Source: an uncultured Bacilli bacterium
GTDB lineage: Bacteria; Bacillota_I; Bacilli_A; RF39; UBA660
DNA: 63,300 nt
Assembly (NCBI GenBank): GCA_944332205.1
Contig: CALVJN010000005.1
Location: 1 to 63,300, forward strand
Direction of reading: 5' to 3'
Part shown: piece after piece, positions 1-63,300 of the stretch
Layout: each line of letters opens with the position of its first letter
Position numbering within the stretch: the first letter of the stretch is position 1
Notes under the pieces: generated by a model
What the model was told of the DNA's origin: nothing
The model's database searches: none
Seen by the model: the letters and a program-made list of their open reading frames with translations, nothing else
Program-made: the position numbers and the translations under genes

Positions 1-376
<376 letters not shown>

Positions 377-421
377 TTTGATTTATTTTATTTTTTCCTG
401 ACTTAATGTAATTGACGTTTT

Positions 422-441
422 GCTCAGTTTTCAAAGATCAT
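422..441 (-). promoter_or_regulatory. boxA-like rRNA leader element
   Basis: The reverse strand reads TGATCTTTGAAAACTGAGC. This matches the TCTTTGAAAACT boxA-type antitermination motif found in Bacilli rRNA leaders. It lies between the most proximal promoter and the 16S start, as expected for Nus-factor loading. Confidence 0.7.
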
Positions 442-466
442 TTGCACTTTTTTGATGTGCATATGT

Positions 467-727
467 AATATACCAAAACTTTTCTTATTAGTCAATATTT
501 TTTTAACTTTTTTTGATATATTTTTTTCGTCGTCTGTAAAAGCAAACAACATTTAGTAATGTAACAAATATTATTTAAATTGTCAACGCTTTTTTTAAAA
601 CTGACAACGATTTATAATATAACACACATTTTTTATTGAGTCAACATTTTTTTGCTTTTTTTTGTGTTATATACAGCCAATTTCAAAGCTGTGCTCTTAA
701 TTTATCAAATCGTTACTTTTTTGTCAA
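467..727 (-). promoter_or_regulatory. Four tandem rRNA promoters
   Basis: Four sigmaA-type promoters are visible on the minus strand, each with exactly 17 bp between boxes. P1: -35 TTGACA (722-727), -10 TAAATT (699-704). P2: TTGACT (639-644), TATATT (616-621). P3: TTGACA (581-586), TACATT (558-563). P4: TTGACT (490-495), TATATT (467-472). They fill the 355-bp gap between ntdP and 16S, which has no other gene. The P1 -35 box begins 4 bp past the ntdP stop codon. Confidence 0.85.
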
Positions 728-730
728 TAT

Positions 731-1279
731 CTATATTGCTTTTTTTTCATTATTTTTTATTTTTTTATATTTTTCATAGTATTTTTTTATATTTTCTTCA
801 TTAAATGCTATTTCTTTCTTTTTTACCATATCAATCAATGAATCTAATTCTTTTTTCAATATTATATCAATACTTTCATTATAATTCATTTTTATTTTGT
901 GGTATTTATATTCACCTTTATCTAAAATTTTTATATTTCCATTTGAAAAAACTCTTAAATCTAAATCATAGTCAATATATTTTATTGCATTATCTTCAAT
1001 TAAAAAAGGCGATGCCATATTACAATAATAATATATTCCATCCTTTTTTAGTTGGCCAATAATATTAAACCATCTATTGAAAAAGAAATACATTATTGCC
1101 GGTTCTTTGGTTTTCCAGCTTCTTCCGTCTGCTTCAGTTACTTTTGTGCAATTATTACCAAATACTAGATATTCTTTTGTCTCTTCTAACAATACGGCTT
1201 CATCCCATGCTCTATGTATTTTTCCATTGTGTTTGTAACTATGTATTATATATTTTTTCCCTATCTTTTTATTTTTCAT
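731..1279 (-). CDS. ntdP: Nucleoside tri-/diphosphatase NtdP (DUF402 family)
   Basis: This 182-aa protein matches the YgaC/NtdP (UPF0374, DUF402) family along its whole length. Diagnostic stretches are SYKHNGKIHRAW near the N-terminus, the block EADGRSWKTKEPAIMYFF, YYCNMASPF, and IKYIDYDLDLRVF. The central acidic YIDYDLD segment is the expected metal-binding region. Known members hydrolyse nucleoside tri- and diphosphates in the cytoplasm. The ATG is preceded by GCGGAG. The gene is co-directional with the rRNA operon, whose first promoter starts right after the ntdP stop, so read-through into rRNA is possible. Family assignment is firm; the cellular role is known only by homology. Confidence 0.88.
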   Translation of the reverse strand: MKNKKIGKKYIIHSYKHNGKIHRAWDEAVLLEETKEYLVFGNNCTKVTEADGRSWKTKEPAIMYFFFNRWFNIIGQLKKDGIYYYCNMASPFLIEDNAIKYIDYDLDLRVFSNGNIKILDKGEYKYHKIKMNYNESIDIILKKELDSLIDMVKKKEIAFNEENIKKYYEKYKKIKNNEKKAI

Positions 1280-1355
1280 AAATACTCCGCTATTTTGCCT
1301 TTTTCATTAATTATAATATCATAAAAATATCTTTTTTTACAAAAAAATCACATGT

Positions 1356-2627
1356 TTAAATGTGACTTTTTTCTATTTTACACAATATAATACATATCGA
1401 AAGAAAACTTACTGCTGGTGCTACAATTATGTGGCCAGTAAATAGAGTTAATAACAATATTAAAATTATACTAATTACCTTAACTGTGATAAAATTATTT
1501 TCTATTATCATATTTTTAATTATTTTTATTAATATATAAATATATACTGAAAAATATAAAATATATCCTATTATTCCGTGATTATAATATACATCAAAAT
1601 AATCCATTTCAATTAACTTCATTGCTTTGCCTTCATCATAATAACCAATTCCAAATAATTTTTGATAACAGTTTTTTTGCTCATATATAATATTTTTATC
1701 ATCGAGGAATGATAGTCGTTCGCTAAAAATAAAATGATCTATCATTTTTTTCTTTTTAAATACATCGGCTATATTTTCTATTTGTAAGAATTCTAAATGA
1801 ACCTTTAGATTCCTATAAAAAGCTGTTTTAGGCAAAAACAATGTAATTGAAGCAGCAGATATTAATATTATTATTACGATATAGTATATTTTTTTATATT
1901 TTTTTTCTTTAATATTTTTTATTATAATTATTGCTAATACTATCAAGCAAGTTATTATCAATGAAATTATTGGCGTTTTAGTTCCAATGTTTAATATAAC
2001 TATTATATAACCAACGACCATAATCAAAAACGAAAAAATTTTATTATTATTAATTAATAAAAAAATAAAAGGAAATAAGATAGATAAAATAGCACTTATT
2101 TCATTTGCCGAATAAAATATTCCTATGGTTCCTGTTTTTGTTATTTCATAGCTTTCAAATCCAGTATTAAAAATTATTGGAATAAAAAGAAAAATTAGGT
2201 AGATGCCAATTGTATATAATAAATAATTAGCTTTTATATTAATTTTGTCTCTAATAGAATACAAAGATATTAATAATACAGGGAAATAAAATGTTTTTAT
2301 CATTTCTTTTATTTCCAAAATGTTATTATTTTGCACTTTATAAATACTGTTTCCTATAATATATAGTAAACCATATATAAAAATTATAAAATAATAATAC
2401 ATTGCATACTTTTTTTTATATATCAATGCAACTGATAAAACTACAAAAAGTAAAAAAAGGCCACGAATAACTATACCAATAGTAGTATTAATCCCACATA
2501 TATTTATAAGAAATGCATTTATTGCATCTAAAAATGGCTGACTTATTATAAAATATTTTAAGATTGAATCAAAATTATTCTCAATTGTTTTTTTCAATTT
2601 ATTATTTCTCAGTATTACTATTTCCAA
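1356..2627 (-). CDS. Multi-pass O-antigen ligase/polymerase-like membrane protein
   Basis: A very hydrophobic protein of about 423 aa with roughly 10-12 predicted membrane spans. It has one large charged extracytoplasmic loop (about residues 270-345) holding FGIGYYDEGKAM and a following D-x-Y-Y-NHGIIGY segment. That layout is typical of the Wzy/WaaL O-antigen ligase superfamily, which polymerises or transfers undecaprenyl-linked glycans. The listed start is TTG and overlaps the 3' end of yugP by 26 bp. Another TTG lies just after the yugP stop, near 2599; neither has a convincing SD, so the start is uncertain. No glycosyltransferase cluster is adjacent, so the substrate cannot be named. The superfamily call is moderately sure, the function is inference. 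Confidence 0.6.
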   Translation of the reverse strand: MEIVILRNNKLKKTIENNFDSILKYFIISQPFLDAINAFLINICGINTTIGIVIRGLFLLFVVLSVALIYKKKYAMYYYFIIFIYGLLYIIGNSIYKVQNNNILEIKEMIKTFYFPVLLISLYSIRDKINIKANYLLYTIGIYLIFLFIPIIFNTGFESYEITKTGTIGIFYSANEISAILSILFPFIFLLINNNKIFSFLIMVVGYIIVILNIGTKTPIISLIITCLIVLAIIIIKNIKEKKYKKIYYIVIIILISAASITLFLPKTAFYRNLKVHLEFLQIENIADVFKKKKMIDHFIFSERLSFLDDKNIIYEQKNCYQKLFGIGYYDEGKAMKLIEMDYFDVYYNHGIIGYILYFSVYIYILIKIIKNMIIENNFITVKVISIILILLLTLFTGHIIVAPAVSFLSICIILCKIEKSHI

Positions 2628-3276
2628 AAATTATTATCAATCTTAAAATTTGCAAAATTGTGTTCAATACACTGGCAATATATGTTAACGCTGCTGCAGT
2701 TAACATTGTCTTACTTTTTATCAATTCTTTTTTTGTTAATATTTTATGTTTTTTTAATTCTTTTAACGCTCTATTTGAAGCATCAAATTCTACTGGCAAT
2801 GTAACCATTTGAAATAGCAGTATAATAATTTCTAACGATATTCCCAACCATATAAAATTAATCGAATTCAACAAAATACCAATTAATATTGCGAAATAAC
2901 CGGAATATGATGCAAAATTGACTAGCGGAAAAATTAGGCTTCTAAATTTCATAAATTGATATCCAGTTTTATCTTGTATAGCATGACCAACTTCATGAGC
3001 TGCTACAGAAAAACTTGCAATGCTATTGCCATGAAAAACTTCCTTGGACAATCTTATTACTTTTCTTGTAGGATCATAATGGTCTGATAAAAAGCCATTT
3101 GTTTCTGTTATATAAATATTGTTTAATCCATAACTATCAAGGATTGTTCTAGCAACTTCAAATCCAGTTATATTTTTCTCTGCTTTTATGTTTTTATTTT
3201 TATTGTAAGTTGTGGATACATATATTTGTGCTGAAAATGTAATAATAACTGCTAATAATAATAATAGTATATCCAT
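2602..3276 (-). CDS. yugP: YugP-family neutral zinc metallopeptidase
   Basis: A 224-aa membrane-bound protein with an N-terminal helix, then a cytosolic domain with the zinc-protease signature VAAHEVGHAIQ (about residues 92-102), followed by two or three hydrophobic segments. Blocks such as SDHYDPTRKVIRLS and LPVEFDASNRAL are typical of the YugP/DUF-type zinc-dependent peptidase family. The substrate is unknown in the family. SD AAGGAGG lies a few bases before the ATG. The gene sits 8 bp downstream of cysS and overlaps the next membrane-protein gene, so the three are probably co-transcribed. Confidence 0.88.
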   Translation of the reverse strand: MDILLLLLAVIITFSAQIYVSTTYNKNKNIKAEKNITGFEVARTILDSYGLNNIYITETNGFLSDHYDPTRKVIRLSKEVFHGNSIASFSVAAHEVGHAIQDKTGYQFMKFRSLIFPLVNFASYSGYFAILIGILLNSINFIWLGISLEIIILLFQMVTLPVEFDASNRALKELKKHKILTKKELIKSKTMLTAAALTYIASVLNTILQILRLIIIFGNSNTEK

Positions 3277-3284
3277 ATTCCTCC

Positions 3285-4679
3285 TTATATTATCTCATAT
3301 GTAGTTTTCTCTTTACCATCAATTATTTTAATTCCACGAGCAAATAATTCATTACGTATTTGATCGGCCTTTTCATAATTTTTTTCTTTTTTGGCAAGGT
3401 CTCTTTCTTTAATTTTGTTCATTATCATTAATTCTATTTCTTCATCAACAGTTTTATCTTCTTCTATTAATCCCAATGATAAAACTTTATCAAAATCAGC
3501 AATTAAATATAATTTTGTAAAGTCAGTTAATTCGCTATCTTTTAATATATCATATATAATTGTAATCATTAAAGATGTGTTTAAATCATTCTCTATTGCT
3601 GTTTTAAATTTATCTTTGTAATAGTCTATTTTTTTGTCATGTAAATTTGGAGTTCTATCAAGCTTTTTTATTTTGTTTTTTAATTTATTATAAGCATTTT
3701 GTGCACTGTTTAAAGATTCATAAGAAAAAACTAATTGATTTCTATAATGACTATTTAAGCAAAAGAATCTATATGCTAACGGATTATATCCTTTTTCTTC
3801 TAGCAATGAAATTGTTAAAAATTCCCCTTTAGATTTACTCATTTTCCCTTGAGAATCATTAAGATGTTCACCATGAATCCAATAGTTACACCATTTATGC
3901 CCTAAAAATGCTTCACTTTGTGCTATCTCGTTTGTGTGATGTGGAAATATATTATCTACTCCACCACAGTGTATGTCTAAATATTCTCCTAGAAATTTAT
4001 ATGAAATTCCAGAACATTCTATATGCCATCCTGGGTATCCTACTCCCCAAGGTGAATCCCATTTCATTTCTTGATTAGAAAATTTTGATACTGTAAACCA
4101 CAATCCGAAATCATAAGGATTTCTCTTGTTTTTATCTTCTTCTACTGTTTCACGAACACCAACAAATAAATCTTTTGGATTTTTACCAGATAGTTGATAA
4201 TAATTATTGGCTTTTGACACATCAAAATATATATTACCATTGGATTGATATGCATAACCTTCATCTAATAATTTTTTTATCATCAATATATATGTATCTA
4301 TATGTTTAGTAGCTCTTTCAACAACATTAGGCTTTCGTATATTTAGTTTATTACAATCTAAAAAAAACGCATTCTCGTAAAAGTCAGCTATTTCATAAAC
4401 ACTTTTTTGTTCACGAATAGCACTTTTTTGCATTTTATCTTCACCTGTATCTGAATCATTTGTTAAATGTCCTACATCCGTAACATTCATCACTCTTAAT
4501 ACATTATAACCTAGGTATTCTAGACCTTTTTCAAGAATATCTTCAAAAATATATGTCCTTAGATTTCCTATATGCGCATAATGATAAACAGTTGGACCAC
4601 AAGTATACATTCTAACTGTATTTTTCTCGTTAGGCGTAAATGTTTCTAATTGTTTTGTTAATGTATTATATAATTTCAT
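3285..4679 (-). CDS. cysS: Cysteinyl-tRNA synthetase
   Basis: A 464-aa class I aminoacyl-tRNA synthetase that charges tRNA-Cys. The HIGH-type motif is seen as TVYHYAHIGNLRTY (residues about 30-43), and the KMSKS motif as KMSKSKGEF near residue 282. Zinc-site residues are visible as C28 in the YTCGPT block, C222 in WHIECSG, and the GVDNIFPHHTNEIAQ block. The length fits the family. The C-terminal anticodon-binding part ends with the usual RNEL-ARGI-I-DG segment. SD GAGGTG precedes the ATG. No T-box leader is visible upstream, in contrast to asnB and the metG operon in this window. Confidence 0.97.
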   Translation of the reverse strand: MKLYNTLTKQLETFTPNEKNTVRMYTCGPTVYHYAHIGNLRTYIFEDILEKGLEYLGYNVLRVMNVTDVGHLTNDSDTGEDKMQKSAIREQKSVYEIADFYENAFFLDCNKLNIRKPNVVERATKHIDTYILMIKKLLDEGYAYQSNGNIYFDVSKANNYYQLSGKNPKDLFVGVRETVEEDKNKRNPYDFGLWFTVSKFSNQEMKWDSPWGVGYPGWHIECSGISYKFLGEYLDIHCGGVDNIFPHHTNEIAQSEAFLGHKWCNYWIHGEHLNDSQGKMSKSKGEFLTISLLEEKGYNPLAYRFFCLNSHYRNQLVFSYESLNSAQNAYNKLKNKIKKLDRTPNLHDKKIDYYKDKFKTAIENDLNTSLMITIIYDILKDSELTDFTKLYLIADFDKVLSLGLIEEDKTVDEEIELMIMNKIKERDLAKKEKNYEKADQIRNELFARGIKIIDGKEKTTYEII

Positions 4680-4796
4680 TTTTCACCTCTTCATATAATA
4701 TTATATTATTTTCGATGCATAATGGAATTATATCATATTTTTGTTTAATAAAAAAGCATCAATAAATTTTTATTTTTTAGATTTTTTTTAATTAAT

Positions 4797-4838
4797 AAAA
4801 CTATGATTTGTGCAAATTGTGCAAATCATAGTTTTTTT
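4797..4838 (-). terminator. Rho-independent terminator of the surface-protein gene
   Basis: A 13-bp stem (AAACTATGATTTG with its complement), a short loop and a T-rich tail lie right at the stop of the 4837-6774 gene. A poly-T tail also exists on the other strand, so it may work both ways. Confidence 0.8.
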
Positions 4839-6774
4839 AGTTTTTTACTATTCTATTAATTATTTCTTCAACTTTTTCGATTGTGTTATTAAATAGTTCA
4901 ATATATGATTTTGGATAAGTAATATTTGTATCAAAATCTTTGCTTATATTTCCGTCAAGTATTAAAACCCAAGCTCCATTTGAATTCTTACCTGTAGTCG
5001 TTACATTGCTTTTCAATACTACTATAGGTCTTACGCCATTTGCTCTTGCACTTCCTCCACTTAACCTTCCTGTGTACGAAACATAATACAAGGTTGTGTT
5101 ATCTTTTCTTGTTGCCATATAGTAATGTGAACCTATATTTTGAAAAGTTGTATTACTATTATAGTCATTTAGAGTCATCATTCTAGCATCAGATGCAAAA
5201 CTATTCATATATGTTGTTCTTGCCCTATTATTAAGCGTACTAATCGCTTCATCGGCACTAGTAACATCATGATAATAACATTCTGATATTCCTGCATGAA
5301 TAATTGTTACTGTACTTCCATTTACGGACAACACTCTCCATCCACTAGCAGTAGAGGTATCTTCATTTCTACATTTAACGCTTGAATTTTTGCTTTTACC
5401 TGACTCATAACCTCCAAAATTTTTATTTGTTGTTGGAATTGCTGCACTGCTTCCCCATGTTCCTGCGTCATAAGCTACATAATCTCCTACTTTAACATTT
5501 GATGACAATAACGTTGGAATTTGTACGTTAAGATTTACAGGTCCACATGTCGCTGTTTTTCCGTTAGAATCTTTTACCATTCCATAAATATTAAAATTCC
5601 CTGCTGTTGTTATTGTGTAACTATCTTGTCCGTTTAATTGTGCTGAAGTACCAATACCATATGATGTAATCGATGCTCCATTTGTTGACCCTTTACTTTT
5701 GAATCTAACAGTTGTATTACCTAAATAGGTATTACCACTTAGCGATCCTACAACTTCTAGCGTGCAAGACGGATATGATTGCGGTTTTTCTGGTGGATCT
5801 GGTGGCGCAGTAGGTCGTTTTATTTGTATACTACAATTTCCTTTATTTCCAGCACTATCTTTAACATATCCATAGATTGTAGTTGTTCCTGAAGCTGTTA
5901 CTACTGCTGTCTCTTCAGTATAATTTTCTGCTGTTCCAATACCAAACTCAGTTACTTCTGAAGTTTTATCGTCTTTTGTATTAAATCCTACTGTTACTTC
6001 ACTAGTATAAATTCCTGAACTATTTTGTGTTCCGCTAATTACTTTCAAACTACATGTTGGAGTATCTGCATCTTTCTTTATAGTTATACTACACATTCCT
6101 TTCGTACCATTTGAATCAATTACATATCCATTCAATTGAGTAGTTTGATTATCTTTAATTGTATATTTATCTATATTTTCATCTGGTACTTCTCCTTTTA
6201 TAACATCTTCATTATTCAAATCGGATATTTTCTTTTCAATATAATACTTTTCTATTGTCACATTTTCATTATTTGAATTTTTGCTTTTAAACCCAACAAC
6301 AACATCTGATGTGTACCAATCATTTTCCCCAACAGTTCCACTTATAACTTCCAATTCACATGTTGGCTGTGTAAGGCTAGTTTCTACTTCAATTTTACAA
6401 TTTCCAGTATTGCCGTTAGCATCCTCAACATAACCATATACTACGTGATTTCCATTTGTATTTATAACATATTTCGTTTTTTTATTATATATCGGCGTAT
6501 TACTATCACTTATACCATAATTATATATTCCAAGCTCTTCCATTTGCATATTTTTAAATTCAATAATAACTTCTGAAGTATAAACATTATTTTCATTTAA
6601 TGTACCAGTTGCTTTTAACTCACAAGTTAGTTCTTTAGGTTCAGTAACATTTTCATTATTTTTACTTCTAATAAATAGGAATATTAATAATATTATAATT
6701 AATGTAATTATTACTGCTATTGTAATAAACAATATTCTTCTTTTTCTTTTAATTTCATCCTCGTTATCGTACAT
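4837..6774 (-). CDS. Membrane-anchored surface protein with four Cys-paired Ig-like repeats
   Basis: This 645-aa protein has a short charged cytoplasmic N-terminus (KRKRR), one hydrophobic segment (residues about 15-35), then four tandem modules of about 85-100 aa. Each begins with C-x-L-x-V and ends with a GY-V-D-x-x-GN-x-G-x-C-x-I type strand: C50 region to GNCKIEVE, TCELEVISG to GMCSITIKK, TCSLKVISG to GNCSIQIKR, SCTLEVVGS to ATCGP. The paired cysteines suggest one disulfide per module. A Pro-rich linker follows module 3. The C-terminal domain (about residues 410-610) has VGDYVAYD, GWRVLSVNG and GVRPIVVLKSN blocks, seen in secreted proteins of low-GC gut bacteria. There is no LPXTG. It is probably an exported, N-terminally anchored protein; ligand and role are unknown. 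Confidence 0.7.
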   Translation of the reverse strand: MYDNEDEIKRKRRILFITIAVIITLIIILLIFLFIRSKNNENVTEPKELTCELKATGTLNENNVYTSEVIIEFKNMQMEELGIYNYGISDSNTPIYNKKTKYVINTNGNHVVYGYVEDANGNTGNCKIEVETSLTQPTCELEVISGTVGENDWYTSDVVVGFKSKNSNNENVTIEKYYIEKKISDLNNEDVIKGEVPDENIDKYTIKDNQTTQLNGYVIDSNGTKGMCSITIKKDADTPTCSLKVISGTQNSSGIYTSEVTVGFNTKDDKTSEVTEFGIGTAENYTEETAVVTASGTTTIYGYVKDSAGNKGNCSIQIKRPTAPPDPPEKPQSYPSCTLEVVGSLSGNTYLGNTTVRFKSKGSTNGASITSYGIGTSAQLNGQDSYTITTAGNFNIYGMVKDSNGKTATCGPVNLNVQIPTLLSSNVKVGDYVAYDAGTWGSSAAIPTTNKNFGGYESGKSKNSSVKCRNEDTSTASGWRVLSVNGSTVTIIHAGISECYYHDVTSADEAISTLNNRARTTYMNSFASDARMMTLNDYNSNTTFQNIGSHYYMATRKDNTTLYYVSYTGRLSGGSARANGVRPIVVLKSNVTTTGKNSNGAWVLILDGNISKDFDTNITYPKSYIELFNNTIEKVEEIINRIVKN

Positions 6775-6989
6775 ATAAAAATCACCTTTACCAACTATAT
6801 TTTATTAACTTAATTTTAACTTAATATTTTTCCTATGTCAATCATTTGCGTACCTTCAGTATTATAAATTGATTATATTTAATATATCATATAAATTATA
6901 ATATTTAACTTATCCTATTTATTATTTTATTTATTTTAATAAATCTGTTTTTTGAGCTATTTACTACTTTACGGAAAAGTTCTTGTATT

Positions 6990-7021
6990 AAAAAAATTAG
7001 CATTAATTTGCTAATTTTTTG
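6990..7021. terminator. Candidate terminator in the secA-to-surface-protein gap
   Basis: Inverted repeat AAAAAATTAGCA / TGCTAATTTTTT around a short loop, with T-runs on both strands, about 115 bp past the secA stop. The rest of the 361-bp gap (6775-7135) is AT-rich with no recognisable gene. Confidence 0.55.
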
Positions 7022-7135
7022 TTTTCAAAAGATTTTTACACTATTTTGGTTTCATTCTTCCTATTTTTGAAACAAAATTGACTAATTTACACATTTTTTG
7101 ATTTTTTAATTTCTCATAATTATTTATTTTATATG

Positions 7136-9628
7136 CTATTTACCACAACATTGTTTATATTTCTTCCCTGAGCCACATGGACAAGGATCATTTCTTCCAA
7201 TTTTTTGTGATTTTTTTGGTTCTTGTTTTGCATGCTCTTTTCCATCATTTGCAATTTTATTTTTATTAGTTTCTTTTCTTTCAATATTTTGTTTTATTTC
7301 TGAACGTATTAAAAACATTGTAACTTCTTTATCAATTTTTTGCATCATTGTATCAAACAATTCAAAACCTTCTACTGTATAAGCTCTCAAAGGATCTGTT
7401 TGTCCATAACTTCTCAAGTGAATTCCTTCGCGTAAATGTGACATTGTGTTTATATGTTCAGTCCAATACTTATCAATTACGTTTAACATTATAACTTTTT
7501 CAAATTCATCACTTATTTCTTTTGGTACTATTGCAATTTTCTTTTCATATTCATTAACTATCTTTTCATATATACATTCTATTATTTCTTCTTCCTTTTT
7601 ATCTAATAAATCGTTAGCATTAATATCATTTTGTAATAAATTTTCATTAACATTTTTAACAATATCTTTTATATCTTCCTTAGTCAAGTATCCTTCTGGA
7701 TAAATGTGAGACTTAACTAAATCTGTAATATTATTTTTTATTGATTCTAATATTGAATCATGAATTGAATCATTGTCTAAAATCTCATTTCTTTTTTGAT
7801 ACATTATTTCTCTTTGATTATTCATTACATCATCATATTGTAATAATTGTTTTCTTATATCAAAGTTATTACCTTCGACACGTGTTTGTGCTGTTGATAT
7901 TGCTTTAGAAAAGGTTTTACTTTGTATTGGTTGATCTTCACGTAATCCAAGTGTTTGCATCATTCTTTTTATTCTATCGCTTCCAAAGCGTACCATTAAT
8001 TCATCTTCCATAGAAACATAAAATTGAGTAAATCCAGGATCTCCTTGTCTACCAGATCTTCCACGCAATTGATTATCAATACGTCGTGATTCATGTCTTT
8101 CAGTTCCTAAAACGCAAAGTCCTCCTAAAACTTTTGTTTCTTCGCTTAACTTGATATCAGTTCCACGTCCTGCCATATTAGTAGCTATAGTAACCGCTCC
8201 TTTTTCACCAGCTTTTGCAATAATTTCAGCTTCACGAGCATGGTTTTTAGCATTTAATACCTCATGTGGTATTTTTCTTTTTTTAAGTAGAGAACTTATT
8301 AATTCGTTTGTCTCTATTGCTATTGTTCCTACTAAAACTGGTTGTCCTTTTTTATGTCTTTCTTCTATTTCTTCAATCAATGCTTTATATTTACCAGCCT
8401 GAGTTGAGTATATTAAATCAGATGCGTCTACTCTTATGATTTCTTTATTAGTAGGAATACATATTACATACATATTATATATATTTCTAAATTCTTCTTC
8501 TTCTGTCTTCGCAGTTCCTGTCATACCAGATATTTTTTTGTACATTCTAAATAAATTTTGAAATGTAATTGTTGCTAAAGTCTTTGTTTCTTGCTGTATT
8601 TTTACTCCCTCTTTAGCTTCTATTGCTTGATGTAGTCCATCACTAAATGCACGTCCTTTCATAAGGCGCCCAGTAAACTGATCGACAATTATTATTTCTC
8701 CGTCTTGTACTACATAATCAACATCACGTCTCATTCCATAGTTTGCTTTTAGAGCTTGATTTATATAATGAACAGTAGCCGTTTGTTCAATATCATAAAG
8801 ATTATCTACTTTAAAGTTTTTTTCAGCTTTTTTTACTCCTTCTTCAGTTAATGTAACGCCTTTAGTTTTCTCATCATATAAATAATCTTTTTCTTTTTTC
8901 AATGATTTAACAAATAAATCAGCATCCGTATATAATGAAGCACTTTTTAATTCACCACCAGATATTATAAGGGGAGTTCTAGCTTCATCTATCAAAACAG
9001 AGTCTGCTTCATCTATTATTACAAAATTAAGACCTCGTTGTACTCTGTTTTCTTTTTTTACTACCATGTTATCTCTTAAATAATCAAAACCTAGCTCATT
9101 ATTTGTTGAATATAAAATATCACACGCATATTGTTCTTTTTTTTCTTTTGGTGTAAGACTTCTTAAATTTGTGCCTACAGTTAACCCTAAAAAGCGATGA
9201 ATACTTCCCATCCAATTGCTATCACGTTCTGCCAAATATTCATTAACAGTTATTATATGTACTCCATTACCAGTTAGTGCATTTAAATATGCTGGCATTG
9301 TAGCAACTAAAGTTTTACCTTCACCAGTTTTCATTTCTGCTATATTCCCGAAATGTAATGCTATTGCTCCTAAAATTTGTACATAAAATGGTTTTAAACC
9401 AATTACTCTATATGCGGCTTCTCTAACAGTAGCAAATGCTTCAGGTAAAATATCTTCTAGAGTTTCTCCATCTTTTAATCTATTTTTAAATTCATCAGTT
9501 TTAGCTTGTAATTCATAATCAGATAGTTTTTGATATTCCTCGTCTAATGCTTCTACTTTATCTGCCAAAATTGAAAATCTCTTTAATTCTTTGTATTCAT
9601 GATCGAATAATCTTTTAAAAATATTCAT
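7136..9628 (-). CDS. secA: Preprotein translocase ATPase SecA
   Basis: An 830-aa SecA, the motor ATPase that drives preproteins through SecYEG at the membrane. Walker A is seen as MKTGEGKTL (about residues 98-106), Walker B/DEAD as [17 protein letters not shown] (about 204-220), the helicase motifs as [12 protein letters not shown] and [13 protein letters not shown], and the helical scaffold in the C-terminal third. The tail ends with the zinc-binding SEC-C motif [13 protein letters not shown]. The ATG at 9628 follows GGAGATG. It is the only secA in this window. The stop codon is TAG, which shows that TAG is used as a stop here. Confidence 0.98.
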
Positions 9629-9648
9629 TGTATCATCTCCATAATGTT

Positions 9649-9677
9649 ATTGTATCAAATGTTAACTTTTTTTTAAA
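9649..9677 (-). promoter_or_regulatory. Likely secA promoter
   Basis: On the minus strand, -35 TTTAAA (9672-9677) and -10 TACAAT (9649-9654) are separated by 17 bp, just upstream of the secA SD. Confidence 0.5.
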
Positions 9678-9690
9678 GTTTTTTTATAAA

Positions 9691-9718
9691 CTAAATAAAA
9701 AAGCCTTTTTGGCTTTTT
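9691..9718 (-). terminator. hpf terminator
   Basis: AAAAAGCC / GGCTTTTT stem with a T-rich tail, overlapping the hpf stop codon. It separates hpf from secA. Confidence 0.85.
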
Positions 9719-10254
9719 CATTCTGTTTCAATTACTCCGTAGTTTCCTTCTTTTCTTTTATATACTACTGTTGGCTTTAAAGTTTCAGAATCTTTAAATA
9801 TATAAAATTGATGTCCTAAAAGTTCCATTTGTAGTATTGCTTCTTCTTCACTCATAGGTTTTACTTCTATTGTTTTTCTTTTTACTATTTTTTCTTCGAT
9901 GTTATTTTCTACATCTTCAATTTCATCTATTATTATTTCTTTTGAAACTAAATCCTTTACTTTTTTAGATTGCAACTTTGCTTTATTTTTTCTAATTTGT
10001 CTTTCTAGTTTATCAATTGCTATATCAATTGCTGCATATAAATCATCTTGTGTTTCTTCTGCTCTTATAATAAATGATTTAAGTGGTATTGTTATCTCAA
10101 CTTTTTGATTATGTCCTTTCACATTTATAACAGATGTAGCTTTAACTGTTTCAGAATTTCCTATATATTTTTCAATTCTTTTTAATTTTTCCTTTATATA
10201 GTTTTCAATTGCATCTGTAACTTTTATGTTTTTACCACGAACAATAATTTCCAT
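9718..10254 (-). CDS. hpf: Long-form ribosome hibernation promoting factor
   Basis: A 178-aa HPF/YvyD-type protein. Residues 1-105 form the S30AE/RaiA fold (MEIIVRGKNIKVTDAI start, KVEITIP strand). After a charged linker, the C-terminal dimerisation domain (about 120-178) shows KPMSEEEAILQMELLGHQFY and the GVIE end. The long form joins two 70S ribosomes into inactive 100S dimers in stationary phase. SD AGGAGG lies before the ATG. It is monocistronic, with its own terminator, directly upstream of secA, as in many Firmicutes. Confidence 0.95.
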   Translation of the reverse strand: MEIIVRGKNIKVTDAIENYIKEKLKRIEKYIGNSETVKATSVINVKGHNQKVEITIPLKSFIIRAEETQDDLYAAIDIAIDKLERQIRKNKAKLQSKKVKDLVSKEIIIDEIEDVENNIEEKIVKRKTIEVKPMSEEEAILQMELLGHQFYIFKDSETLKPTVVYKRKEGNYGVIETE

Positions 10255-10291
10255 AAAATCATCCTCCTATATATATATTAACACAAAAAGC

Positions 10292-10321
10292 AAAAAAAAA
10301 CTACCTTATTTAATGGTAGTT
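10292..10321 (-). terminator. csp terminator
   Basis: AACTACC / GGTAGTT stem with a run of nine Ts on the minus strand. The 5' arm is formed by the last codons of csp. Confidence 0.85.
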
Positions 10322-10524
10322 GCTTCTTTAACTACAACAACATCTAAAGCTTGATAACCTTTTGCTGTTTCTAATAACTTAAATTCAACATATTGTCCTT
10401 CAGATAATGTTTTATATCCATCTTGATTTATTGCTGAATAATGTACAAAAATATCTTCATTATCTTTATAATCGATAAATCCATATCCTTTTTCGTTATT
10501 GAACCACTTTACACGCCCTCTCAT
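10306..10524 (-). CDS. csp: Cold-shock domain protein (Csp)
   Basis: A 72-aa single cold-shock domain with RNP1 (KGYGFIDY) and RNP2 (DIFVHYSAI) and the [13 protein letters not shown] start typical of CspA/CspB nucleic-acid chaperones. The ATG at 10524 is chosen because a GAGGTG SD (10534-10539) sits 9 bp upstream. A longer reading frame from a GTG at 10560 would add 12 residues before the domain and would bury this SD inside the gene. The 230-bp region up to agrB may hold a structured 5' leader, but none is clearly recognisable. Confidence 0.92.
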
Positions 10525-10799
10525 ATCTACTGGCACCTCACATTCTTTTGTTATTTTCACATATTACACTTCCTACCATGGCTACTACAATTTTGCGCAT
10601 CTTAATAGTAACATCAAATTTTCTATTATGATAATTTATTCCTTTAAATGGCACTTTATTTCCTTTTTTGGAATTTTTAAATATATTTAAATTATTTTTT
10701 TGTATTAAATGCATTAATTATTACATTTGAAGTTTAATTTGTTTAACACTGTGTTTTTTATTTTATACTTTTAAATGTATAAATTAGGAAGTGAAGTAT

Positions 10800-11402
10800 A
10801 TGAAAGATTTATTTTTAAATAACTATATGAATGTGGTTAAAAAAAACAACCCTGCTTTTTCTAAAGATGAATTAGATAAAATCAAGTATGGTATTGAAGG
10901 CATTTATTTAACAGTTACTAAATTATTTGTCATTTTGCTATTAGGTTTTATTTTTAATATATTATATGAAATTTTATTATTATTGTTATTTTATAATTTT
11001 TTACGTTTTTTTGGATTTGGGTATCATGCTAGAAATAGTACCGAATGTTTAGTTATTTCCATAACTTTATTTTTCATTTTACCGTTTTTAATTTCTAAAC
11101 AACTATTAATATTTAATTATAAATGGTTATTAATAAGTTTATGTATATTTAATTTTTTATTATTTGCACCTAGCGATACAAAAAAAAGACCTATGATTAA
11201 TAAAAAGAAAAAAATGATTAGAAAATGTTTAATTATTCTTGTTACCATTATCTATTCGATTATTATTCCTTATGTAGATTATAAAATTTCATCAATTTTA
11301 TTATTATCAATTGTTATTCAATCAATCATGGTAAATCCTTTTATATATATGGCAACTAGGCAGCCATATAATAATTATAAAAATTACATTAATTCTGATT
11401 AA
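10800..11402 (+). CDS. agrB: AgrB-type pro-peptide endopeptidase
   Basis: A polytopic membrane cysteine protease of about 200 aa that trims and cyclises the AgrD pro-peptide. The AgrB signature is visible: FLRFFGFGYHARNSTEC with catalytic His76 and Cys83 (from this start), then the FAPSDTKKRP loop, and four to six hydrophobic segments. The ATG at 10800 has AGGAAGTG 6 bp upstream; a GTG at 10791 would add three residues. agrD follows 48 bp downstream. A TATACT -10-like box lies near 10763, but no clear -35 box or AgrA site is seen. The gene converges with agrC/agrA, which lie on the other strand. Confidence 0.92.
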   Translation: MKDLFLNNYMNVVKKNNPAFSKDELDKIKYGIEGIYLTVTKLFVILLLGFIFNILYEILLLLLFYNFLRFFGFGYHARNSTECLVISITLFFILPFLISKQLLIFNYKWLLISLCIFNFLLFAPSDTKKRPMINKKKKMIRKCLIILVTIIYSIIIPYVDYKISSILLLSIVIQSIMVNPFIYMATRQPYNNYKNYINSD

Positions 11403-11450
11403 ATATCAATTTTGATATTTAATATATATTATTATTATAGGAGGTATAGT

Positions 11451-11573
11451 ATGAAGAAAAAAGTAGCAAGCTTATTAACTGCAATTGCTGTATTAGCAAG
11501 TGGTGCTGCAAGTATGGGATGCATTGTACTTTTAGTAGATGAACCAAGAGCGCCAAAAAATTTAATAGACTAG
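11451..11573 (+). CDS. agrD: AgrD-type autoinducing peptide precursor (40 aa)
   Basis: A short ORF directly after agrB with a perfect SD (AGGAGG, 6 bp before ATG) and a TAG stop. The 40-aa product has three parts. The first is an N-terminal Lys-rich amphipathic/hydrophobic segment (MKKKVASLLTAIAVLASGAA). The second is a putative AIP core with a single Cys24 (SMGCIVLLV). The third is a charged tail DEPRAPKNLID that fits the DE-x-x-x-P recognition tail of AgrD peptides. The mature signal is predicted to be a thiolactone closed on Cys24, with a ring of five or six residues (CIVLL or CIVLLV); the exact cut is not determined. A short inverted repeat (11402-11420) lies between agrB and agrD. Confidence 0.88.
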   Translation: MKKKVASLLTAIAVLASGAASMGCIVLLVDEPRAPKNLID

Positions 11574-11599
11574 AAAAATAACAAAATCAATTTTATTTG

Positions 11600-11632
11600 C
11601 CAACCTCTTTGAGGCTGGTTTATTTTAATTTA
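11600..11632 (+). terminator. agrBD terminator
   Basis: CCAACCTC / GAGGCTGG stem with one mismatch and a 3-nt loop, followed by a T-rich tail, 27 bp after the agrD stop. Confidence 0.75.
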
Positions 11633-12093
11633 TAATATATTTATTATTATATGTATTAAAAATAATACAGATTTTATTAAAATTAAAGACAAAGTTAACA
11701 ATAGAAAAATTAACTTTAATATTAAACAAATGTTTAAAAACATGAAATAAATTTTTAGATGCACGTATAAACATAATGTTTTTACTATTGGCAAAACTTA
11801 GACACTCTTTTAAAAAAGGATAAAATTACAATATTTATTTAATATTAACTCTATTACTATTAAACATTAATAAAAATATGAAATATAAATTATAATTCAT
11901 TTAAGTTTTATTTATATTCTTCATACTTTTGATATGATCTATCTTTCAATTCTAATATTTATTTACTTTTATTTAAAGTAATAGGTCATTTCCAATTAAA
12001 GTCTCTCAAAATATGAAAATTTATTCTTTGTGTAATAAATTAATAACTATTATTTTTTAATTTGTGCAAAAAAAACATAATTTTCTTATAAAT
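11633..12093. other. Gene-free AT-rich gap between agrBD and agrC
   Basis: About 460 bp between the two convergent halves of the agr locus. I see no ORF with an SD, no tRNA and no repeat. It could hold a small RNA, but nothing in the sequence shows one. Confidence 0.4.
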
Positions 12094-12121
12094 AAAAAAG
12101 ATATAAATTTATATCTTTTTT
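12094..12121 (-). terminator. agrAC terminator
   Basis: Perfect 28-bp palindrome with A6 and T6 flanks, overlapping the agrC stop; it can act on both strands. Confidence 0.85.
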
Positions 12122-13410
12122 ATTATTATTTTTTGAATATAAAAATCATTAATTATCCTGTTTTCCAAAAAAAATATATCAGATTTTTTTGCTATTTTAT
12201 TTGCTAAATAAAGACCATTACCTCTATTTTTCCCTTTGGTTGAATATCCTTTTTCACTTACTTTGTTTAACTCTAATTTTCCTGCATAAGTATTTGATAT
12301 GGTTATTATAATATCTTTATCATTCCTGTAAATTTCACATGAAATCATTCTCTTTTCCGACTCTTTAGCAGCCTCTATAGCGTTATCAAAAAAAATCCCA
12401 ACCAATCTGCAAAGCATTTTATTTTCTTCAATATTTAACTTGGCTAATTTATCTCCGACTTTATTTGATATATCTATATACAAAACTATGTTATTTTTCT
12501 CGGAAAATATTATTTTATAATATAAAAGTCCTTTTAATCCTCCTTTGGGAATGTTTCTTAATTTTTGAATATTTTTACTTTCTAAATCAATTTCATCTTT
12601 TATTATATTGTCAATATATTGAATAGCTTCTTTATTATTTTTGATTATAGCACGTAATGCAGCTAATTGATTCTTTGATTCATGAATATTTACATTTTCA
12701 TTATCCATCCATTCCTCAAAAGTCTGCACATATTCAAACAATTGATCATATTTAATTGTTAAAAGATTTTTGTCATATTTTTCTTTTAAAAATATAATGG
12801 ACAAAATTAAAAATATAACAATTCCTAATATTCCAATTATAAAAGTTCTATTCAAATAATAATTTTCAAACAAAATATAAATGCCAATGCTCAAAGCAAA
12901 AATTAGTAAAATTATAAATGTTATTAATTCTAAACTTTTATGTTTTGCAGTTTCTAAAATTATATCTACTATTTTGTTTTTAAATCCATTTATATAAAAA
13001 ATCCCGACCTCTATTAATCCAACTAATAAATTTGTTAATATTATGTAAAAATTTTCTGTTCTTATTGTTTGAATACTTAAGAATCCAACAAAGATTATAG
13101 ATACTATTAAATCTGATAAAACCAAAATTATCATAAAGATTCCTGAAAATAAAAACGATGTTAAAAATGAAATTTTATATATAAAAAACAAGCAAAATAT
13201 AATTACTGTAAAAAACAAAATAGGACTTATTACATTATAATTACTACTATAAATTAAAGAAATAGGCACAAACAGAAAAATAAGGAAAAGCAAATCATTT
13301 ATTGTCAACATTTTTTTTCTGTTATTGTATAATAAAATTGATTTAGCACAAAGCACTACTGTTAAACTTTGAATTATTGAACCAATTACATTACCTATAA
13401 GACTTGACAC
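12109..13410 (-). CDS. agrC: AgrC-type sensor histidine kinase (GHKL)
   Basis: A 433-aa receptor kinase. The first about 200 residues contain six or seven hydrophobic segments (peptide-sensing domain). Next comes the dimerisation helix with the phospho-acceptor in IHESKNQLAALRA, then a GHKL ATPase domain with the N box FFDNAIEAAKES and the G2 box YSTKGKNRGNGLYLAN. This matches the AgrC/HPK10 class. The start is taken as GTG at 13410, because GAAGGTG lies 7 bp upstream. A longer frame reaching 13449 would overlap agrA by 59 bp instead of 20. It lies downstream of agrA on the same transcript and is the likely receptor for the agrD peptide, by context. Confidence 0.9.
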   Translation of the reverse strand: MSSLIGNVIGSIIQSLTVVLCAKSILLYNNRKKMLTINDLLFLIFLFVPISLIYSSNYNVISPILFFTVIIFCLFFIYKISFLTSFLFSGIFMIILVLSDLIVSIIFVGFLSIQTIRTENFYIILTNLLVGLIEVGIFYINGFKNKIVDIILETAKHKSLELITFIILLIFALSIGIYILFENYYLNRTFIIGILGIVIFLILSIIFLKEKYDKNLLTIKYDQLFEYVQTFEEWMDNENVNIHESKNQLAALRAIIKNNKEAIQYIDNIIKDEIDLESKNIQKLRNIPKGGLKGLLYYKIIFSEKNNIVLYIDISNKVGDKLAKLNIEENKMLCRLVGIFFDNAIEAAKESEKRMISCEIYRNDKDIIITISNTYAGKLELNKVSEKGYSTKGKNRGNGLYLANKIAKKSDIFFLENRIINDFYIQKIIIKKI

Positions 13411-14122
13411 TGTTGCACACCTTCTTTTTGTTATTTCTCGAAATATCAAAGGTTACAATTCCATTTTTAAACAATATTTTATTTTCTGAATAATCATATT
13501 CACTTATTTGGTCTACATTAACAATGCTACTTCTACTTGTCTTTATAAATCTTTTATCTAAAAGTTTAAATACTTCGTTTAAAGTTTTATGAATTACGTA
13601 ATCTCCGTAGGTTGCTTTTACTATACACTTTTTGCTATCTTTTTCTTTTTCAATTATAACAATATTTTTAAAATCTATTCTTTTTATAACTCTATTTGAC
13701 TCAAAGGTTAAGCACTTTTCTCTGTTATCATAATTTTTCTTTACTCTTTCTAAATCTTCTTTGAGCTTGTTTTCATAATTATCAAATTTATTTATAAAAT
13801 CCAACAAATAAAGTCTATTGCTTAATGCTTCAAACTTTAATTCATTGTGTGCCGTTAAAAAAATAATTAGTGAATTCCAATCATCTAATTCTTCTCTTAT
13901 ATATCTAGCAGCATCTATTCCAGAATTGCACTTTGTTTCAATATCCAAAATATATAATTTAAACCCTTCGATTTCTTTTATTTCTGACTTAAACTTATCA
14001 CTATAGTCTTCATACATATAAAATTTATCAACTATGTCAAAGTTCATCATGTAGTTTTTAATTATTTTTCTAATTTTTTCTGAAAATTCTTTATTATCAT
14101 CACAAATTATAAAATTAATCAT
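13391..14122 (-). CDS. agrA: AgrA-type LytTR response regulator
   Basis: A 243-aa protein. The N-terminal receiver domain has the acidic pair D8-D9 (FIICDD), phospho-acceptor D60 (YILDIETK), and a FLTAH block. The C-terminal LytTR DNA-binding domain (about residues 140-243) has RVIKRIDFKNIVIIEK and FIKTSRSSIVNVDQI, as in AgrA/VirR. The start is ATG at 14122 with AGGTG 6 bp upstream; a GTG at 14131 is possible. A 10-bp inverted repeat (14106-14115 with 14137-14146) encloses the SD and start. The order agrA-agrC, convergent with agrBD, differs from the classical agrBDCA operon. Confidence 0.9.
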   Translation of the reverse strand: MINFIICDDNKEFSEKIRKIIKNYMMNFDIVDKFYMYEDYSDKFKSEIKEIEGFKLYILDIETKCNSGIDAARYIREELDDWNSLIIFLTAHNELKFEALSNRLYLLDFINKFDNYENKLKEDLERVKKNYDNREKCLTFESNRVIKRIDFKNIVIIEKEKDSKKCIVKATYGDYVIHKTLNEVFKLLDKRFIKTSRSSIVNVDQISEYDYSENKILFKNGIVTFDISRNNKKKVCNSVKSYR

Positions 14123-14189
14123 TACCTTCACCTACTATTTTATAATGAATAATTTTACCATATTTTTCCATTTTTTTAAATATATATAT

Positions 14190-15269
14190 TCACTGTTTTT
14201 TTATTTTTTTTCTCTCAAATTCTTTTACTTTATCACTCATTTTTTTAGAAATTATACTTGTATGTGAAACAAACCAAATAACTAAAATCAACAATACAAA
14301 ATAAATAATCATGCCTTGTGTGGGATTTTGTAGAGCATAAAATATCGATGCTAGTGAAAATAAAATATTTATAACATATATAACTAAAACCGTTCCTTTT
14401 TGAGAAAAATTCATCATTAAAAATTGATGATGCAAATGCTCTTTATCAGCTTCAAAAATTGGTTTTCTTTTTAATAGTCTTCTTATAATAGCAAATAATG
14501 TATCTAAAATAGGAATTGCTAATATCATTATTGGAACTAATAAAGAAGTTAATAATGTTCCTTTATACCCTAATAAAGATATGACTGCTATAATAAATCC
14601 TAAAAATGATGATCCTGATTCTCCAGCAAATAGATATGCTGGATTAAAATTATGAACTAAGAATCCTAATGAAGATCCTAACATTATAAAAGTAAGCGTT
14701 ATTTCTAATGTTTCCACTCTTCCTTGAAAAAATGAAATAATTCCAATTGTTAAAAAAAAGATTGCTGAAATTCCAGAACTAAGTCCATCTAGTCCATCAA
14801 TAAGTCTTATTACATTTGTACATCCTAAAATAAAGAAAATAGTAATAATATATGAAAAAATACCAAATTCAATATTAACACCTAATATTGTTATATTTGT
14901 AAGAAGTATTTTTCCATAAAAAGTTATAACTAATGTAGCAAGTAATTGCCCTATTAGTTCTTCTCTTGCTCTTAAAGTTTTTATATCATCTATAAGTCCT
15001 GTTATTATTATAATAAAACTTGCAATTAATATAGAATTCATTTGAATACTATGGACTCCAAAAAGCATATAACCGAATAAGAAACCAGCAAAAATTCCTA
15101 ATCCGCCTAATTTTGGTGTTGGTTTAGTATGAACTCTCCTTTTGTCTTTGGGAATGTCTATAGCTCCTATATGATAAGCAATTTTATTAGTAAATGGCAT
15201 AATTAAAGCTGTAAAAATAAATGTTATTATTACCATTAAAAATACTTCATCTAAATAATCATTAAACAT
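14190..15269 (-). CDS. tagO: TagO/WecA-type undecaprenyl-phosphate GlcNAc-1-phosphate transferase
   Basis: A 359-aa polytopic enzyme that transfers a sugar-1-phosphate from a UDP-sugar to undecaprenyl phosphate, starting wall teichoic acid or other surface glycans. Motifs are DKRRVHTKPTPKLGGLGI, ITGLIDDIKTL (Mg-binding DD), NVIRLIDGLDGLSSG, AGESGSSFLGF, and the HLHHQF signature that separates the TagO/WecA group from MraY. About eleven hydrophobic segments are present. SD GTGGTGA lies before the ATG. The gene is next to mbl, fitting a cell-envelope role. The polymer it serves is unknown because no tag/tar cluster is in view. Confidence 0.92.
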   Translation of the reverse strand: MFNDYLDEVFLMVIITFIFTALIMPFTNKIAYHIGAIDIPKDKRRVHTKPTPKLGGLGIFAGFLFGYMLFGVHSIQMNSILIASFIIIITGLIDDIKTLRAREELIGQLLATLVITFYGKILLTNITILGVNIEFGIFSYIITIFFILGCTNVIRLIDGLDGLSSGISAIFFLTIGIISFFQGRVETLEITLTFIMLGSSLGFLVHNFNPAYLFAGESGSSFLGFIIAVISLLGYKGTLLTSLLVPIMILAIPILDTLFAIIRRLLKRKPIFEADKEHLHHQFLMMNFSQKGTVLVIYVINILFSLASIFYALQNPTQGMIIYFVLLILVIWFVSHTSIISKKMSDKVKEFERKKIKKQ

Positions 15270-15310
15270 AAATTATCACCACTTAATTAGTATTATAGCA
15301 AATTTTAGTA

Positions 15311-15332
15311 AAAAAAAAAGGTATTACCTTTT
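15311..15332 (-). terminator. mbl terminator
   Basis: AAAAGGTA / TACCTTTT stem with a long T-run on the minus strand, 6 bp past the mbl stop. Confidence 0.85.
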
Positions 15333-15337
15333 ATTAA

Positions 15338-16321
15338 TTATCTATCTATTAAATTTAAGTTTTCTAGCATTATTCCACAACCTTCAGCAACACATGTTAA
15401 TGGACTTTCAGCTATAAAAATAGGAACTTTTAATTCTTCTTCGAACAATTCTGGAAATCCTTTTATAAGAGCACCTCCACCAGTCAAAACTATTCCTTTA
15501 TCAATTATATCTGCTGATAATTCTGGTGGAGTTTTTTCTAATACTGATTTAACTACTTTTATTATCTCATGAGCTAGTGGTTTTAATGATTCTTCAACTT
15601 CCTTTTCACTTATTTCAATCATTGATGGTAGTCCTGTAGACAAGTCTCTTCCTTTAATTTCAATTTTTTTATTTTTTTCACCATTATATACATTTCCAAT
15701 GTTTAATTTTATATCTTCGGCAGTCCTTTCGCCTATTAAAAGCTTGTACTTATTTTTTACATATTCTACAATTGCATTATCAAATGAATTACCTGCGATT
15801 TTAATAGATGCCGAATTTACAATTCCTCCTAATGATAGTATTGCTATGTCAGTTGTTCCACCACCAATATCAATAACCATGTTTCCACTAGGTTTTTCAA
15901 TATCCATTCCAGCTCCTACTGCCGCTACTTTTGGTTCCTCTTCAATAAATACTTTTTTAGCACCAATTCTTTCAGCAGCTTCTTTTATGGCATTTTTTTC
16001 AACAGAAGTTATATTCGATGGACAACATATTAATACTCTAGGTTTCGAAAATAATCCTTTTCCTTTTACTCTTAATATTAAGTCATTAAGCATTGCTTCA
16101 GTATACTCAAAATCAGCAATAACACCATCTTTTAATGGCTTTATTGCTTTTACTTTGCCTGGAGTTCTGCCTAACATTTGGTTTGCTTCTTTTCCTACTG
16201 CTAAAACTTGTTTTGATTCAGCATCTATTGCCACTACAGTTGGCTCATTAACTACAACGCCTTCTCCTTTAACATATATTAGAACATTTGCTGTTCCTAA
16301 ATCTATTCCTATATCTCTCAT
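15338..16321 (-). CDS. mbl: Rod-shape protein of the MreB family (Mbl)
   Basis: A 327-aa bacterial actin homologue that forms membrane-associated filaments guiding lateral wall synthesis. The actin-fold nucleotide motifs are phosphate 1 (IGIDLGTANVLIYV), phosphate 2 (VIDIGGGTTDIAIL) and the adenosine loop (GIVLTGGGALIKGF). The length fits Mbl/MreB (about 330-340). It follows spoIIID with 1 bp between the genes, the same order as in B. subtilis (spoIIID-mbl). This is why Mbl is preferred over MreB or MreBH. Confidence 0.93.
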   Translation of the reverse strand: MRDIGIDLGTANVLIYVKGEGVVVNEPTVVAIDAESKQVLAVGKEANQMLGRTPGKVKAIKPLKDGVIADFEYTEAMLNDLILRVKGKGLFSKPRVLICCPSNITSVEKNAIKEAAERIGAKKVFIEEEPKVAAVGAGMDIEKPSGNMVIDIGGGTTDIAILSLGGIVNSASIKIAGNSFDNAIVEYVKNKYKLLIGERTAEDIKLNIGNVYNGEKNKKIEIKGRDLSTGLPSMIEISEKEVEESLKPLAHEIIKVVKSVLEKTPPELSADIIDKGIVLTGGGALIKGFPELFEEELKVPIFIAESPLTCVAEGCGIMLENLNLIDR

Positions 16322-16322
16322 A

Positions 16323-16580
16323 TCATCCCTCTTTTAATTTTAAATATCTTTTTCTAGTAGATTCACCACCTTTTATGTGCCTTATTTCTATGTGATTTTT
16401 GAATATTTCTACTATTTCTGAATGTAACTTTTTATCAATATCATAAAGTCTTTCTTGTAAATCCTTATGAACAGTACTCTTACTAACATTAAATTTTTTA
16501 GCTATCTCTCTGACTGTTTTTTTAGTTTTTAACATATAAATAGCTTCATTATAAACTCTATTAATTATGTGTTTATTCAT
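16323..16580 (-). CDS. spoIIID: Sporulation transcription factor SpoIIID
   Basis: An 85-aa DNA-binding regulator of mother-cell gene expression. The helix-turn-helix is clear (KTVREIAKKFNVSKSTVHKD), and the basic C-terminal part with IRHIKGGESTRKRY is diagnostic. The ATG at 16580 is preceded by AGAGGA at 8 bp. An ATG three codons earlier would overlap the SD, so it is not chosen. It lies between spoIIQ and mbl, as in Bacillus. Confidence 0.95.
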   Translation of the reverse strand: MNKHIINRVYNEAIYMLKTKKTVREIAKKFNVSKSTVHKDLQERLYDIDKKLHSEIVEIFKNHIEIRHIKGGESTRKRYLKLKEG

Positions 16581-16628
16581 ATAAATCATCCTCTAGTTAA
16601 TTATATAAATATGTTTTTTTTATATGAA

Positions 16629-16651
16629 TAAAAAAGACTGTTTAACAGCCT
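16629..16651 (-). terminator. spoIIQ terminator
   Basis: GGCTGTT / AACAGTC stem followed by TTTTTTATT on the minus strand, shortly after the spoIIQ stop. Confidence 0.75.
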
Positions 16652-16666
16652 AATAAATTTTAAATA

Positions 16667-17296
16667 TTATAATTCTTTAAAATCTTTTCCAATATAATTA
16701 TTAGGATCTACAAGACTTCCTTCTTTCATAAGTTCAAAATGCAAATTGTAATTTTCTGGTGCTAGTTTTGATGTTCCACTTTTGGCAATTATTTCACCAC
16801 GTGTAACTTTAGTTCCTACTTGTAAATTTTTAGGAACATCGTTTAGCATTTGATATACACTGACAAAATTTTTATCATGTGTAATTTCAACAATATTTCC
16901 TAATAGATCATTACTATATACTTTTGTAACTTTACCATCCATTATACTAATTACATCAAATTCTTCTGTTGAAGAATATGTAACTCCAGAATTTTGTAAA
17001 TATGTGTTTTCATATTTTACGATTGAAGTTTCTTGATTCGTTGCTTCTGCTTGATAATTATAATATCCTGATGTTACTGTTACACTTTCACTTGTAAATG
17101 GTTTTAGAATAATTATTTGATTATCATTTACTACTGGTATACCATTATCAATTATACTATCAGAAACATATGTTAAATCATCATCTTCTTCTTTTTCTTT
17201 ATATATTAAAGTTGTAGACATTGTCATTAATGCAATAACCATTAAAATATATAAAGTCGGCAATACAAATGGTTTTAATACTAATTTTTTCTTCAT
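16667..17296 (-). CDS. spoIIQ: Forespore protein SpoIIQ, degenerate M23/LytM domain
   Basis: A 209-aa protein with one N-terminal membrane helix (about residues 10-30) and an extracytoplasmic M23-type domain. SpoIIQ pairs with SpoIIIAH across the septum in engulfment. The M23 zinc-site motifs are eroded. The usual H-x-x-x-D is replaced in the YLQNSGVTYSS region, and the usual HLHFE-type motif reads YNLHFELM, with Asn in place of the first His. The domain is therefore probably not an active endopeptidase. The start is ATG at 17296 with GAGGTG 6 bp upstream. The position next to spoIIID and mbl supports the name. Confidence 0.88.
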   Translation of the reverse strand: MKKKLVLKPFVLPTLYILMVIALMTMSTTLIYKEKEEDDDLTYVSDSIIDNGIPVVNDNQIIILKPFTSESVTVTSGYYNYQAEATNQETSIVKYENTYLQNSGVTYSSTEEFDVISIMDGKVTKVYSNDLLGNIVEITHDKNFVSVYQMLNDVPKNLQVGTKVTRGEIIAKSGTSKLAPENYNLHFELMKEGSLVDPNNYIGKDFKEL

Positions 17297-17349
17297 ATAA
17301 TTCACCTCATTAGTATTTTTTTCTAATTAAGTGATTATATACATTATTT

Positions 17350-17574
17350 TTATAAAAAATTTAAATAAATATCATAAACAAAATTAGTTGTTAAATAAAT
17401 TAAAGATAATGCTATTAAATAATAAAAACACCTTGCTTGATATATTTTATTTTTTTTAAACATTCCATTTATATTTAGTGAATCCATAGACCAAAATACT
17501 ATTATGCTCATTAATAAATATAAAAAAAATTTACCTGTCAATATACTCACCATTTTCATATTTATATATGTCAT
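17350..17574 (-). CDS. DUF1146 (YwzB-like) small membrane protein
   Basis: A protein of up to 74 aa with two hydrophobic segments and the conserved core LNINGMFKKNKIYQARCFYYLIALSL (read as two blocks around KIYQAR), typical of DUF1146/YwzB. Its function is unknown in the family. The frame overlaps the 3' end of rpiB by up to 44 bp. A shorter start, such as TTG near 17541 behind GGTGAG, or the ATG at 17553, is possible and would fit the family length. Confidence 0.75.
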   Translation of the reverse strand: MTYINMKMVSILTGKFFLYLLMSIIVFWSMDSLNINGMFKKNKIYQARCFYYLIALSLIYLTTNFVYDIYLNFL

Positions 17575-17983
17575 TAATTCTTTTTACATATCTATCTAAA
17601 TTACCAAATTCTGTATTTATAAAAGTTTCTACAATATCAATAGCCTCATTTATATCTTTTTTTCCTGATAGCGCAATTACATTTGCATTATTATCTTTTC
17701 TAGTTAACATGGCATCTTCTTTATTGTCTACTTTAGCACAGCGTACTTTCTTAACTTTGTTACATGCTATAGATATTCCTATTCCACTACCACAAATTAC
17801 TATACCTAAATCATATTCATTATTTTTAATTTTTTCACCTACTAAAAATCCATATTTAGTATAATCCACCATTTCCGTATTATTTGTTCCTAAATCAGTA
17901 ATATCATATTTTCCTTTTAAATATTTTAATAAGTTTTCTTTTAAAGTATATCCACGATGATCACTAGCTATACACAATTTCAT
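17531..17983 (-). CDS. rpiB: RpiB/LacAB-family sugar-phosphate isomerase
   Basis: A 150-aa protein of the RpiB family, which interconverts ribose-5-phosphate and ribulose-5-phosphate. Visible motifs are IASDHRGYTLKE (substrate-binding His10 region) and the catalytic-cysteine loop VICGSGIGISIACNK. The usual R-x-HN-D/x-N motif reads TRKDNNANVIAL, so the His used for ring opening is replaced by Asp. This may shift specificity or lower activity. SD GAGGTGA precedes the ATG. A promoter lies just upstream. Confidence 0.88.
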   Translation of the reverse strand: MKLCIASDHRGYTLKENLLKYLKGKYDITDLGTNNTEMVDYTKYGFLVGEKIKNNEYDLGIVICGSGIGISIACNKVKKVRCAKVDNKEDAMLTRKDNNANVIALSGKKDINEAIDIVETFINTEFGNLDRYVKRINDIYKYENGEYIDR

Positions 17984-18002
17984 TATCTCACCTCATAATT
18001 TT

Positions 18003-18032
18003 ATTATAACACGTATAATACTAGTTAGTAAA
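18003..18032 (-). promoter_or_regulatory. rpiB promoter
   Basis: Minus strand: -35 TTTACT (18027-18032), 18-bp spacer, -10 TATAAT (18003-18008), about 20 bp before the rpiB start. Confidence 0.6.
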
Positions 18033-18099
18033 TTGATGAAGTTGCAAATCATTGATTTATTAGTATAATATTTTTACTTATTTTTATAAAAATAAGTAA

Positions 18100-18286
18100 A
18101 AATTACGCGATTGAGTTTAGGCAGATTATAACACGGTTTTTCATATCCATTAAAATGACGGCCTAGCTCTTTTCTTTTTATTATCCTAGTTTTAGAATGT
18201 GAGGATTATTTATTTAATCTTATATAACAAGCGTGATGAGGAATATGAGGACAAAGAGTTCAATCGTAAATGAAAGGATGGTGCTT
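18100..18286 (+). other. IS110 left non-coding region, candidate bridge-RNA locus
   Basis: About 190 bp between the presumed left end and the transposase start, clearly richer in GC than its surroundings (GGCAGATTATAACACGG, GACGGCCTAGCTC). IS110-group elements express a bridge RNA with target- and donor-binding loops from this position. I did not fold it, and the RNA itself is inference. Confidence 0.35.
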
Positions 18287-19468
18287 ATGCATAATTGTTT
18301 AGCCATTGATGTAGTTAAAGGGAAAAGTATGGTTACTTTAATTAGTTCTTGTGGTGAAGTTCTAATTGAACCATACGAAATTAATCATTCTATTAATGAT
18401 TTTTCTAATTTACTTAATAGAATTAATAAATTGAAATTAGGAAGCATTTCTGTAATAATGGAATCTACTGGTATTTATCATAGACCAGTAGAGAGATTTT
18501 TGTTAGAAAATAATTTTAAAGTATTTGTTATTAATCCTATTTATGGAAAGATGCATAAAAGAAATTTAAGAAAAACAAAAACTGATAAAGAAGATTGCTT
18601 TAATTTGGTTAATTTATTTCTAACTAATACATTTAAAGAATATATCAAACCTGAACAGTTATGTTTGGATTTAAATGCTTTATCAAGACAATATTTTGCT
18701 TTAGATGAATTATGTGTAAATCTGAAAAATAGATATAGAAATTTGGTTTATTTATGTTTTCCTGAATATGAATTAATATTTAAAAATAATACTATTTATT
18801 CAAGCATTGCCTTAGAATTTATAGAGAAATATCCACATGCTGATATTATTGCAAATACTAGAATAGATTGTTTACAAAATTTTTTTAAAAAGCATAATTT
18901 TAGTTACTAGAAGTCTAAACCAATCAAAATTAAAGAAGCCGCTTGTAATTCTTATCCTTCAGTTGATATGAATGATGAAACTGTTTCTAACTTATCTCAA
19001 ATATCTAGACTGGTTAATGAATATCAAAAAGCAATTGATATTATTAAATATAAAATTACTTGTTTAGCTAAGAAATCTAAATATTTTGAAACAATTAACT
19101 CTATTTATGGCATTGGTGAGTTTTCTGCTTCTATCATTATTGCTGAGCTTGGCGATATTAATAGATTTAATAATATTAAAGAACTAACTGCTTATTGTGG
19201 TTTAGATCCTTCTATTAAACAATCTGGAAGAAGTATAGATATTCATGGTCCTATATCTAAATCAGGTAATAAATATTTAAGAAAGATATTATTTGTTAGT
19301 TGTCTAAATATTGTTAGATTATCTCCTAAATGTCATATTGAAAACGATATAGAAATTTATTACAGAAAAAAGCGTAATGAAGGTAAACATCATTACGCAG
19401 CCATTATTGCTTGTACTACAAAGCTTCTACGCAAAATTCTAGCTTTATGTAAGCAATTAGATAAATAA
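18287..19468 (+). pseudogene. IS110-family transposase with in-frame amber codon
   Basis: One continuous reading frame of 394 codons interrupted only by TAG at 18908-18910. The N-terminal RuvC-like DEDD part has LAIDVVKGKSMVTLI, MESTGIYHRPVERF and KTDKEDC; the C-terminal transposase_20 part has IYGIGEFSASIIIAELGDI and YCGLDPSIKQSGRS with the conserved Ser. The length without the stop (about 392 aa) fits the family. The start is ATG at 18287 behind AAAGGA; earlier in-frame starts lack an SD. TAG is a normal stop elsewhere here (secA, agrD), so this is most simply a recent nonsense mutation. Read-through cannot be excluded. Confidence 0.85.
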
Positions 19469-19851
19469 TAGTTACACCACTAACTACACTTATATTATAT
19501 ACCAAATAACACATTATTTGATAATTTTTAAAAAATATCAAATTTCGTGTGTTTTTAGCTTGTATTAATATATCATAAAAATTAATAGTTGACAAATCTT
19601 AGAATGTCATTTTATTTTTTATTCTTATATTTATTTAATAAATTATTGCTAATAAAAAAAATTAACTCAATTATCTTGAATTAATTTTATATTTTTTATT
19701 TCACATTATTTATAAATATACAAATCCAAAAAGTATAATGATTGCGGTTTTGTTGAGATATTAAAATATATGTTAAAAATTCTATTACTATAAAAATTAT
19801 TACTAATACAGGTGTATATTTTTATTAAGTTTATAAATTAAAATTCTTGTT
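19469..19851. other. Gene-free AT-rich stretch right of the IS element
   Basis: About 380 bp without a supportable ORF. The only clear structure is the hairpin listed at 19655-19690. Confidence 0.4.
19655..19690. terminator. Bidirectional terminator-like hairpin
   Basis: Arms 19660-19670 and 19676-19686 form an 11-bp stem (one G-U pair on the minus strand) with T-runs on both sides. It can end minus-strand transcripts from 19852 onward and plus-strand transcripts leaving the IS element. Confidence 0.6.
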
Positions 19852-20137
19852 TTACCATCTTTTTATATCATGCTTATTCTTTAACCATGCAGTAAAATTT
19901 ATATCAAAATATATATAACTAATAATAAAAACAAGAAATGTAAATAACCATACATCTGAAAAATCATTTTCAATTTTTAGATAAAACTCACAAAAAAGCA
20001 AGAATAAATCAATAGATAATATTAATACTTCTATTATTATTTTTCTGTGGTTTATTTCTTTCCCTACAGGTGTCTTTTTAAACTCTTTTTCATATTTCTT
20101 TTTTTTCTTTATTTTCTAAATCATAATATGTAATCAT
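19852..20137 (-). pseudogene. Frameshifted two-helix small membrane protein
   Basis: The ATG at 20137 has an AAGGG SD about 9 bp upstream. It opens a frame (MITYYDLENKEKK) that meets a stop after an A8 run near 20103-20110. Removing one A restores a 94-codon frame to the TAA at 19852. The restored protein has a Lys/Glu-rich N-terminus with the block FKKTPVGKEINHRK and two hydrophobic segments (about residues 36-51 and 59-76). It ends KHDIKRW. I do not recognise the family. It could be a true pseudogene, a phase-variable homopolymer, or a sequencing error in the A-run. Confidence 0.6.
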
Positions 20138-20170
20138 ATCTTAATTCCCTTTTACTTACTACCTCGATAC

Positions 20171-20199
20171 TTTCAATATTTCTAATGTAAATATTGAAA
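20171..20199. repeat. 11-bp perfect inverted repeat upstream of the 94-codon frame
   Basis: Arms TTTCAATATTT and AAATATTGAAA around a 7-nt loop, about 20 bp upstream of the SD of the frameshifted gene. It could be an operator or a leader hairpin. Confidence 0.5.
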
Positions 20200-20533
20200 A
20201 TTCATTATTTAATATTAAATCTATTTTGTTAATTAAAAATTTCTGATTTTCTCGTTAGAAACAAATTTTATTGTAAATATTAATAATTTACTAAATTAAA
20301 TAATTTCCTTTAATAGGCTTTTATATTTCAAAAACTTTTCATACAATGCTATCACAAAGATTCATGTAATATATTGACTATTTTATTATTTATAACTTTC
20401 ATAACTATTTTTAATCGTCTTTATGTACTTAAATATTAATATATCTAAAATGATGCTACTACACAAACAAATTTATTTTAATTCTAATATTTTATCGTTC
20501 TTAGTATATTTTTAATTTTACTTGCAACAATTA
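20200..20533. other. Gene-free AT-rich stretch
   Basis: About 330 bp with no ORF that has an SD, and no RNA gene that I can recognise. Confidence 0.35.
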
Positions 20534-20824
20534 TTATCTGATCTTTGGTGCGTCATCATGCGATTTTTCCTCATTAAATAAACTTTCTATTGTCTCTCTT
20601 AATTCTTCTATTTGTTCATCTCTAAATAAATTTGGATTATCGATTGCAATTTTTTCGCTCATACCTTGTGAATTACCCGCAAATATTTTTTCTAATTCTT
20701 CTTCTTTTAATTCTTCCATTTGTCTATTTCTAAATAGATTTGGATTATCGATTGCAATTTTTTCGCTCATACCTTGTGAATTACCCGCAAATATTCTTTC
20801 TAATTCTTCTTCTTTTAATTCCAT
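20534..20824 (-). CDS. Tandem-repeat protein with RiPP-leader-like motifs
   Basis: A 96-aa acidic, Cys-free protein built from two nearly identical 36-aa units and a diverged third. Each unit opens with a helix of the type M-E-E-L-K-E-E-E-L-E-K-I-F-A-G-N, followed by SQGMSEKIAIDNPNLFR. The ELxEEELEKxxAG[N/G] pattern resembles leader peptides of ribosomally made, double-glycine-type peptides. The last unit keeps only the helix (IEELRETIESLF) and ends SHDDAPKIR. SD AAAGGAGT lies before the ATG. There is no signal peptide and no modification enzyme, transporter or protease in view. A precursor of a modified peptide is one possibility; a non-exported helical repeat protein is another. The gene is real by SD, composition and repeat conservation. 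Confidence 0.7.
   Translation of the reverse strand: MELKEEELERIFAGNSQGMSEKIAIDNPNLFRNRQMEELKEEELEKIFAGNSQGMSEKIAIDNPNLFRDEQIEELRETIESLFNEEKSHDDAPKIR
20609..20824. repeat. Two direct 108-bp repeats inside the leader-like gene
   Basis: Units 20609-20716 and 20717-20824 are almost identical over most of their length; for example GGATTATCGATTGC recurs at 20634 and 20742. The period keeps frame (36 codons), so the gene grew by in-frame duplication, and the few differences suggest a recent event. Confidence 0.9.
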
Positions 20825-21577
20825 ATTAACTCCTTTATTTTTTGATTTTTAACATAGCTTTATTTTTAATTAATTTAATTTTTCATACAAAAAGTAAATA
20901 CATTAATAAATTAAAATAATCATATAGCATTGGTAAGTATTTTAATATTAAATAAAATATTTATCAAATAAAATAAAACAGATACTTAATTAATAACACA
21001 TCTTTAGTAAAAAAATTAAATATAATATTTATAAACTATTTTAATAATTTATCTTTTTATAAAAAAGAAAATTTTTGAACTTATACTAACTTAACTTTTC
21101 AAAATAAAATACAATACTTCTTTTTGCTATATAGATAGTTTTCTAAATTTATTTTATTTTTTTACTTTGCTTATATGTTTTTGTTATCGCAATATAGTTA
21201 TTATTTATAAAATAGAAATACGCTTTTAGCCCATTAAGTTTCTCAAACATTTATTTTTTTATTTCTTATATTTTCCTCCTTTTTATTTTATATAATCATT
21301 ATATGATAATTTATCTTTTTTTTTCAATTAAAATATGATATATAACTTTTTTTCACATTATGATTGACAACAAAAAATATTAAATAATATTACTTATCAT
21401 TCTAATTATATGTGTAATTACAAATTAAAACATATCGAAGCTTTGTAATTATTAAATTTAAATAATTCAAGATTAAATTTCTCATTATAACTTTTTAGTA
21501 TAGATATAAATATAATATTTAATCATCATATATCTATTATCTATTTTTATTTCCATGCACTTTTCTTATAAATATAA
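20825..21577. other. Long AT-rich gap upstream of the repeat protein
   Basis: About 750 bp without a convincing gene. It contains a promoter and SD at 21275-21327 (listed separately) and a 33-codon ATG frame ending in Lys-rich sequence near 21150-21250, whose start is more than 20 bp from that SD. The rest shows nothing I can name. Confidence 0.4.
21275..21327 (-). promoter_or_regulatory. Promoter plus SD with no intact ORF behind it
   Basis: Minus strand: -35 TTGAAA (21322-21327), 18-bp spacer, -10 TATAAT (21298-21303), then AAGGAGG (21275-21281). The next bases (AAAATATAAG) give no start codon before a stop in the frame of the downstream ATG. This may be a decayed small gene or the start of a long leader RNA for the repeat-protein gene. 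Confidence 0.5.
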
Positions 21578-21600
21578 AAAACGGCTTAAGCCGTTTTATT
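21578..21600. terminator. Terminator of the zinc-ribbon membrane gene
   Basis: Perfect 20-bp palindrome AAAACGGCTTAAGCCGTTTT with T-runs, 8 bp past the stop at 21608. Confidence 0.85.
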
Positions 21601-21607
21601 TTAGAAA

Positions 21608-22207
21608 TTAAAATTTATTTCCACATGAAGTACAGAAACTAGCATTCTCTTCTATTTTTTCTCCACATTTCGGACAAAATTTACCTTTACTTGAAGTTTC
21701 TTTACTAGCTTTATCATCTTCATAGAAATTATTATTAGCAAATGTTACTATTTTATCAAGTAATCCTTGAACTGGGAAGAATACACCCTTCATTTCTTTA
21801 TTAGAAATTACAGAAAGAATAAATCTAAATTTAACTACTAATATAATGAATGTAACAACTTCACCTAATATTTCAAATACTTTTACGCAAATTGGAATAT
21901 AGAAATAATCGTCATATCCATTAACTAGATCTTTGCTAACTCCCCAAGATACTAACATTTCGAAGAATTTTCTTAACCCTCCAAATAATGTTGTAATTCC
22001 TTGGTTAATTACATCCCATCCAAGCAATACTAATGCACATGCTCCATATAAAGCAATAATTTTAATTGTTAAATTTTTTAAGCTTTTTCCTGCCTCACAA
22101 AATACCCAAATAAATGCTGTAACAATAATTAAATATTGCCATCCTGCAAACATAGCTGCAAACATTAATAATGCTAGTAAATTTTCATTTACCTTAAACT
22201 TCTTCAT
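21608..22207 (-). CDS. Membrane protein with C-terminal zinc ribbon
   Basis: A 199-aa protein with four hydrophobic segments (about residues 9-30, 45-65, 100-125, with one weaker) and, after a Ser/Lys linker, a C-terminal zinc ribbon FCPKCGEKIEENASFCTSCGN (two CxxC knuckles, written in parts: FCPKCGE and FCTSCGN). Such ribbon tails are common in uncharacterised Firmicute membrane proteins. SD AAGGAGG lies before the ATG. It is monocistronic with its own terminator. Its function is unknown. Confidence 0.75.
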   Translation of the reverse strand: MKKFKVNENLLALLMFAAMFAGWQYLIIVTAFIWVFCEAGKSLKNLTIKIIALYGACALVLLGWDVINQGITTLFGGLRKFFEMLVSWGVSKDLVNGYDDYFYIPICVKVFEILGEVVTFIILVVKFRFILSVISNKEMKGVFFPVQGLLDKIVTFANNNFYEDDKASKETSSKGKFCPKCGEKIEENASFCTSCGNKF

Positions 22208-22278
22208 ACTTTCCTCCTTCTTTATTTTATATTAGCACATATTAAAAAAAAGAACAATATTTCTACTAATTTTTTCAA

Positions 22279-22306
22279 AAAAAAATACCTATCAATTATA
22301 GGTATA
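22279..22306 (-). terminator. rpmE terminator
   Basis: ATACCTATA / TATAGGTAT stem with a nine-T tail on the minus strand, just past the rpmE stop. Confidence 0.85.
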
Positions 22307-22522
22307 TTATTTTACCTCTTCTGTTGTAAATCCATACTTTTTATTAAACTTATCTACTCTACCTGTATGAGATTTTCTAGATTGTTTATTAGTATAGAAT
22401 GGATGACATTTAGAACATACTTCAACGTTAATAACATCTTTTGTTGATTCTACTTCAAAAGTTTCACCACATGCACATATAACTGTTGCTTTTTTGTATT
22501 CTGGATGTATTCCTTTTTTCAT
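22307..22522 (-). CDS. rpmE: Ribosomal protein L31 (zinc-binding type)
   Basis: A 71-aa L31 of the Cys-containing, zinc-binding type: [12 protein letters not shown] followed by [15 protein letters not shown], then the [11 protein letters not shown] end. The length fits the family. SD AGGAGAA lies before the ATG. It is monocistronic. The presence of zinc ligands suggests it is the zinc-replete version rather than the zinc-free YtiA type. Confidence 0.96.
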
Positions 22523-22575
22523 ATTATTCTCCTTCCGCCATGATTACTCTAATCATAGTAATAAATTCATTGCAT

Positions 22576-22704
22576 TTATTCTATTCTTTTAAGATGAAAT
22601 TTATTTAATAATTTGACTAATTTAGTAACAACGTACAATGTTAACATTCCCGGTACAAACAATATTGTTAATATTTCAATAGTAACTAAACCCTTCTTAT
22701 TCAT
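22576..22704 (-). CDS. 42-aa small membrane protein with prepilin-like N-terminus
   Basis: The ATG at 22704 has a perfect SD (GAGGTG, 6 bp) and a near-consensus promoter upstream, so it is very likely translated. The product starts MNKKGLVTIEILTILF, then has one long hydrophobic helix and a basic tail (LKRIE). Gly5 followed by LVTIE puts Glu at +5 after a K-K-G, the arrangement cut by prepilin peptidases in type IV and Flp pilins. At 42 aa it is close to Flp pilins in size, but no pilus assembly gene is in view. It could simply be a small one-helix protein. Confidence 0.65.
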   Translation of the reverse strand: MNKKGLVTIEILTILFVPGMLTLYVVTKLVKLLNKFHLKRIE

Positions 22705-22729
22705 AAATTCACCTCAAACATGCATGTAT

Positions 22730-22758
22730 AATATACACTTTATTAACAATTTTGTCAA
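22730..22758 (-). promoter_or_regulatory. Strong promoter of the 42-aa gene
   Basis: Minus strand: -35 TTGACA (22753-22758), 17-bp spacer, -10 TATATT (22730-22735), directly upstream of the SD of the 22576-22704 gene. Confidence 0.75.
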
Positions 22759-22770
22759 CTCTTATGTTTA

Positions 22771-23517
22771 TTAATCAACCTCTTTTATAATCTTATCCGC
22801 TATTTTTTCATAGCCTTTTGTATTTGGATGTATATCTAAAGAATTTGGTAATAAATCTTCATTTCCATCAAAAATATCAAAAATATCAATATAGGTTATT
22901 TCATAATCATCACAAATTTTTTCATACATATAGTTAGAATATTTTACTAACTCATCAATTTCTTCTTTAACTACTTTTAACCTTGGTAATGGATTATAAT
23001 AGCCTAACAAAATTATTTTATTACTTGCATAATCTTTTATTAACTCTATTAGCTCTTTTAAACTTTCTCCAATTTGATCAATTTCTTTTTTTGATTGCTT
23101 AAGATTTTCGATTTTACTATAAACGTTAGTTATCGTTAATCCTTTTATAAAGTCGTTAGCACCTATAGAGATAGTAACTAAGTCTGATTCCCTTAGTGCT
23201 TCTTTGATATTAATTCTTTTTCCGTTAACTTCTATAGTTTTATTATTCTCAATATCATTTTTTACATTTTCTATGGTATATCCAGATTTAGCAAAGCCTT
23301 TAGTATAAAAGTCTAATCTATCATTTTTATCTAAATATTCACTGACATAGTCTGCATATCCATATCCAATAGCACCATAAGAATTCATTCCTTCAGCGAC
23401 TGAATCTCCTAGAGCAATATAAAATATTTTTCCTTGTTTATATTCAAAGCCCTTATATATTAAAAACACTATTAATAAAGAAGCTATAAAGATTATCAAT
23501 TTTATATGCTTTTTCAT
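22771..23517 (-). CDS. SGNH/GDSL-family secreted hydrolase
   Basis: A 248-aa protein with an N-terminal membrane anchor or signal (about residues 4-22), then a GDSL-like fold. The blocks are ALGDSVAEGMN (nucleophile Ser), SIGANDF (block III Asn) and DIHPNTKGY (catalytic Asp-x-x-His). It is probably an extracellular esterase acting on lipids or acylated wall glycans; the substrate is unknown. The start is ATG at 23517 behind AAAGGAG; an in-frame TTG five codons earlier overlaps the SD. Confidence 0.85.
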   Translation of the reverse strand: MKKHIKLIIFIASLLIVFLIYKGFEYKQGKIFYIALGDSVAEGMNSYGAIGYGYADYVSEYLDKNDRLDFYTKGFAKSGYTIENVKNDIENNKTIEVNGKRINIKEALRESDLVTISIGANDFIKGLTITNVYSKIENLKQSKKEIDQIGESLKELIELIKDYASNKIILLGYYNPLPRLKVVKEEIDELVKYSNYMYEKICDDYEITYIDIFDIFDGNEDLLPNSLDIHPNTKGYEKIADKIIKEVD

Positions 23518-23548
23518 ATTTGCTCCTTTCAATCCTTATACATCTCTA

Positions 23549-24802
23549 TTATATTTCTTCAAGCGTTATTTTAGCACCTACATCTTCTAATTTTTCCACT
23601 ATTCCTTCATATCCCCTCAATATATGCTCAGCGTTTGTTATTGTGGTTGTTCCTTCAGCTGCAAGAGCTGCGGCAACAAGAGATGCTCCTGCTCTTAAAT
23701 CTGTTGCATTTACTTCAGTACCAATAAGTTTGTTAGGCCCACTAAAAGTTGCTTTCATTCCATCTTTTGATATTTTCATACCTAATTTTTTTAATTCTGG
23801 TAAATGCATAAACCTATTTTCGAATATTGTTTCTTCGATTGTCGATTTTCCATTACATTTAGACAATAATACAGAAAATGGTTGTTGCAAATCAGTTGGA
23901 AATCCAGGGTATACTAGTGTTTTTATATTAACTGGTCTGTATTCACTTTTTTTATTAATAACTAAATAATCTGAACCTATTTCTATATCAGCCCCCATTT
24001 CTTCTAATTTTGAAGTAAGAGCCTCTATGTGCTCAGGAATAATATTATATATTTTTAGATTATCTCCTGTTAATGCACCAATAATTGTATAAGTTCCCGC
24101 TTCTATTCTATCTGGTATTACTTCATGGTAGCATCCTTTTAATTTTTCAACTCCCGTTATTCTAATTTGTGAAGTACCGGCACCTGTTATTTTTGCACCC
24201 ATGTTGTTTAAAAAAGTTGCTACATTTACAATTTCTGGTTCTTTAGCGGCGTTTTCAATTGTTGTTTTTCCTTTTGCTAAAACACTAGCCAACATTATAT
24301 TAATGGTAGCTCCTACTGATGCAATATCAAGATAAATATTTGCTCCTTTTAATTCTTTGGCATCGACAATATATTTATCATTTTCTGTAGTTATCGTTGC
24401 TCCTAATGACTCAAATCCTTTTAAATGTAAATTTATTGGTCTTGCTCCTATAGAGCATCCACCTGGAAGTGATATTTCTACATGTTTAAATTTTCCTAAT
24501 AATGCTCCCATAAAGTAATATGATGCACGTAATTTTTTAGAATATTTTTCAGGAATAAACTTATTTTCAATTGTAGTTGGAGTTATAACGACACTCTCAC
24601 TTGCTCTTCTTACATTGGCTCCTAAAAACTCTAACATTTCACATAATACATCAGTATCTGTTATTTCTGGAACATTGCAAATGGTAACATCAGTATCAGC
24701 TAATATTGAAGCAGGCAGTAAAGCAACAGAACTATTTTTTGCTCCACTTATTTTAATTGTTCCCGATAAATCATGGTTTCCTTCAATTTTTATAACTTTC
24801 AT
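23549..24802 (-). CDS. murA: UDP-N-acetylglucosamine 1-carboxyvinyltransferase MurA
   Basis: A 417-aa MurA, the first committed enzyme of peptidoglycan synthesis (PEP plus UDP-GlcNAc). Visible are the substrate-loop Lys in ISGAKNSSVALL (about residue 22), the catalytic-Cys loop PGGCSIGARPINLHLKG (about residues 113-129), and the late blocks TDLRAGASLVAAAL and HILRGYEGI. The length is typical. SD AGGTGA lies before the ATG. It is followed by the SGNH hydrolase gene 31 bp downstream. Confidence 0.96.
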   Translation of the reverse strand: MKVIKIEGNHDLSGTIKISGAKNSSVALLPASILADTDVTICNVPEITDTDVLCEMLEFLGANVRRASESVVITPTTIENKFIPEKYSKKLRASYYFMGALLGKFKHVEISLPGGCSIGARPINLHLKGFESLGATITTENDKYIVDAKELKGANIYLDIASVGATINIMLASVLAKGKTTIENAAKEPEIVNVATFLNNMGAKITGAGTSQIRITGVEKLKGCYHEVIPDRIEAGTYTIIGALTGDNLKIYNIIPEHIEALTSKLEEMGADIEIGSDYLVINKKSEYRPVNIKTLVYPGFPTDLQQPFSVLLSKCNGKSTIEETIFENRFMHLPELKKLGMKISKDGMKATFSGPNKLIGTEVNATDLRAGASLVAAALAAEGTTTITNAEHILRGYEGIVEKLEDVGAKITLEEI

Positions 24803-24845
24803 AATCTCACCTGTTATATTTTATTTTTTTTATTTATTTTGGACA

Positions 24846-25685
24846 CTATAGCCTAAAAAACAAAATGTTTTTATCTTCAATAGCTTTTAACATTGCATTT
24901 TTTCCAGAACCAATTACTTTTCGTGGATCATATACACTTTCAAATTCTTTAACAAATTTAACTACATCATTATGCCAAGCAATTTGCAATTCTGTATTAA
25001 TATTTATTTTACTTATTCCACATTCTATAGCTTTTTTTATATCATCATTAGGTATTCCCGTTCCACCATGTAAAACTAAAGGTATTTCTAAATTATCATT
25101 AATCTCTTTCATTGTTTTAAAATCTAAATTAGGTTTTCCTTTATATAATCCATGAACACTTCCAAGTGCTGGTGCTAAAGAATCTATTCCTGTTTTAGAA
25201 ATTTCTAAACAGTCTTCTAAAGTAGCATTATTTGCATTAGATGTTATATTATCTTCTGTTCCACCAATATGTCCTACTTCTGCTTCCACTGTTACATTTT
25301 TTTCATGAGCATAATCAACAACTTCTTTAGTAATTCTAAAATTTTCATCTAAAGGATATTTTGAAGCATCTATCATTACCGAAGTAAAACCTGCATCAAT
25401 TGCTTTTTTACACAATTCAAAACTTTGTCCATGATCGACATGTAAACATACTGGTATTTGAATATTTAAGTCTTTTATTAGACCTTTAACCATTCCAACA
25501 ACAGTATTACACCCTCCCATATATTTGATAGCACCTTCACTTACTCCTAAAATGACTGGTAAATTCATTTCATTACATTTTTCTAAGATTGTTTTTGTCC
25601 ATTCTAAGTTATTAATGTTAAACTGAGGAATTGCATATTTTTTTTCTTTTGCTTCCAACAACATTTGTTTGCTATTAACTAGCAT
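24846..25685 (-). CDS. fba: Class II fructose-bisphosphate aldolase
   Basis: A protein of about 279 aa that cleaves fructose-1,6-bisphosphate in glycolysis. Zinc ligands and motifs are seen in CLHVDHGQSFE, VEAEVGHIGG, GSVHGLYKGKPNLDF, LVLHGGTGI, and INTELQIAW. The C-terminus ends LKAIEDKNILFFRL rather than the more usual K-I-x-L-F-G-S tail; this may be natural or a late frameshift. The start is ATG at 25685 behind GGTGA. A GTG at 25694 is the alternative. Confidence 0.93.
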   Translation of the reverse strand: MLVNSKQMLLEAKEKKYAIPQFNINNLEWTKTILEKCNEMNLPVILGVSEGAIKYMGGCNTVVGMVKGLIKDLNIQIPVCLHVDHGQSFELCKKAIDAGFTSVMIDASKYPLDENFRITKEVVDYAHEKNVTVEAEVGHIGGTEDNITSNANNATLEDCLEISKTGIDSLAPALGSVHGLYKGKPNLDFKTMKEINDNLEIPLVLHGGTGIPNDDIKKAIECGISKININTELQIAWHNDVVKFVKEFESVYDPRKVIGSGKNAMLKAIEDKNILFFRL

Positions 25686-25763
25686 TATTATCACCGTACC
25701 TTTAATTTAATTGTAGCATATTACTAACAAGAGTCAAGAGAAGCAAAATAATATGTACAGATT

Positions 25764-26306
25764 TTAACAACCTTTTAATATATAAGTTATAGACAATAAT
25801 AAAAGTAAAATAATTCCTAATACTTGTGCTTTTTTCTTTATTAATTTATTTAATTTTTTCCCCATTTTTAGTCCTATATAAGTGAATATTGCACTTATAA
25901 TCATAAAAATAAATGCTGCTAAAAAATACGATTCAGTAATAGCTTTTAATCCCAATCCAACACTAAAACTATCCAAACTAACAGTAAAAGAAAAAACTAA
26001 TATTGATAGTAAATTATTTAATGGTTCTATTTGTTCTTTTTTAAAAAGTGAAACGAATATTTGAATAGATAAACATAAAAAAACTATTCCTATTATTATA
26101 TTTGCGTTAAAATAAATTTTATCTAAAAAGTAACTTCCTAAACAATTTCCTATTATTGGCATAAAAAAATGAAACATTCCTACACAAATACTAACTATTT
26201 TAATTACTTTACTCTTTAAGTCAAACATACCATAAGCAATTGACAAAGAAAATGTGTCCATACTTAAACTTACTGCTACTATTATTAAAGTAAAAATATT
26301 TGACAT
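25764..26306 (-). CDS. mntP: Manganese efflux pump MntP
   Basis: A 180-aa protein with six hydrophobic segments in two homologous halves, matching MntP/DUF204. The paired Asp motifs are VSLSMDTFSLSIAYG in helix 1 and VSLDSFSVGLGL in helix 4. It exports Mn(II). The start is ATG at 26306, with AGGAGG only a few bases upstream. Both lie in an 18-bp perfect hairpin (26293-26340) that starts at the spoIIR stop. No yybP-ykoY manganese riboswitch is visible, so this hairpin may replace it as a control point. Confidence 0.92.
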   Translation of the reverse strand: MSNIFTLIIVAVSLSMDTFSLSIAYGMFDLKSKVIKIVSICVGMFHFFMPIIGNCLGSYFLDKIYFNANIIIGIVFLCLSIQIFVSLFKKEQIEPLNNLLSILVFSFTVSLDSFSVGLGLKAITESYFLAAFIFMIISAIFTYIGLKMGKKLNKLIKKKAQVLGIILLLLLSITYILKGC

Positions 26307-26340
26307 ATGACCTCCTAAGTAATCATATGTCAAATATTTT
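26293..26340 (-). promoter_or_regulatory. 18-bp SD-enclosing hairpin at mntP start
   Basis: Arms 26293-26310 and 26323-26340 are perfectly complementary (18 bp) with a 12-nt loop that holds the AGGAGG SD. The mntP ATG (26304-26306) lies in the 3' arm, and the spoIIR stop codon lies at the foot of the 5' arm. A T-rich run follows the 3' arm. It could act as a spoIIR terminator, an SD-sequestering switch, or both. Confidence 0.8.
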
Positions 26341-26869
26341 AATTATTCATATATCTATCTAATATTTCTCCTACAAAGGTCTTATATTCTATATCACTCC
26401 TTTCAACTTCATCAAATTCTAACATACATAATGGAGGAAATAAAACACACCACCAATTATCTCCTTTTCCTTCTCCTAAAGTTATTACTAATGATTCATA
26501 ATAACCTTCTTCATATGTAACACCTTTAAAATTTTTTTCTGGGAAATAATTTAATCCATAATTAATTTCATATTTTTGATTAGAGTTTTGTTTTTTTAAA
26601 CTTTTTTTAACCTCGACATCAATATTAGAAAGATTACTTTTAATTATATTTCTAGCTTCTTCAATAGACGTAACATCTTTTAGCAAATTATATATTTTAG
26701 GTTGTATTTCTTCTTTTAATAGTTCTTTTTCTTCAATATCCTTATTATCATTACTATTAGCTATAACTCGTACTCTTATCGCTTCTGTTGGAATTATTAT
26801 ACTTGTACTATCATAATCATTTACAATAATTATCATAATAAGTGCTAATATAATTACTAGTTTTTTCAC
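26339..26869 (-). CDS. spoIIR: Stage II sporulation protein SpoIIR
   Basis: A 176-aa secreted signalling protein that activates SpoIIGA and so sigmaE. It has an N-terminal signal/anchor (KKLVIILALIMIIIV), then the family blocks AIRVRVIANSND, INYGLNYFPEKNFKG and GDNWWCVLFPPLC. It starts with GTG behind AGGTG. The last codon runs directly into the mntP hairpin. Confidence 0.95.
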   Translation of the reverse strand: MKKLVIILALIMIIIVNDYDSTSIIIPTEAIRVRVIANSNDNKDIEEKELLKEEIQPKIYNLLKDVTSIEEARNIIKSNLSNIDVEVKKSLKKQNSNQKYEINYGLNYFPEKNFKGVTYEEGYYESLVITLGEGKGDNWWCVLFPPLCMLEFDEVERSDIEYKTFVGEILDRYMNN

Positions 26870-26927
26870 TTTATCACCTGTTTAAATAATGATATAAGTT
26901 GTTAAAAGTTATTCAAAAAAAAAGATT

Positions 26928-27752
26928 TTATATATTAGTTATAAAAATCATTCTGTCTTTATCTGATAAATCTTTTTTTGCTATTATATTAATATTTTTT
27001 AAATTTTCTTTTATTATCTTTAGAATTTCTTCTTTTTGCTTATATCCAATTTCAAAAGCTATTAAGAAATTATCTTCTAAATAATTTCTAATATTTTCTA
27101 GTATTTTGCGATAATAATAAAGACCATCTTCTCCAGCATATAAAGCTACTGCTGGCTCATTATTTTTAACAATATCTTCTATTTCTTCTCCAACCTTTAT
27201 ATATGGTGGATTACTAATAATCACGTTATATTTTTCTTTTATGTTTTCAAATAAGTCGCTTTCTATTATTTTGACTTTTAAATTTAAGCTATCACTATTT
27301 TGTTTTGCTACTTCTAGTGCACTTCTACTTATATCGGAAATTGTTACATCTATTTCTGGGAAAAGATTTTTTAATGCAAGTCCAATTGCTCCACTCCCAC
27401 AACAAAGATCTAGAATTTTAATTTTTTGAATATCTTTAAACTTTGTTTCAATGATTTTTTTCGTATTTTCAACTAGTTCTTCTGTCTCAAATCTGGGAAT
27501 TAATACATTTTTATTTACTATTAGTTCTAATCCATAAAAATTTGTTGTTCCTAATATGTACTGTAATGGTTTATTATCTAATCTTGCTTTTATTAAATCT
27601 TTAAATAAATTTGCTTTGTTTTCTTCAACTTTTTCATTAAGAATATTTATTAAATTTAATGGGTCACATTCTAATACTCTAGCTAATAATATTTTAACTT
27701 CAATTGAATGTAAAAACTTTTTCCCATAAATTATTAATTCTTCAACTGTCAT
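26928..27752 (-). CDS. prmC: Release-factor glutamine methyltransferase PrmC
   Basis: A 274-aa SAM-dependent enzyme that methylates Gln of the GGQ motif in release factors. It has the SAM-binding motif ILDLCCGSGAIGLAL and the catalytic VIISNPPYIK motif, with an N-terminal helical domain. It starts 1 bp after prfA, whose product is its substrate, as in most Firmicutes. Confidence 0.95.
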   Translation of the reverse strand: MTVEELIIYGKKFLHSIEVKILLARVLECDPLNLINILNEKVEENKANLFKDLIKARLDNKPLQYILGTTNFYGLELIVNKNVLIPRFETEELVENTKKIIETKFKDIQKIKILDLCCGSGAIGLALKNLFPEIDVTISDISRSALEVAKQNSDSLNLKVKIIESDLFENIKEKYNVIISNPPYIKVGEEIEDIVKNNEPAVALYAGEDGLYYYRKILENIRNYLEDNFLIAFEIGYKQKEEILKIIKENLKNINIIAKKDLSDKDRMIFITNI

Positions 27753-27753
27753 T

Positions 27754-28809
27754 TTATTCTCCAGCTAATTTTCTTTTTTGATCTTCAGTTATTAATGCTT
27801 CGATAATTGGAGATAATTCTCCTTCCATAACACGATCTAATTGCATTAATGTAAAACCAATACGATGATCTGTTACTCTGTTTTGTGGATAATTATATGT
27901 TCTTATTTTTTCTGATCTATCTCCTGTTCCAATTTTACTTCTTCTTTCTGCGCCTTCTTTTTCTTCTTTTTCCCTTTGTTTTAAATCGTAAAGTCTTGTC
28001 TTTAAAGTTTTTAAAGCCATTTCTTTGTTTTGAATTTGACTACGACCTACTTGACAGTATACTATCATTCCAGTTGGTATATGAGTTGCTCTTACAGCAG
28101 AATCCGTTGTGTTTACTCCTTGACCACCACAACCACTAGATCTTGTTATATCAATTCTTACTTCAGACATGTCTAATTCAAAATCTAAGTCTTCAGCCTC
28201 AGGCATAGCAAGAACTGTAGCCGTTGAAGTATGAACTCTTCCTTGTGTTTCTGTAACTGGTACTCTTTGAACTCTATGAGCTCCACTTTCGTATTTCATT
28301 TTAGAATAAACGTTTTTCCCTTTTATCATAAAACTAACAAGAGAAAACCCTCCACCTTCTGAATATTCTTCTGTAATAGGTTCTACTTTCCATCCTTCTT
28401 TTTCAGCATACTTTAAATACATACGATAAAGATCACCAGCAAAAATATTAGCTTCGTCACCGCCTGCTGCTCCTCGAATTTCTACTATTACATTTTTTCC
28501 GTCATTAGGATCTTTAGGAATCAATAAAATCTCTAATTCACTACTTAACTTATTCTTTTCTTCTTCTAAATTTACTAATTCTTCTTTAGCAAATTCTCCC
28601 ATTTCTGGGTCTTTCACCATTTCTTTGGCTGCTTCAATATCTTCTTCTACTTTTTTATATTTTTCATAGCATATAACAATTTCTTCTAATTCTGATACTT
28701 CTTTTGATAGTTCTTTTGTTTTTTTTATATCTTTTAATATTTCTGGATTTAATAGTTCTTTATTTAATTCATCATATTTTTCTTTAATTATATTTAATCT
28801 TTCTATCAT
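27754..28809 (-). CDS. prfA: Peptide chain release factor 1
   Basis: A 351-aa RF1, which reads UAA and UAG stops. The GGQ motif is seen in SSGCGGQGVNTTDSAVR. The domain-2 blocks GAAGGDEANIFAGDLYRMY and RVQRVPVTETQGRVHTSTATV are clear. SD GAGGGTG precedes the ATG. Since RF1 reads UAG, its presence argues against UAG being reassigned in this genome, which matters for the amber codon in the IS110 transposase. Confidence 0.96.
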   Translation of the reverse strand: MIERLNIIKEKYDELNKELLNPEILKDIKKTKELSKEVSELEEIVICYEKYKKVEEDIEAAKEMVKDPEMGEFAKEELVNLEEEKNKLSSELEILLIPKDPNDGKNVIVEIRGAAGGDEANIFAGDLYRMYLKYAEKEGWKVEPITEEYSEGGGFSLVSFMIKGKNVYSKMKYESGAHRVQRVPVTETQGRVHTSTATVLAMPEAEDLDFELDMSEVRIDITRSSGCGGQGVNTTDSAVRATHIPTGMIVYCQVGRSQIQNKEMALKTLKTRLYDLKQREKEEKEGAERRSKIGTGDRSEKIRTYNYPQNRVTDHRIGFTLMQLDRVMEGELSPIIEALITEDQKRKLAGE

Positions 28810-28868
28810 GGTATCACCCTCACATTTATATTATATCATATATTATTTTTAAAAAAAAGAAACTAAAA

Positions 28869-29309
28869 TTATTCTTCCAATTCTAGTTCTTCTTCATCTA
28901 AAACAACTAAATCTTTTAAATCATCATCACTGTCATCAAAATCATCTTCATCAGAAACAGAGTCATCATATTCGCTATTATCTTCTTCTTGATCTTCTTT
29001 AATATCTAAATCTTCATCTTCTTCTTCATCTTCCTGATCATTAGGAATTATTACTTTATCAGAAGTATGTCTACTTCTCAAATCCCAATTCCCATCCTCT
29101 AAAAGCAAAAATCTTTTATCAGTTGTCAACGTAGTATAATAATCACCTATTTTATTTTGATATACTGAATCAGGTAATTCTAACAAACTAGTAATTTTTT
29201 TAAATAAGTCTGCTGTATTCATTGATCCTTTTTCTTCTAATAACATATTTGTTATATCTTTGTATGATAATAATTCTAAGTCTTCTTTTTTTAAATTTTC
29301 TATACTCAT
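28869..29309 (-). CDS. rpoE: RNA polymerase delta subunit
   Basis: A 146-aa protein with an N-terminal HARE-type winged helix (residues 10-80: SYKDITNMLLEEKGSMNT, YQNKIGDYYTTLTTD, GNWDLRSRHTSD) and a long, nearly all-acidic C-terminal tail of Glu/Asp. This is the hallmark of Firmicute RpoE, which aids recycling of RNA polymerase. SD GGAGGG precedes the ATG. Confidence 0.95.
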   Translation of the reverse strand: MSIENLKKEDLELLSYKDITNMLLEEKGSMNTADLFKKITSLLELPDSVYQNKIGDYYTTLTTDKRFLLLEDGNWDLRSRHTSDKVIIPNDQEDEEEDEDLDIKEDQEEDNSEYDDSVSDEDDFDDSDDDLKDLVVLDEEELELEE

Positions 29310-29409
29310 AAAATCCCTCCATAAGAGTAGTTTTTGTTATCTTTTTTTGTGAGTAAAAAATACTCAATAAAACTTATATCATTATTTATATTTAAAATCA
29401 ATATATTTA

Positions 29410-31152
29410 TTACATTTTTTCTGGGCAATTAATTCCCATTGTATTTAACAATATCATATTAGTATTGTAAACAACTTTAGATAAAGTAAGCCAAGACTCT
29501 CTTAAATCATTGTTTTCTTCAGTTAAAATTTTATTTTCAGAATAAAATTTATTATAAATACTTGTCAATTTATATATATATTCTGCAATTTCGTTTAATG
29601 ATTTAGTATCATAGGCTCTATCTATTACAGTTGGCATATTTAATAAAGTAATTAATAACTCTTTTTCTGTTTTACTATTTATTATATTAAATTTATTAAA
29701 ATTTATATTTTTTTCTTTGGCTTTATTTAAAAGAGATTTTATTCTAATTGTCGAATATAGTAAATATGGACCTGTTTTGCCTTCTAAGTCACTAAATTTT
29801 GTTTGGTCAAATATATAGTCAGTTTCACGATAAGGCAATAAATCAGCATATTTTAAAGCTGCTAAAGCGATTATTTCAGCGGTTTCTTTTTTATTTTCTT
29901 CTTCAACAATATTATCATTTATTCTTTTATAACATTCTTCTGTTATCAAACTTATTAACTCTTCAAGGCTCATTACTCCGCCATTTCTGGTTTTAAATGG
30001 TTTTCCATCTTTTCCATTCATTGTTCCAAATCCGTAAAATCCCAATTTTGTTTTTGTAACAATTTGAGCTTTCTTTGCTGCTCTAAATACCTGTTCAAAA
30101 TGAAGTTCCTGCCTTAAATCTGTAGTATACCAGATTTCATCTGGTGCAAAACGTTTCATTCTTCCATAAATTGTTGCTAAATCAGTAGTTGCATACAGGT
30201 AGGCTCCATCACTTTTTTGTAAAATTATCGGTGGTATTTCTTTGTCATCATCTTCTTCTTTAACATCCATTACTTTAGCGCCTTCACTTGTATAAAGTAA
30301 ATTTTTTTTGTTTAAAAAATCAAACATTTCTGGAATATATTTGAAACTGTCTCTTTCTCCTTCCCAAAGATCGAAGTTTGTGTTTAATTTTTCGTATGTT
30401 TCTTTAATATCTCCTATCGATAATTCTGTAATTTTATCCCAAAGTTTACTATATCCTATGTGATTATTTTGAATTTGGTATGTAATTTGTCTTGCTTTCT
30501 CTAATAAATTTTCATTTTCCTTTGTTTTCATTGAACCAGTTGGATATATTACTTTCAAATCTTCTTTTGTTATCGGTAAGTCAAAGTCTTCTCCTTTATA
30601 ATCTTTTTTGAAACATATTAAATCTGGAAACATATTTTCAATTTCCATAACGACAATTCCAGCTTGAAGCCCTGAGTCTCCTAAATGCACATCAGCTATA
30701 GTTTCATGCCCTACTAATTTAGCTAATCTATTTAAAGATTCACCAATATTAGCGCTTCTTAAATGTCCAACGTGTAATGCTTTTGCAACATTGGCTCCAC
30801 CATAATCAATAACGATTTTCTTTTTATCTTGTTTGTTTATATTTTTTAAAATATTATCTTTTATTTCATTTAAAAATTCTATTAAAAATTGATTAGACAA
30901 ACTTATGTTAATAAAACCAGATCCTGCTACATTAACATTTTCAAAACAAGAGTATTGTTTTAGTACATCTTTTATTTCATTTGCTATTATTAATGGACTT
31001 TTATGATAAATTTTTGCTAACTTCATAGCATCATTTATTTGATATTCTCCTAAATCAGGTCTATTAGTTAATGATAATGTTACTTCGTCATCATATCCAA
31101 TATTTTTACATAATTTGCTTATTAATTTTTCTAATTCTTGAAATTTAGTCAT
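29410..31152 (-). CDS. argS: Arginyl-tRNA synthetase
   Basis: A 580-aa class I synthetase for tRNA-Arg. The N-terminal Add1 domain is followed by the HIGH-type motif AKALHVGHLRSANIG, the ArgS-typical FKTRNGGVMSLEEL in the KMSK position, and the C-terminal DALR anticodon domain. The ATG at 31152 is chosen because AAGGAGG lies 6 bp upstream; it overlaps the 3' end of the DUF1934 gene by 8 bp. A longer frame reaching 31194 is not supported. Confidence 0.95.
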   Translation of the reverse strand: MTKFQELEKLISKLCKNIGYDDEVTLSLTNRPDLGEYQINDAMKLAKIYHKSPLIIANEIKDVLKQYSCFENVNVAGSGFINISLSNQFLIEFLNEIKDNILKNINKQDKKKIVIDYGGANVAKALHVGHLRSANIGESLNRLAKLVGHETIADVHLGDSGLQAGIVVMEIENMFPDLICFKKDYKGEDFDLPITKEDLKVIYPTGSMKTKENENLLEKARQITYQIQNNHIGYSKLWDKITELSIGDIKETYEKLNTNFDLWEGERDSFKYIPEMFDFLNKKNLLYTSEGAKVMDVKEEDDDKEIPPIILQKSDGAYLYATTDLATIYGRMKRFAPDEIWYTTDLRQELHFEQVFRAAKKAQIVTKTKLGFYGFGTMNGKDGKPFKTRNGGVMSLEELISLITEECYKRINDNIVEEENKKETAEIIALAALKYADLLPYRETDYIFDQTKFSDLEGKTGPYLLYSTIRIKSLLNKAKEKNINFNKFNIINSKTEKELLITLLNMPTVIDRAYDTKSLNEIAEYIYKLTSIYNKFYSENKILTEENNDLRESWLTLSKVVYNTNMILLNTMGINCPEKM

Positions 31153-31489
31153 CAAAAACCTCCTTAATTTCCAATAAAAACTCAATAATATCACTATCGA
31201 TTTTATATTTAATTTTTACTTTTTCTTCACTACTATATAACTCAATTACTTCTATGTCAAATTCAATAAACTCATTTTTAGTAGTTATTGTCATATTTTT
31301 TTTATTAAAATCTATTCTAAGTTCTTTTTCTTTATCTTTTTTTATTAGGCGATTTATTTTTTTATCATAAATTAGTTTTTCTTCTTTTTTTTCATAACTT
31401 ATTATATCTTTATTCAAAAAACCTATTCCTATATAGTTATTGGAACTATCATTATTTTTAATTTTTAAAATTATTTTTACTTTTTGCAT
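31145..31489 (-). CDS. ywiB: DUF1934 (YwiB-like) small beta-barrel protein
   Basis: A 114-aa protein of alternating charged and hydrophobic beta strands (KVKIILKIKNN, MTITTKNEFIEFDIEV, KVKIKYKIDSDI). It is placed directly before argS, as YwiB is in Bacillus, which supports the DUF1934 assignment. SD GGTGAAA lies before the ATG. Its function is unknown in the family. It is divergent from the penicillin-binding protein gene. Confidence 0.75.
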   Translation of the reverse strand: MQKVKIILKIKNNDSSNNYIGIGFLNKDIISYEKKEEKLIYDKKINRLIKKDKEKELRIDFNKKNMTITTKNEFIEFDIEVIELYSSEEKVKIKYKIDSDIIEFLLEIKEVFDD

Positions 31490-31595
31490 AATTTCACCAT
31501 AAAATTTACAACTCGAATTATAACATATTTACTTTATTTTTAATACATATTTTTTTGATTATTTATTCATACTAATTTTAGATTGGAGTGTTTAA

Positions 31596-33545
31596 ATGAA
31601 AATTTTTAAAAAGCTATTAAAATTTTTATTTTTTGTTTTCCTTATTTTATTTATTTTAGGTTTTTCAATTTATGGTTATTCACGTGTTTCTTCAAAATTA
31701 GAAATCAAAAATGCTAATAACATTTCCTTATATGACAAAAATGACAATTTATTTTTTATGGGAAATGGTACAAGTCAATGGATAAATCTTAATGATATTT
31801 CTAAGTATTTGATTGATGCTACAATTTCAACTGAAGATAAAAATTTTTATAAACATTTTGGGTTTGACTTTCTCAGAATTTTGAAAGCTGGTTGGGTCAA
31901 TATTACCAGTGGTAAAACAAAACAAGGTGCTTCGACTATTTCACAACAGTATGTTAAAAATCTATTTTTAGATTTTGATAAAACTTGGGAAAGAAAATGG
32001 AATGAACTTTGGTTAACACTAAATATTGAAATATATTATTCTAAGGATGAAATACTTGAAGGATATCTTAATACTATTAATTATGGGCATGGTATGTATG
32101 GGATAGAAAATGCAAGTCAGTTTTATTTTAATAAAAGTGCAAGTGATTTAACACTAGCAGAAGCTTCTCTTTTAGTCGGCATTCCAAAATCTCCGTCTAA
32201 TTATTCACCAATAGTTAACTTTGATCTTGCTAAAAGTAGGCAAAAAATGGTACTTTCTGGTATGGTTAAAAATGGATATATTAGTGAAGAAGAAATGAAT
32301 GAAGCATACAATGAAGAACTAAATGTTATAGGAAAGAAAAGTAATATAAATCTTTCTACTTTGATGTATTATCAAGATGCTGTATTAAACGAATTAGAAA
32401 ATATTAGTGATATTCCTACATCATTTTTAGAAACAGGCGGATTAAAAATATACACAACTTTAGATCTTGATGCTCAAACGATACTTGAAGAAAAAATAAC
32501 AGATAATTTAGCTAATAATAATGCTATTCAAGTTAATGCTATTATGATGGATCCTAATACTGGAGGAATTATTGCTTTAGTTGGTGGAAGAGATTACTCA
32601 TTGTCACAATATAATCGTTCTCTTTCTTCAAAAAGACAAGTTGGTTCAGTTATGAAACCTATTCTTTATTATTCGGCTTTAGAAAATGGTTTTACTTCTT
32701 CTACTTGTTTTACTAGTGAAGAAACTACTTTTACTTTCTCTAATAATCAAAATTATTCACCAAAAAATGCTAATGAAGTTTATGGAAATAAACCTATAAG
32801 TTTGGCTGCTGCCATTGCTTATTCCGATAATGTCTACGCAGTTAAAACACATATTTTTTTAGGAGAAGATAATCTTGTCAATATGGCGCAACGACTTGGT
32901 ATTACTTCCTCTATGGCTGAAGTTCCATCTTTAGCTTTAGGTACTAGTGAAATGAATATTATTGAATTAACTAGTGCTTATGCTACATTTGCAAATGAAG
33001 GATATAAAATTACACCGCATTTAATTGAACGTGTAGAAGATAACAATGGGAATGTTTTATATGAGGTAGATGATGTCAAAGAATCAATTCTTAATCCTAG
33101 CTTAGTGTATATTTTGAATAATTTATTAACTTCAACATATGATACTACTTTCATTGACTATAATTATCCAACTGTTTTAAATATTGCTAGTAAATTAAGC
33201 AAAAAGTATTCTATAAAATCTGGTACTACGGCAACAGATAGTTGGACAGTTGGATACAATCCACAAGTAATTACTTCTGTTTGGGTTGGTTATGATGATA
33301 GCTCTAATATTTCTAGTTCCGATTATATGTATACTAAAAACATTTGGGCTGAAACAATGGAAGATTATTTAAAAGACAAAGAAAATGTTTGGTATGACAT
33401 GCCTAATAATGTTGTTGGCGTTGTAGTAGATCCAATAAGTGGTCTACCTGTTGATAATTCTTCAGCCAAGAAAAAAGTTCTGTACTATTTAAAAGGCACA
33501 GAACCTAATGAAACACAAGTAGTATTTGATGAAATTAGTGAATAA
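31596..33545 (+). CDS. Class A penicillin-binding protein (PBP1 family)
   Basis: A 649-aa bifunctional peptidoglycan glycosyltransferase/transpeptidase with an N-terminal membrane anchor (about residues 8-27). The GT51 domain has EDKNFYKHFGFD, GASTISQQYVKNLFL and EILEGYLNTINYGHG. The transpeptidase has the SxxK motif in RQVGSVMKP, SxN in AYSDNVYA and KSG in IKSGTTATDS. It acts on the outer face of the membrane. SD GGAGTG precedes the ATG. It is one of the few plus-strand genes here and converges with pduL. Confidence 0.94.
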   Translation: MKIFKKLLKFLFFVFLILFILGFSIYGYSRVSSKLEIKNANNISLYDKNDNLFFMGNGTSQWINLNDISKYLIDATISTEDKNFYKHFGFDFLRILKAGWVNITSGKTKQGASTISQQYVKNLFLDFDKTWERKWNELWLTLNIEIYYSKDEILEGYLNTINYGHGMYGIENASQFYFNKSASDLTLAEASLLVGIPKSPSNYSPIVNFDLAKSRQKMVLSGMVKNGYISEEEMNEAYNEELNVIGKKSNINLSTLMYYQDAVLNELENISDIPTSFLETGGLKIYTTLDLDAQTILEEKITDNLANNNAIQVNAIMMDPNTGGIIALVGGRDYSLSQYNRSLSSKRQVGSVMKPILYYSALENGFTSSTCFTSEETTFTFSNNQNYSPKNANEVYGNKPISLAAAIAYSDNVYAVKTHIFLGEDNLVNMAQRLGITSSMAEVPSLALGTSEMNIIELTSAYATFANEGYKITPHLIERVEDNNGNVLYEVDDVKESILNPSLVYILNNLLTSTYDTTFIDYNYPTVLNIASKLSKKYSIKSGTTATDSWTVGYNPQVITSVWVGYDDSSNISSSDYMYTKNIWAETMEDYLKDKENVWYDMPNNVVGVVVDPISGLPVDNSSAKKKVLYYLKGTEPNETQVVFDEISE

Positions 33546-33551
33546 AATTTT

Positions 33552-34115
33552 CTAATATTTTATTATTTCTACTTCATCTCCAGTTTTAGCTAATGAACCA
33601 TTTCCATCATCAGTATCTAAATGAAGTTCTAATACGTAATTTGGATTTTCTTTTACGTATACATCCTCAAAAACTGTTGATTTTTCTGATTCAATTTTTA
33701 CTTTAACTTTTTCTACTCCTTCAAGATTATATTTTATTCTATCTTCTTTATTTATATGTAAATGTCTGGTTGCTATTATGCAGCAATTTTTTGTTACTTC
33801 TCCACATGGACCAACAATTGTTATTTTCTCTGCTCCTTCTAAATCTCCTGAATTTCTAACAGGGGGTTTTATTCCTAGCGCAAAACTATCAGTCCTAGAT
33901 ATTTCAACTTGTGAATATTTTCTTAATGGTCCTAATAATCTTACATTATTTATAGTACTTTTTTCTGTTTTTATAGATACTTTTTGGTTAGAAGCAAATT
34001 CACCAGGTTGTACTAAATCTTTAACTTTTTCAAGAGATGCGTCACCAAATAAAGTCTTATAATCTTTTTCTGTTAAATGCACATGTCTATTTGATATTCC
34101 CAATAATACTTTCAT
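33552..34115 (-). CDS. pduL: PduL-type phosphate acyltransferase
   Basis: A 187-aa protein with the duplicated PduL barrel: GISNRHVHLTEKDYKTLFG in the first half, IIATRHLHINKEDR in the second, and a HLDTDDGNGSL end. The His residues bind zinc at the active site. It interconverts acyl-CoA and acyl-phosphate and may serve here as the phosphotransacetylase, since no microcompartment genes are nearby. A 7-bp inverted repeat (34116-34122 with 34138-34144) encloses the AAGGAAGG SD. Confidence 0.9.
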   Translation of the reverse strand: MKVLLGISNRHVHLTEKDYKTLFGDASLEKVKDLVQPGEFASNQKVSIKTEKSTINNVRLLGPLRKYSQVEISRTDSFALGIKPPVRNSGDLEGAEKITIVGPCGEVTKNCCIIATRHLHINKEDRIKYNLEGVEKVKVKIESEKSTVFEDVYVKENPNYVLELHLDTDDGNGSLAKTGDEVEIIKY

Positions 34116-34259
34116 TATAATCTTTCCTTCCTTTTTTGATTATATCACTTTTTTATTTTTATGTAAACGAAATACAATTAATACTTTTTTATAGATTGCA
34201 TTTAAATTTTATGTTATAATCTTTTTAGTATATAGAATAATAGTATATGGAGGAGCGAC

Positions 34260-35618
34260 ATGTCAAAAGTTTATAATACTATGGAATATAATGTTAATGA
34301 ATTAATTAATTACTTATTATTATATCGAGAATTAATTCTTAATGGACAATATGATCCTTATTATAAAAATCAAGCTATCGAATTATTAGATAAAATTTCT
34401 CAATTGGAAGAACTTATCCAAAATAACAGTAGTTTTGCGACTTTTGATTTTGAAAATATGAAGAAAAGATTTGTTGGCGTTTTCCATCCTGACAGATTTA
34501 AGATAAAATTGGAAAATATAGAAAGCTCAGAGGAAATTTTTGGAAAAACTCTTGGTATATTCCAAAATATAAGTGAATTGAGAAGAGTAAAAAGTGGCAG
34601 TCAGTTTAAATATGACAGCACAACAGGTGATTCATATAGAGCTAATGCTCCTCGTAATAATCAGTATAAAAAAAGTTCTTCATATACAAATAATACAGAT
34701 AAAGAAAGTAAACAGACATATCAAAATGATGATGTTAATGACTTTGAAGATGAATATGAAGCAGCCTTGCCTTTTGTATTACAATTTATTTCTAATAAGT
34801 TTAATGCTATTTTTAGAGGGATTCCATCTTCAAAAGAAGATTATGAGAATATTTTAACTAGATTGCAAAAAAAAGTAGATAATTTACAATATAATGATAA
34901 TTTATTTAATGAAGTTATAAATTCTATTCAAAAAAGACGTCAATATAATAGAACTGTTTTTCTAAATAATATGCAAGATGAAAAAATTAATAGATTGTAT
35001 TATGAAAAAATTTCATCGCTTAGAGAGATTGCCTATAAAAAAAGGCAAAAATATCAACAAGCACAAATAAATTGTGATAACCGCTATGAAATATTATATC
35101 CAGAAATACAAGGTGCTTTTAATAGTTGGCAAAGAGAAGCCAATCATTATATAGCACAATACAGAAACTTAGTTGATAAATATTATTGTGCTATGAGAGA
35201 ACTAACTCAAGATGATCATAAATCACTAACACAAGAAATTCAACGAATGAGAAGTTATATAGAAAAAAATTATACAGATGCTAACTTAATTTTTTGTAAA
35301 ATTCGTGACGATGTTTTACAAAATGATCAAAAATATTGTGAATTAGCAAAAAATTTAAACAGTGCTAAACAAAGTTTTTTGAGAATTGAACAAAGATTTC
35401 AATATGTTTTAAATAATCCTAGTAAATGTAAATCAGAAATTAGAAAAAGAATTACTGATGACTATGAAAAAAAAGATGAGGAAGATGTTATTCGTTTAGA
35501 TGCTGAAAAAAGAAAAAAGCAACGAAATCAAAGAAAGTTAAATGATGCAATGGTTAAACGTAATAACTTTGTTATAGAATATGGTGAAATTTATGAAAAA
35601 AGTCATGCAAAAAGATAA
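34260..35618 (+). CDS. Uncharacterised coiled-coil protein with J-like HPD segment
   Basis: A 452-aa protein. Residues about 35-100 resemble the helix II-HPD-helix III part of a J domain: ENMKKRFVGVFHPDRFKIK with H76-P77-D78, then FGKTLGIFQNISELRRV. A low-complexity Ser/Asn/Lys linker (about 115-165) follows, then about 280 residues of charged helix typical of coiled coils, ending in a Lys/Arg-rich tail. There is no signal peptide or membrane segment. SD GGAGGAG precedes the ATG. The next gene encodes a LemA-like protein 45 bp downstream on the same strand. It may be a co-chaperone-like scaffold; this is inference. Confidence 0.6.
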   Translation: MSKVYNTMEYNVNELINYLLLYRELILNGQYDPYYKNQAIELLDKISQLEELIQNNSSFATFDFENMKKRFVGVFHPDRFKIKLENIESSEEIFGKTLGIFQNISELRRVKSGSQFKYDSTTGDSYRANAPRNNQYKKSSSYTNNTDKESKQTYQNDDVNDFEDEYEAALPFVLQFISNKFNAIFRGIPSSKEDYENILTRLQKKVDNLQYNDNLFNEVINSIQKRRQYNRTVFLNNMQDEKINRLYYEKISSLREIAYKKRQKYQQAQINCDNRYEILYPEIQGAFNSWQREANHYIAQYRNLVDKYYCAMRELTQDDHKSLTQEIQRMRSYIEKNYTDANLIFCKIRDDVLQNDQKYCELAKNLNSAKQSFLRIEQRFQYVLNNPSKCKSEIRKRITDDYEKKDEEDVIRLDAEKRKKQRNQRKLNDAMVKRNNFVIEYGEIYEKSHAKR

Positions 35619-35663
35619 TTTTATTAACATTCCTATTATATACTAAATATTTGAGGTGATATT

Positions 35664-36197
35664 ATGATTATATATATTCTTATTGTTATAGTTATTGTTA
35701 TTACAGCATTATTACTTTCTATATATGCAATTAATTATAACAAATTTCAAAATGCTATTATAAAAATAAGTGAAGCAGAAGAAAATATAAATATTTTATT
35801 AAAAAAAAGATTAGAATTAATGTTAAGAATTAAGAATTTTATAGAAGATAAAAAAGAAAATTACAAATTTTCAGGTTTAGATAAAATTGAGAAACAAGAA
35901 TTGAATACATTTGAACTTAATAATGAGTTAGACAAATATAATAAAAAAATTTTAGAAATAACTGACTATGATAAAGATATTATTTTTGATGATGATGAAA
36001 TGCTAGTAATAAAAGAACTCTATAATTTAAATACTGAATGTCTTGCTTCTGAAAGATATTACAATGATAATGTTGTTACTTATAATAATCTTATAAAATG
36101 TTTTCCATCTAATATTATTGCAAAAATTTGCAAATATAAATTTAAAGATTTTTATTCTAATGAAAAAGAAGAGATATTTGAAATACTAAAACAGTAA
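35664..36197 (+). CDS. LemA-family membrane protein (diverged)
   Basis: A 177-aa protein with an N-terminal membrane helix (about residues 2-22) and a helical domain. The LemA pattern can be followed: AINYNKFQNAIIKISEAEENI, LLKKRLELMLRI, and the C-terminal RYYNDNVVTYNNLIKCFPSNIIAK, which corresponds to the usual R-x-x-YN-x-x-V-x-x-YN-x-x-I-x-x-FP-x-N block. Function is unknown; LemA proteins often sit beside membrane stress or lipid genes. It follows the J-like gene, and the two are likely co-transcribed. SD GAGGTGA lies before the ATG. Confidence 0.7.
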   Translation: MIIYILIVIVIVITALLLSIYAINYNKFQNAIIKISEAEENINILLKKRLELMLRIKNFIEDKKENYKFSGLDKIEKQELNTFELNNELDKYNKKILEITDYDKDIIFDDDEMLVIKELYNLNTECLASERYYNDNVVTYNNLIKCFPSNIIAKICKYKFKDFYSNEKEEIFEILKQ

Positions 36198-36198
36198 A

Positions 36199-36867
36199 TC
36201 AAATATCTTTTATTTCCCAATCAATTGGTTTAATGCCATTTTTTATTAAAAAATTATTAGTTCTAGAAAATGGTTTACTTCCAAAGAAACCGCGATATGC
36301 TGATAATGGAGATGGGTGGGGTGACTCAATAATATGATGTATAGGATTATTTATTAATTGTTTTTTACTTCTTGCATCACTTCCCCATAAAATAAATACT
36401 ACTGGTTTGTTTTTTTGGTTTATAATTTTAATAACTTCATCTGTAAATATTTCCCAACCTTTATTACTATGTGACTTTGGAGTGTCTTTTACTACTGTTA
36501 ATGTTGAATTTAACAATAATACTCCTTGTTTTGCCCAAGAAATTAAACTCCCATGGTTTGGTATATTACAACCCAAATCATCTTTTAATTCTGTAAAAAT
36601 GTTTATTAATGATGGTGGCTTAGTTATTCCTATTTTAACAGAAAAAGAAAGTCCTTCAGCTTCATTTTCACCATGATATGGATCTTGTCCTAAAATAACA
36701 ACTTTAACATCTTCATAACTTGTTTCTATAAAAGCTTTAAATATTTCTGATATTTTAGGATAAACTATTTTATTTTTATACTCTGATATTACAAAATCTT
36801 TTAAATTTTTAAAATAATCCTTTTTATATTCTTCGCTTAATAAAATATCCCAACTATTACCTATCAT
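36199..36867 (-). CDS. ung: Uracil-DNA glycosylase
   Basis: A 222-aa family 1 UDG that removes uracil from DNA. Motif A is seen as VVILGQDPYHGENEAEGLSFSV (catalytic Asp), the LLLNSTLTV block and the C-terminal HPSPLSAYRGFFGSKPFS loop with the catalytic His. The length fits. SD AGAGGT precedes the ATG. It converges with the LemA gene with 1 bp between them. Confidence 0.97.
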   Translation of the reverse strand: MIGNSWDILLSEEYKKDYFKNLKDFVISEYKNKIVYPKISEIFKAFIETSYEDVKVVILGQDPYHGENEAEGLSFSVKIGITKPPSLINIFTELKDDLGCNIPNHGSLISWAKQGVLLLNSTLTVVKDTPKSHSNKGWEIFTDEVIKIINQKNKPVVFILWGSDARSKKQLINNPIHHIIESPHPSPLSAYRGFFGSKPFSRTNNFLIKNGIKPIDWEIKDI

Positions 36868-36875
36868 ATTTACCT

Positions 36876-38132
36876 CTATAATTTTTTTCGTAATTTATAC
36901 ATTGCATATACATTTATTAATGATATTAAAGCTACTATAATATCAATCATTAACCATAATTTTTGTGGATTGGTAAATGCACTATATATAATAATTATTA
37001 TAACAATTATTTTTAATAAGTTAATATATTTATTTGATTTAATTAAATATTTTAAGTTTATTTCTCCATAATAATATGAAGTTACAATTGTAGAAAATGC
37101 AAACAAAAAAATTATTATTGTTAACATAATTATTCCAAAATATCCAAAATGTTCAAAAAAAGCATATGAAACTATTTCTATACCATTAATATTTGCTATA
37201 TTTAAATTTTGATAATTACTAGTTAATATTATTAAAGCTGTAATTGTACATATTATAAGACTTGTAAAAAAAGTTCCTATTATTTGAACATTTGCTTGTT
37301 TTTCAATATTATTATCATTAGAAAGGCTTGCTATCATTGCTGTTGTACCCATTCCTGCTTCATTAGAAAAAATACCTCTTTCTATTCCAATAACTATTGG
37401 TATTAATACACTCATTTTTAGCGCTTTTACATTAAAAGCATTAATAAATATTTGTTTAAATATTTCTATTACACTAGATGAATTGTTAAATATTATTATT
37501 ATTCCTATAATTATATAAAAAATACCCATAATAGGAACTAAAAAACTAGTAATACGAGTTATTGTTTTAATACCTTTATATATTGAAAAATAAGTCAATA
37601 TTATTAACATTAAAACTAATAATAATTTATTAATATTAATTAAATTTTTTAATGAAATTATAATAGTATTTGATTGAATAGAAATAAAAGAAAATATATA
37701 AGTTATAATTATAAGAATAGAATAAACTTTAGCAAGTTTTTTCATATTTAACCCTTTTTCAATGTAGACAGATGGTCCACCAATAGATTCTCCCTTATAA
37801 TTTTCTTTATATTTAATACCCAATTTGGTTTCCATAAATGATAGCGAAGCCAATAATATAGCTGATATCCAAAGCCAAAATAATGATCCAATTCCACCAT
37901 AATAGATGCATAATGCTATTCCCGAAATAGATCCTACACCTATTTTTCCAGCTAAAGTTAAAAATAATAATTCAAAAGTATTACTTTTTTTATTATTATT
38001 TTTCTTTAATGATTTTATAATTGAAAGAAATTTAAATTGAGGAAATCGTAAAAAAATTGTATAATAAATCCCAACATAAAGTATTAAAAATGTTGTTATA
38101 ACCCATATTATGTTGTTTATCTCAATTAACAT
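36876..38132 (-). CDS. alsT: Sodium:alanine/glycine symporter (AgcS/AlsT family)
   Basis: A protein of about 418 aa with ten or eleven membrane segments. The AgcS signature is visible: GKIGVGSISGIALCIYYGGIGSLFWLW (in parts), ESIGGPSVYIEKG and GIERGIFSNEAGMGTTAMIAS. It imports small neutral amino acids with sodium. The start at ATG 38132 is preferred. It has GGTGA 5 bp upstream and gives the family-type N-terminus (E-INNIIW). The frame is open to an ATG at 38216, which lacks an SD and sits in the rlmH terminator. Confidence 0.88.
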   Translation of the reverse strand: MLIEINNIIWVITTFLILYVGIYYTIFLRFPQFKFLSIIKSLKKNNNKKSNTFELLFLTLAGKIGVGSISGIALCIYYGGIGSLFWLWISAILLASLSFMETKLGIKYKENYKGESIGGPSVYIEKGLNMKKLAKVYSILIIITYIFSFISIQSNTIIISLKNLININKLLLVLMLIILTYFSIYKGIKTITRITSFLVPIMGIFYIIIGIIIIFNNSSSVIEIFKQIFINAFNVKALKMSVLIPIVIGIERGIFSNEAGMGTTAMIASLSNDNNIEKQANVQIIGTFFTSLIICTITALIILTSNYQNLNIANINGIEIVSYAFFEHFGYFGIIMLTIIIFLFAFSTIVTSYYYGEINLKYLIKSNKYINLLKIIVIIIIIYSAFTNPQKLWLMIDIIVALISLINVYAMYKLRKKL

Positions 38133-38217
38133 AATCTTCACCAGTACAATATATGCAAAATAAAATGTCAATTGCAAAAAAGCAACTGATTTTATTTTTT
38201 TTCTCAATAATTCCATA

Positions 38218-38246
38218 AAAAATGAGCAACTAAATTGCTCTTTTAA
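38218..38246 (-). terminator. rlmH terminator
   Basis: GAGCAA / TTGCTC stem followed by ATTTTTT on the minus strand, about 20 bp past the rlmH stop. A T-rich flank on the other side makes it possibly bidirectional. Confidence 0.75.
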
Positions 38247-38261
38247 TTAATATAAATTTTA

Positions 38262-38717
38262 TTACTTATGATATTCTTCATTATTATTAATTTTAAATGC
38301 TCTATATATTTGTTCTAACAATATTATTCTGAATAATTGATGTGGAAAAGTTAGTTTAGAAAAAGATAATTTTAGATTTGCTAAATCTTTTATTGAGTCA
38401 TCAATACCATATGATCCACCAATTATAAATGTTATGTTACTATTTGATATAAATATTTCATCTATTTTTTTTGCTAGTTGTATTGAGTTCATTTCTTTTC
38501 CATTTATATCTAATACTATTAAATAATCTTTTGAATTTATTATTTTTAATATTTTCTCTTTTTCTTTTTTTAATGTTGTTTGTTTGTCTCGTAACCCTTC
38601 ATCTTGTAATTCATAAATTTCAATATTATGGTATTTAGAAATTCTTTTTTTATACTCATCTATTCCTTTATTTAAGTAATCTTCTTTTATTTTTCCTACG
38701 CATATTATTTTTATCAT
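38262..38717 (-). CDS. rlmH: 23S rRNA pseudouridine-1915 methyltransferase RlmH
   Basis: A 151-aa SPOUT-fold enzyme. The family blocks are KIICVGKIKEDYLNKGIDEY, the knot region ITFIIGGSYGIDDSI, and the C-terminal PHQLFRIILLEQIYRAFKI with the final EEYHK. It methylates Psi1915 in helix 69 of 23S rRNA. It overlaps walJ by one base, as in the walJ-rlmH neighbourhood of Bacilli. Confidence 0.96.
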   Translation of the reverse strand: MIKIICVGKIKEDYLNKGIDEYKKRISKYHNIEIYELQDEGLRDKQTTLKKEKEKILKIINSKDYLIVLDINGKEMNSIQLAKKIDEIFISNSNITFIIGGSYGIDDSIKDLANLKLSFSKLTFPHQLFRIILLEQIYRAFKINNNEEYHK

Positions 38718-39478
38718 TATACTTCCACCATTTCAGTTTCTTCATATTGTTTTGCTATAATTATTTTTTCATAATTAAATTCTATATCTGATAATTGTTC
38801 TTTTACCTGTTCTAAGGCTAATTCTGGTGTATTATTATTTTCACTTAAATGTGCAAGTATTATGTATTTTGTATTATTTCCAATTGTTTTATTTAAATAT
38901 CTTCCTGTATATCTATTTGATAAATGTCCTTTATCACTTAATACTCTTTGTTTTAAAATATAAGGATATTTTCCTTCCATTAACATTTTTTCATCGTGAT
39001 TTGACTCTATTATGTATATTGTTTTATTTTTAGTTAGTTCATAGTATTTTCTATTTATATATCCAGTATCTGTTAAATAAACAGCACTATTTATTCCATC
39101 ATCTATTATAAATCCAAATGTAGGTACATCATGAGATGCTGTTATAAGCTTAATGTTAATGTTATTTATCAAAAAGTCACTATTTATTATTTTTATATTT
39201 TCAATTGGTATTATTTTTTTTATTTCTAAATATAAATCGTCATGAATATATACAGGAATATTTATTTTTTTTATCAATGAAGCTAAACCACTTATATGAT
39301 CATTATGAATATGGCTTATTAATATTCCATTTAATGATTCTGGTTTAATATTTATTTTCTCTAGTTCATTTTTTATTCTTAAAAAACTAATTCCACAATC
39401 AATTAATATTTTTGTATTTGTTGTTTCAATATATGTACAATTTCCTTTGGAACCACTTGCTAACACTTGTATTTTCAT
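38717..39478 (-). CDS. walJ: MBL-fold exonuclease WalJ/YycJ
   Basis: A 253-aa metallo-beta-lactamase-fold protein. The start VLASGSKGNCTYIE and the metal motif ISHIHNDHISGL are diagnostic, with a later ITASHDV and LAHLSENNNTPE. WalJ is linked to cell wall/DNA replication coordination and mismatch repair in other Firmicutes. The walRK genes that usually precede it are not here; instead an M23 gene lies upstream, overlapping by one base. No separate SD is seen, which suggests translational coupling. Confidence 0.92.
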   Translation of the reverse strand: MKIQVLASGSKGNCTYIETTNTKILIDCGISFLRIKNELEKINIKPESLNGILISHIHNDHISGLASLIKKINIPVYIHDDLYLEIKKIIPIENIKIINSDFLINNINIKLITASHDVPTFGFIIDDGINSAVYLTDTGYINRKYYELTKNKTIYIIESNHDEKMLMEGKYPYILKQRVLSDKGHLSNRYTGRYLNKTIGNNTKYIILAHLSENNNTPELALEQVKEQLSDIEFNYEKIIIAKQYEETEMVEV

Positions 39479-40944
39479 TAGTAAAAACTTAAAGGATTAA
39501 CAGGATATCCACCAACAAATGGATAACCTTTATATATTCCAAAATGTAAATGTGTTCCAAAAGCATAACCAGACTGTCCCATTGTACCTATTTTATCTCC
39601 CATTGATACTGCTTGCCCTACTGTTACGTTTATTGATGCAAGATGGGCATATATTGAATAATAACCATTATTGTGATTTATATATATATAATTACCATTT
39701 GTAGAAGTATATCCAGCTTTTTCTATAGTTCCATTATTTGCTGCATATATTGGAGAACCATATCCTGTTCCAGATATATCTAATCCTTCATGAAGTTTTC
39801 CCCAACGCCATCCATATGTACTAGTAATAATATATGGCTTGTTAGTAGGCCAATACCATACACCAACGTTACCAACTGTAGGAATAACCTTACTTCCTTT
39901 AACTACTATTTTTGATACTGTTGGTTTAACAACTTCTGTATTTGTTATTACAGCTGATTCTATCTCTCCGTTTGATTTCTGAACTTTTTTGGTTACTTTA
40001 ACTGTACCATCTACGCCTTGTTGTGTTACTTTTTCATATCCAACTAATAATGATGAATCATATTCTATTATAGTATCATATTTTTGCGTTTGTATTTCTA
40101 CTACGTGATCTTCTTCAATTAAATTAAACATTGGATTTATTAATCCTAAATTAACAATTTGTCCTTCATATAATAAATTATTAGCACTAGTAAATTCAGG
40201 ATTTGCTATTAAAAACTCTTCTACTGATAGTTTATTATTGTATGCAATATCACTTATTATATCACCATCTTTTACAGTATACTTTTGTTGTTCTTCTGTT
40301 GTTCCAAATAATAGATATTTATTTAATTCATCTAAATCAGTAAATATTGTTTCTTCTGTGGATATTCTACCTTCTTTTATTGTTATTTCGTTTTTTATGT
40401 AAATGTCTTCTATTATTGTTCCAACATCAGTTATTTCTTTTTGAGTATTATTTACAAAATTATTGTAATTTTCTTCTGGAACAAAAACTTCTACTGTATT
40501 CTTTACAGCTTCATTAAATAATTCTTTATCTAAAACATAAACAACTATATCTTCTGTAGTAATTTCTCCTTGTTCTTCATCAACAGTTTTAATACCCTTT
40601 ATAGTTATTTTATAACCATTAATGGTAAATGGAGATTTGTCTTTTATTTTTTCATAAATTTCTTCTTCTGTTGAAACTTTTTGATTATAAGTTACTTCTT
40701 TTATAACATCTAGTTCATTAGGTGCATATACTTTATCAACATTATATTTTTCCTTTAAAGATATTTGTGCATCATCAATATACTTTTCTAATAATTCTTT
40801 ATTTTCTATATAACCAATAGTCTCTCCTTTTAAATAAACTCTATATAATTCTTGAGGATTATCCATTTTTTTATAACCAACAAAGAATACAAATGAACTT
40901 AGTATTAAACATATAAATGTTATAAAAATTGTTTTTTTATTCAT
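39478..40944 (-). CDS. Membrane-anchored LysM-G5-M23 peptidoglycan endopeptidase
   Basis: A protein of about 488 aa. It has an N-terminal anchor (about residues 5-22), a long alpha/beta region, a LysM domain (YTVKDGDIISDIAYNNKLS, about residues 225-270), a G5-like domain (EVVKPTVSKIVVKGSK end), and a C-terminal M23 domain. The zinc ligands are in KLHEGLDISGTG and THLHFGIYKG, so the site looks intact. It probably cleaves peptide cross-links in the wall. The start is ATG at 40944 behind GGTG; it overlaps the dnaB stop by 8 bp. Confidence 0.88.
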   Translation of the reverse strand: MNKKTIFITFICLILSSFVFFVGYKKMDNPQELYRVYLKGETIGYIENKELLEKYIDDAQISLKEKYNVDKVYAPNELDVIKEVTYNQKVSTEEEIYEKIKDKSPFTINGYKITIKGIKTVDEEQGEITTEDIVVYVLDKELFNEAVKNTVEVFVPEENYNNFVNNTQKEITDVGTIIEDIYIKNEITIKEGRISTEETIFTDLDELNKYLLFGTTEEQQKYTVKDGDIISDIAYNNKLSVEEFLIANPEFTSANNLLYEGQIVNLGLINPMFNLIEEDHVVEIQTQKYDTIIEYDSSLLVGYEKVTQQGVDGTVKVTKKVQKSNGEIESAVITNTEVVKPTVSKIVVKGSKVIPTVGNVGVWYWPTNKPYIITSTYGWRWGKLHEGLDISGTGYGSPIYAANNGTIEKAGYTSTNGNYIYINHNNGYYSIYAHLASINVTVGQAVSMGDKIGTMGQSGYAFGTHLHFGIYKGYPFVGGYPVNPLSFY

Positions 40945-42292
40945 TTTTTTCACCACTATTTTCATCAAATATTGAAAAGAATTTAGATATATCTTTTTTA
41001 AATCTTAATGGAATTGTACCAGTTGCACCATTACGATGTTTTGCAACAATAAATTCACAATCACTAACTTGATCTTTTTTCTCTAAATCTTTTTTATAAT
41101 AATCTTCCCTATAAAGAAATGCTACTATATCAGCATCTTGTTCTATAGAACCAGATTCTCTTAAATCACTAAGAATAGGTCTAGGATTTTCTTTTCTTTG
41201 TTCAGCAGAACGCGATAATTGTGCTAGTGCTACTACTGGAACTTTTAACTCTAATGCCATAAGTTTTAAAGCACGAGATATATCAGATACTTCTTGTTGT
41301 CTATTTGTTCCATAATTAACTGATGAAGTTATTAACTGAAGATAATCGATAATAATTAAATCCAATCCTTTATCACTATTAGCTAATCTTCGGCATTTAC
41401 TTCTTATCTCTCCAATCGTTATTCCTGCTGTATCATCCATATATATATTAGTATTTTCTAGTTTACTTAAAGCTTCATTTACTTTATCCCAATCATTTTT
41501 TAAATTACCAGTTGCTAGTTTATAACCTTCAATATGCCCTAAAGATGCAATCATTCTTGATGCTAGGCTTTCAGCACTCATCTCCAAGTTAAATATAGCT
41601 ACTGTTTTATTAGAATTAATTGCTGCATTTGTTGCTAAATTTAAAGCCCAAGCACTTTTTCCCATGGCAGGACGTGCTGCTACTATTATAAGTTGTCCTT
41701 CATGAAGACCAGCTGTTAATTTATCTAAACGTTCCCATCCTGTTGAAAGTCCTGTTACTTCTCCTTTTTGCATTGATAGTTTTTCTAAATTGTTTTTTGT
41801 ACTATTTAATACTTCTTTTATATCTCTAAATTCAGTAGATCTTCTATTCTTTACTACTCCTAATATTTTTCTTTCAGCATCATCTAAAACATTATTAATA
41901 TCAAATGATTTATCGTAGGCGGTTGTTGTTATATCGGTAGATACTTCTATAAGTCTTCTTAGTACTGCTGAATTTTCAACTAATCTTATATAATGTTCGA
42001 TATTAGCTGCTGTTGGAACAATATTAAATATTTCTGTTAAATATTCAACACCACCAACTTGTCCTAGTATTCCTTTATTTTTTAATTCAGAGGTAACTGT
42101 TGTAGCATCAATTGGTATTTTATGATCAAACATTTCTTTTATTGTTGAAAATATTTTTGCATTATTACTATAATAAAAAGATTCTTCGTTTAAAGCATCA
42201 CAAGCTTTTTGTAAGGCGTATGTTGATAAAAACATTGATCCTAATACCGATTGTTCAGCTGTTATATCATTAGGTATTTCTCTTAATGCCAT
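40937..42292 (-). CDS. dnaB: Replicative DNA helicase
   Basis: A 451-aa hexameric helicase. The N-terminal domain starts IPNDITAEQSVLGSMF. The RecA-like domain has Walker A ARPAMGKSAWALNLA, Walker B LIIIDYLQLI, and the SDLRESGSIEQDADIV and AKHRNGATG motifs. The length is normal, with no intein. SD AGGAGG precedes the ATG. The order rplI-dnaB is the common Firmicute arrangement. Confidence 0.97.
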   Translation of the reverse strand: MALREIPNDITAEQSVLGSMFLSTYALQKACDALNEESFYYSNNAKIFSTIKEMFDHKIPIDATTVTSELKNKGILGQVGGVEYLTEIFNIVPTAANIEHYIRLVENSAVLRRLIEVSTDITTTAYDKSFDINNVLDDAERKILGVVKNRRSTEFRDIKEVLNSTKNNLEKLSMQKGEVTGLSTGWERLDKLTAGLHEGQLIIVAARPAMGKSAWALNLATNAAINSNKTVAIFNLEMSAESLASRMIASLGHIEGYKLATGNLKNDWDKVNEALSKLENTNIYMDDTAGITIGEIRSKCRRLANSDKGLDLIIIDYLQLITSSVNYGTNRQQEVSDISRALKLMALELKVPVVALAQLSRSAEQRKENPRPILSDLRESGSIEQDADIVAFLYREDYYKKDLEKKDQVSDCEFIVAKHRNGATGTIPLRFKKDISKFFSIFDENSGEKNE

Positions 42293-42302
42293 TTTCTACC
42301 TC

Positions 42303-42743
42303 CTATTTTTCTAATTTTACTTTTACAACTCCATAAACATCTTTGTACAATTGAACATTAACATTATGATATCCAAGTGTCGATAATCCTTCTTGCATAT
42401 CAATCTGTTTTTTATTAACAAATATTCCTAATTTTTCTAAGTCTTCTTTTATTTGCTTTGAACTAACACTTCCAAAAACTTTATCCATTTTTCCGGTTTT
42501 TACTTTAAAAATCAATTCAACTTTTTCTAGTGCTAGCTTTGTTTCATTTGCTTCTTTTCTATTTTTCATATCTTCTTCTTGTTCTTCTTTTTTGTCATTC
42601 AAATATTTTTGATATGAAGATTCTGTCAGCTTATCGGCATAACCATTTTTTATCAAATAATTTTGAGCATAGCCATCTTTTACCTCTTTAATTTCACCTT
42701 TTTTACCTTGACCTTTTACGTCTTTTAAAAATATTACTTTCAT
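42303..42743 (-). CDS. rplI: Ribosomal protein L9
   Basis: A 146-aa L9 with the N-terminal signature [20 protein letters not shown] and [14 protein letters not shown], a long connecting helix rich in Lys/Glu, and a C-terminal domain ([11 protein letters not shown]). SD GGAGT precedes the ATG. It lies between the DHH phosphoesterase and dnaB. Confidence 0.97.
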
Positions 42744-42756
42744 ATTTACTCCTTTC

Positions 42757-43725
42757 TTATATAGTTTTTAACAATTCTTTTAGTTGATTCTCTATCTTTT
42801 TTATACTTGTATTTTCAATTCTTGCTCCTGCTTCGTGGTTATCTCCACCGCCCTGAAAGTTTTCAAGTATTTTTCCAACATCTATATTTCCAATTGATCT
42901 AGCGCTTATTCCAGTAGTTTTTTTATCTAGCTTGCCAATTACAAAGGATGCTTCTATTTTATTAAATAATATTAGTGTATCCGCTATTTTTGCTAAATCT
43001 TCTCTTCTATATGTTATAGTTGACTTTGCTGAAGAGATAGCAATATTTTTTATTATTTTTACATTAGTTATTACTTTTTGTCTTGCAATATAATCCTTAA
43101 TGTTCTGTTTTAACAAATATTGCACATATGACGGATCTGCTCCTTTTTGCGTTAAATGATACGATGCTCTAAAAGTATTAGTAGTTGTTTTTAATACATA
43201 ATTGTTAGTATCTAATACTATACCAGATAATAATACTGTAGCAACATCTTCATCAATATAAGTTTTACTACCTTCAATAAAGTCTGCTACCATTTCACAA
43301 GTACTAGAAGAATTTTCGTCAATTATTACTAATCCCTTTTTTATTGAATTTTCATTTAAATCATGGTGATCTATTACTATTACATTATTAAAACAAGAAA
43401 ACAATTCACTATCCTGCAATAATTGTTCTTTATTTGTATCTACTATTATTAAAAGACTTTTATCTGTTATTTTTAATTTTATTTTTTTTCCTTTATTTAT
43501 TGAATACAAATCTCCCATTCTATCAATTATTTTTTTTACGCCTGGTTCTAGCTTTCTATCATTTATAATAATCGTTGGCTTTTTATTAAGTGTTTCTACA
43601 TATTTATAAATGCCAATTGCACTTCCAATTGCATCTAAATCTAAATATCTGTGCCCCATTATAAATATAGAGGTTGCTTCTTTTATTAATTTGTCAATTG
43701 CTTTTTTCTTATCCATAATTTGCAT
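42757..43725 (-). CDS. GdpP-like DHH-DHHA1 phosphodiesterase lacking TM/PAS/GGDEF
   Basis: A 322-aa protein with a DHH domain ([54 protein letters not shown]) and a C-terminal DHHA1 domain ([30 protein letters not shown]). The sequence and position before rplI-dnaB are those of GdpP/YybT. That protein normally has about 655 aa with two TM helices, a PAS and a GGDEF domain. Those parts are absent here; the ATG has a perfect GGAGG SD. It probably hydrolyses c-di-AMP or pApA in the cytosol. An NrnA-like nanoRNase is the alternative. Confidence 0.82.
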
Positions 43726-43775
43726 AATATACCTCCATAATTACTATACTAGTATACACTAAAAAGAAAAAAATT

Positions 43776-43803
43776 AAAAGAGCAGAATATTTGCTCTTTT
43801 GAA
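43776..43803 (-). terminator. asnB terminator
   Basis: AAAAGAGCA / TGCTCTTTT stem followed by AATTTTTTT on the minus strand, 12 bp past the asnB stop. Confidence 0.85.
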
Positions 43804-43814
43804 AACCTAATTAA

Positions 43815-45398
43815 TTATTCTCCGCTTGCTCCATAATTTGACAATACTCTAGCACTAGGATCATTAACGTTACATCCTTCCCATTCTTTATTTGGCATCC
43901 AATAATCAATTATTAAATCATCTCTATTAGTATAATATTTTTCAAAAATTTCTCTATACATTAATGACTCTTTTGTAAATGGAATATGTTTTTTATATTT
44001 TTTCTTCTTTATTTGATAATCATCATCACTATACAATTCATTAGCCATGTCTTTTAAATCATCTACTAAAGAGTGTCCTACTGCATCACTAAAAGCAGCT
44101 TTTTCTCTGTATAAAATGTTTTCGGGTAAATAGTTGTCTTTGAATGCTTGCCTTAATAAATATTTTCCCATATTATACTTATTTAATTTTTTTTCTGGAT
44201 CAATTCCCATTACATAGTCAACAAATTCTAAATCAGCAAAAGGTACTCTTGCTTCAATTGATACTCCTGATATACACCTATCAGCACGTAGTACATCATA
44301 CATATATAGTTCTCGTATTCTTTTTTTGCTTTCTTTTTGAAATTCTTTCGCATTTGGGGCAAAATCTGTATATTTATATCCAAATAACTCATCACTAACT
44401 TCTCCTGTTAGCAATACCTTGATGTCCGTATTTTCCTTAATCCATTTACATAATAAATACATTCCAATTGAAGCTCTTATTGTTGTTATATCCCATGTTT
44501 CTAGCTTATAAATAACTTCTTCAAGGGCTTTTTTTATATCTTCTTTTGTTATTATTACTTCAGTGTGATTACTGCCAATGTATTCTGCAACTTGTTTTGC
44601 ATATTTTAAATCAATTGCATCTTTATCCATACCAATGGAAAATGTTCTTATAGGCTTTTTTAAATACTTAGTTGCAATGCTGCAAACTAAACTAGAATCA
44701 AGTCCCCCACTTAATAAAAAACCAAGTGGAGCATCTGAGTCAAGTCTTTTTATAACTGCTTTTGTTAATTTTTTGTTTATTTCTTTAAAAATAGTATTCA
44801 AATTGTCGTTATTTCTTTTATGAACTTCTGTGGCATCATAATATTTAGTAAAAACTCCATTTATGTAAAAATAACCAGGTGGGAATGGCTTAACTTCATT
44901 GCATAAATCATTTATTGCTTTTACTTCACTTGCAAACATTATTTCACCACTTATTTTAGAAAATCCATAAAACATTGGTCTTATTCCAATTGGGTCTCTG
45001 GCAGCAATTATTTTTTTGCTTTTTTCATCATACATTACCAGTGCGTATTCTGCATCTAGTCTATTAAACATTTCAATTCCATATGTCTCATACATAGGTA
45101 TTAAAATTTCACAATCACTTTCACTTTCGAATGTATATCCTTTTTCCATTAACTTTTTCTTTTCTTTTCTAAACCCATATAATTCTCCATTACATACAAC
45201 TATCTTATTGTTTTTTTCAAATGGTTGCATTCCTTTTTCATCCAATCCCATTATTGCTAGTCTATGAAAAAGAAACGTTTTTGAATCTTTTTCAATTATT
45301 CTAGTCGTATCTGGTCCACGATGTTTTATTTTTTTAAATTCTTTTTCTAGTTTTTCTTTTGATATATCTTTTTCTGTATATACCATAAATCCACACAT
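43815..45398 (-). CDS. asnB: Asparagine synthetase B (glutamine-hydrolysing)
   Basis: A 527-aa two-domain enzyme. The N-terminal class II glutamine amidotransferase starts with the nucleophile Cys2 (MCGFMVYTE) and shows KHRGPD, LFHRLAIMG and NGELYGF. The synthetase domain has the PP-loop FLLSGGLDSSLVCS and the LTGEVSDELFGYKY and SIEARVPFADLEFVD blocks. It makes asparagine from aspartate with glutamine nitrogen. An Asn-type T-box leader precedes it, so expression should rise when tRNA-Asn is uncharged. SD AGAGGA lies before the ATG. Confidence 0.96.
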   Translation of the reverse strand: MCGFMVYTEKDISKEKLEKEFKKIKHRGPDTTRIIEKDSKTFLFHRLAIMGLDEKGMQPFEKNNKIVVCNGELYGFRKEKKKLMEKGYTFESESDCEILIPMYETYGIEMFNRLDAEYALVMYDEKSKKIIAARDPIGIRPMFYGFSKISGEIMFASEVKAINDLCNEVKPFPPGYFYINGVFTKYYDATEVHKRNNDNLNTIFKEINKKLTKAVIKRLDSDAPLGFLLSGGLDSSLVCSIATKYLKKPIRTFSIGMDKDAIDLKYAKQVAEYIGSNHTEVIITKEDIKKALEEVIYKLETWDITTIRASIGMYLLCKWIKENTDIKVLLTGEVSDELFGYKYTDFAPNAKEFQKESKKRIRELYMYDVLRADRCISGVSIEARVPFADLEFVDYVMGIDPEKKLNKYNMGKYLLRQAFKDNYLPENILYREKAAFSDAVGHSLVDDLKDMANELYSDDDYQIKKKKYKKHIPFTKESLMYREIFEKYYTNRDDLIIDYWMPNKEWEGCNVNDPSARVLSNYGASGE

Positions 45399-45437
45399 AT
45401 AAAATCCTCTCTTTCTTTACTCAGTTAAATTGAGAGA

Positions 45438-45700
45438 ACAAAATAAAAAGTTATTCCTCCCAACAATGGGACGAATAACTGAAAATCCGCGGTACCACCC
45501 AAATTATCATACTTATATGATCACTTTTAGTTCTAACAAACCTAGTAATATGGTAACGGATTACAATCCGGTCTAACCTACTTGAAACCTTTCGATAGAC
45601 AACTCCGAAGTGTTCTTTCATATTAACTCTATTACTAAGTTCTCACTATCCTTAGCTCACTTTAACTTTGTTAATATTACTTTTCTTCATCAAAGTTATT
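45438..45700 (-). promoter_or_regulatory. T-box riboswitch, probably tRNA-Asn specific
   Basis: The minus strand contains the T-box core GGGTGGTACCGCG (45487-45499) and a terminator hairpin (GTTATTC / GAATAAC, 45450-45479, then TTTTTATTTT). Upstream is a stem I region starting near 45690 with GATGAAGAAAAGTA. A candidate specifier AAC lies in AAAGAACACTTCGG, consistent with Asn and with asnB downstream. The specifier reading is by eye. Confidence 0.85.
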
Positions 45701-45706
45701 AATTTA

Positions 45707-45735
45707 ATAATATATTTTTTATATTTTTTTGTCAA
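45707..45735 (-). promoter_or_regulatory. asnB T-box promoter inside the yabQ 3' end
   Basis: Minus strand: -35 TTGACA (45730-45735), 17-bp spacer, -10 TATTAT (45707-45712). The -35 box lies within the last codons of yabQ. Confidence 0.7.
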
Positions 45736-46012
45736 CTACTTTTGTTCTTATTTTTTTTGTAGTTTTATTACCTACTAAAAAACCACCTATAAGAGAAATT
45801 AAAAAATAAATATGAATACTTCCTTTATTTATTAACATTAATATAAAAAAATAAGCTGGTACATTTATTATAGTAAATAAGAAATTGGATATTACTTTTA
45901 TAATTATTTTTTTGTGATATAAATATTTATAAAATATATTGTATATTAATGAAAGATATAGTCCATATACAAATGAAGATATTAACGATTGTATTTGTGT
46001 CTCTAAATTCAT
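45719..46012 (-). CDS. yabQ: Spore cortex protein YabQ
   Basis: A 97-aa protein with three hydrophobic segments. The start LETQIQSLISSFVYGLYLSLIYN (in two blocks) and the position directly after yabP, overlapping it by one base, identify YabQ. It is needed for cortex formation in B. subtilis. It is shorter than the Bacillus protein and keeps only the membrane part. Confidence 0.82.
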   Translation of the reverse strand: MNLETQIQSLISSFVYGLYLSLIYNIFYKYLYHKKIIIKVISNFLFTIINVPAYFFILMLINKGSIHIYFLISLIGGFLVGNKTTKKIRTKVVDKKI

Positions 46013-46311
46013 TATTTAAATAATCTATTAAATATACCTTGTTCTTTATTTTTATCTTTATTTTTAATATCTTCAATATAAGTAAGTCCTTTAATAGTTC
46101 CTTTTATTGATACATTTCCTTTCATTGTATCTAACTTTATTAATTCTAGGTCTTCTCCTTTAACTACTAAAAAACCCATGCTTGTTTCCATCAAAAATTC
46201 TTCATCATCAAAATTTTCTATTTTCTTTACGCCTGTAACAATTAAACTTTTTCTTTCTACTAATGTTATTCCATGATTATAGTTATTAATTGTATCATCT
46301 GTTTTTTCCAT
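46012..46311 (-). CDS. yabP: Sporulation protein YabP
   Basis: A 99-aa protein of the YabP/YqfC family: NHGITLVERKSLIVTGVKKIENFDDEEF (in parts) and TSMGFLVVKGEDLELIKLD. It is expressed in the mother cell and takes part in spore coat/cortex assembly. A C-terminal Lys-rich tail follows the domain. The SD lies in the loop of a 9-bp perfect inverted repeat that contains the start codon (46309-46335). Confidence 0.9.
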   Translation of the reverse strand: MEKTDDTINNYNHGITLVERKSLIVTGVKKIENFDDEEFLMETSMGFLVVKGEDLELIKLDTMKGNVSIKGTIKGLTYIEDIKNKDKNKEQGIFNRLFK

Positions 46312-46335
46312 AAAGTCCTCCTAGTAGACTTTATG
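46309..46335 (-). promoter_or_regulatory. 9-bp SD-enclosing hairpin at yabP start
   Basis: Arms CATAAAGTC and GACTTTATG (46309-46317 with 46327-46335) are perfectly complementary. The 9-nt loop reads TACTAGGAG on the minus strand and holds the SD. The ATG is in the 3' arm. Confidence 0.65.
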
Positions 46336-46623
46336 TTTTTTCTTAATAAATATACATACTTTTATTTTTAATATTGTATTATTTAAAATTTACAATACTT
46401 TTATTTTCTTCACAATACTTTATAAATTTTTTTAAATAAAAAATTATATAAATCAAATTATATTTCTTGGTCCGTTATCAATAAGCTATGAATTTTAAAT
46501 TTATTAATTAAAGACATTTCAAATTAACTATCATTGTTGTAGTAACTATTTTAAATATTGTTTTTAGTAATTAGTGATTTTTTTATAATGATATTAAGCT
46601 AGTTTAGTATTTTTTTATTATAT
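46336..46623. other. Gene-free AT-rich gap between spoVG and yabP
   Basis: About 290 bp with no supportable ORF or RNA gene. Promoters for yabPQ should lie here, but no clear sigma-site is seen. Confidence 0.35.
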
Positions 46624-46651
46624 AAAAAAACTGCTAAAAAATTAGCAGTTT
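46624..46651 (-). terminator. spoVG terminator
   Basis: AAACTGCTAA / TTAGCAGTTT stem with a T7 tail on the minus strand. The stem overlaps the spoVG stop. Confidence 0.85.
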
Positions 46652-46931
46652 ATTCAGTTTTGTTATATTCGTTTAGAATTGCTTCTTCAAACATAGCACG
46701 AACTTCTGGATTAATTGGATGAACTGTATCTCGATGAACAGTTACTGTTTCTCCATTTTCATTTTCTACTTCTCTTGAAGTACTTGGCATAGCAATAAAT
46801 AAACCATTTTTACCTTCAATTATTCTGATATTGTGAATTGCTAGACCGTCATCTATTAAAACAGATGCTCTTCCTTTCATGCGTGATCCTTCGCGTTCTT
46901 CTTTTTTTACTTTTACTGATGTAATTTCCAC
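46650..46931 (-). CDS. spoVG: Septation/regulatory protein SpoVG
   Basis: A 93-aa protein covering the SpoVG domain: ITSVKVKKEEREGSRMKGRASVLIDDGLAIHNIRIIEGKNGLFIAMPS (seen as consecutive conserved blocks) and RDTVHPINPEVRAMFEE. It is a nucleic-acid-binding pleiotropic regulator. It starts with GTG behind AGGGAGG. A 7-bp inverted repeat (46930-46936 with 46950-46956) flanks the SD. The neighbours veg and yabG are shared with Bacilli. Confidence 0.96.
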   Translation of the reverse strand: MEITSVKVKKEEREGSRMKGRASVLIDDGLAIHNIRIIEGKNGLFIAMPSTSREVENENGETVTVHRDTVHPINPEVRAMFEEAILNEYNKTE

Positions 46932-47009
46932 TTTAATATATCCTCCCTCTTAAAGTATATAACTTTATATAGTTATAGTATAATATTTTTTAAAAAAATG
47001 CAACTATTA

Positions 47010-47228
47010 TTATATAAACAATTCTAGAATTTCCGTTAGAATATCACTATAAGTAAATGATTTTATTTTATTATTTGATTCTTCCAATCTTATTGTAAAA
47101 ATAGCATTATATGTATCTTCAATTATTCCATCAAATTCTTCTATTTGATTTCTAGCACCATTATATCTAAAATGAATTGTTTTTCCTTTGTTTTTTTCAA
47201 GTTTTTCCCTTATTTTTGCTATATTCAT
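47010..47228 (-). CDS. veg: Veg protein
   Basis: A 72-aa protein of the Veg/DUF1021 family: NIAKIREKLEKNKGKTIHFRYNGARNQIEEFDGIIEDTYNAIFTIRL (read as consecutive blocks). This small SH3-like-barrel protein is linked to biofilm control and spore outgrowth in Bacillus. It overlaps the yabG stop by four bases (ATGA), so translation is probably coupled. Confidence 0.95.
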   Translation of the reverse strand: MNIAKIREKLEKNKGKTIHFRYNGARNQIEEFDGIIEDTYNAIFTIRLEESNNKIKSFTYSDILTEILELFI

Positions 47229-48007
47229 CTTGGATACCCCACGTACATTGTTCCATTTGTAATAATTCCACCAATTCCTTCTTCTTTGTATTTTGTGCTA
47301 TTAATGATTTTTAGTAAATCTATTGATTCACTTTTGTTTGATAATGCAATTAATGATGCTACTATTGCAGGATCTAATGCATGAATGTTTATTCTTTTGG
47401 GACTACTTGCAAAATTAGCTCCAGCTTTTATTAATTCTTCATAGTTTGATTGACAAGCACCAGCAATTATAATTAATTTTTCCTGACTTTTTTCATATTT
47501 TCTTGCTTCTAATACGGCATTTATAAAATTATTACTATTTTTATATTCATCCTCTTTTATGCTATTTTTTCTTTTTTTAAAATATGCATCATGTCCTGTT
47601 ATTACTACTATATCAGGATTAATTTCATTTAAATATTCATAAATGTTTGAGCTAATATCTTTTTCTTGCAATGTTACCCCATATGCCATTATTTTTAATT
47701 TTTTATATAATGACATACATCTTTTTAAATACTCATTATCTGCATCAATATGCAACACTTTCCCTGGCAAGTAAAAATATTCATTTCTATCTAAATTTAT
47801 TTCATCGTTAAGATTTTTAGACATTTCTTCATCTTCGTTTCTTCCAGGATTATCAACTTTTTTTAAATCTTCTAAATAACTATCTGCAATAAGTCTAACA
47901 TCCAGTCCTTTTAAGTAGGCAATGTTATTTTCAATGGACAATATTCTAAAAACTATATCATTACCATGAGATTTTCTTGTTACTAAATCTCCAACATTAA
48001 AAAGCAT
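47225..48007 (-). CDS. yabG: Sporulation-specific protease YabG
   Basis: A 260-aa peptidase of family U57, which processes coat and cortex-associated proteins. Family blocks are FNVGDLVTRKSHGNDIVFRI, GKVLHIDADNEYLKRCM, NPDIVVITGHDAYFKK, IIAGACQSNYEELIKAGANFASSP and the C-terminal GGIITNGTMYVGYPR. The start codon and SD lie in a 12-bp perfect hairpin (48003-48034). It is followed by veg with a 4-base overlap and preceded by ksgA. Confidence 0.95.
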   Translation of the reverse strand: MLFNVGDLVTRKSHGNDIVFRILSIENNIAYLKGLDVRLIADSYLEDLKKVDNPGRNEDEEMSKNLNDEINLDRNEYFYLPGKVLHIDADNEYLKRCMSLYKKLKIMAYGVTLQEKDISSNIYEYLNEINPDIVVITGHDAYFKKRKNSIKEDEYKNSNNFINAVLEARKYEKSQEKLIIIAGACQSNYEELIKAGANFASSPKRINIHALDPAIVASLIALSNKSESIDLLKIINSTKYKEEGIGGIITNGTMYVGYPR

Positions 48008-48034
48008 ATAATCATCTCCTCTTGATTATATGCT
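48003..48034 (-). promoter_or_regulatory. 12-bp SD-enclosing hairpin at yabG start
   Basis: Arms 48003-48014 and 48023-48034 (AGCATATAATCA and its complement) form a perfect 12-bp stem with the 8-nt loop AGAGGAGA, which is the SD. The yabG ATG is in the 3' arm. CTTTTTAATG follows, so it could also end ksgA transcripts. It fills the 34-bp ksgA-yabG gap. Confidence 0.8.
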
Positions 48035-48041
48035 AAATAAC

Positions 48042-48827
48042 TTATAAATTATTACTAATTTCTATAAAGTCTTCAATACTAAGAGCTTCTGCTCTAATAT
48101 CAGTTTTTTTGTTATTTTTTAATAATATTTCCTCAATTTTACTAAAATCATAATCTTTCAAATTATTTCTTAAAGTTTTTCTTTTATATTTAAAACTATC
48201 TTTTACAAGTTTAAAAAATATTTCTTCATTTTTTACTTTATAATTTTCTTGCTTTTTTGTCAAAGATAATATTACACTATCTACTTTTGGCTTTGGAATA
48301 AAAGAATTTTTGGAAACTATAAATTGTTGTTTTATATCAAAATAATACTTTAAAAATATAGTTATTGAAGAATAATCTTTTGTTCCTACTTTAGCAGAAA
48401 ATCTTTCTCCTACTTCTTTTTGTACCATAATTACCATTTTTTCTATATTAATTTTTTCTTCTATTAATTTTATAATTATTGGGGTTGTTATATAATATGG
48501 TAAATTTGCTATAACATATAAATTATCATATTTATATTTTTCTAAATCTTTTTTTATATTTCTATTTAAAAAGTCATCATAAATAATTTCTATGTTATTT
48601 TTATTAAAAAATTCATTATCGAGATTTTTTTTAAGGTCTTTATCTATTTCATATGCTAATACTTGTCCATATTTAATAAGCTCTCTTGTTAAAGAACCAC
48701 TACCTGGTCCTATTTCTATTATTACTGAATTTTCTTTTATATTAGATACACTTATTATTTTATTAATTATATTTTTATCTATCAAAAAGTTTTGACCAAA
48801 TTTTTTTTTAAAATTATGTTCTATCAT
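48042..48827 (-). CDS. ksgA: 16S rRNA dimethyladenosine transferase KsgA
   Basis: A 261-aa SAM-dependent enzyme that dimethylates A1518/A1519 of 16S rRNA. Motifs are KKFGQNFLIDKNII, the SAM loop IIEIGPGSGSLTREL and VIANLPYYITTPII, then SFIPKPKVDSVIL. SD GGAGGAT precedes the ATG. The rnmV gene, which lies before ksgA in Bacillus, is not present here. Confidence 0.96.
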   Translation of the reverse strand: MIEHNFKKKFGQNFLIDKNIINKIISVSNIKENSVIIEIGPGSGSLTRELIKYGQVLAYEIDKDLKKNLDNEFFNKNNIEIIYDDFLNRNIKKDLEKYKYDNLYVIANLPYYITTPIIIKLIEEKINIEKMVIMVQKEVGERFSAKVGTKDYSSITIFLKYYFDIKQQFIVSKNSFIPKPKVDSVILSLTKKQENYKVKNEEIFFKLVKDSFKYKRKTLRNNLKDYDFSKIEEILLKNNKKTDIRAEALSIEDFIEISNNL

Positions 48828-48837
48828 ATATCCTCCA

Positions 48838-48880
48838 ATAAAAAAGAAACCTGATTGTTATCAGATTTATTTCTTTTTTG
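48838..48880 (-). terminator. Terminator after the 3D-domain gene
   Basis: AAGAAA...ATCTGA / TCAG...TTTCTT interrupted stem followed by TTTTTT on the minus strand, overlapping the end of the 3D-domain gene. Confidence 0.75.
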
Positions 48881-49442
48881 TAACTTCTAATGATATCATG
48901 TTTTTTCCTTGATATCCTCTATCTAAAACACTACTTTTGCCAGTTACATATAAATCAACAATTTCATTTTTGTAGCATGCACCACAAGTATCTAGGATAA
49001 TTCCTTCATATTCTACACCATCAATAGTTAAAAGTACTTCATCATAATATTTAAAATACAATTTATTTTCTTTAACACCAAATTTATTTTGTAAATATGT
49101 GGTTGCTGCTGCTAATACTAATTTTCCATTATATGTGTACCATCCATGTTCGTTAATAGTAAAGTCTTCAACACAAAGACCTGAACCTGTACAATAACCA
49201 CTATTACATTCATCATTAGGGTAGTATGAAGTGATTCTATATTTATAAATTTCTATATTTGATAATATTTCTTCTGGTTTGTATTCTGTTATTAAATGAG
49301 AAGACCTTAAAGAATTAACGCCAGATATATTATATGTCGTTATTTTTTTTACACTTCCTACTTGAATCAACATTAAAAAAATTAATATTACATATAGTAA
49401 GACAAATATTTCTCTTTTAACTATAGAAATTAGTCTTTTCAC
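48867..49442 (-). CDS. Membrane-anchored 3D/RlpA-like double-psi barrel protein
   Basis: A protein of about 191 aa with an N-terminal anchor helix (about residues 10-28) and an extracellular domain. The domain shows YRITSYYPNDEC, LVLAAATTYLQNKFG and GIILDTCGACYKNEIVDLYV, compatible with a 3D-type barrel of the kind found in YabE. Position agrees, since yabE lies between tatD and ksgA in Bacillus. The G5 and DUF348 parts of YabE are missing. It is Cys-rich, with possible disulfides. The start is GTG at 49442 behind GAGGTG. Confidence 0.72.
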   Translation of the reverse strand: MKRLISIVKREIFVLLYVILIFLMLIQVGSVKKITTYNISGVNSLRSSHLITEYKPEEILSNIEIYKYRITSYYPNDECNSGYCTGSGLCVEDFTINEHGWYTYNGKLVLAAATTYLQNKFGVKENKLYFKYYDEVLLTIDGVEYEGIILDTCGACYKNEIVDLYVTGKSSVLDRGYQGKNMISLEVTKKK

Positions 49443-49500
49443 AGAATCCACCTCTATAATTAAAATATAACATATATTGTTTTTTTAGTCAATTTTGTAT

Positions 49501-50253
49501 TTATATTTGAAATAGTTCTTTAACATTATTTTCTATTTTTCTTTCTACTTCTTTTATATCAATATTTTTTTGTTTTGCAATTTCTTCAGCTATTATTGGA
49601 ATATTAATAGGACTATTTTGTTTACCACGATATGGTTCTGGTGCTAAATAAGGGCTATCAGTTTCTGTAACTATATGTTTTAAATCAAGAGATTTAATTA
49701 CATCTTTTAATTTAGAATTTTTAAATGTTAAGACTCCCCCAATTCCTAATTTATATCCAATAGAAGTATACATTTTAGCGTTTTCTAAATTTCCACTGAA
49801 GCAGTGAATTACACCTTCTAAGTTTCTTTCTTTTAATATATCATATGTATCCTGGAAAGCATCTCGAGAATGAATGACAATTGGTAATTTGCATTCTTCT
49901 GCTAAATCTAGCATAGAATTAAATAATTTTTTTTGTCTTTCTTTATTATCTTTTGACCAATAATAATCTAAACCTATTTCTCCTATTGCTATTACTTTTT
50001 TATTCTTTTTTATTTTGTTTTTCAAATTTTCAATATCAATATCCGTTATTTTATTTGCTTCATTAGGATGATATCCTAATGATAAATAAACTGTTTCATA
50101 CTTATTAGAAATTTCTATAGCTTCATCAATATTGTTTAATTCACAACCACTTATTATAATTTTTCTAACATTTTTTAAATTACATTCTTCTATTAATTTA
50201 TCTATATTGCTATATTCTTCTTTTGATATATGACAATGAGTATCAATATACAT
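49501..50253 (-). CDS. tatD: TatD-family metal-dependent hydrolase
   Basis: A 250-aa TIM-barrel hydrolase with metal ligands in YIDTHCHISKEEY, IGEIGLDYYW, VIHSRDAF, GVIHCFSGN and VTETDSPYLAPEP. TatD proteins are 3'-5' DNases. The gene follows metG, as in most Firmicutes, and is part of the Met T-box operon. Confidence 0.95.
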   Translation of the reverse strand: MYIDTHCHISKEEYSNIDKLIEECNLKNVRKIIISGCELNNIDEAIEISNKYETVYLSLGYHPNEANKITDIDIENLKNKIKKNKKVIAIGEIGLDYYWSKDNKERQKKLFNSMLDLAEECKLPIVIHSRDAFQDTYDILKERNLEGVIHCFSGNLENAKMYTSIGYKLGIGGVLTFKNSKLKDVIKSLDLKHIVTETDSPYLAPEPYRGKQNSPINIPIIAEEIAKQKNIDIKEVERKIENNVKELFQI

Positions 50254-50278
50254 TTTACTTCTCCTTAATTTTAAAGTA

Positions 50279-51829
50279 TTATTTTTTTAATGTTTCTTCT
50301 ATTTCTTTTAATTTTACTTCTTTGTCAATTCTTTGGAATAAAGGAGTTGGTGTCAAAGTTTCATAAACTATATTATCTAAATATTTTTCTTCTTTGTTAT
50401 TATTGTTCAATTGTTCAAATATTTTTTTACTTGTGCTAGGCAAAAAAGCTTGTAATTCAACAGCAGATACTCTTATAGCCTCTAACAAGTTATAAAGAAC
50501 TGTTTCAAGTTTATTTTTTTCTTTTTCTTCTTTTGCTAAGGTCCAAGGTGTAGTTTCATCAATGTATTTATTGCTTCTTCTTAACAGATTAAATATTTCA
50601 TCTAGTGCTGAACCAATTTCTAATTTGTTCATTCTATTTTCTACTGCTTTTTCTAGATTATTGATTGTGTTTATTAAATCGTTATCATACTCTGTTTTTT
50701 CTTTTTTGTTTTCGATTTTACCATTAAAATATTTATTGGCCATTGAAATAGTTCTATTTACTAGATTTCCTAAAACATTAGCTAAATCACTATTTACTCT
50801 TTCAATAATTAAATCATAAGTTATTGATCCATCATTAGCGAATGGTATTTCATGTAAAACATAATATCTTATTGCATCTGTTCCAAAAAAATTTACTAAA
50901 TCATCTGCATAAATGATATTCCCTTTTGATTTACTCATTTTATCTTGTCCAAAAAGTAACCACGGATGTCCAAATACTTGTTTAGGAAGTGGTAAATCTA
51001 AGGCCATTAATATTATTGGCCAATAAATAGTGTGAAATCTTATAATGTCTTTTCCAATTAAATGCAAATCAGCTGGCCAATATTTTTTAAACTCTTCTGT
51101 TGGTTTGTCTACATCATAACCAATGTTTGTAATATAGTTAGTTAATGCATCAATCCAAACATATACTACATGTTTAGGATCAAAATCGACAGGTACTCCC
51201 CAAGTAAATGATGTTCTAGATACACACAAATCTTGTAATCCAGGTTTTAAAAAATTATTTATCATTTCATTTTTTCTTGATTCTGGTTGAATAAATTCTG
51301 GATGTTCTTCAATATATTTTATTAATCTATCTTGATATTTAGATAATTTAAAGAAATATGCTTCTTCGCTAGCGTTATGTACTTCTCTTCCACAATCTGG
51401 GCATTTACCATCTATAAGCTGACTTTCAGTGAAAAATGATTCACAAGGTGTACAATATAATCCTTCATATTTTCCCTTATAAATATCTCCTTGTTCATAA
51501 AGTTTTTTAAATATTTTTTGTACTTGTTTTTCATGTTTTTCGTCTGTTGTCCTAACAAATCTATCATATGTTGTATCCATTATATCCCATATATCTTTAA
51601 TTTCTTTTGCTATTTGATCAACAAATTCTTTAGGAGTAATTCCCTTTTCTTCTGCTTTTAATTGAATTTTTTCACCATGTTCATCGGTTCCAGTTTGAAA
51701 ATATACATCAAACCCTTTTTGTCTTTTATATCTTGCAATTGCATCTGCTAAAACTATTTCATAAGTATTTCCAATATGTGGTTTTGCGGACGTATATGCA
51801 ATTGCTGTTGTTATATAATATTTTTCCAT
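50279..51829 (-). CDS. metG: Methionyl-tRNA synthetase
   Basis: A 516-aa class I synthetase. The HIGH-type motif is seen in SAKPHIGNTYEIVLADA, the zinc knuckle in YCTPCESFF and GKCPDCGREV, and the KMSKS motif in DKMSKSKGNIIY. It ends after the anticodon-binding helical domain, without the C-terminal tRNA-binding domain found in Bacillus MetS (about 650 aa). It overlaps the dut stop (TAATG) and lies in an operon behind a Met-specific T-box. Confidence 0.96.
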   Translation of the reverse strand: MEKYYITTAIAYTSAKPHIGNTYEIVLADAIARYKRQKGFDVYFQTGTDEHGEKIQLKAEEKGITPKEFVDQIAKEIKDIWDIMDTTYDRFVRTTDEKHEKQVQKIFKKLYEQGDIYKGKYEGLYCTPCESFFTESQLIDGKCPDCGREVHNASEEAYFFKLSKYQDRLIKYIEEHPEFIQPESRKNEMINNFLKPGLQDLCVSRTSFTWGVPVDFDPKHVVYVWIDALTNYITNIGYDVDKPTEEFKKYWPADLHLIGKDIIRFHTIYWPIILMALDLPLPKQVFGHPWLLFGQDKMSKSKGNIIYADDLVNFFGTDAIRYYVLHEIPFANDGSITYDLIIERVNSDLANVLGNLVNRTISMANKYFNGKIENKKEKTEYDNDLINTINNLEKAVENRMNKLEIGSALDEIFNLLRRSNKYIDETTPWTLAKEEKEKNKLETVLYNLLEAIRVSAVELQAFLPSTSKKIFEQLNNNNKEEKYLDNIVYETLTPTPLFQRIDKEVKLKEIEETLKK

Positions 51830-52317
51830 TATTTTTCCTCCTTATTAGTAGATCCAATTCCACCTTTTCTTTCATTTATTATTTTTTCTTCATTGTCCAC
51901 TGTTAAAAATTTAGTAAATATTCCTTGGCAAATTGCATCACCTTTTTTTACAACGTAATCTTTATCTCCTTCATTTTGCAATTTTAGCCAAGCGTGTCCT
52001 TCATTATTAGGATTATTATAATAATCACTTTCAAAAATTCCTACTTGATTGCACATCCGTATATTGTACTTAAATCCCATACTACTTCTAATAACTAACA
52101 TTAACATTTCATCTTTATTCATATTAATTTTTACACCTGTTGGTATTTTTTTTATTTCATTTGGTTTTAAAACAAAGTCATATAAAGAAAAGAAATCATA
52201 ACCAGCACTATGTTTCGTACTTCTTTTAGGTAATAAATAGCTATTATATAGTTCTATATCATTACTACAATCTTTTTTAAACTGTTCAAAACTTATTTTT
52301 TCAAAATATCTAGACAT
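51829..52317 (-). CDS. dut: dUTP diphosphatase
   Basis: A 162-aa trimeric-type dUTPase. Motif 1 is seen as HSAGYDFFSLYD, motif 2 as VIRSSMG, motif 3 as QVGIFESDYYNNP, motif 4 as GDAICQGIFTKF, and motif 5 as ERKGGIGSTNKEE (shortened from RGxGGFGSTG). It keeps uracil out of DNA. SD AGGAGG lies in the loop of a weak 7-bp repeat. It is the first gene after the Met T-box and is translationally linked to metG. Confidence 0.92.
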   Translation of the reverse strand: MSRYFEKISFEQFKKDCSNDIELYNSYLLPKRSTKHSAGYDFFSLYDFVLKPNEIKKIPTGVKINMNKDEMLMLVIRSSMGFKYNIRMCNQVGIFESDYYNNPNNEGHAWLKLQNEGDKDYVVKKGDAICQGIFTKFLTVDNEEKIINERKGGIGSTNKEEK

Positions 52318-52330
52318 TTTTAAAACCTCC

Positions 52331-52556
52331 TAAAAATAAAACACAGATAAAACCTCCTTAAGGACGAATTATCCGTGTTACCACCTTAATTCATAAATTA
52401 ATTTAATTTATGCACTTATCTTATAACGCTATTGCGGACTTTGAGTCTGTTCTGGAACCCATTTTCAAGTAAAACTTATGTCTTTTTTCACCTACAAGAC
52501 TCTCTTTTTATAAGTTTTTTCTCTCTCTTTTCCTTCAACACATTTAAAAATATGCA
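52331..52556 (-). promoter_or_regulatory. T-box riboswitch with Met specifier
   Basis: The minus strand has the T-box core AAGGTGGTAACACGG (52372-52386) and a terminator hairpin with arms 52340-52350 and 52369-52379 followed by TTTATTTTT. The stem I region contains AAAGAGAGTC and GTAGGTG, and a candidate specifier ATG at 52460-52462 in TTGAAAATGGGTT. This agrees with metG in the downstream operon. Confidence 0.87.
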
Positions 52557-52559
52557 TTA

Positions 52560-52588
52560 ATTATAACATTATTTTTTTTACTCTTCAA
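52560..52588 (-). promoter_or_regulatory. Promoter of the dut-metG T-box operon
   Basis: Minus strand: -35 TTGAAG (52583-52588), 17-bp spacer, -10 TATAAT (52560-52565), overlapping the spoVT stop. Confidence 0.65.
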
Positions 52589-53105
52589 CATTTTTTCCTA
52601 AAAATTGCGAAGCAATGTCTACAATATTTTTATCATTTTCATTTAGCTTTTCATTGTTTATTAATATTACTAAGCCAATTACATCACCATTTGCTATTAT
52701 TGGTGAAATAATATAATTACATTCTATAAAATTATCTTCTGTTATATATAGCTTTTTCCTATCATTTTCTTTTATTTTTGTTCTTTTAACAATACAATCC
52801 TCTAAATATTTACTAATAGATTTATTTAAATATTCTTTTTTTCTTAAATTTGGACAAGAAATTATATTATCTCTATCTGTTATAAACATTTCCATTTTCA
52901 TCGTTGTATATATTGTTTCTGAATATACATTGGAAATTTCTACTAAATTATTCATTGTAGAATACTTTTTTAAAGCTACAACATCTTTATCAATATATAT
53001 TTCTAATGAGGCTCCATCTTTAATTCCTAGAGTTCTTCTAATTTCTTTTGGTATTACTATTCTTCCTAGTTCATCTATTCTTCTTACTACTCCAGTTGTT
53101 TCCAT
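52578..53105 (-). CDS. spoVT: Stage V sporulation regulator SpoVT
   Basis: A 175-aa regulator of forespore genes. The N-terminal AbrB-type domain (ETTGVVRRIDELGRIVIPKEIRRTLGI, read in blocks) is followed by a C-terminal GAF-like domain (EISNVYSETIYTTM, CNYIISPIIANGDVIGLVIL). The ATG at 53105 is chosen because GGAGG lies 7 bp upstream; a GTG six codons earlier is not supported. It is located next to mfd, as in Bacilli. Confidence 0.95.
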   Translation of the reverse strand: METTGVVRRIDELGRIVIPKEIRRTLGIKDGASLEIYIDKDVVALKKYSTMNNLVEISNVYSETIYTTMKMEMFITDRDNIISCPNLRKKEYLNKSISKYLEDCIVKRTKIKENDRKKLYITEDNFIECNYIISPIIANGDVIGLVILINNEKLNENDKNIVDIASQFLGKNVEE

Positions 53106-53233
53106 TTTTGTCCTCCATTTCACTTATATAATTATTTTTTGCTCTAAATCTATTTTTTATACTTATAATTTACTTATAAGTAAATTATAATATCTTTATT
53201 AGTAGTTTTCCTTTGGTAATTTTTACCAAATTA

Positions 53234-53263
53234 AAAACTCACTAAATTTTTTAGTGAGTTTTA
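53234..53263 (-). terminator. Terminator after the unknown helical gene
   Basis: AAACTCACTAAA / TTTAGTGAGTTT stem with a T-rich end on the minus strand, overlapping the stop of the 53261 gene. Confidence 0.8.
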
Positions 53264-53890
53264 CTGTTCTATTGTTTGTTTATTAAGTGAAATATATTTA
53301 TTATAAGATTCAATTGACATGTTTTTTAGCGATTCATCTCGAAATTTTATTTGTTCTTGAATCTTTTTAATTATATTATTATTAAATAAAATATTTATTC
53401 GACTATAAATTCTTTCTTCTTGTTCTTTAGATTCTAATTTATATTTTCGTATAATTTCTTGTGAAAATTCTGTGCAAATTTCTTTTTTCAAAAGTAAATC
53501 TAATTCATCATTTAACTGCTCTGTTTCTTTTGCCAGAAATTCATTATATTCATTTAAATATTCTTCTTTAACAATATCATCCTCTATTTCTTTATCTAAA
53601 AAATTTTCTTTTATTCTTATTTTTTTCTCTTCTATTTTAGAATTAACTATGTTATTTATCCTATTTTTTTCACGGAAAAGAATACCTAATAATTCTTCTT
53701 TTTTATATTCAATATCTATTTCTAAAAAATATTTTTTAAAAAACATAGCTAATTTATTTATTTCCAATGCTACGCAATTATCTGTTGTATTTTTTAAAGC
53801 TTCTAAATTTCTTTCCATTTCAAGAGTTAAACTATTTTTCAATATTTCTTTGTTTTTATCTTGAAACATTTTGTTTATATTCATTTCCAT
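53261..53890 (-). CDS. Unrecognised charged helical protein
   Basis: A 209-aa soluble protein, very rich in Lys, Glu, Ile and Asn, with long predicted helices (for example IRIKENFLDKEIEDDIVKEE and EFLAKETEQLNDELDLLLKKE). It has no membrane segment, signal, or motif that I recognise. The start is ATG at 53890 behind AAGGTG; a longer frame from a GTG is less likely. It lies between mfd and spoVT, a place that holds no gene in B. subtilis. It has its own terminator. Confidence 0.55.
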   Translation of the reverse strand: MEMNINKMFQDKNKEILKNSLTLEMERNLEALKNTTDNCVALEINKLAMFFKKYFLEIDIEYKKEELLGILFREKNRINNIVNSKIEEKKIRIKENFLDKEIEDDIVKEEYLNEYNEFLAKETEQLNDELDLLLKKEICTEFSQEIIRKYKLESKEQEERIYSRINILFNNNIIKKIQEQIKFRDESLKNMSIESYNKYISLNKQTIEQ

Positions 53891-53954
53891 TAATAACACC
53901 TTTTTCTATCTTATTAAAATATTAACAAATCTAGTTCTACTAGTCAAGAAATAG

Positions 53955-56900
53955 CTAGTTTTTAAAAGTTATCTTATTTAATAATTCTGTTAACATATAA
54001 ATACTGTTTTTTTCCAATTTAATAGTATCTAATATTATAATTAAATGGCCACTTTTCATTTGAAATCTAAACATTCTTGATATATTAAAGGCGTCGACAA
54101 ATAGTTTTTCGCCATCTATTTTATTAGATATCTCTTGTGAAAAAACTAATTCTATATAATTTTTAGTTTGATTTACTCTTTCAACTTCTAATTTTTTAGC
54201 TATTTTTTCAAACCATTCTTCATACATATATATTAATATTTTTTCATCTATTTTTCCAAATCTATCTTCAAGCTCATTTTTTACTATTATTAATTTATTG
54301 TAAGAGTCAATTTCATTAATTTTTTTATGAATTTCAATTTTTAAATCTATATCTTTTACATATTCATCAGAAATATGAGTATCTACACTTATTAATGGTT
54401 TTTCATCTGTATTTTCTTCTTCTTTTATTTCTTCGCCTTTTAATTTAGCAACTTCTTCATTTAAAATTTTTAGATACAGTTCTATTCCTATATTATCAAT
54501 AAATCCAGCCTGTTCACTTCCTAAAATATCGCCAGCTCCTCTTATTGACAAATCTCTTGTAGCAATTTTAAAACCACTTCCCAATTCTGTAAATTCTTTA
54601 ATAACATTTAATCTTTTTATAGCTGTTTCATTCAACATCTTGTTTTGTTGATACATTAAATATGCGTAAGCAATTTTATTACTTCTTCCTACTCTGCCTC
54701 TTATTTGATATAGTTGACTTAAACCAAAACAATCTGCGTTATATATTATAAGAGTATTTACGTTTGGAATATCGATACCTGTTTCTATAATTGTTGTACA
54801 AAGCAAAACATCATATTTATTATTAATAAAGTCTATCATACGATTTTCTATTTCATTTTTATTCATTTGTCCATGAGCTTCTATTATCCTTGCTTCTGGT
54901 AATAACTTTTGTAATTCTTGCTTTTTAGCTTCCAATTTTTCTACACTATTATATAATATAAATATTTGTCCACCTCTAGATAATTCTTTATATACAGCAT
55001 CTTTTATAATATGTATATTTTCCTCTAACACGTAAGTTTGCACTGGATATCTGTCTACAGGTGGTGTTTCTATTAAAGATAAACTTCTTAGTCCTGTCAT
55101 TGACATTTGTAATGTTCTTGGAATTGGTGTTGCTGTCAATGTTAATACATCTACATTTTCCTTGTATTCTTTGATTTTTTCTTTATGAATTACACCAAAT
55201 CTTTGCTCTTCATCAATAATTAGCAATCCTAAATTATTTGGTTTTATATCACTACTTAATATTCTATGCGTACCAAATAGTATATCTACTTTTCCATTTT
55301 TTAATTTTTCTATTATTTCTTTTGTATTTTTTGTTGAAGTAAAACGATTTAATAAAGCAATATTTATTGGGAAATTTTTAAATCTTTGAATTGCATTTTC
55401 ATATTGTTGATTTGAAAGTATAGTTGTAGGGCACAAATATAAAACTTGCTTTCCATCATTAACTGCTTTAAACATTGCTCTAAAAGCTACTTCAGTTTTA
55501 CCATAACCAACATCACCACATAATAATCTATCCATTGGCATTGATGATTCCATATCTTCTTTTATTTGTTTTGTTGCATAAAGTTGATCTTTGGTTGGTT
55601 CATAAGGAAACTCTGATTCAAACATTAATTGTAATTCATTATCTTTACTAAATTGAAATCCTTTTTTCATTTCTCTTAATGCGTATATTTTTAACAATTT
55701 GTCAGCAATATCTTTTATTTTGTTTTTTACACGTAATTTTGTTTTTTTCCATTCCGTTCCACCTAATTTATTTATTTTCGGAACAATTCCTTCTTTTCCG
55801 GTATATTTACTAATTAAATCTATTTTTTCTACCGGTATATATAATTTATCTTTGCCCAAATATAATATTTCTAAATAATCTTTTAGTACTTCTCCTTGTT
55901 TTAAAGTTTTTATACCATTATATATTCCTATTCCATGCAATGTATGTACTATATAATCTCCAATTTCTAAATTGTTGATATTTTTTATTTTTGATGAATA
56001 CTTAAAGTTTGTTTTATATTTTGCTTTATTAATATGTTTAATAAATAATTCAGATTCTGTTAATATAATTATATCTTTATATATAAAACCTTTATTTATT
56101 GCCATATCTATTATATTAACTTGATTTTTTAAAATATTTTGGTAATTAGTTATAACATAACTATGTTCAATAAATTTTGTAAAGCTTTTTATTTGATAAT
56201 CTTTTATAGCAATTATTATAGTTTTATTTAAATATATTTGTTCATTTATAAATTTATTGATTGCTTCTATATTTTCTGAAAAACTATTGATGTCTTTTAT
56301 TTGATAATTAATAATATTTTCAGAAGATACGTTTTCAAAAATATTTTCAACGGTATTATAATATATAACTTTATCTTGTTTTATTTCATTAAGGTTATAC
56401 ATATAATCACTATCAAATTTGGTGTCTTTGTCTATTTTATATTCAAACATTTGCTCTAATTGAGTATTAAATGCTACTTTTATTTGATTATAATTTTTAA
56501 ATATTGTGATTGGATTATCTAAATAATCATAAATTGAATTTATTTTCCCATTCATTAATTTTTTTAAATATTTTTGTTTTTCTTGATATTCTTCATTAAA
56601 ATTATCTGTTAAAAATTCTGTATATGGTAATATTTTTACTTCTTCTATTTCTTCAATAGTTTTTTGAGTATCTTCATCAAATATTCTTATTGAATCTATT
56701 TCGTCCCCAAAATATTCTATTCTTATTGGATGTTCAAATTCAATTGGAAATATATCTATTACGAATCCTCTAATTCCAATTTCGCCGGTTTTTGTTACTA
56801 AGGTTTCTGTTTTATAGCCTATAGATATTAAGTCATCTATTAGCTTTTCTCTTTTATATTCTTTATTTTTTATTAAATTTAATATTGAACTTTGATATTT

Positions 56901-57263
56901 TTCTTTTGTTGGTAAATATCTTAAATATCCGTTTAAATGTGTTACTATTATTTTATTTTGCAAGTCAAAGGTTCTATTTATTGTTTCCAAACGAGTAACT
57001 TTTAAATCTGGACTTATTGCTATTGATTCGCTTGTTAAAAAATCATCCATTGGAAATAAATAATTATTATTTGTATATGTTGATAAAGAATTATTTATTA
57101 AATTTGCTTCAAATAATGTTGGTGTTACAATAAGTATATTTTTCTTTTGTTTATTTAATAATTTATTTACATACAACGAAAAAAATTCGTCGTTTAGTCC
57201 GACCAATCCTACTGTTTTTTTATCAATATTATCAATTTTTATTAAATCTTCGAGCAAGTTCAT
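53955..57263 (-). CDS. mfd: Transcription-repair coupling factor Mfd
   Basis: A 1102-aa translocase that removes stalled RNA polymerase and recruits UvrA. The UvrB-like N-terminal part is followed by the RNAP-interacting domain (IGDYIVHTLHGIGIYNGI, about residues 435-500). The motor domain has Walker A CGDVGYGKTEVAFRAM, the DEEQ box LLIIDEEQRFGV and QIRGRVGRSNKIAYAYL. The C-terminal TRCF domain is present (EKPLISVDTHI). Slightly shorter than the Bacillus protein. SD GGTGAT precedes the ATG. Confidence 0.97.
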   Translation of the reverse strand: MNLLEDLIKIDNIDKKTVGLVGLNDEFFSLYVNKLLNKQKKNILIVTPTLFEANLINNSLSTYTNNNYLFPMDDFLTSESIAISPDLKVTRLETINRTFDLQNKIIVTHLNGYLRYLPTKEKYQSSILNLIKNKEYKREKLIDDLISIGYKTETLVTKTGEIGIRGFVIDIFPIEFEHPIRIEYFGDEIDSIRIFDEDTQKTIEEIEEVKILPYTEFLTDNFNEEYQEKQKYLKKLMNGKINSIYDYLDNPITIFKNYNQIKVAFNTQLEQMFEYKIDKDTKFDSDYMYNLNEIKQDKVIYYNTVENIFENVSSENIINYQIKDINSFSENIEAINKFINEQIYLNKTIIIAIKDYQIKSFTKFIEHSYVITNYQNILKNQVNIIDMAINKGFIYKDIIILTESELFIKHINKAKYKTNFKYSSKIKNINNLEIGDYIVHTLHGIGIYNGIKTLKQGEVLKDYLEILYLGKDKLYIPVEKIDLISKYTGKEGIVPKINKLGGTEWKKTKLRVKNKIKDIADKLLKIYALREMKKGFQFSKDNELQLMFESEFPYEPTKDQLYATKQIKEDMESSMPMDRLLCGDVGYGKTEVAFRAMFKAVNDGKQVLYLCPTTILSNQQYENAIQRFKNFPINIALLNRFTSTKNTKEIIEKLKNGKVDILFGTHRILSSDIKPNNLGLLIIDEEQRFGVIHKEKIKEYKENVDVLTLTATPIPRTLQMSMTGLRSLSLIETPPVDRYPVQTYVLEENIHIIKDAVYKELSRGGQIFILYNSVEKLEAKKQELQKLLPEARIIEAHGQMNKNEIENRMIDFINNKYDVLLCTTIIETGIDIPNVNTLIIYNADCFGLSQLYQIRGRVGRSNKIAYAYLMYQQNKMLNETAIKRLNVIKEFTELGSGFKIATRDLSIRGAGDILGSEQAGFIDNIGIELYLKILNEEVAKLKGEEIKEEENTDEKPLISVDTHISDEYVKDIDLKIEIHKKINEIDSYNKLIIVKNELEDRFGKIDEKILIYMYEEWFEKIAKKLEVERVNQTKNYIELVFSQEISNKIDGEKLFVDAFNISRMFRFQMKSGHLIIILDTIKLEKNSIYMLTELLNKITFKN

Positions 57264-57273
57264 AATATCACCA

Positions 57274-57834
57274 TTATTTTTTATTATATTTACTCATTAA
57301 TTTTTCAAAGTCCATTACAATATAGTCATTTAAAATATTAATAATTGTAGAAGTAACTTCATTCAATTTTTCTTTTTCTTCTTTTGTAAATGTACCAAGT
57401 ACATAATCTTTAGTAGGAATATCTTTATTATTAGAAATTCCAACTTTTAAACGTTTATAATTATTTGTTTGTAAATGATATTCTATACTTTTTAAACCAT
57501 TATGTCCACCACTAGACCCTTTTATTTTTAATTTTATCTTTGAAAAGTTTAAATCTAAATCATCACTTATTATAAGAATATCTTCAATACTTATTTTATA
57601 AAAGTTTTTATATTTTATAACTACTTCACCAGAAAGATTCATATAGGATAAAGGCTTTAATAATATTACTTTTTCGCCGTTTATTAATATCTCATTGTAT
57701 AATCCGTTAAATTTTTCTTTGTTAATTTTTATTCCTAATGATAATGCAAATTTATCTATAAATAAAAAACCTATATTATGTCTTGTATTTTCATATTCTT
57801 TTCCTGGATTTCCTAGTCCTACTATAAGTTTCAT
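57274..57834 (-). CDS. pth: Peptidyl-tRNA hydrolase
   Basis: A 186-aa Pth with the signature LIVGLGNPGKEYENTRHNIGF (written in blocks), catalytic His20 in RHNIGF, LKPLSYMNLSGE and the SSGGHNGLKSI loop. It recycles peptidyl-tRNAs. SD AGGAGT precedes the ATG. The order pth-mfd matches Bacilli. Confidence 0.97.
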   Translation of the reverse strand: MKLIVGLGNPGKEYENTRHNIGFLFIDKFALSLGIKINKEKFNGLYNEILINGEKVILLKPLSYMNLSGEVVIKYKNFYKISIEDILIISDDLDLNFSKIKLKIKGSSGGHNGLKSIEYHLQTNNYKRLKVGISNNKDIPTKDYVLGTFTKEEKEKLNEVTSTIINILNDYIVMDFEKLMSKYNKK

Positions 57835-57837
57835 TGT

Positions 57838-58566
57838 TTACTCCTTTGCCTTAAATTGCTTTTTTACTTCTTCGGTATAATTTCCATTACTATCATGAAC
57901 TATTAAAGGAGATAAAAATTTTAATCCACTGTTTCCATTTTTTCTTCCTTCTATTAATACCATATTTGATTCAGAATTAGTTTTAGGATATATTAATTGT
58001 ATTTTTTTGGGCTCAATATTATTTAATCTAAATAGTTCTATTATTTCTATTAATCTTTCTGTTCTATGTATTAGTGCAAACGTACCATTATTGTTTAAAT
58101 ATTTTTTTGCTATTTCAACTAATTCTTTTAATGTTATCTCTTTTTCGTGTCTAGCAATTGTCTTTTGAATAATTTCGTTAGTGTTTGAATTTTCTGTTAA
58201 TTTAAAATATGGTGGATTTGAAACAATTACGTCAAAACTGTTTGGTTGAAAATATTTATCTAAATTTTTCATATTATCATTTATAATTGTTATTCTGTTT
58301 TCTAGATTATTTATTTTTAGTGACTCAATTGCTAATTCATATATTTCTTTTTGAATTTCAATACCAAATATTTCTGCTTTAGTCTTAGTAGATAAAATTA
58401 TAGGAATTGGTGCATTACCGGTTCCCAAATCTAATATTTTTTTTGTTTTTTTTGTTAAAGTAACAAAATTTGGCAATAATACCGAATCTAGAGAAAAATT
58501 AAAATACTGATTATTTTGAACTATTTTAAATCCATTATAATCAAGTAAATCATTTATTACTATCAT
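57838..58566 (-). CDS. trmN6: tRNA1(Val) (adenine37-N6)-methyltransferase family (YabB)
   Basis: A 242-aa SAM-dependent methyltransferase with ILDLGTGNAPIPIIL (SAM loop) and the N6-adenine motif VIVSNPPYFKL. It matches the YabB/YfiC group that modifies A37 of tRNA-Val. It overlaps yaaT by 17 bp. The order yaaT-yabB is conserved in Bacilli. Confidence 0.9.
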   Translation of the reverse strand: MIVINDLLDYNGFKIVQNNQYFNFSLDSVLLPNFVTLTKKTKKILDLGTGNAPIPIILSTKTKAEIFGIEIQKEIYELAIESLKINNLENRITIINDNMKNLDKYFQPNSFDVIVSNPPYFKLTENSNTNEIIQKTIARHEKEITLKELVEIAKKYLNNNGTFALIHRTERLIEIIELFRLNNIEPKKIQLIYPKTNSESNMVLIEGRKNGNSGLKFLSPLIVHDSNGNYTEEVKKQFKAKE

Positions 58567-59350
58567 TTTTTTTGTTTTCCACTTCTATTGTAGTTTTATC
58601 TTTTTTCTCTAGTGTGTAAGTATTCTTAAATAAATTATGTGATATTACTTTTCCTTCAATCCCATCTACTTTCATTTTAGTTCCAATTGGAGGAAAATCT
58701 TTTTTCATTTCTAAATAATTATCATCTTCATACTTTAAGCAACATAATAATCTTCCGCAAATTCCATTAATTTTAGTAGGATTTAACGATAAATATTGAT
58801 TTTTAGCCATATTAATTGAAACACTATTGAAATCATTTAAGAAGCAATTACAACATAAAGGTCTTCCACATGGCCCTATACCACCAATTTCTTTAGCTTT
58901 ATCTCGTACACCTATTTGTCTTAATTCTATACGTGTTTTATAAATTGCTGCCAATTTTTTAGCCAGTTCGCGAAAATCTACTCTCTCATCAGAAACAAAA
59001 TTATATATTAATTGGTTTTTATCAAATGTAAAATTGCAATCAATGAATTTCATATTTAAATTTAGCTTTTTTGCTATTTTTTTTGCATTTTCTAAAGCTT
59101 CAATAGCCATTTTTTCATTTTCTTCTTGTATTTTTGTATCTTCAACAGTTGCCAACCTAATTACTTTTTTTAATGTGTTTTCTACCTTTTCATCTGTTGT
59201 ATTTGTTTCATTAGTTGTTACAACACCTAATTGTAGTCCTCTTTCTGTATCAACTATTACTTTTTCTTCTTTTTTTATATTTATATTATTTGTTAAAAAA
59301 TAATATATTCGATTAGAGTTTCTAAATTTTACACCAACTACTTTACTCAT
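58550..59350 (-). CDS. yaaT: PSP1-domain regulator YaaT (RicT)
   Basis: A 266-aa protein with a PSP1 C-terminal region: VDFRELAKKLAAIYKTRIELRQIGVRD (in blocks), then the Cys-rich segments GPCGRPLCCNCFLNDF and GICGRLLCCLKYED, which carry the Fe-S ligands of the RicAFT complex. In Bacillus this complex affects RNase Y activity and sporulation phosphorelay. RicA and RicF are not in this window. It overlaps the end of holB by 8 bp. Confidence 0.93.
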   Translation of the reverse strand: MSKVVGVKFRNSNRIYYFLTNNINIKKEEKVIVDTERGLQLGVVTTNETNTTDEKVENTLKKVIRLATVEDTKIQEENEKMAIEALENAKKIAKKLNLNMKFIDCNFTFDKNQLIYNFVSDERVDFRELAKKLAAIYKTRIELRQIGVRDKAKEIGGIGPCGRPLCCNCFLNDFNSVSINMAKNQYLSLNPTKINGICGRLLCCLKYEDDNYLEMKKDFPPIGTKMKVDGIEGKVISHNLFKNTYTLEKKDKTTIEVENKKNDSNK

Positions 59351-60197
59351 TTATATCAACTCCACTCATAGAAATAATTAATTTATCTAATAATAATTTT
59401 ATATTTGGATTATATTTTATTCTATCTAAGCACATATTAATAGCATTTATTTTATTTTTTATAGTTCTTATATCATTAAATTTAGCAATTTCAGATATTT
59501 TACCTTTATAATTATAAAAATAATTAAGCTCTATATTATTTATAAAATAAAGTGTATCACTATAAATATAAAGTATATTTTTTAAAAATTCAGCTAAACT
59601 TGTCCTATCTAATATTTCTTTTGTATAAATATTATTAGTATATGCAATAGCTTTTTCTTTCTTTTTTTCTACCATTGTAACAAATTCAAAAATTTTATTA
59701 ATGTAATCCTCATTGTATTCACTATTAATAATCTCTGGTACATAAAATCTAATTATTTGACATCTCGATATTATAGTATTTATGACAATATTTCTATTGA
59801 CAGCAATTAATATAGCAATTATATCGTCACTTGGTTCTTCTAAAAACTTTAATAATGTATTAGCTGAGGAAGTATTTAATTTTTCTGCTTCTTCAATTAC
59901 ATATATTCTTTTTGAATTATAAATCGACTTTGTTTTAAAATTTTCTTTTAAATTAATTATTTCTTCTTTTCTTATTGTTTGTGAATCAGTTCTTATAAAC
60001 TGAATATCAGAATTTTTTTCTAAGTCTTCTATTTTTTTGTTTTTTTCAAAACTTAAAATTTTTTCTATTAATGCTTTTGCAATCTCAATTCTATCAATAT
60101 AATTTGTTTCTATTAAATAGGCATGATTAATTTTATCTTTTTTTATATATTTGTCCAATAATAATTTAAATTCATTAATTTTGTTTTTCTCAATCAT
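59343..60197 (-). CDS. holB: DNA polymerase III delta' subunit
   Basis: A 284-aa clamp-loader subunit with HAYLIETNYIDRIEIAKALIEK in place of a strict Walker A, the ANTLLKFLEEPSDDIIAIL block, and the SRCQIIRFYVP (SRC) motif. No ATP hydrolysis is expected, as in other delta' proteins. SD AAGGAGG lies before the ATG. It lies between bofA and yaaT. Confidence 0.92.
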   Translation of the reverse strand: MIEKNKINEFKLLLDKYIKKDKINHAYLIETNYIDRIEIAKALIEKILSFEKNKKIEDLEKNSDIQFIRTDSQTIRKEEIINLKENFKTKSIYNSKRIYVIEEAEKLNTSSANTLLKFLEEPSDDIIAILIAVNRNIVINTIISRCQIIRFYVPEIINSEYNEDYINKIFEFVTMVEKKKEKAIAYTNNIYTKEILDRTSLAEFLKNILYIYSDTLYFINNIELNYFYNYKGKISEIAKFNDIRTIKNKINAINMCLDRIKYNPNIKLLLDKLIISMSGVDINE

Positions 60198-60206
60198 AAT
60201 GCCTCC

Positions 60207-60392
60207 TTAATAAAATATTTTTAGAATTATTAAAAGTAGAGCAAAACCTGGTAAATCTAATATTGCAACGACAATAACTGTAATATAATTTATTGGAATT
60301 ATTAAATTTATTTGCGCTCCAATTAAATTATATGTATATAACAATAAAATTGCAAAAATTATTTTTTTAAATAATAAAGATATTTTTTTCAT
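60207..60392 (-). CDS. bofA: Sigma-K-processing inhibitor BofA family
   Basis: A 61-aa protein with two membrane helices. The family core YNLIGAQINLIIPINYITVIVVAILDLPGFALLLII (read as LIGAQINLIIPIN and AILDLPGFALLL) identifies it. BofA holds the SpoIVFB protease in check in the mother cell. The location after recR is as in Bacillus. The SD (GAGGTG) is in the loop of a 13-bp perfect hairpin that contains the ATG. Confidence 0.88.
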   Translation of the reverse strand: MKKISLLFKKIIFAILLLYTYNLIGAQINLIIPINYITVIVVAILDLPGFALLLIILKIFY

Positions 60393-60421
60393 AATTCACC
60401 TCGTTAAAAATTATGAAAAAA
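60384..60421 (-). promoter_or_regulatory. 13-bp SD-enclosing hairpin at bofA start
   Basis: Arms 60384-60396 and 60409-60421 (TTTTTTCATAATT and its complement) are perfect over 13 bp. The 12-nt loop holds GAGGTG. The bofA ATG (60390-60392) is in the 3' arm. The hairpin lies in the 38-bp gap after recR. The 3' arm is followed by AT-rich coding sequence, not a T-run, so a terminator role is less likely here than at mntP or yabG. Confidence 0.75.
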
Positions 60422-60430
60422 TGAGTTTTT

Positions 60431-61027
60431 TTATTCTATTTCTTTTCGATCATTAAGTGCTCTTTCCAAAGTCATCGTATCAATATATTCAATATCTGTT
60501 CCAATAGGAATACCACTTGCAATTCTAGTAACTTTTATATTCATTCCTTCTATTATTTTTTTTATATAAAGAGCCGTTGTTTCTCCTTCAATGCTTGGTT
60601 TTACAGCGATAATTATTTCTTGAAAATTACTACTATTAATTCTTTTTATTAATTTTTCAAGTCCAATATCGTCTGGATCAATTCCTTCTAATGGCGATAT
60701 TAAACCATTTATAACATGGTATTCCCCATTATATGTTCCTATTTTTTCAAATAAAAATATACTTTTTGGATCTTCAACAATACATAAAACTTCTTTTGTT
60801 CGCAAATTATTATTACATATATCACATATGTCTTTATCAGTTATACTATTGCATATACTACATCTTTTTATTTTTTCTTTTGCTTCTTTAATTGAATTAG
60901 CAAAAAAATCCGTTTTTTCTATATCTTCATTAATTAGATAAAAAGCTAATCGCTCTGCAGTTTTTTCACCAATTCCTGGTAATAATTTAAAACTCTCTAT
61001 TAAATTTTTTAAACTTTCTGGATACAT
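60431..61027 (-). CDS. recR: Recombination mediator RecR
   Basis: A 198-aa protein with the helix-hairpin-helix SFKLLPGIGEKTAERLAFYL, a C4 zinc finger (CSICNSITDKDICDIC), and a Toprim domain (VLCIVEDPKSIFLFEK). It acts with RecF/RecO in loading RecA. It overlaps the ebfC stop by one base; this pair and dnaX form the classic dnaX-ebfC-recR cluster. Confidence 0.97.
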   Translation of the reverse strand: MYPESLKNLIESFKLLPGIGEKTAERLAFYLINEDIEKTDFFANSIKEAKEKIKRCSICNSITDKDICDICNNNLRTKEVLCIVEDPKSIFLFEKIGTYNGEYHVINGLISPLEGIDPDDIGLEKLIKRINSSNFQEIIIAVKPSIEGETTALYIKKIIEGMNIKVTRIASGIPIGTDIEYIDTMTLERALNDRKEIE

Positions 61028-61323
61028 TAAAACATTCCTGGTATATTACCAAATTTTGACATTTTTTGTTCTCTCAAAGCATCTACTTTTTTAAAAGCAT
61101 TATTTATTGCAACCATAATCATATCTTCTAACATTTCAATATCTTCTTTATCCATATTAGCTGATTTATCAATATTAATTGATAGAATTTCTTTTTTTCC
61201 ATTAACTTTTACTTTTACTAATGAATTTTCACCCTCAAATTCTGTTTTTTCTATTTCTTCTTGTATTTTTAACATGTCTTTTTGTAAATTTTGTGCTTGT
61301 CTCATAAGTGCTTGCATATTCAT
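61027..61323 (-). CDS. ebfC: Nucleoid-associated protein EbfC/YbaB
   Basis: A 98-aa YbaB-family DNA-binding protein: MQALMRQAQNLQKDMLKIQEE (in blocks), VKVNGKKEILSINID, and the C-terminal KMSKFGNIPGMF. The ATG at 61323 is chosen because GAGGG lies about 9 bp upstream; the frame is open to 61353, but that would overlap dnaX. Confidence 0.95.
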   Translation of the reverse strand: MNMQALMRQAQNLQKDMLKIQEEIEKTEFEGENSLVKVKVNGKKEILSINIDKSANMDKEDIEMLEDMIMVAINNAFKKVDALREQKMSKFGNIPGMF

Positions 61324-61339
61324 ATTTTTTTCCCTCTTT

Positions 61340-62878
61340 CTATATTTCTTCAAATAATTCTCTAGCTTTTTCTCTCAAACTAGTTTTTTCATTTTTTAAT
61401 ATATCATGTTCTTCTGTATATTTAAAACTATTTTTATCCTGTTTATACATTTTTATATATTGGTTCCATTCATTTTCTGACAGACAGATTACTTTATATT
61501 TATTTTCAAATATTTTTTCAAATATTTTATCTACTTTATATATATCATTATTTATTTGTTCAGAAAGTCCTACAAGTTTAGAAGTTAAAATTATATTTTG
61601 TTTACTTGCAGCGACTGGAACTATATCAGAGCTTAATAGTCTAGCCAAATTTCCATATTCTGTATCAAAAGCTAGATTTTTTAATTCATTCCATTTTGCT
61701 CTTATATCTATTATTATTTGTTTTTCAGGATTACATAATGTATTTGATACTCTTATTTCTTTTAAATTATTTTTTATATTTTGTTTTTGTTCACTATTTA
61801 CCTTTTTAATTTCTTCTGTTTGTTCTTTTTTTTCAGTTATATTTTTATTATTATTTTCTATTTCGCTATCTAACATCATATTTAATAATGTTACTTCAAA
61901 AATTATTTTTGGATTTTCCGACTTTTTCATGTTATTTACTAATTCGTCAAGTTTTTTTATAATCAAACATTTGTTTGTATCATATTGTTTTTGATTAACT
62001 ATTATATTTTTTTCATGCTCTATTAAATCGTTAACTAACTTTATTAAATCCACTCCACTATTATAAAATTCATTTATTTTTTTTAAAATTAATTCTATAT
62101 TTTTATTTTCAAAAATTGTCAGAAAATTTTCTAATTCTTTATTTGATATATTTCCAGATATTTCTTTTATTGTATTAACATTTATTTCATCTTCTGAATA
62201 TGCAATTGCTTTTTCTAATAATCCTATGGCATCACGTAGTCCACCATTCGAATATTTAGCAATTTCTTCAATAGCTTCATGTTCAATTTTTATTTGTTCT
62301 TTGATTGAAATCTCTTTTATTTTTTCTTCTATATCATTTTCATTTATTTTCATAAATTCAAAAGTTTGACATCTTGATACAATTGTAGTAGGTACCTTAT
62401 TAAATTCTGTTGTTGCTAGAATGAAAATTATATGTTCTGGAGGTTCTTCTAATGTTTTTAATAATGCATTAAAAGCTCCAATTGATAACATATGTACTTC
62501 ATCAATAATATATACTTTATACTTTAATTCTGAAGGAACAAAATTAATTTTACTTTTTAAGTCTCTAATCTCATCAACTCCATTATTTGATGCTGCGTCT
62601 ATTTCTATTATATCAACACATTCTTTTTCATTAGATAATAAGCAGTTATTACATTTTTCACATTGTATACCGTTATTATTTTCTAAACAATTAACTGCTC
62701 TAGAGAAAATCTTTGCAATAGAAGTTTTCCCTGTTCCACGAGGTCCATAAAATAAATATGCATGAGCAATTTTTTTATTTTTTATAGAATTTTTTAGTAT
62801 TTTAATAGTAGTTTTTTGTCCAGAAACTTCATCAAAATTTTTTGGTCGATATTTTCTGTATAATGCTTGATATTTCAT
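61340..62878 (-). CDS. dnaX: DNA polymerase III subunits gamma/tau
   Basis: A 512-aa clamp-loader ATPase. It starts YQALYRKYRPKNFDEVSGQ, has Walker A YFYGPRGTGKTS-type (LFYGPRGTGKTSIAKIF), a zinc module CEKCNNCLLSNEKEC, Walker B VYIIDEVHMLS, and SRCQTFEFMKI. The ATG at 62878 has AAAGGAGG 5-6 bp upstream. A -10-like TATAAT lies at 62905-62910. The region directly upstream carries the NBS/parS array. Confidence 0.96.
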   Translation of the reverse strand: MKYQALYRKYRPKNFDEVSGQKTTIKILKNSIKNKKIAHAYLFYGPRGTGKTSIAKIFSRAVNCLENNNGIQCEKCNNCLLSNEKECVDIIEIDAASNNGVDEIRDLKSKINFVPSELKYKVYIIDEVHMLSIGAFNALLKTLEEPPEHIIFILATTEFNKVPTTIVSRCQTFEFMKINENDIEEKIKEISIKEQIKIEHEAIEEIAKYSNGGLRDAIGLLEKAIAYSEDEINVNTIKEISGNISNKELENFLTIFENKNIELILKKINEFYNSGVDLIKLVNDLIEHEKNIIVNQKQYDTNKCLIIKKLDELVNNMKKSENPKIIFEVTLLNMMLDSEIENNNKNITEKKEQTEEIKKVNSEQKQNIKNNLKEIRVSNTLCNPEKQIIIDIRAKWNELKNLAFDTEYGNLARLLSSDIVPVAASKQNIILTSKLVGLSEQINNDIYKVDKIFEKIFENKYKVICLSENEWNQYIKMYKQDKNSFKYTEEHDILKNEKTSLREKARELFEEI

Positions 62879-62904
62879 TTTGCCTCCTTTCATTTATTTA
62901 TATT

Positions 62905-62934
62905 ATTATAACATATTTATATTTATTATCATAA
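62905..62934 (-). promoter_or_regulatory. Possible dnaX promoter
   Basis: Minus strand: -10 TATAAT (62905-62910) with a poor -35 (TTATGA, 62929-62934, 18-bp spacer). It lies between dnaX and the first NBS. Confidence 0.4.
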
Positions 62935-62951
62935 ATTTTTTCCACTGTTTT

Positions 62952-63300
62952 ATTTCCCGGGAAATATTTTATTGTTTTAACTTCGTTTTACTTTTATGTT
63001 TCACGTGAAACTTTTTATCTTTTTCCACTGTTTTATTTCCCGGGAAATATTTTATTGCTTTAACTTCGTTTTACTCTTATGTTTCACTTGAAACTTTTTA
63101 TTTTTTTCACTGTTTTATTTCCCGGGAAATATTTTATTGTTTTAATTTCGTTTTACTTTTACGTTTCACGTGAAACTTTTTATCTTTTTCCACTGTTTTA
63201 TTTCCCGGGAAATATTTTATTGTTTTAACTTCGTTTTACTTTTATGTTTCACGTGAAACTTTTTATCTTTTTCCGCTGTTTTATTTCCCGGGAAATATTT
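62952..63300. repeat. Tandem array of alternating Noc-binding (NBS) and ParB (parS) sites
   Basis: A repeat of 82-83 bp that runs to the window end. NBS palindromes ATTTCCCGGGAAAT lie at 62952-62965, 63035-63048, 63117-63130, 63200-63213 and 63283-63296. All extend to the 16-bp form TATTTCCCGGGAAATA. parS palindromes GTTTCACGTGAAAC lie at 62998-63011, 63163-63176 and 63246-63259; a one-base variant (CACTTG centre) is at 63081-63094. Centre spacing alternates about 46 bp (NBS to parS) and 37 bp (parS to next NBS). The palindromes are almost perfectly conserved; the AT-rich spacers carry a few changes. In Bacilli, parS loads the CTPase clamp ParB/Spo0J for origin segregation and SMC loading, and NBS loads its paralogue Noc, a division inhibitor that tethers DNA to the membrane. 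No parB or noc gene is in the window. Confidence 0.9.

Follow-up and report, generated by a model that had tools for sequence, protein, structure and literature searches.

An orphan protein with two PCAT-leader-like units in one chain, from a lineage of gut Bacilli

The window analysed here, a stretch of 63,300 nucleotides from an uncultured Bacilli bacterium, carries on its minus strand a short gene whose product, P0001, appears from its sequence to be a real, lineage-specific orphan protein of the PCAT-leader kind (PCAT, peptidase-containing ABC transporter), with two leaders in a single chain. The preferred reading, held tentatively and at a little under even confidence, is that P0001 is a precursor peptide of the double-glycine-leader type, which stays unmodified and is served in trans by the single PCAT of the genome.

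P0001 is a 96-residue open reading frame with the translation MELKEEELERIFAGNSQGMSEKIAIDNPNLFRNRQMEELKEEELEKIFAGNSQGMSEKIAIDNPNLFRDEQIEELRETIESLFNEEKSHDDAPKIR. The perfect ribosome-binding site AAAGGAG lies just 5' of its ATG, so that P0001 reads as a translated gene; the ORF is real. The features of the locus are as follows.

20534-20824, minus strand: P0001, orphan protein with two leader-like units (ORF with SD AAAGGAG)
20783-20821, minus strand: leader segment 1, ELKEEELERIFAG (positions -13 to -1, with L-12, E-8, L-7, I-4, A-2 and G-1), matrix score 7.9 bits
20703-20810, minus strand: first copy of the 108-nt direct repeat
20675-20713, minus strand: leader segment 2, ELKEEELEKIFAG, matrix score 9.7 bits
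20595-20702, minus strand: second copy of the 108-nt direct repeat, 94% identical to the first
20537-20674, minus strand: stretch behind the second site, NSQGMSEKIAIDNPNLFRDEQIEELRETIESLFNEEKSHDDAPKIR, 46 residues, homologous to single-unit relatives
19855-20136, minus strand: frameshifted homologue of the 106-residue membrane protein of genome G254 (start near 20136, open part 20094-19855)

The initial annotation described two 36-residue units and a core without Cys, and the translation bears this out, together with an in-frame tandem duplication of 108 bp whose copies are 94% identical. The copies differ at six nucleotides, which alters four residues and leaves one further codon synonymous. 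The leader peptide MEELKEEELEKIFAG is followed by NSQGMSEK, both units end in Ala-Gly and not in Gly-Gly, and the residues after the two sites are Asn15 and Asn51. With a GRAVY of -1.17 the acidic cargo is hydrophilic, and the segment behind the second site, which also has no Cys, carries a net charge of -6. An AlphaFold model of P0001 (mean pLDDT 51) contains helices only and is too poor for a fold search. The third, diverged unit that had been proposed for the end of the chain, QIEELRETIESLFNEE, was rejected: it has no GG or AG site and no core, and it aligns with the C-terminal helix that single-unit homologues normally have, its equivalents in the alignment being REKQIEELKKEK in G254 and REKMIEKLKEEK in G805.

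Both units match the canonical leader of peptidase C39 exporters (PCATs), with L-12, E-8, L-7 and I-4 in register. For the LahT150 protein the final 13 residues of the leader are enough, the key positions being Leu-7, Leu-12 and a Val, Ile or Leu at -4 (PMC6363468), and the PCAT1 structure reveals leader contacts that involve Leu-7 and Leu-12 (PMC6959990); E-8 is also part of the PCAT leader consensus (PMC6363468, PMC6959990). All of the key positions for docking on LahT150 and PCAT1 are present in the P0001 leaders.

The likeness was scored in both directions. The forward matrix was built from 53 PCAT-linked leaders only, with all orphans left out as a guard against circularity, and was compared with a control set of 111,226 13-mers. 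The score of leader segment 2 (9.7 bits) is reached by 6 of these control 13-mers and that of segment 1 (7.9 bits) by 11, while the segments of G805, G001 and G010 are each reached by a single one and the segment of G389, a g160 genome, by 216. Leave-one-out scores of the PCAT-linked leaders have a median of 22.7 and a lowest value of 5.7, and the P0001 segments lie in the low-scoring tail of true leaders. The reverse matrix was made from 12 orphan segments that had been found by profiles free of any PCAT-linked leader. When 1,866 small frames were scored with it, a PCAT-linked GG peptide came out on top in 29 of the 31 PCAT loci. Furthermore, the tandem relatives in G203 and G010 exceed the cut-off of the NCBI bacteriocin_sig model (TIGR01847); P0001 itself gives weak matches, below the cut-offs, in Pfam and NCBIfam. 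The two matrix tests and the bacteriocin_sig matches together argue that the leader similarity is real, and the double-glycine-type pattern reported by the initial annotation thus survives in both directions.

Plain protein searches with P0001 recovered no relatives in phages, plasmids, viral contigs or genome contigs. With profile searches, relatives emerged from the same GTDB family, first in G254 (E 4e-16), G389 and G461 and further in G805, G203, G820, G819, G813, G372 and G001, and leader-only profiles added G010, G357, G853, G424 and G344. Homologous units are present in other genera, and the unit family appears, from these searches, to be restricted to this lineage of gut Bacilli. One of the carrier contigs comes from goat rectum and one bears a rabbit ('Lapin') isolate name. 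Profile A3 found no relatives in viral contigs, searches of PHROGs and PDB sequences returned chance-level matches only, and the other species of the same genus yielded no close copy of the P0001 unit. Three class-level matches outside the family were rejected because they sit within larger proteins, and many weak profile matches proved on inspection to be internal segments of unrelated proteins. The architectures of the relatives can be listed as follows.

Single unit: G805, 58 residues
Tandem leaders, in four lineages: P0001; G203; G001/G357; G010
Unit before a multi-pass membrane protein: G254
Unit before about 100 residues: G389, G461 and G372 (three g160 genomes)

The homologues are thus not always single-domain proteins, since tandem and fused forms exist, and the profile searches do reveal similarity of the helix to leader families. 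To speak of two leader-core pairs per chain, as had been done at the outset, describes P0001 fairly, and further lineages have tandem leaders too. Both cores of the G203 protein start with [V/I]PYEY and represent a second, older leader-core duplication. The 140-residue g160 protein gave an AlphaFold model (pLDDT 54.5) that is too poor for a fold search. The protein of G010, which belongs to the same genus, has 90 residues and two true GG leader segments (VFGG and TYGG; L169:2695-2967, minus strand), and its gene lies just downstream of rpoA/rplQ-like genes. The G254 protein (L067:235-921, plus strand) has a second leader-like segment, SNLKEIVGG, before its first membrane helix, which may be due to chance.

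The genome from which the window comes, G000, has one PCAT, encoded on contig 8 (C8:22330-22734) and unlinked to P0001. It consists of C39, ABC membrane and ATPase domains by Pfam and is followed by two GG peptides; the linked leader is MTELSHENLKKINGG, followed by GISIW. A PCAT is present in 138 of the 145 genomes of the family, and its co-occurrence with P0001 was rejected as evidence for export because it is nearly universal there. The PCAT loci that were read (G000 contig 8, L006:8322-11298; L140-L168) usually continue with a conserved pair of GG peptides, A (..GGGIS..FLIGVIDGYVRPLKCN) and B (..GGISISGTLINSLVRGINALLDLGRSLGSAIRRI....C), of which B typically has one Cys near its C-terminus. 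Bacteriocins are not usually conserved to this degree, which suggests a core function.

As an exported precursor P0001 would act as follows. Each 13-residue helix (such as ELKEEELEKIFAG) would dock on the C39 peptidase domain of the PCAT by way of L-12, L-7 and I-4, the peptidase would cleave behind A-G, and the charged, helix-prone segment beyond the cut site would be exported. The tandem duplication would provide two docking and cut sites per chain, and one chain could thus release a peptide of 36 residues from its middle and one of 46 residues from its C-terminal end. P0001 is probably unmodified, since it has no Cys and no YcaO was found in 12 carrier genomes. The fusion of the unit to further domains in two lineages and the lack of linkage between the gene and the PCAT speak against an unmodified exported precursor. 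If the proposal is true, one PCAT, retained by almost all members of a large group of uncultured gut bacteria, also serves scattered, lineage-specific hydrophilic peptides beyond its two linked ones, and such peptides, some with two leaders per chain, escape gene-cluster mining.

Several known systems resemble P0001 in part. The PCAT double-glycine leaders of class II bacteriocins and ComC/Blp pheromones (TIGR01847, PF10439/PF03047) share with it the register L-12, E-8, L-7 and I/V-4, the small residues at -2 and -1 and the short ORF, whereas P0001 has Ala at -2, two leaders per chain, a charged, Cys-free cargo and no linked PCAT. In class II bacteriocins a GG precursor is followed by a small immunity-like membrane protein; P0001 is followed by the frameshifted 106-residue-type gene, and the unit gene of G254 by an intact one, but the P0001 cargo is acidic and hydrophilic. 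Prochlorosin-type precursors, with Nif11/nitrile-hydratase leaders, have a leader end of the ELxxEELxxVxG(G) type, similar to that of P0001, and many of them share one transporter; however, they become lanthipeptides, and P0001 has neither Cys nor a long Nif11 leader. The EbfG1-4 proteins of Synechococcus elongatus are small GG proteins whose role is not that of a bacteriocin; they share one C39 transporter, PteB, and one of them has a non-GG (GA) site, comparable to the AG of P0001 (PMC4997328); each has a single leader and has been subjected to genetic and secretion tests, whereas P0001 has two and is known from its sequence. Among the pneumococcal rtg peptides, several GG peptides are served by one PCAT, RtgAB, and extra leader motifs set selectivity; these peptides are transporter-linked and under Rgg/SHP-like regulation, unlike P0001 (PMC7018657).

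The -2/-1 residues at the putative cut site are GG in 53 of 53 PCAT-linked leaders of the lineage and AG in 15 of 21 orphan sites, a contrast that is inflated because the orphan sample is biased, having been found by AG-bearing profiles. Published leader ends are GG, GA or GS (PMC6363468), and the GG motif has been reported as needed for both binding and cleavage (PMC7018657). P0001, with AG in both units, fails this defining feature of the double-glycine leader family, and for that reason it is described here as working like such a precursor and is not filed as a proven member. Furthermore, the sequence after the site is conserved and not hypervariable, being as well kept as the leader in comparisons between genera (15-16 of 27 identities versus 6-9 of 13).

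These properties could also be accounted for by a small, fixed docking domain that is never cut, with the helix binding the C39 domain or another partner and the protein staying in the cytoplasm as a regulator, an adaptor or a membrane-anchored partner. This is a possible but doubtful alternative. Consistent with it are the AG in place of GG, the conservation that continues straight across the putative cut site, the fusion of the unit before a multi-pass membrane protein in G254 and before the part of about 100 residues in the g160 genomes, and the 106-residue membrane-protein gene behind the unit gene of G254, which has a frameshifted counterpart behind P0001 in the window. A free helix, however, has no need of Ala or Gly at -2 and Gly at -1, yet this pattern is kept in 20 of 21 orphan sites, and the sites of G203 and G010 retain true GG. 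Ala and Gly also interchange at the site between the homologous proteins of G001 and G357. The retention suggests that the site must still fit a narrow peptidase cleft, and, together with the interchange, it leads us to prefer export with cutting at AG over uncleaved docking. A rather unlikely proposal is that in this lineage PCAT-docking leaders have been re-used as a modular tag, giving either tandem peptide 'polyproteins' or, with Ala at -2, an uncleaved docking element that fronts membrane or helical proteins and steers or controls the sole exporter. The AG site offers a clear test of the strictness of the C39 peptidase and of leaders as uncleaved docking tags.

The homologues of P0001 are solitary genes amid varied housekeeping genes, and in some groups their places are fixed, as in G424 and G853, where they adjoin the same neighbour gene. 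The homologous tandem-leader orphans of G001 and G357, which represent two genera, share a conserved place by sufB and ssb (L076:9601-9804 and L170:4305-4523, both minus strand). In the window, the membrane-protein gene 400 bp downstream of P0001 resembles the 106-residue protein of G254 (blastp 3e-18, 38% identity over 92 residues; score 162, with shuffles reaching at most 40), whose gene is intact and directly follows the unit gene. The unit gene and the 106-residue membrane protein thus form a pair in two genera. The frame of the window copy changes at an A8 tract near 20100, which may reflect either a damaged locus or a misassembly. The gap behind P0001 was searched for the membrane part of the G254 protein and shows none of it, and searches for the 106-residue partner family in viral contigs, plasmids and NCBIfam gave no result. 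About 1 kb from P0001 lies an apparently split IS110-type transposase (18233-18910 and 18968-19468, plus strand; PF01548, PF02371).

The frameshifted partner gene raises the question of decay, in which P0001 would be the leftover of a two-gene system of unit protein and 106-residue membrane protein that slippage duplicated not long ago and that selection no longer maintains. We consider this unlikely but a serious rival. In its favour are the frameshift in the A8 tract, the six differences between the repeat copies (four altered residues, one synonymous codon), the split transposase nearby and the fact that searches brought up no close counterpart of the unit from the other species of the genus. 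On the other hand, the P0001 ORF is intact and has a perfect ribosome-binding site, 15-16 of 27 post-site residues are kept relative to other genera, the A8 frameshift could be a homopolymer assembly error, and the gap holds no remnant of the G254 membrane part. It is more improbable still that an acidic helix unrelated to PCATs has come to look like a leader by chance or convergence: the library matches of P0001 are indeed below the cut-offs, and the G389 score is reached by 216 control 13-mers, but the forward and reverse matrix tests and the above-cut-off bacteriocin_sig matches of G203 and G010 argue against it.

That P0001 is a RiPP precursor modified by an unlinked enzyme, the initial annotation's new RiPP class with distant enzymes, is most improbable: the leader type is common to many RiPPs, and many precursors per system are known, as in the 30 substrates of Prochlorococcus MIT9313 (PMC6363468), but P0001 has no Cys, the 12 carriers have no YcaO, the post-site segment is conserved, the homologues are solitary amid housekeeping genes, and no dedicated maturase was seen beside any of them or, as the annotation had correctly stated, adjacent to P0001 in the window. 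The only SPASM protein common to most carriers was considered as the maturase and rejected, because it is the uvrB-uvrA neighbour, lying between these two genes in G000, G001, G010 and G203, wherever the locus was read.

The window also contains an agr-type quorum-sensing set (10791-14131). It comprises an AgrB gene (10791-11402), an AgrD-like short peptide (11412-11573; ..MGCIVLLVDEPRAPKNLID) and, beside them on the opposite strand, genes for a GHKL histidine kinase (12109-13449) and a LytTR response regulator (13391-14131).
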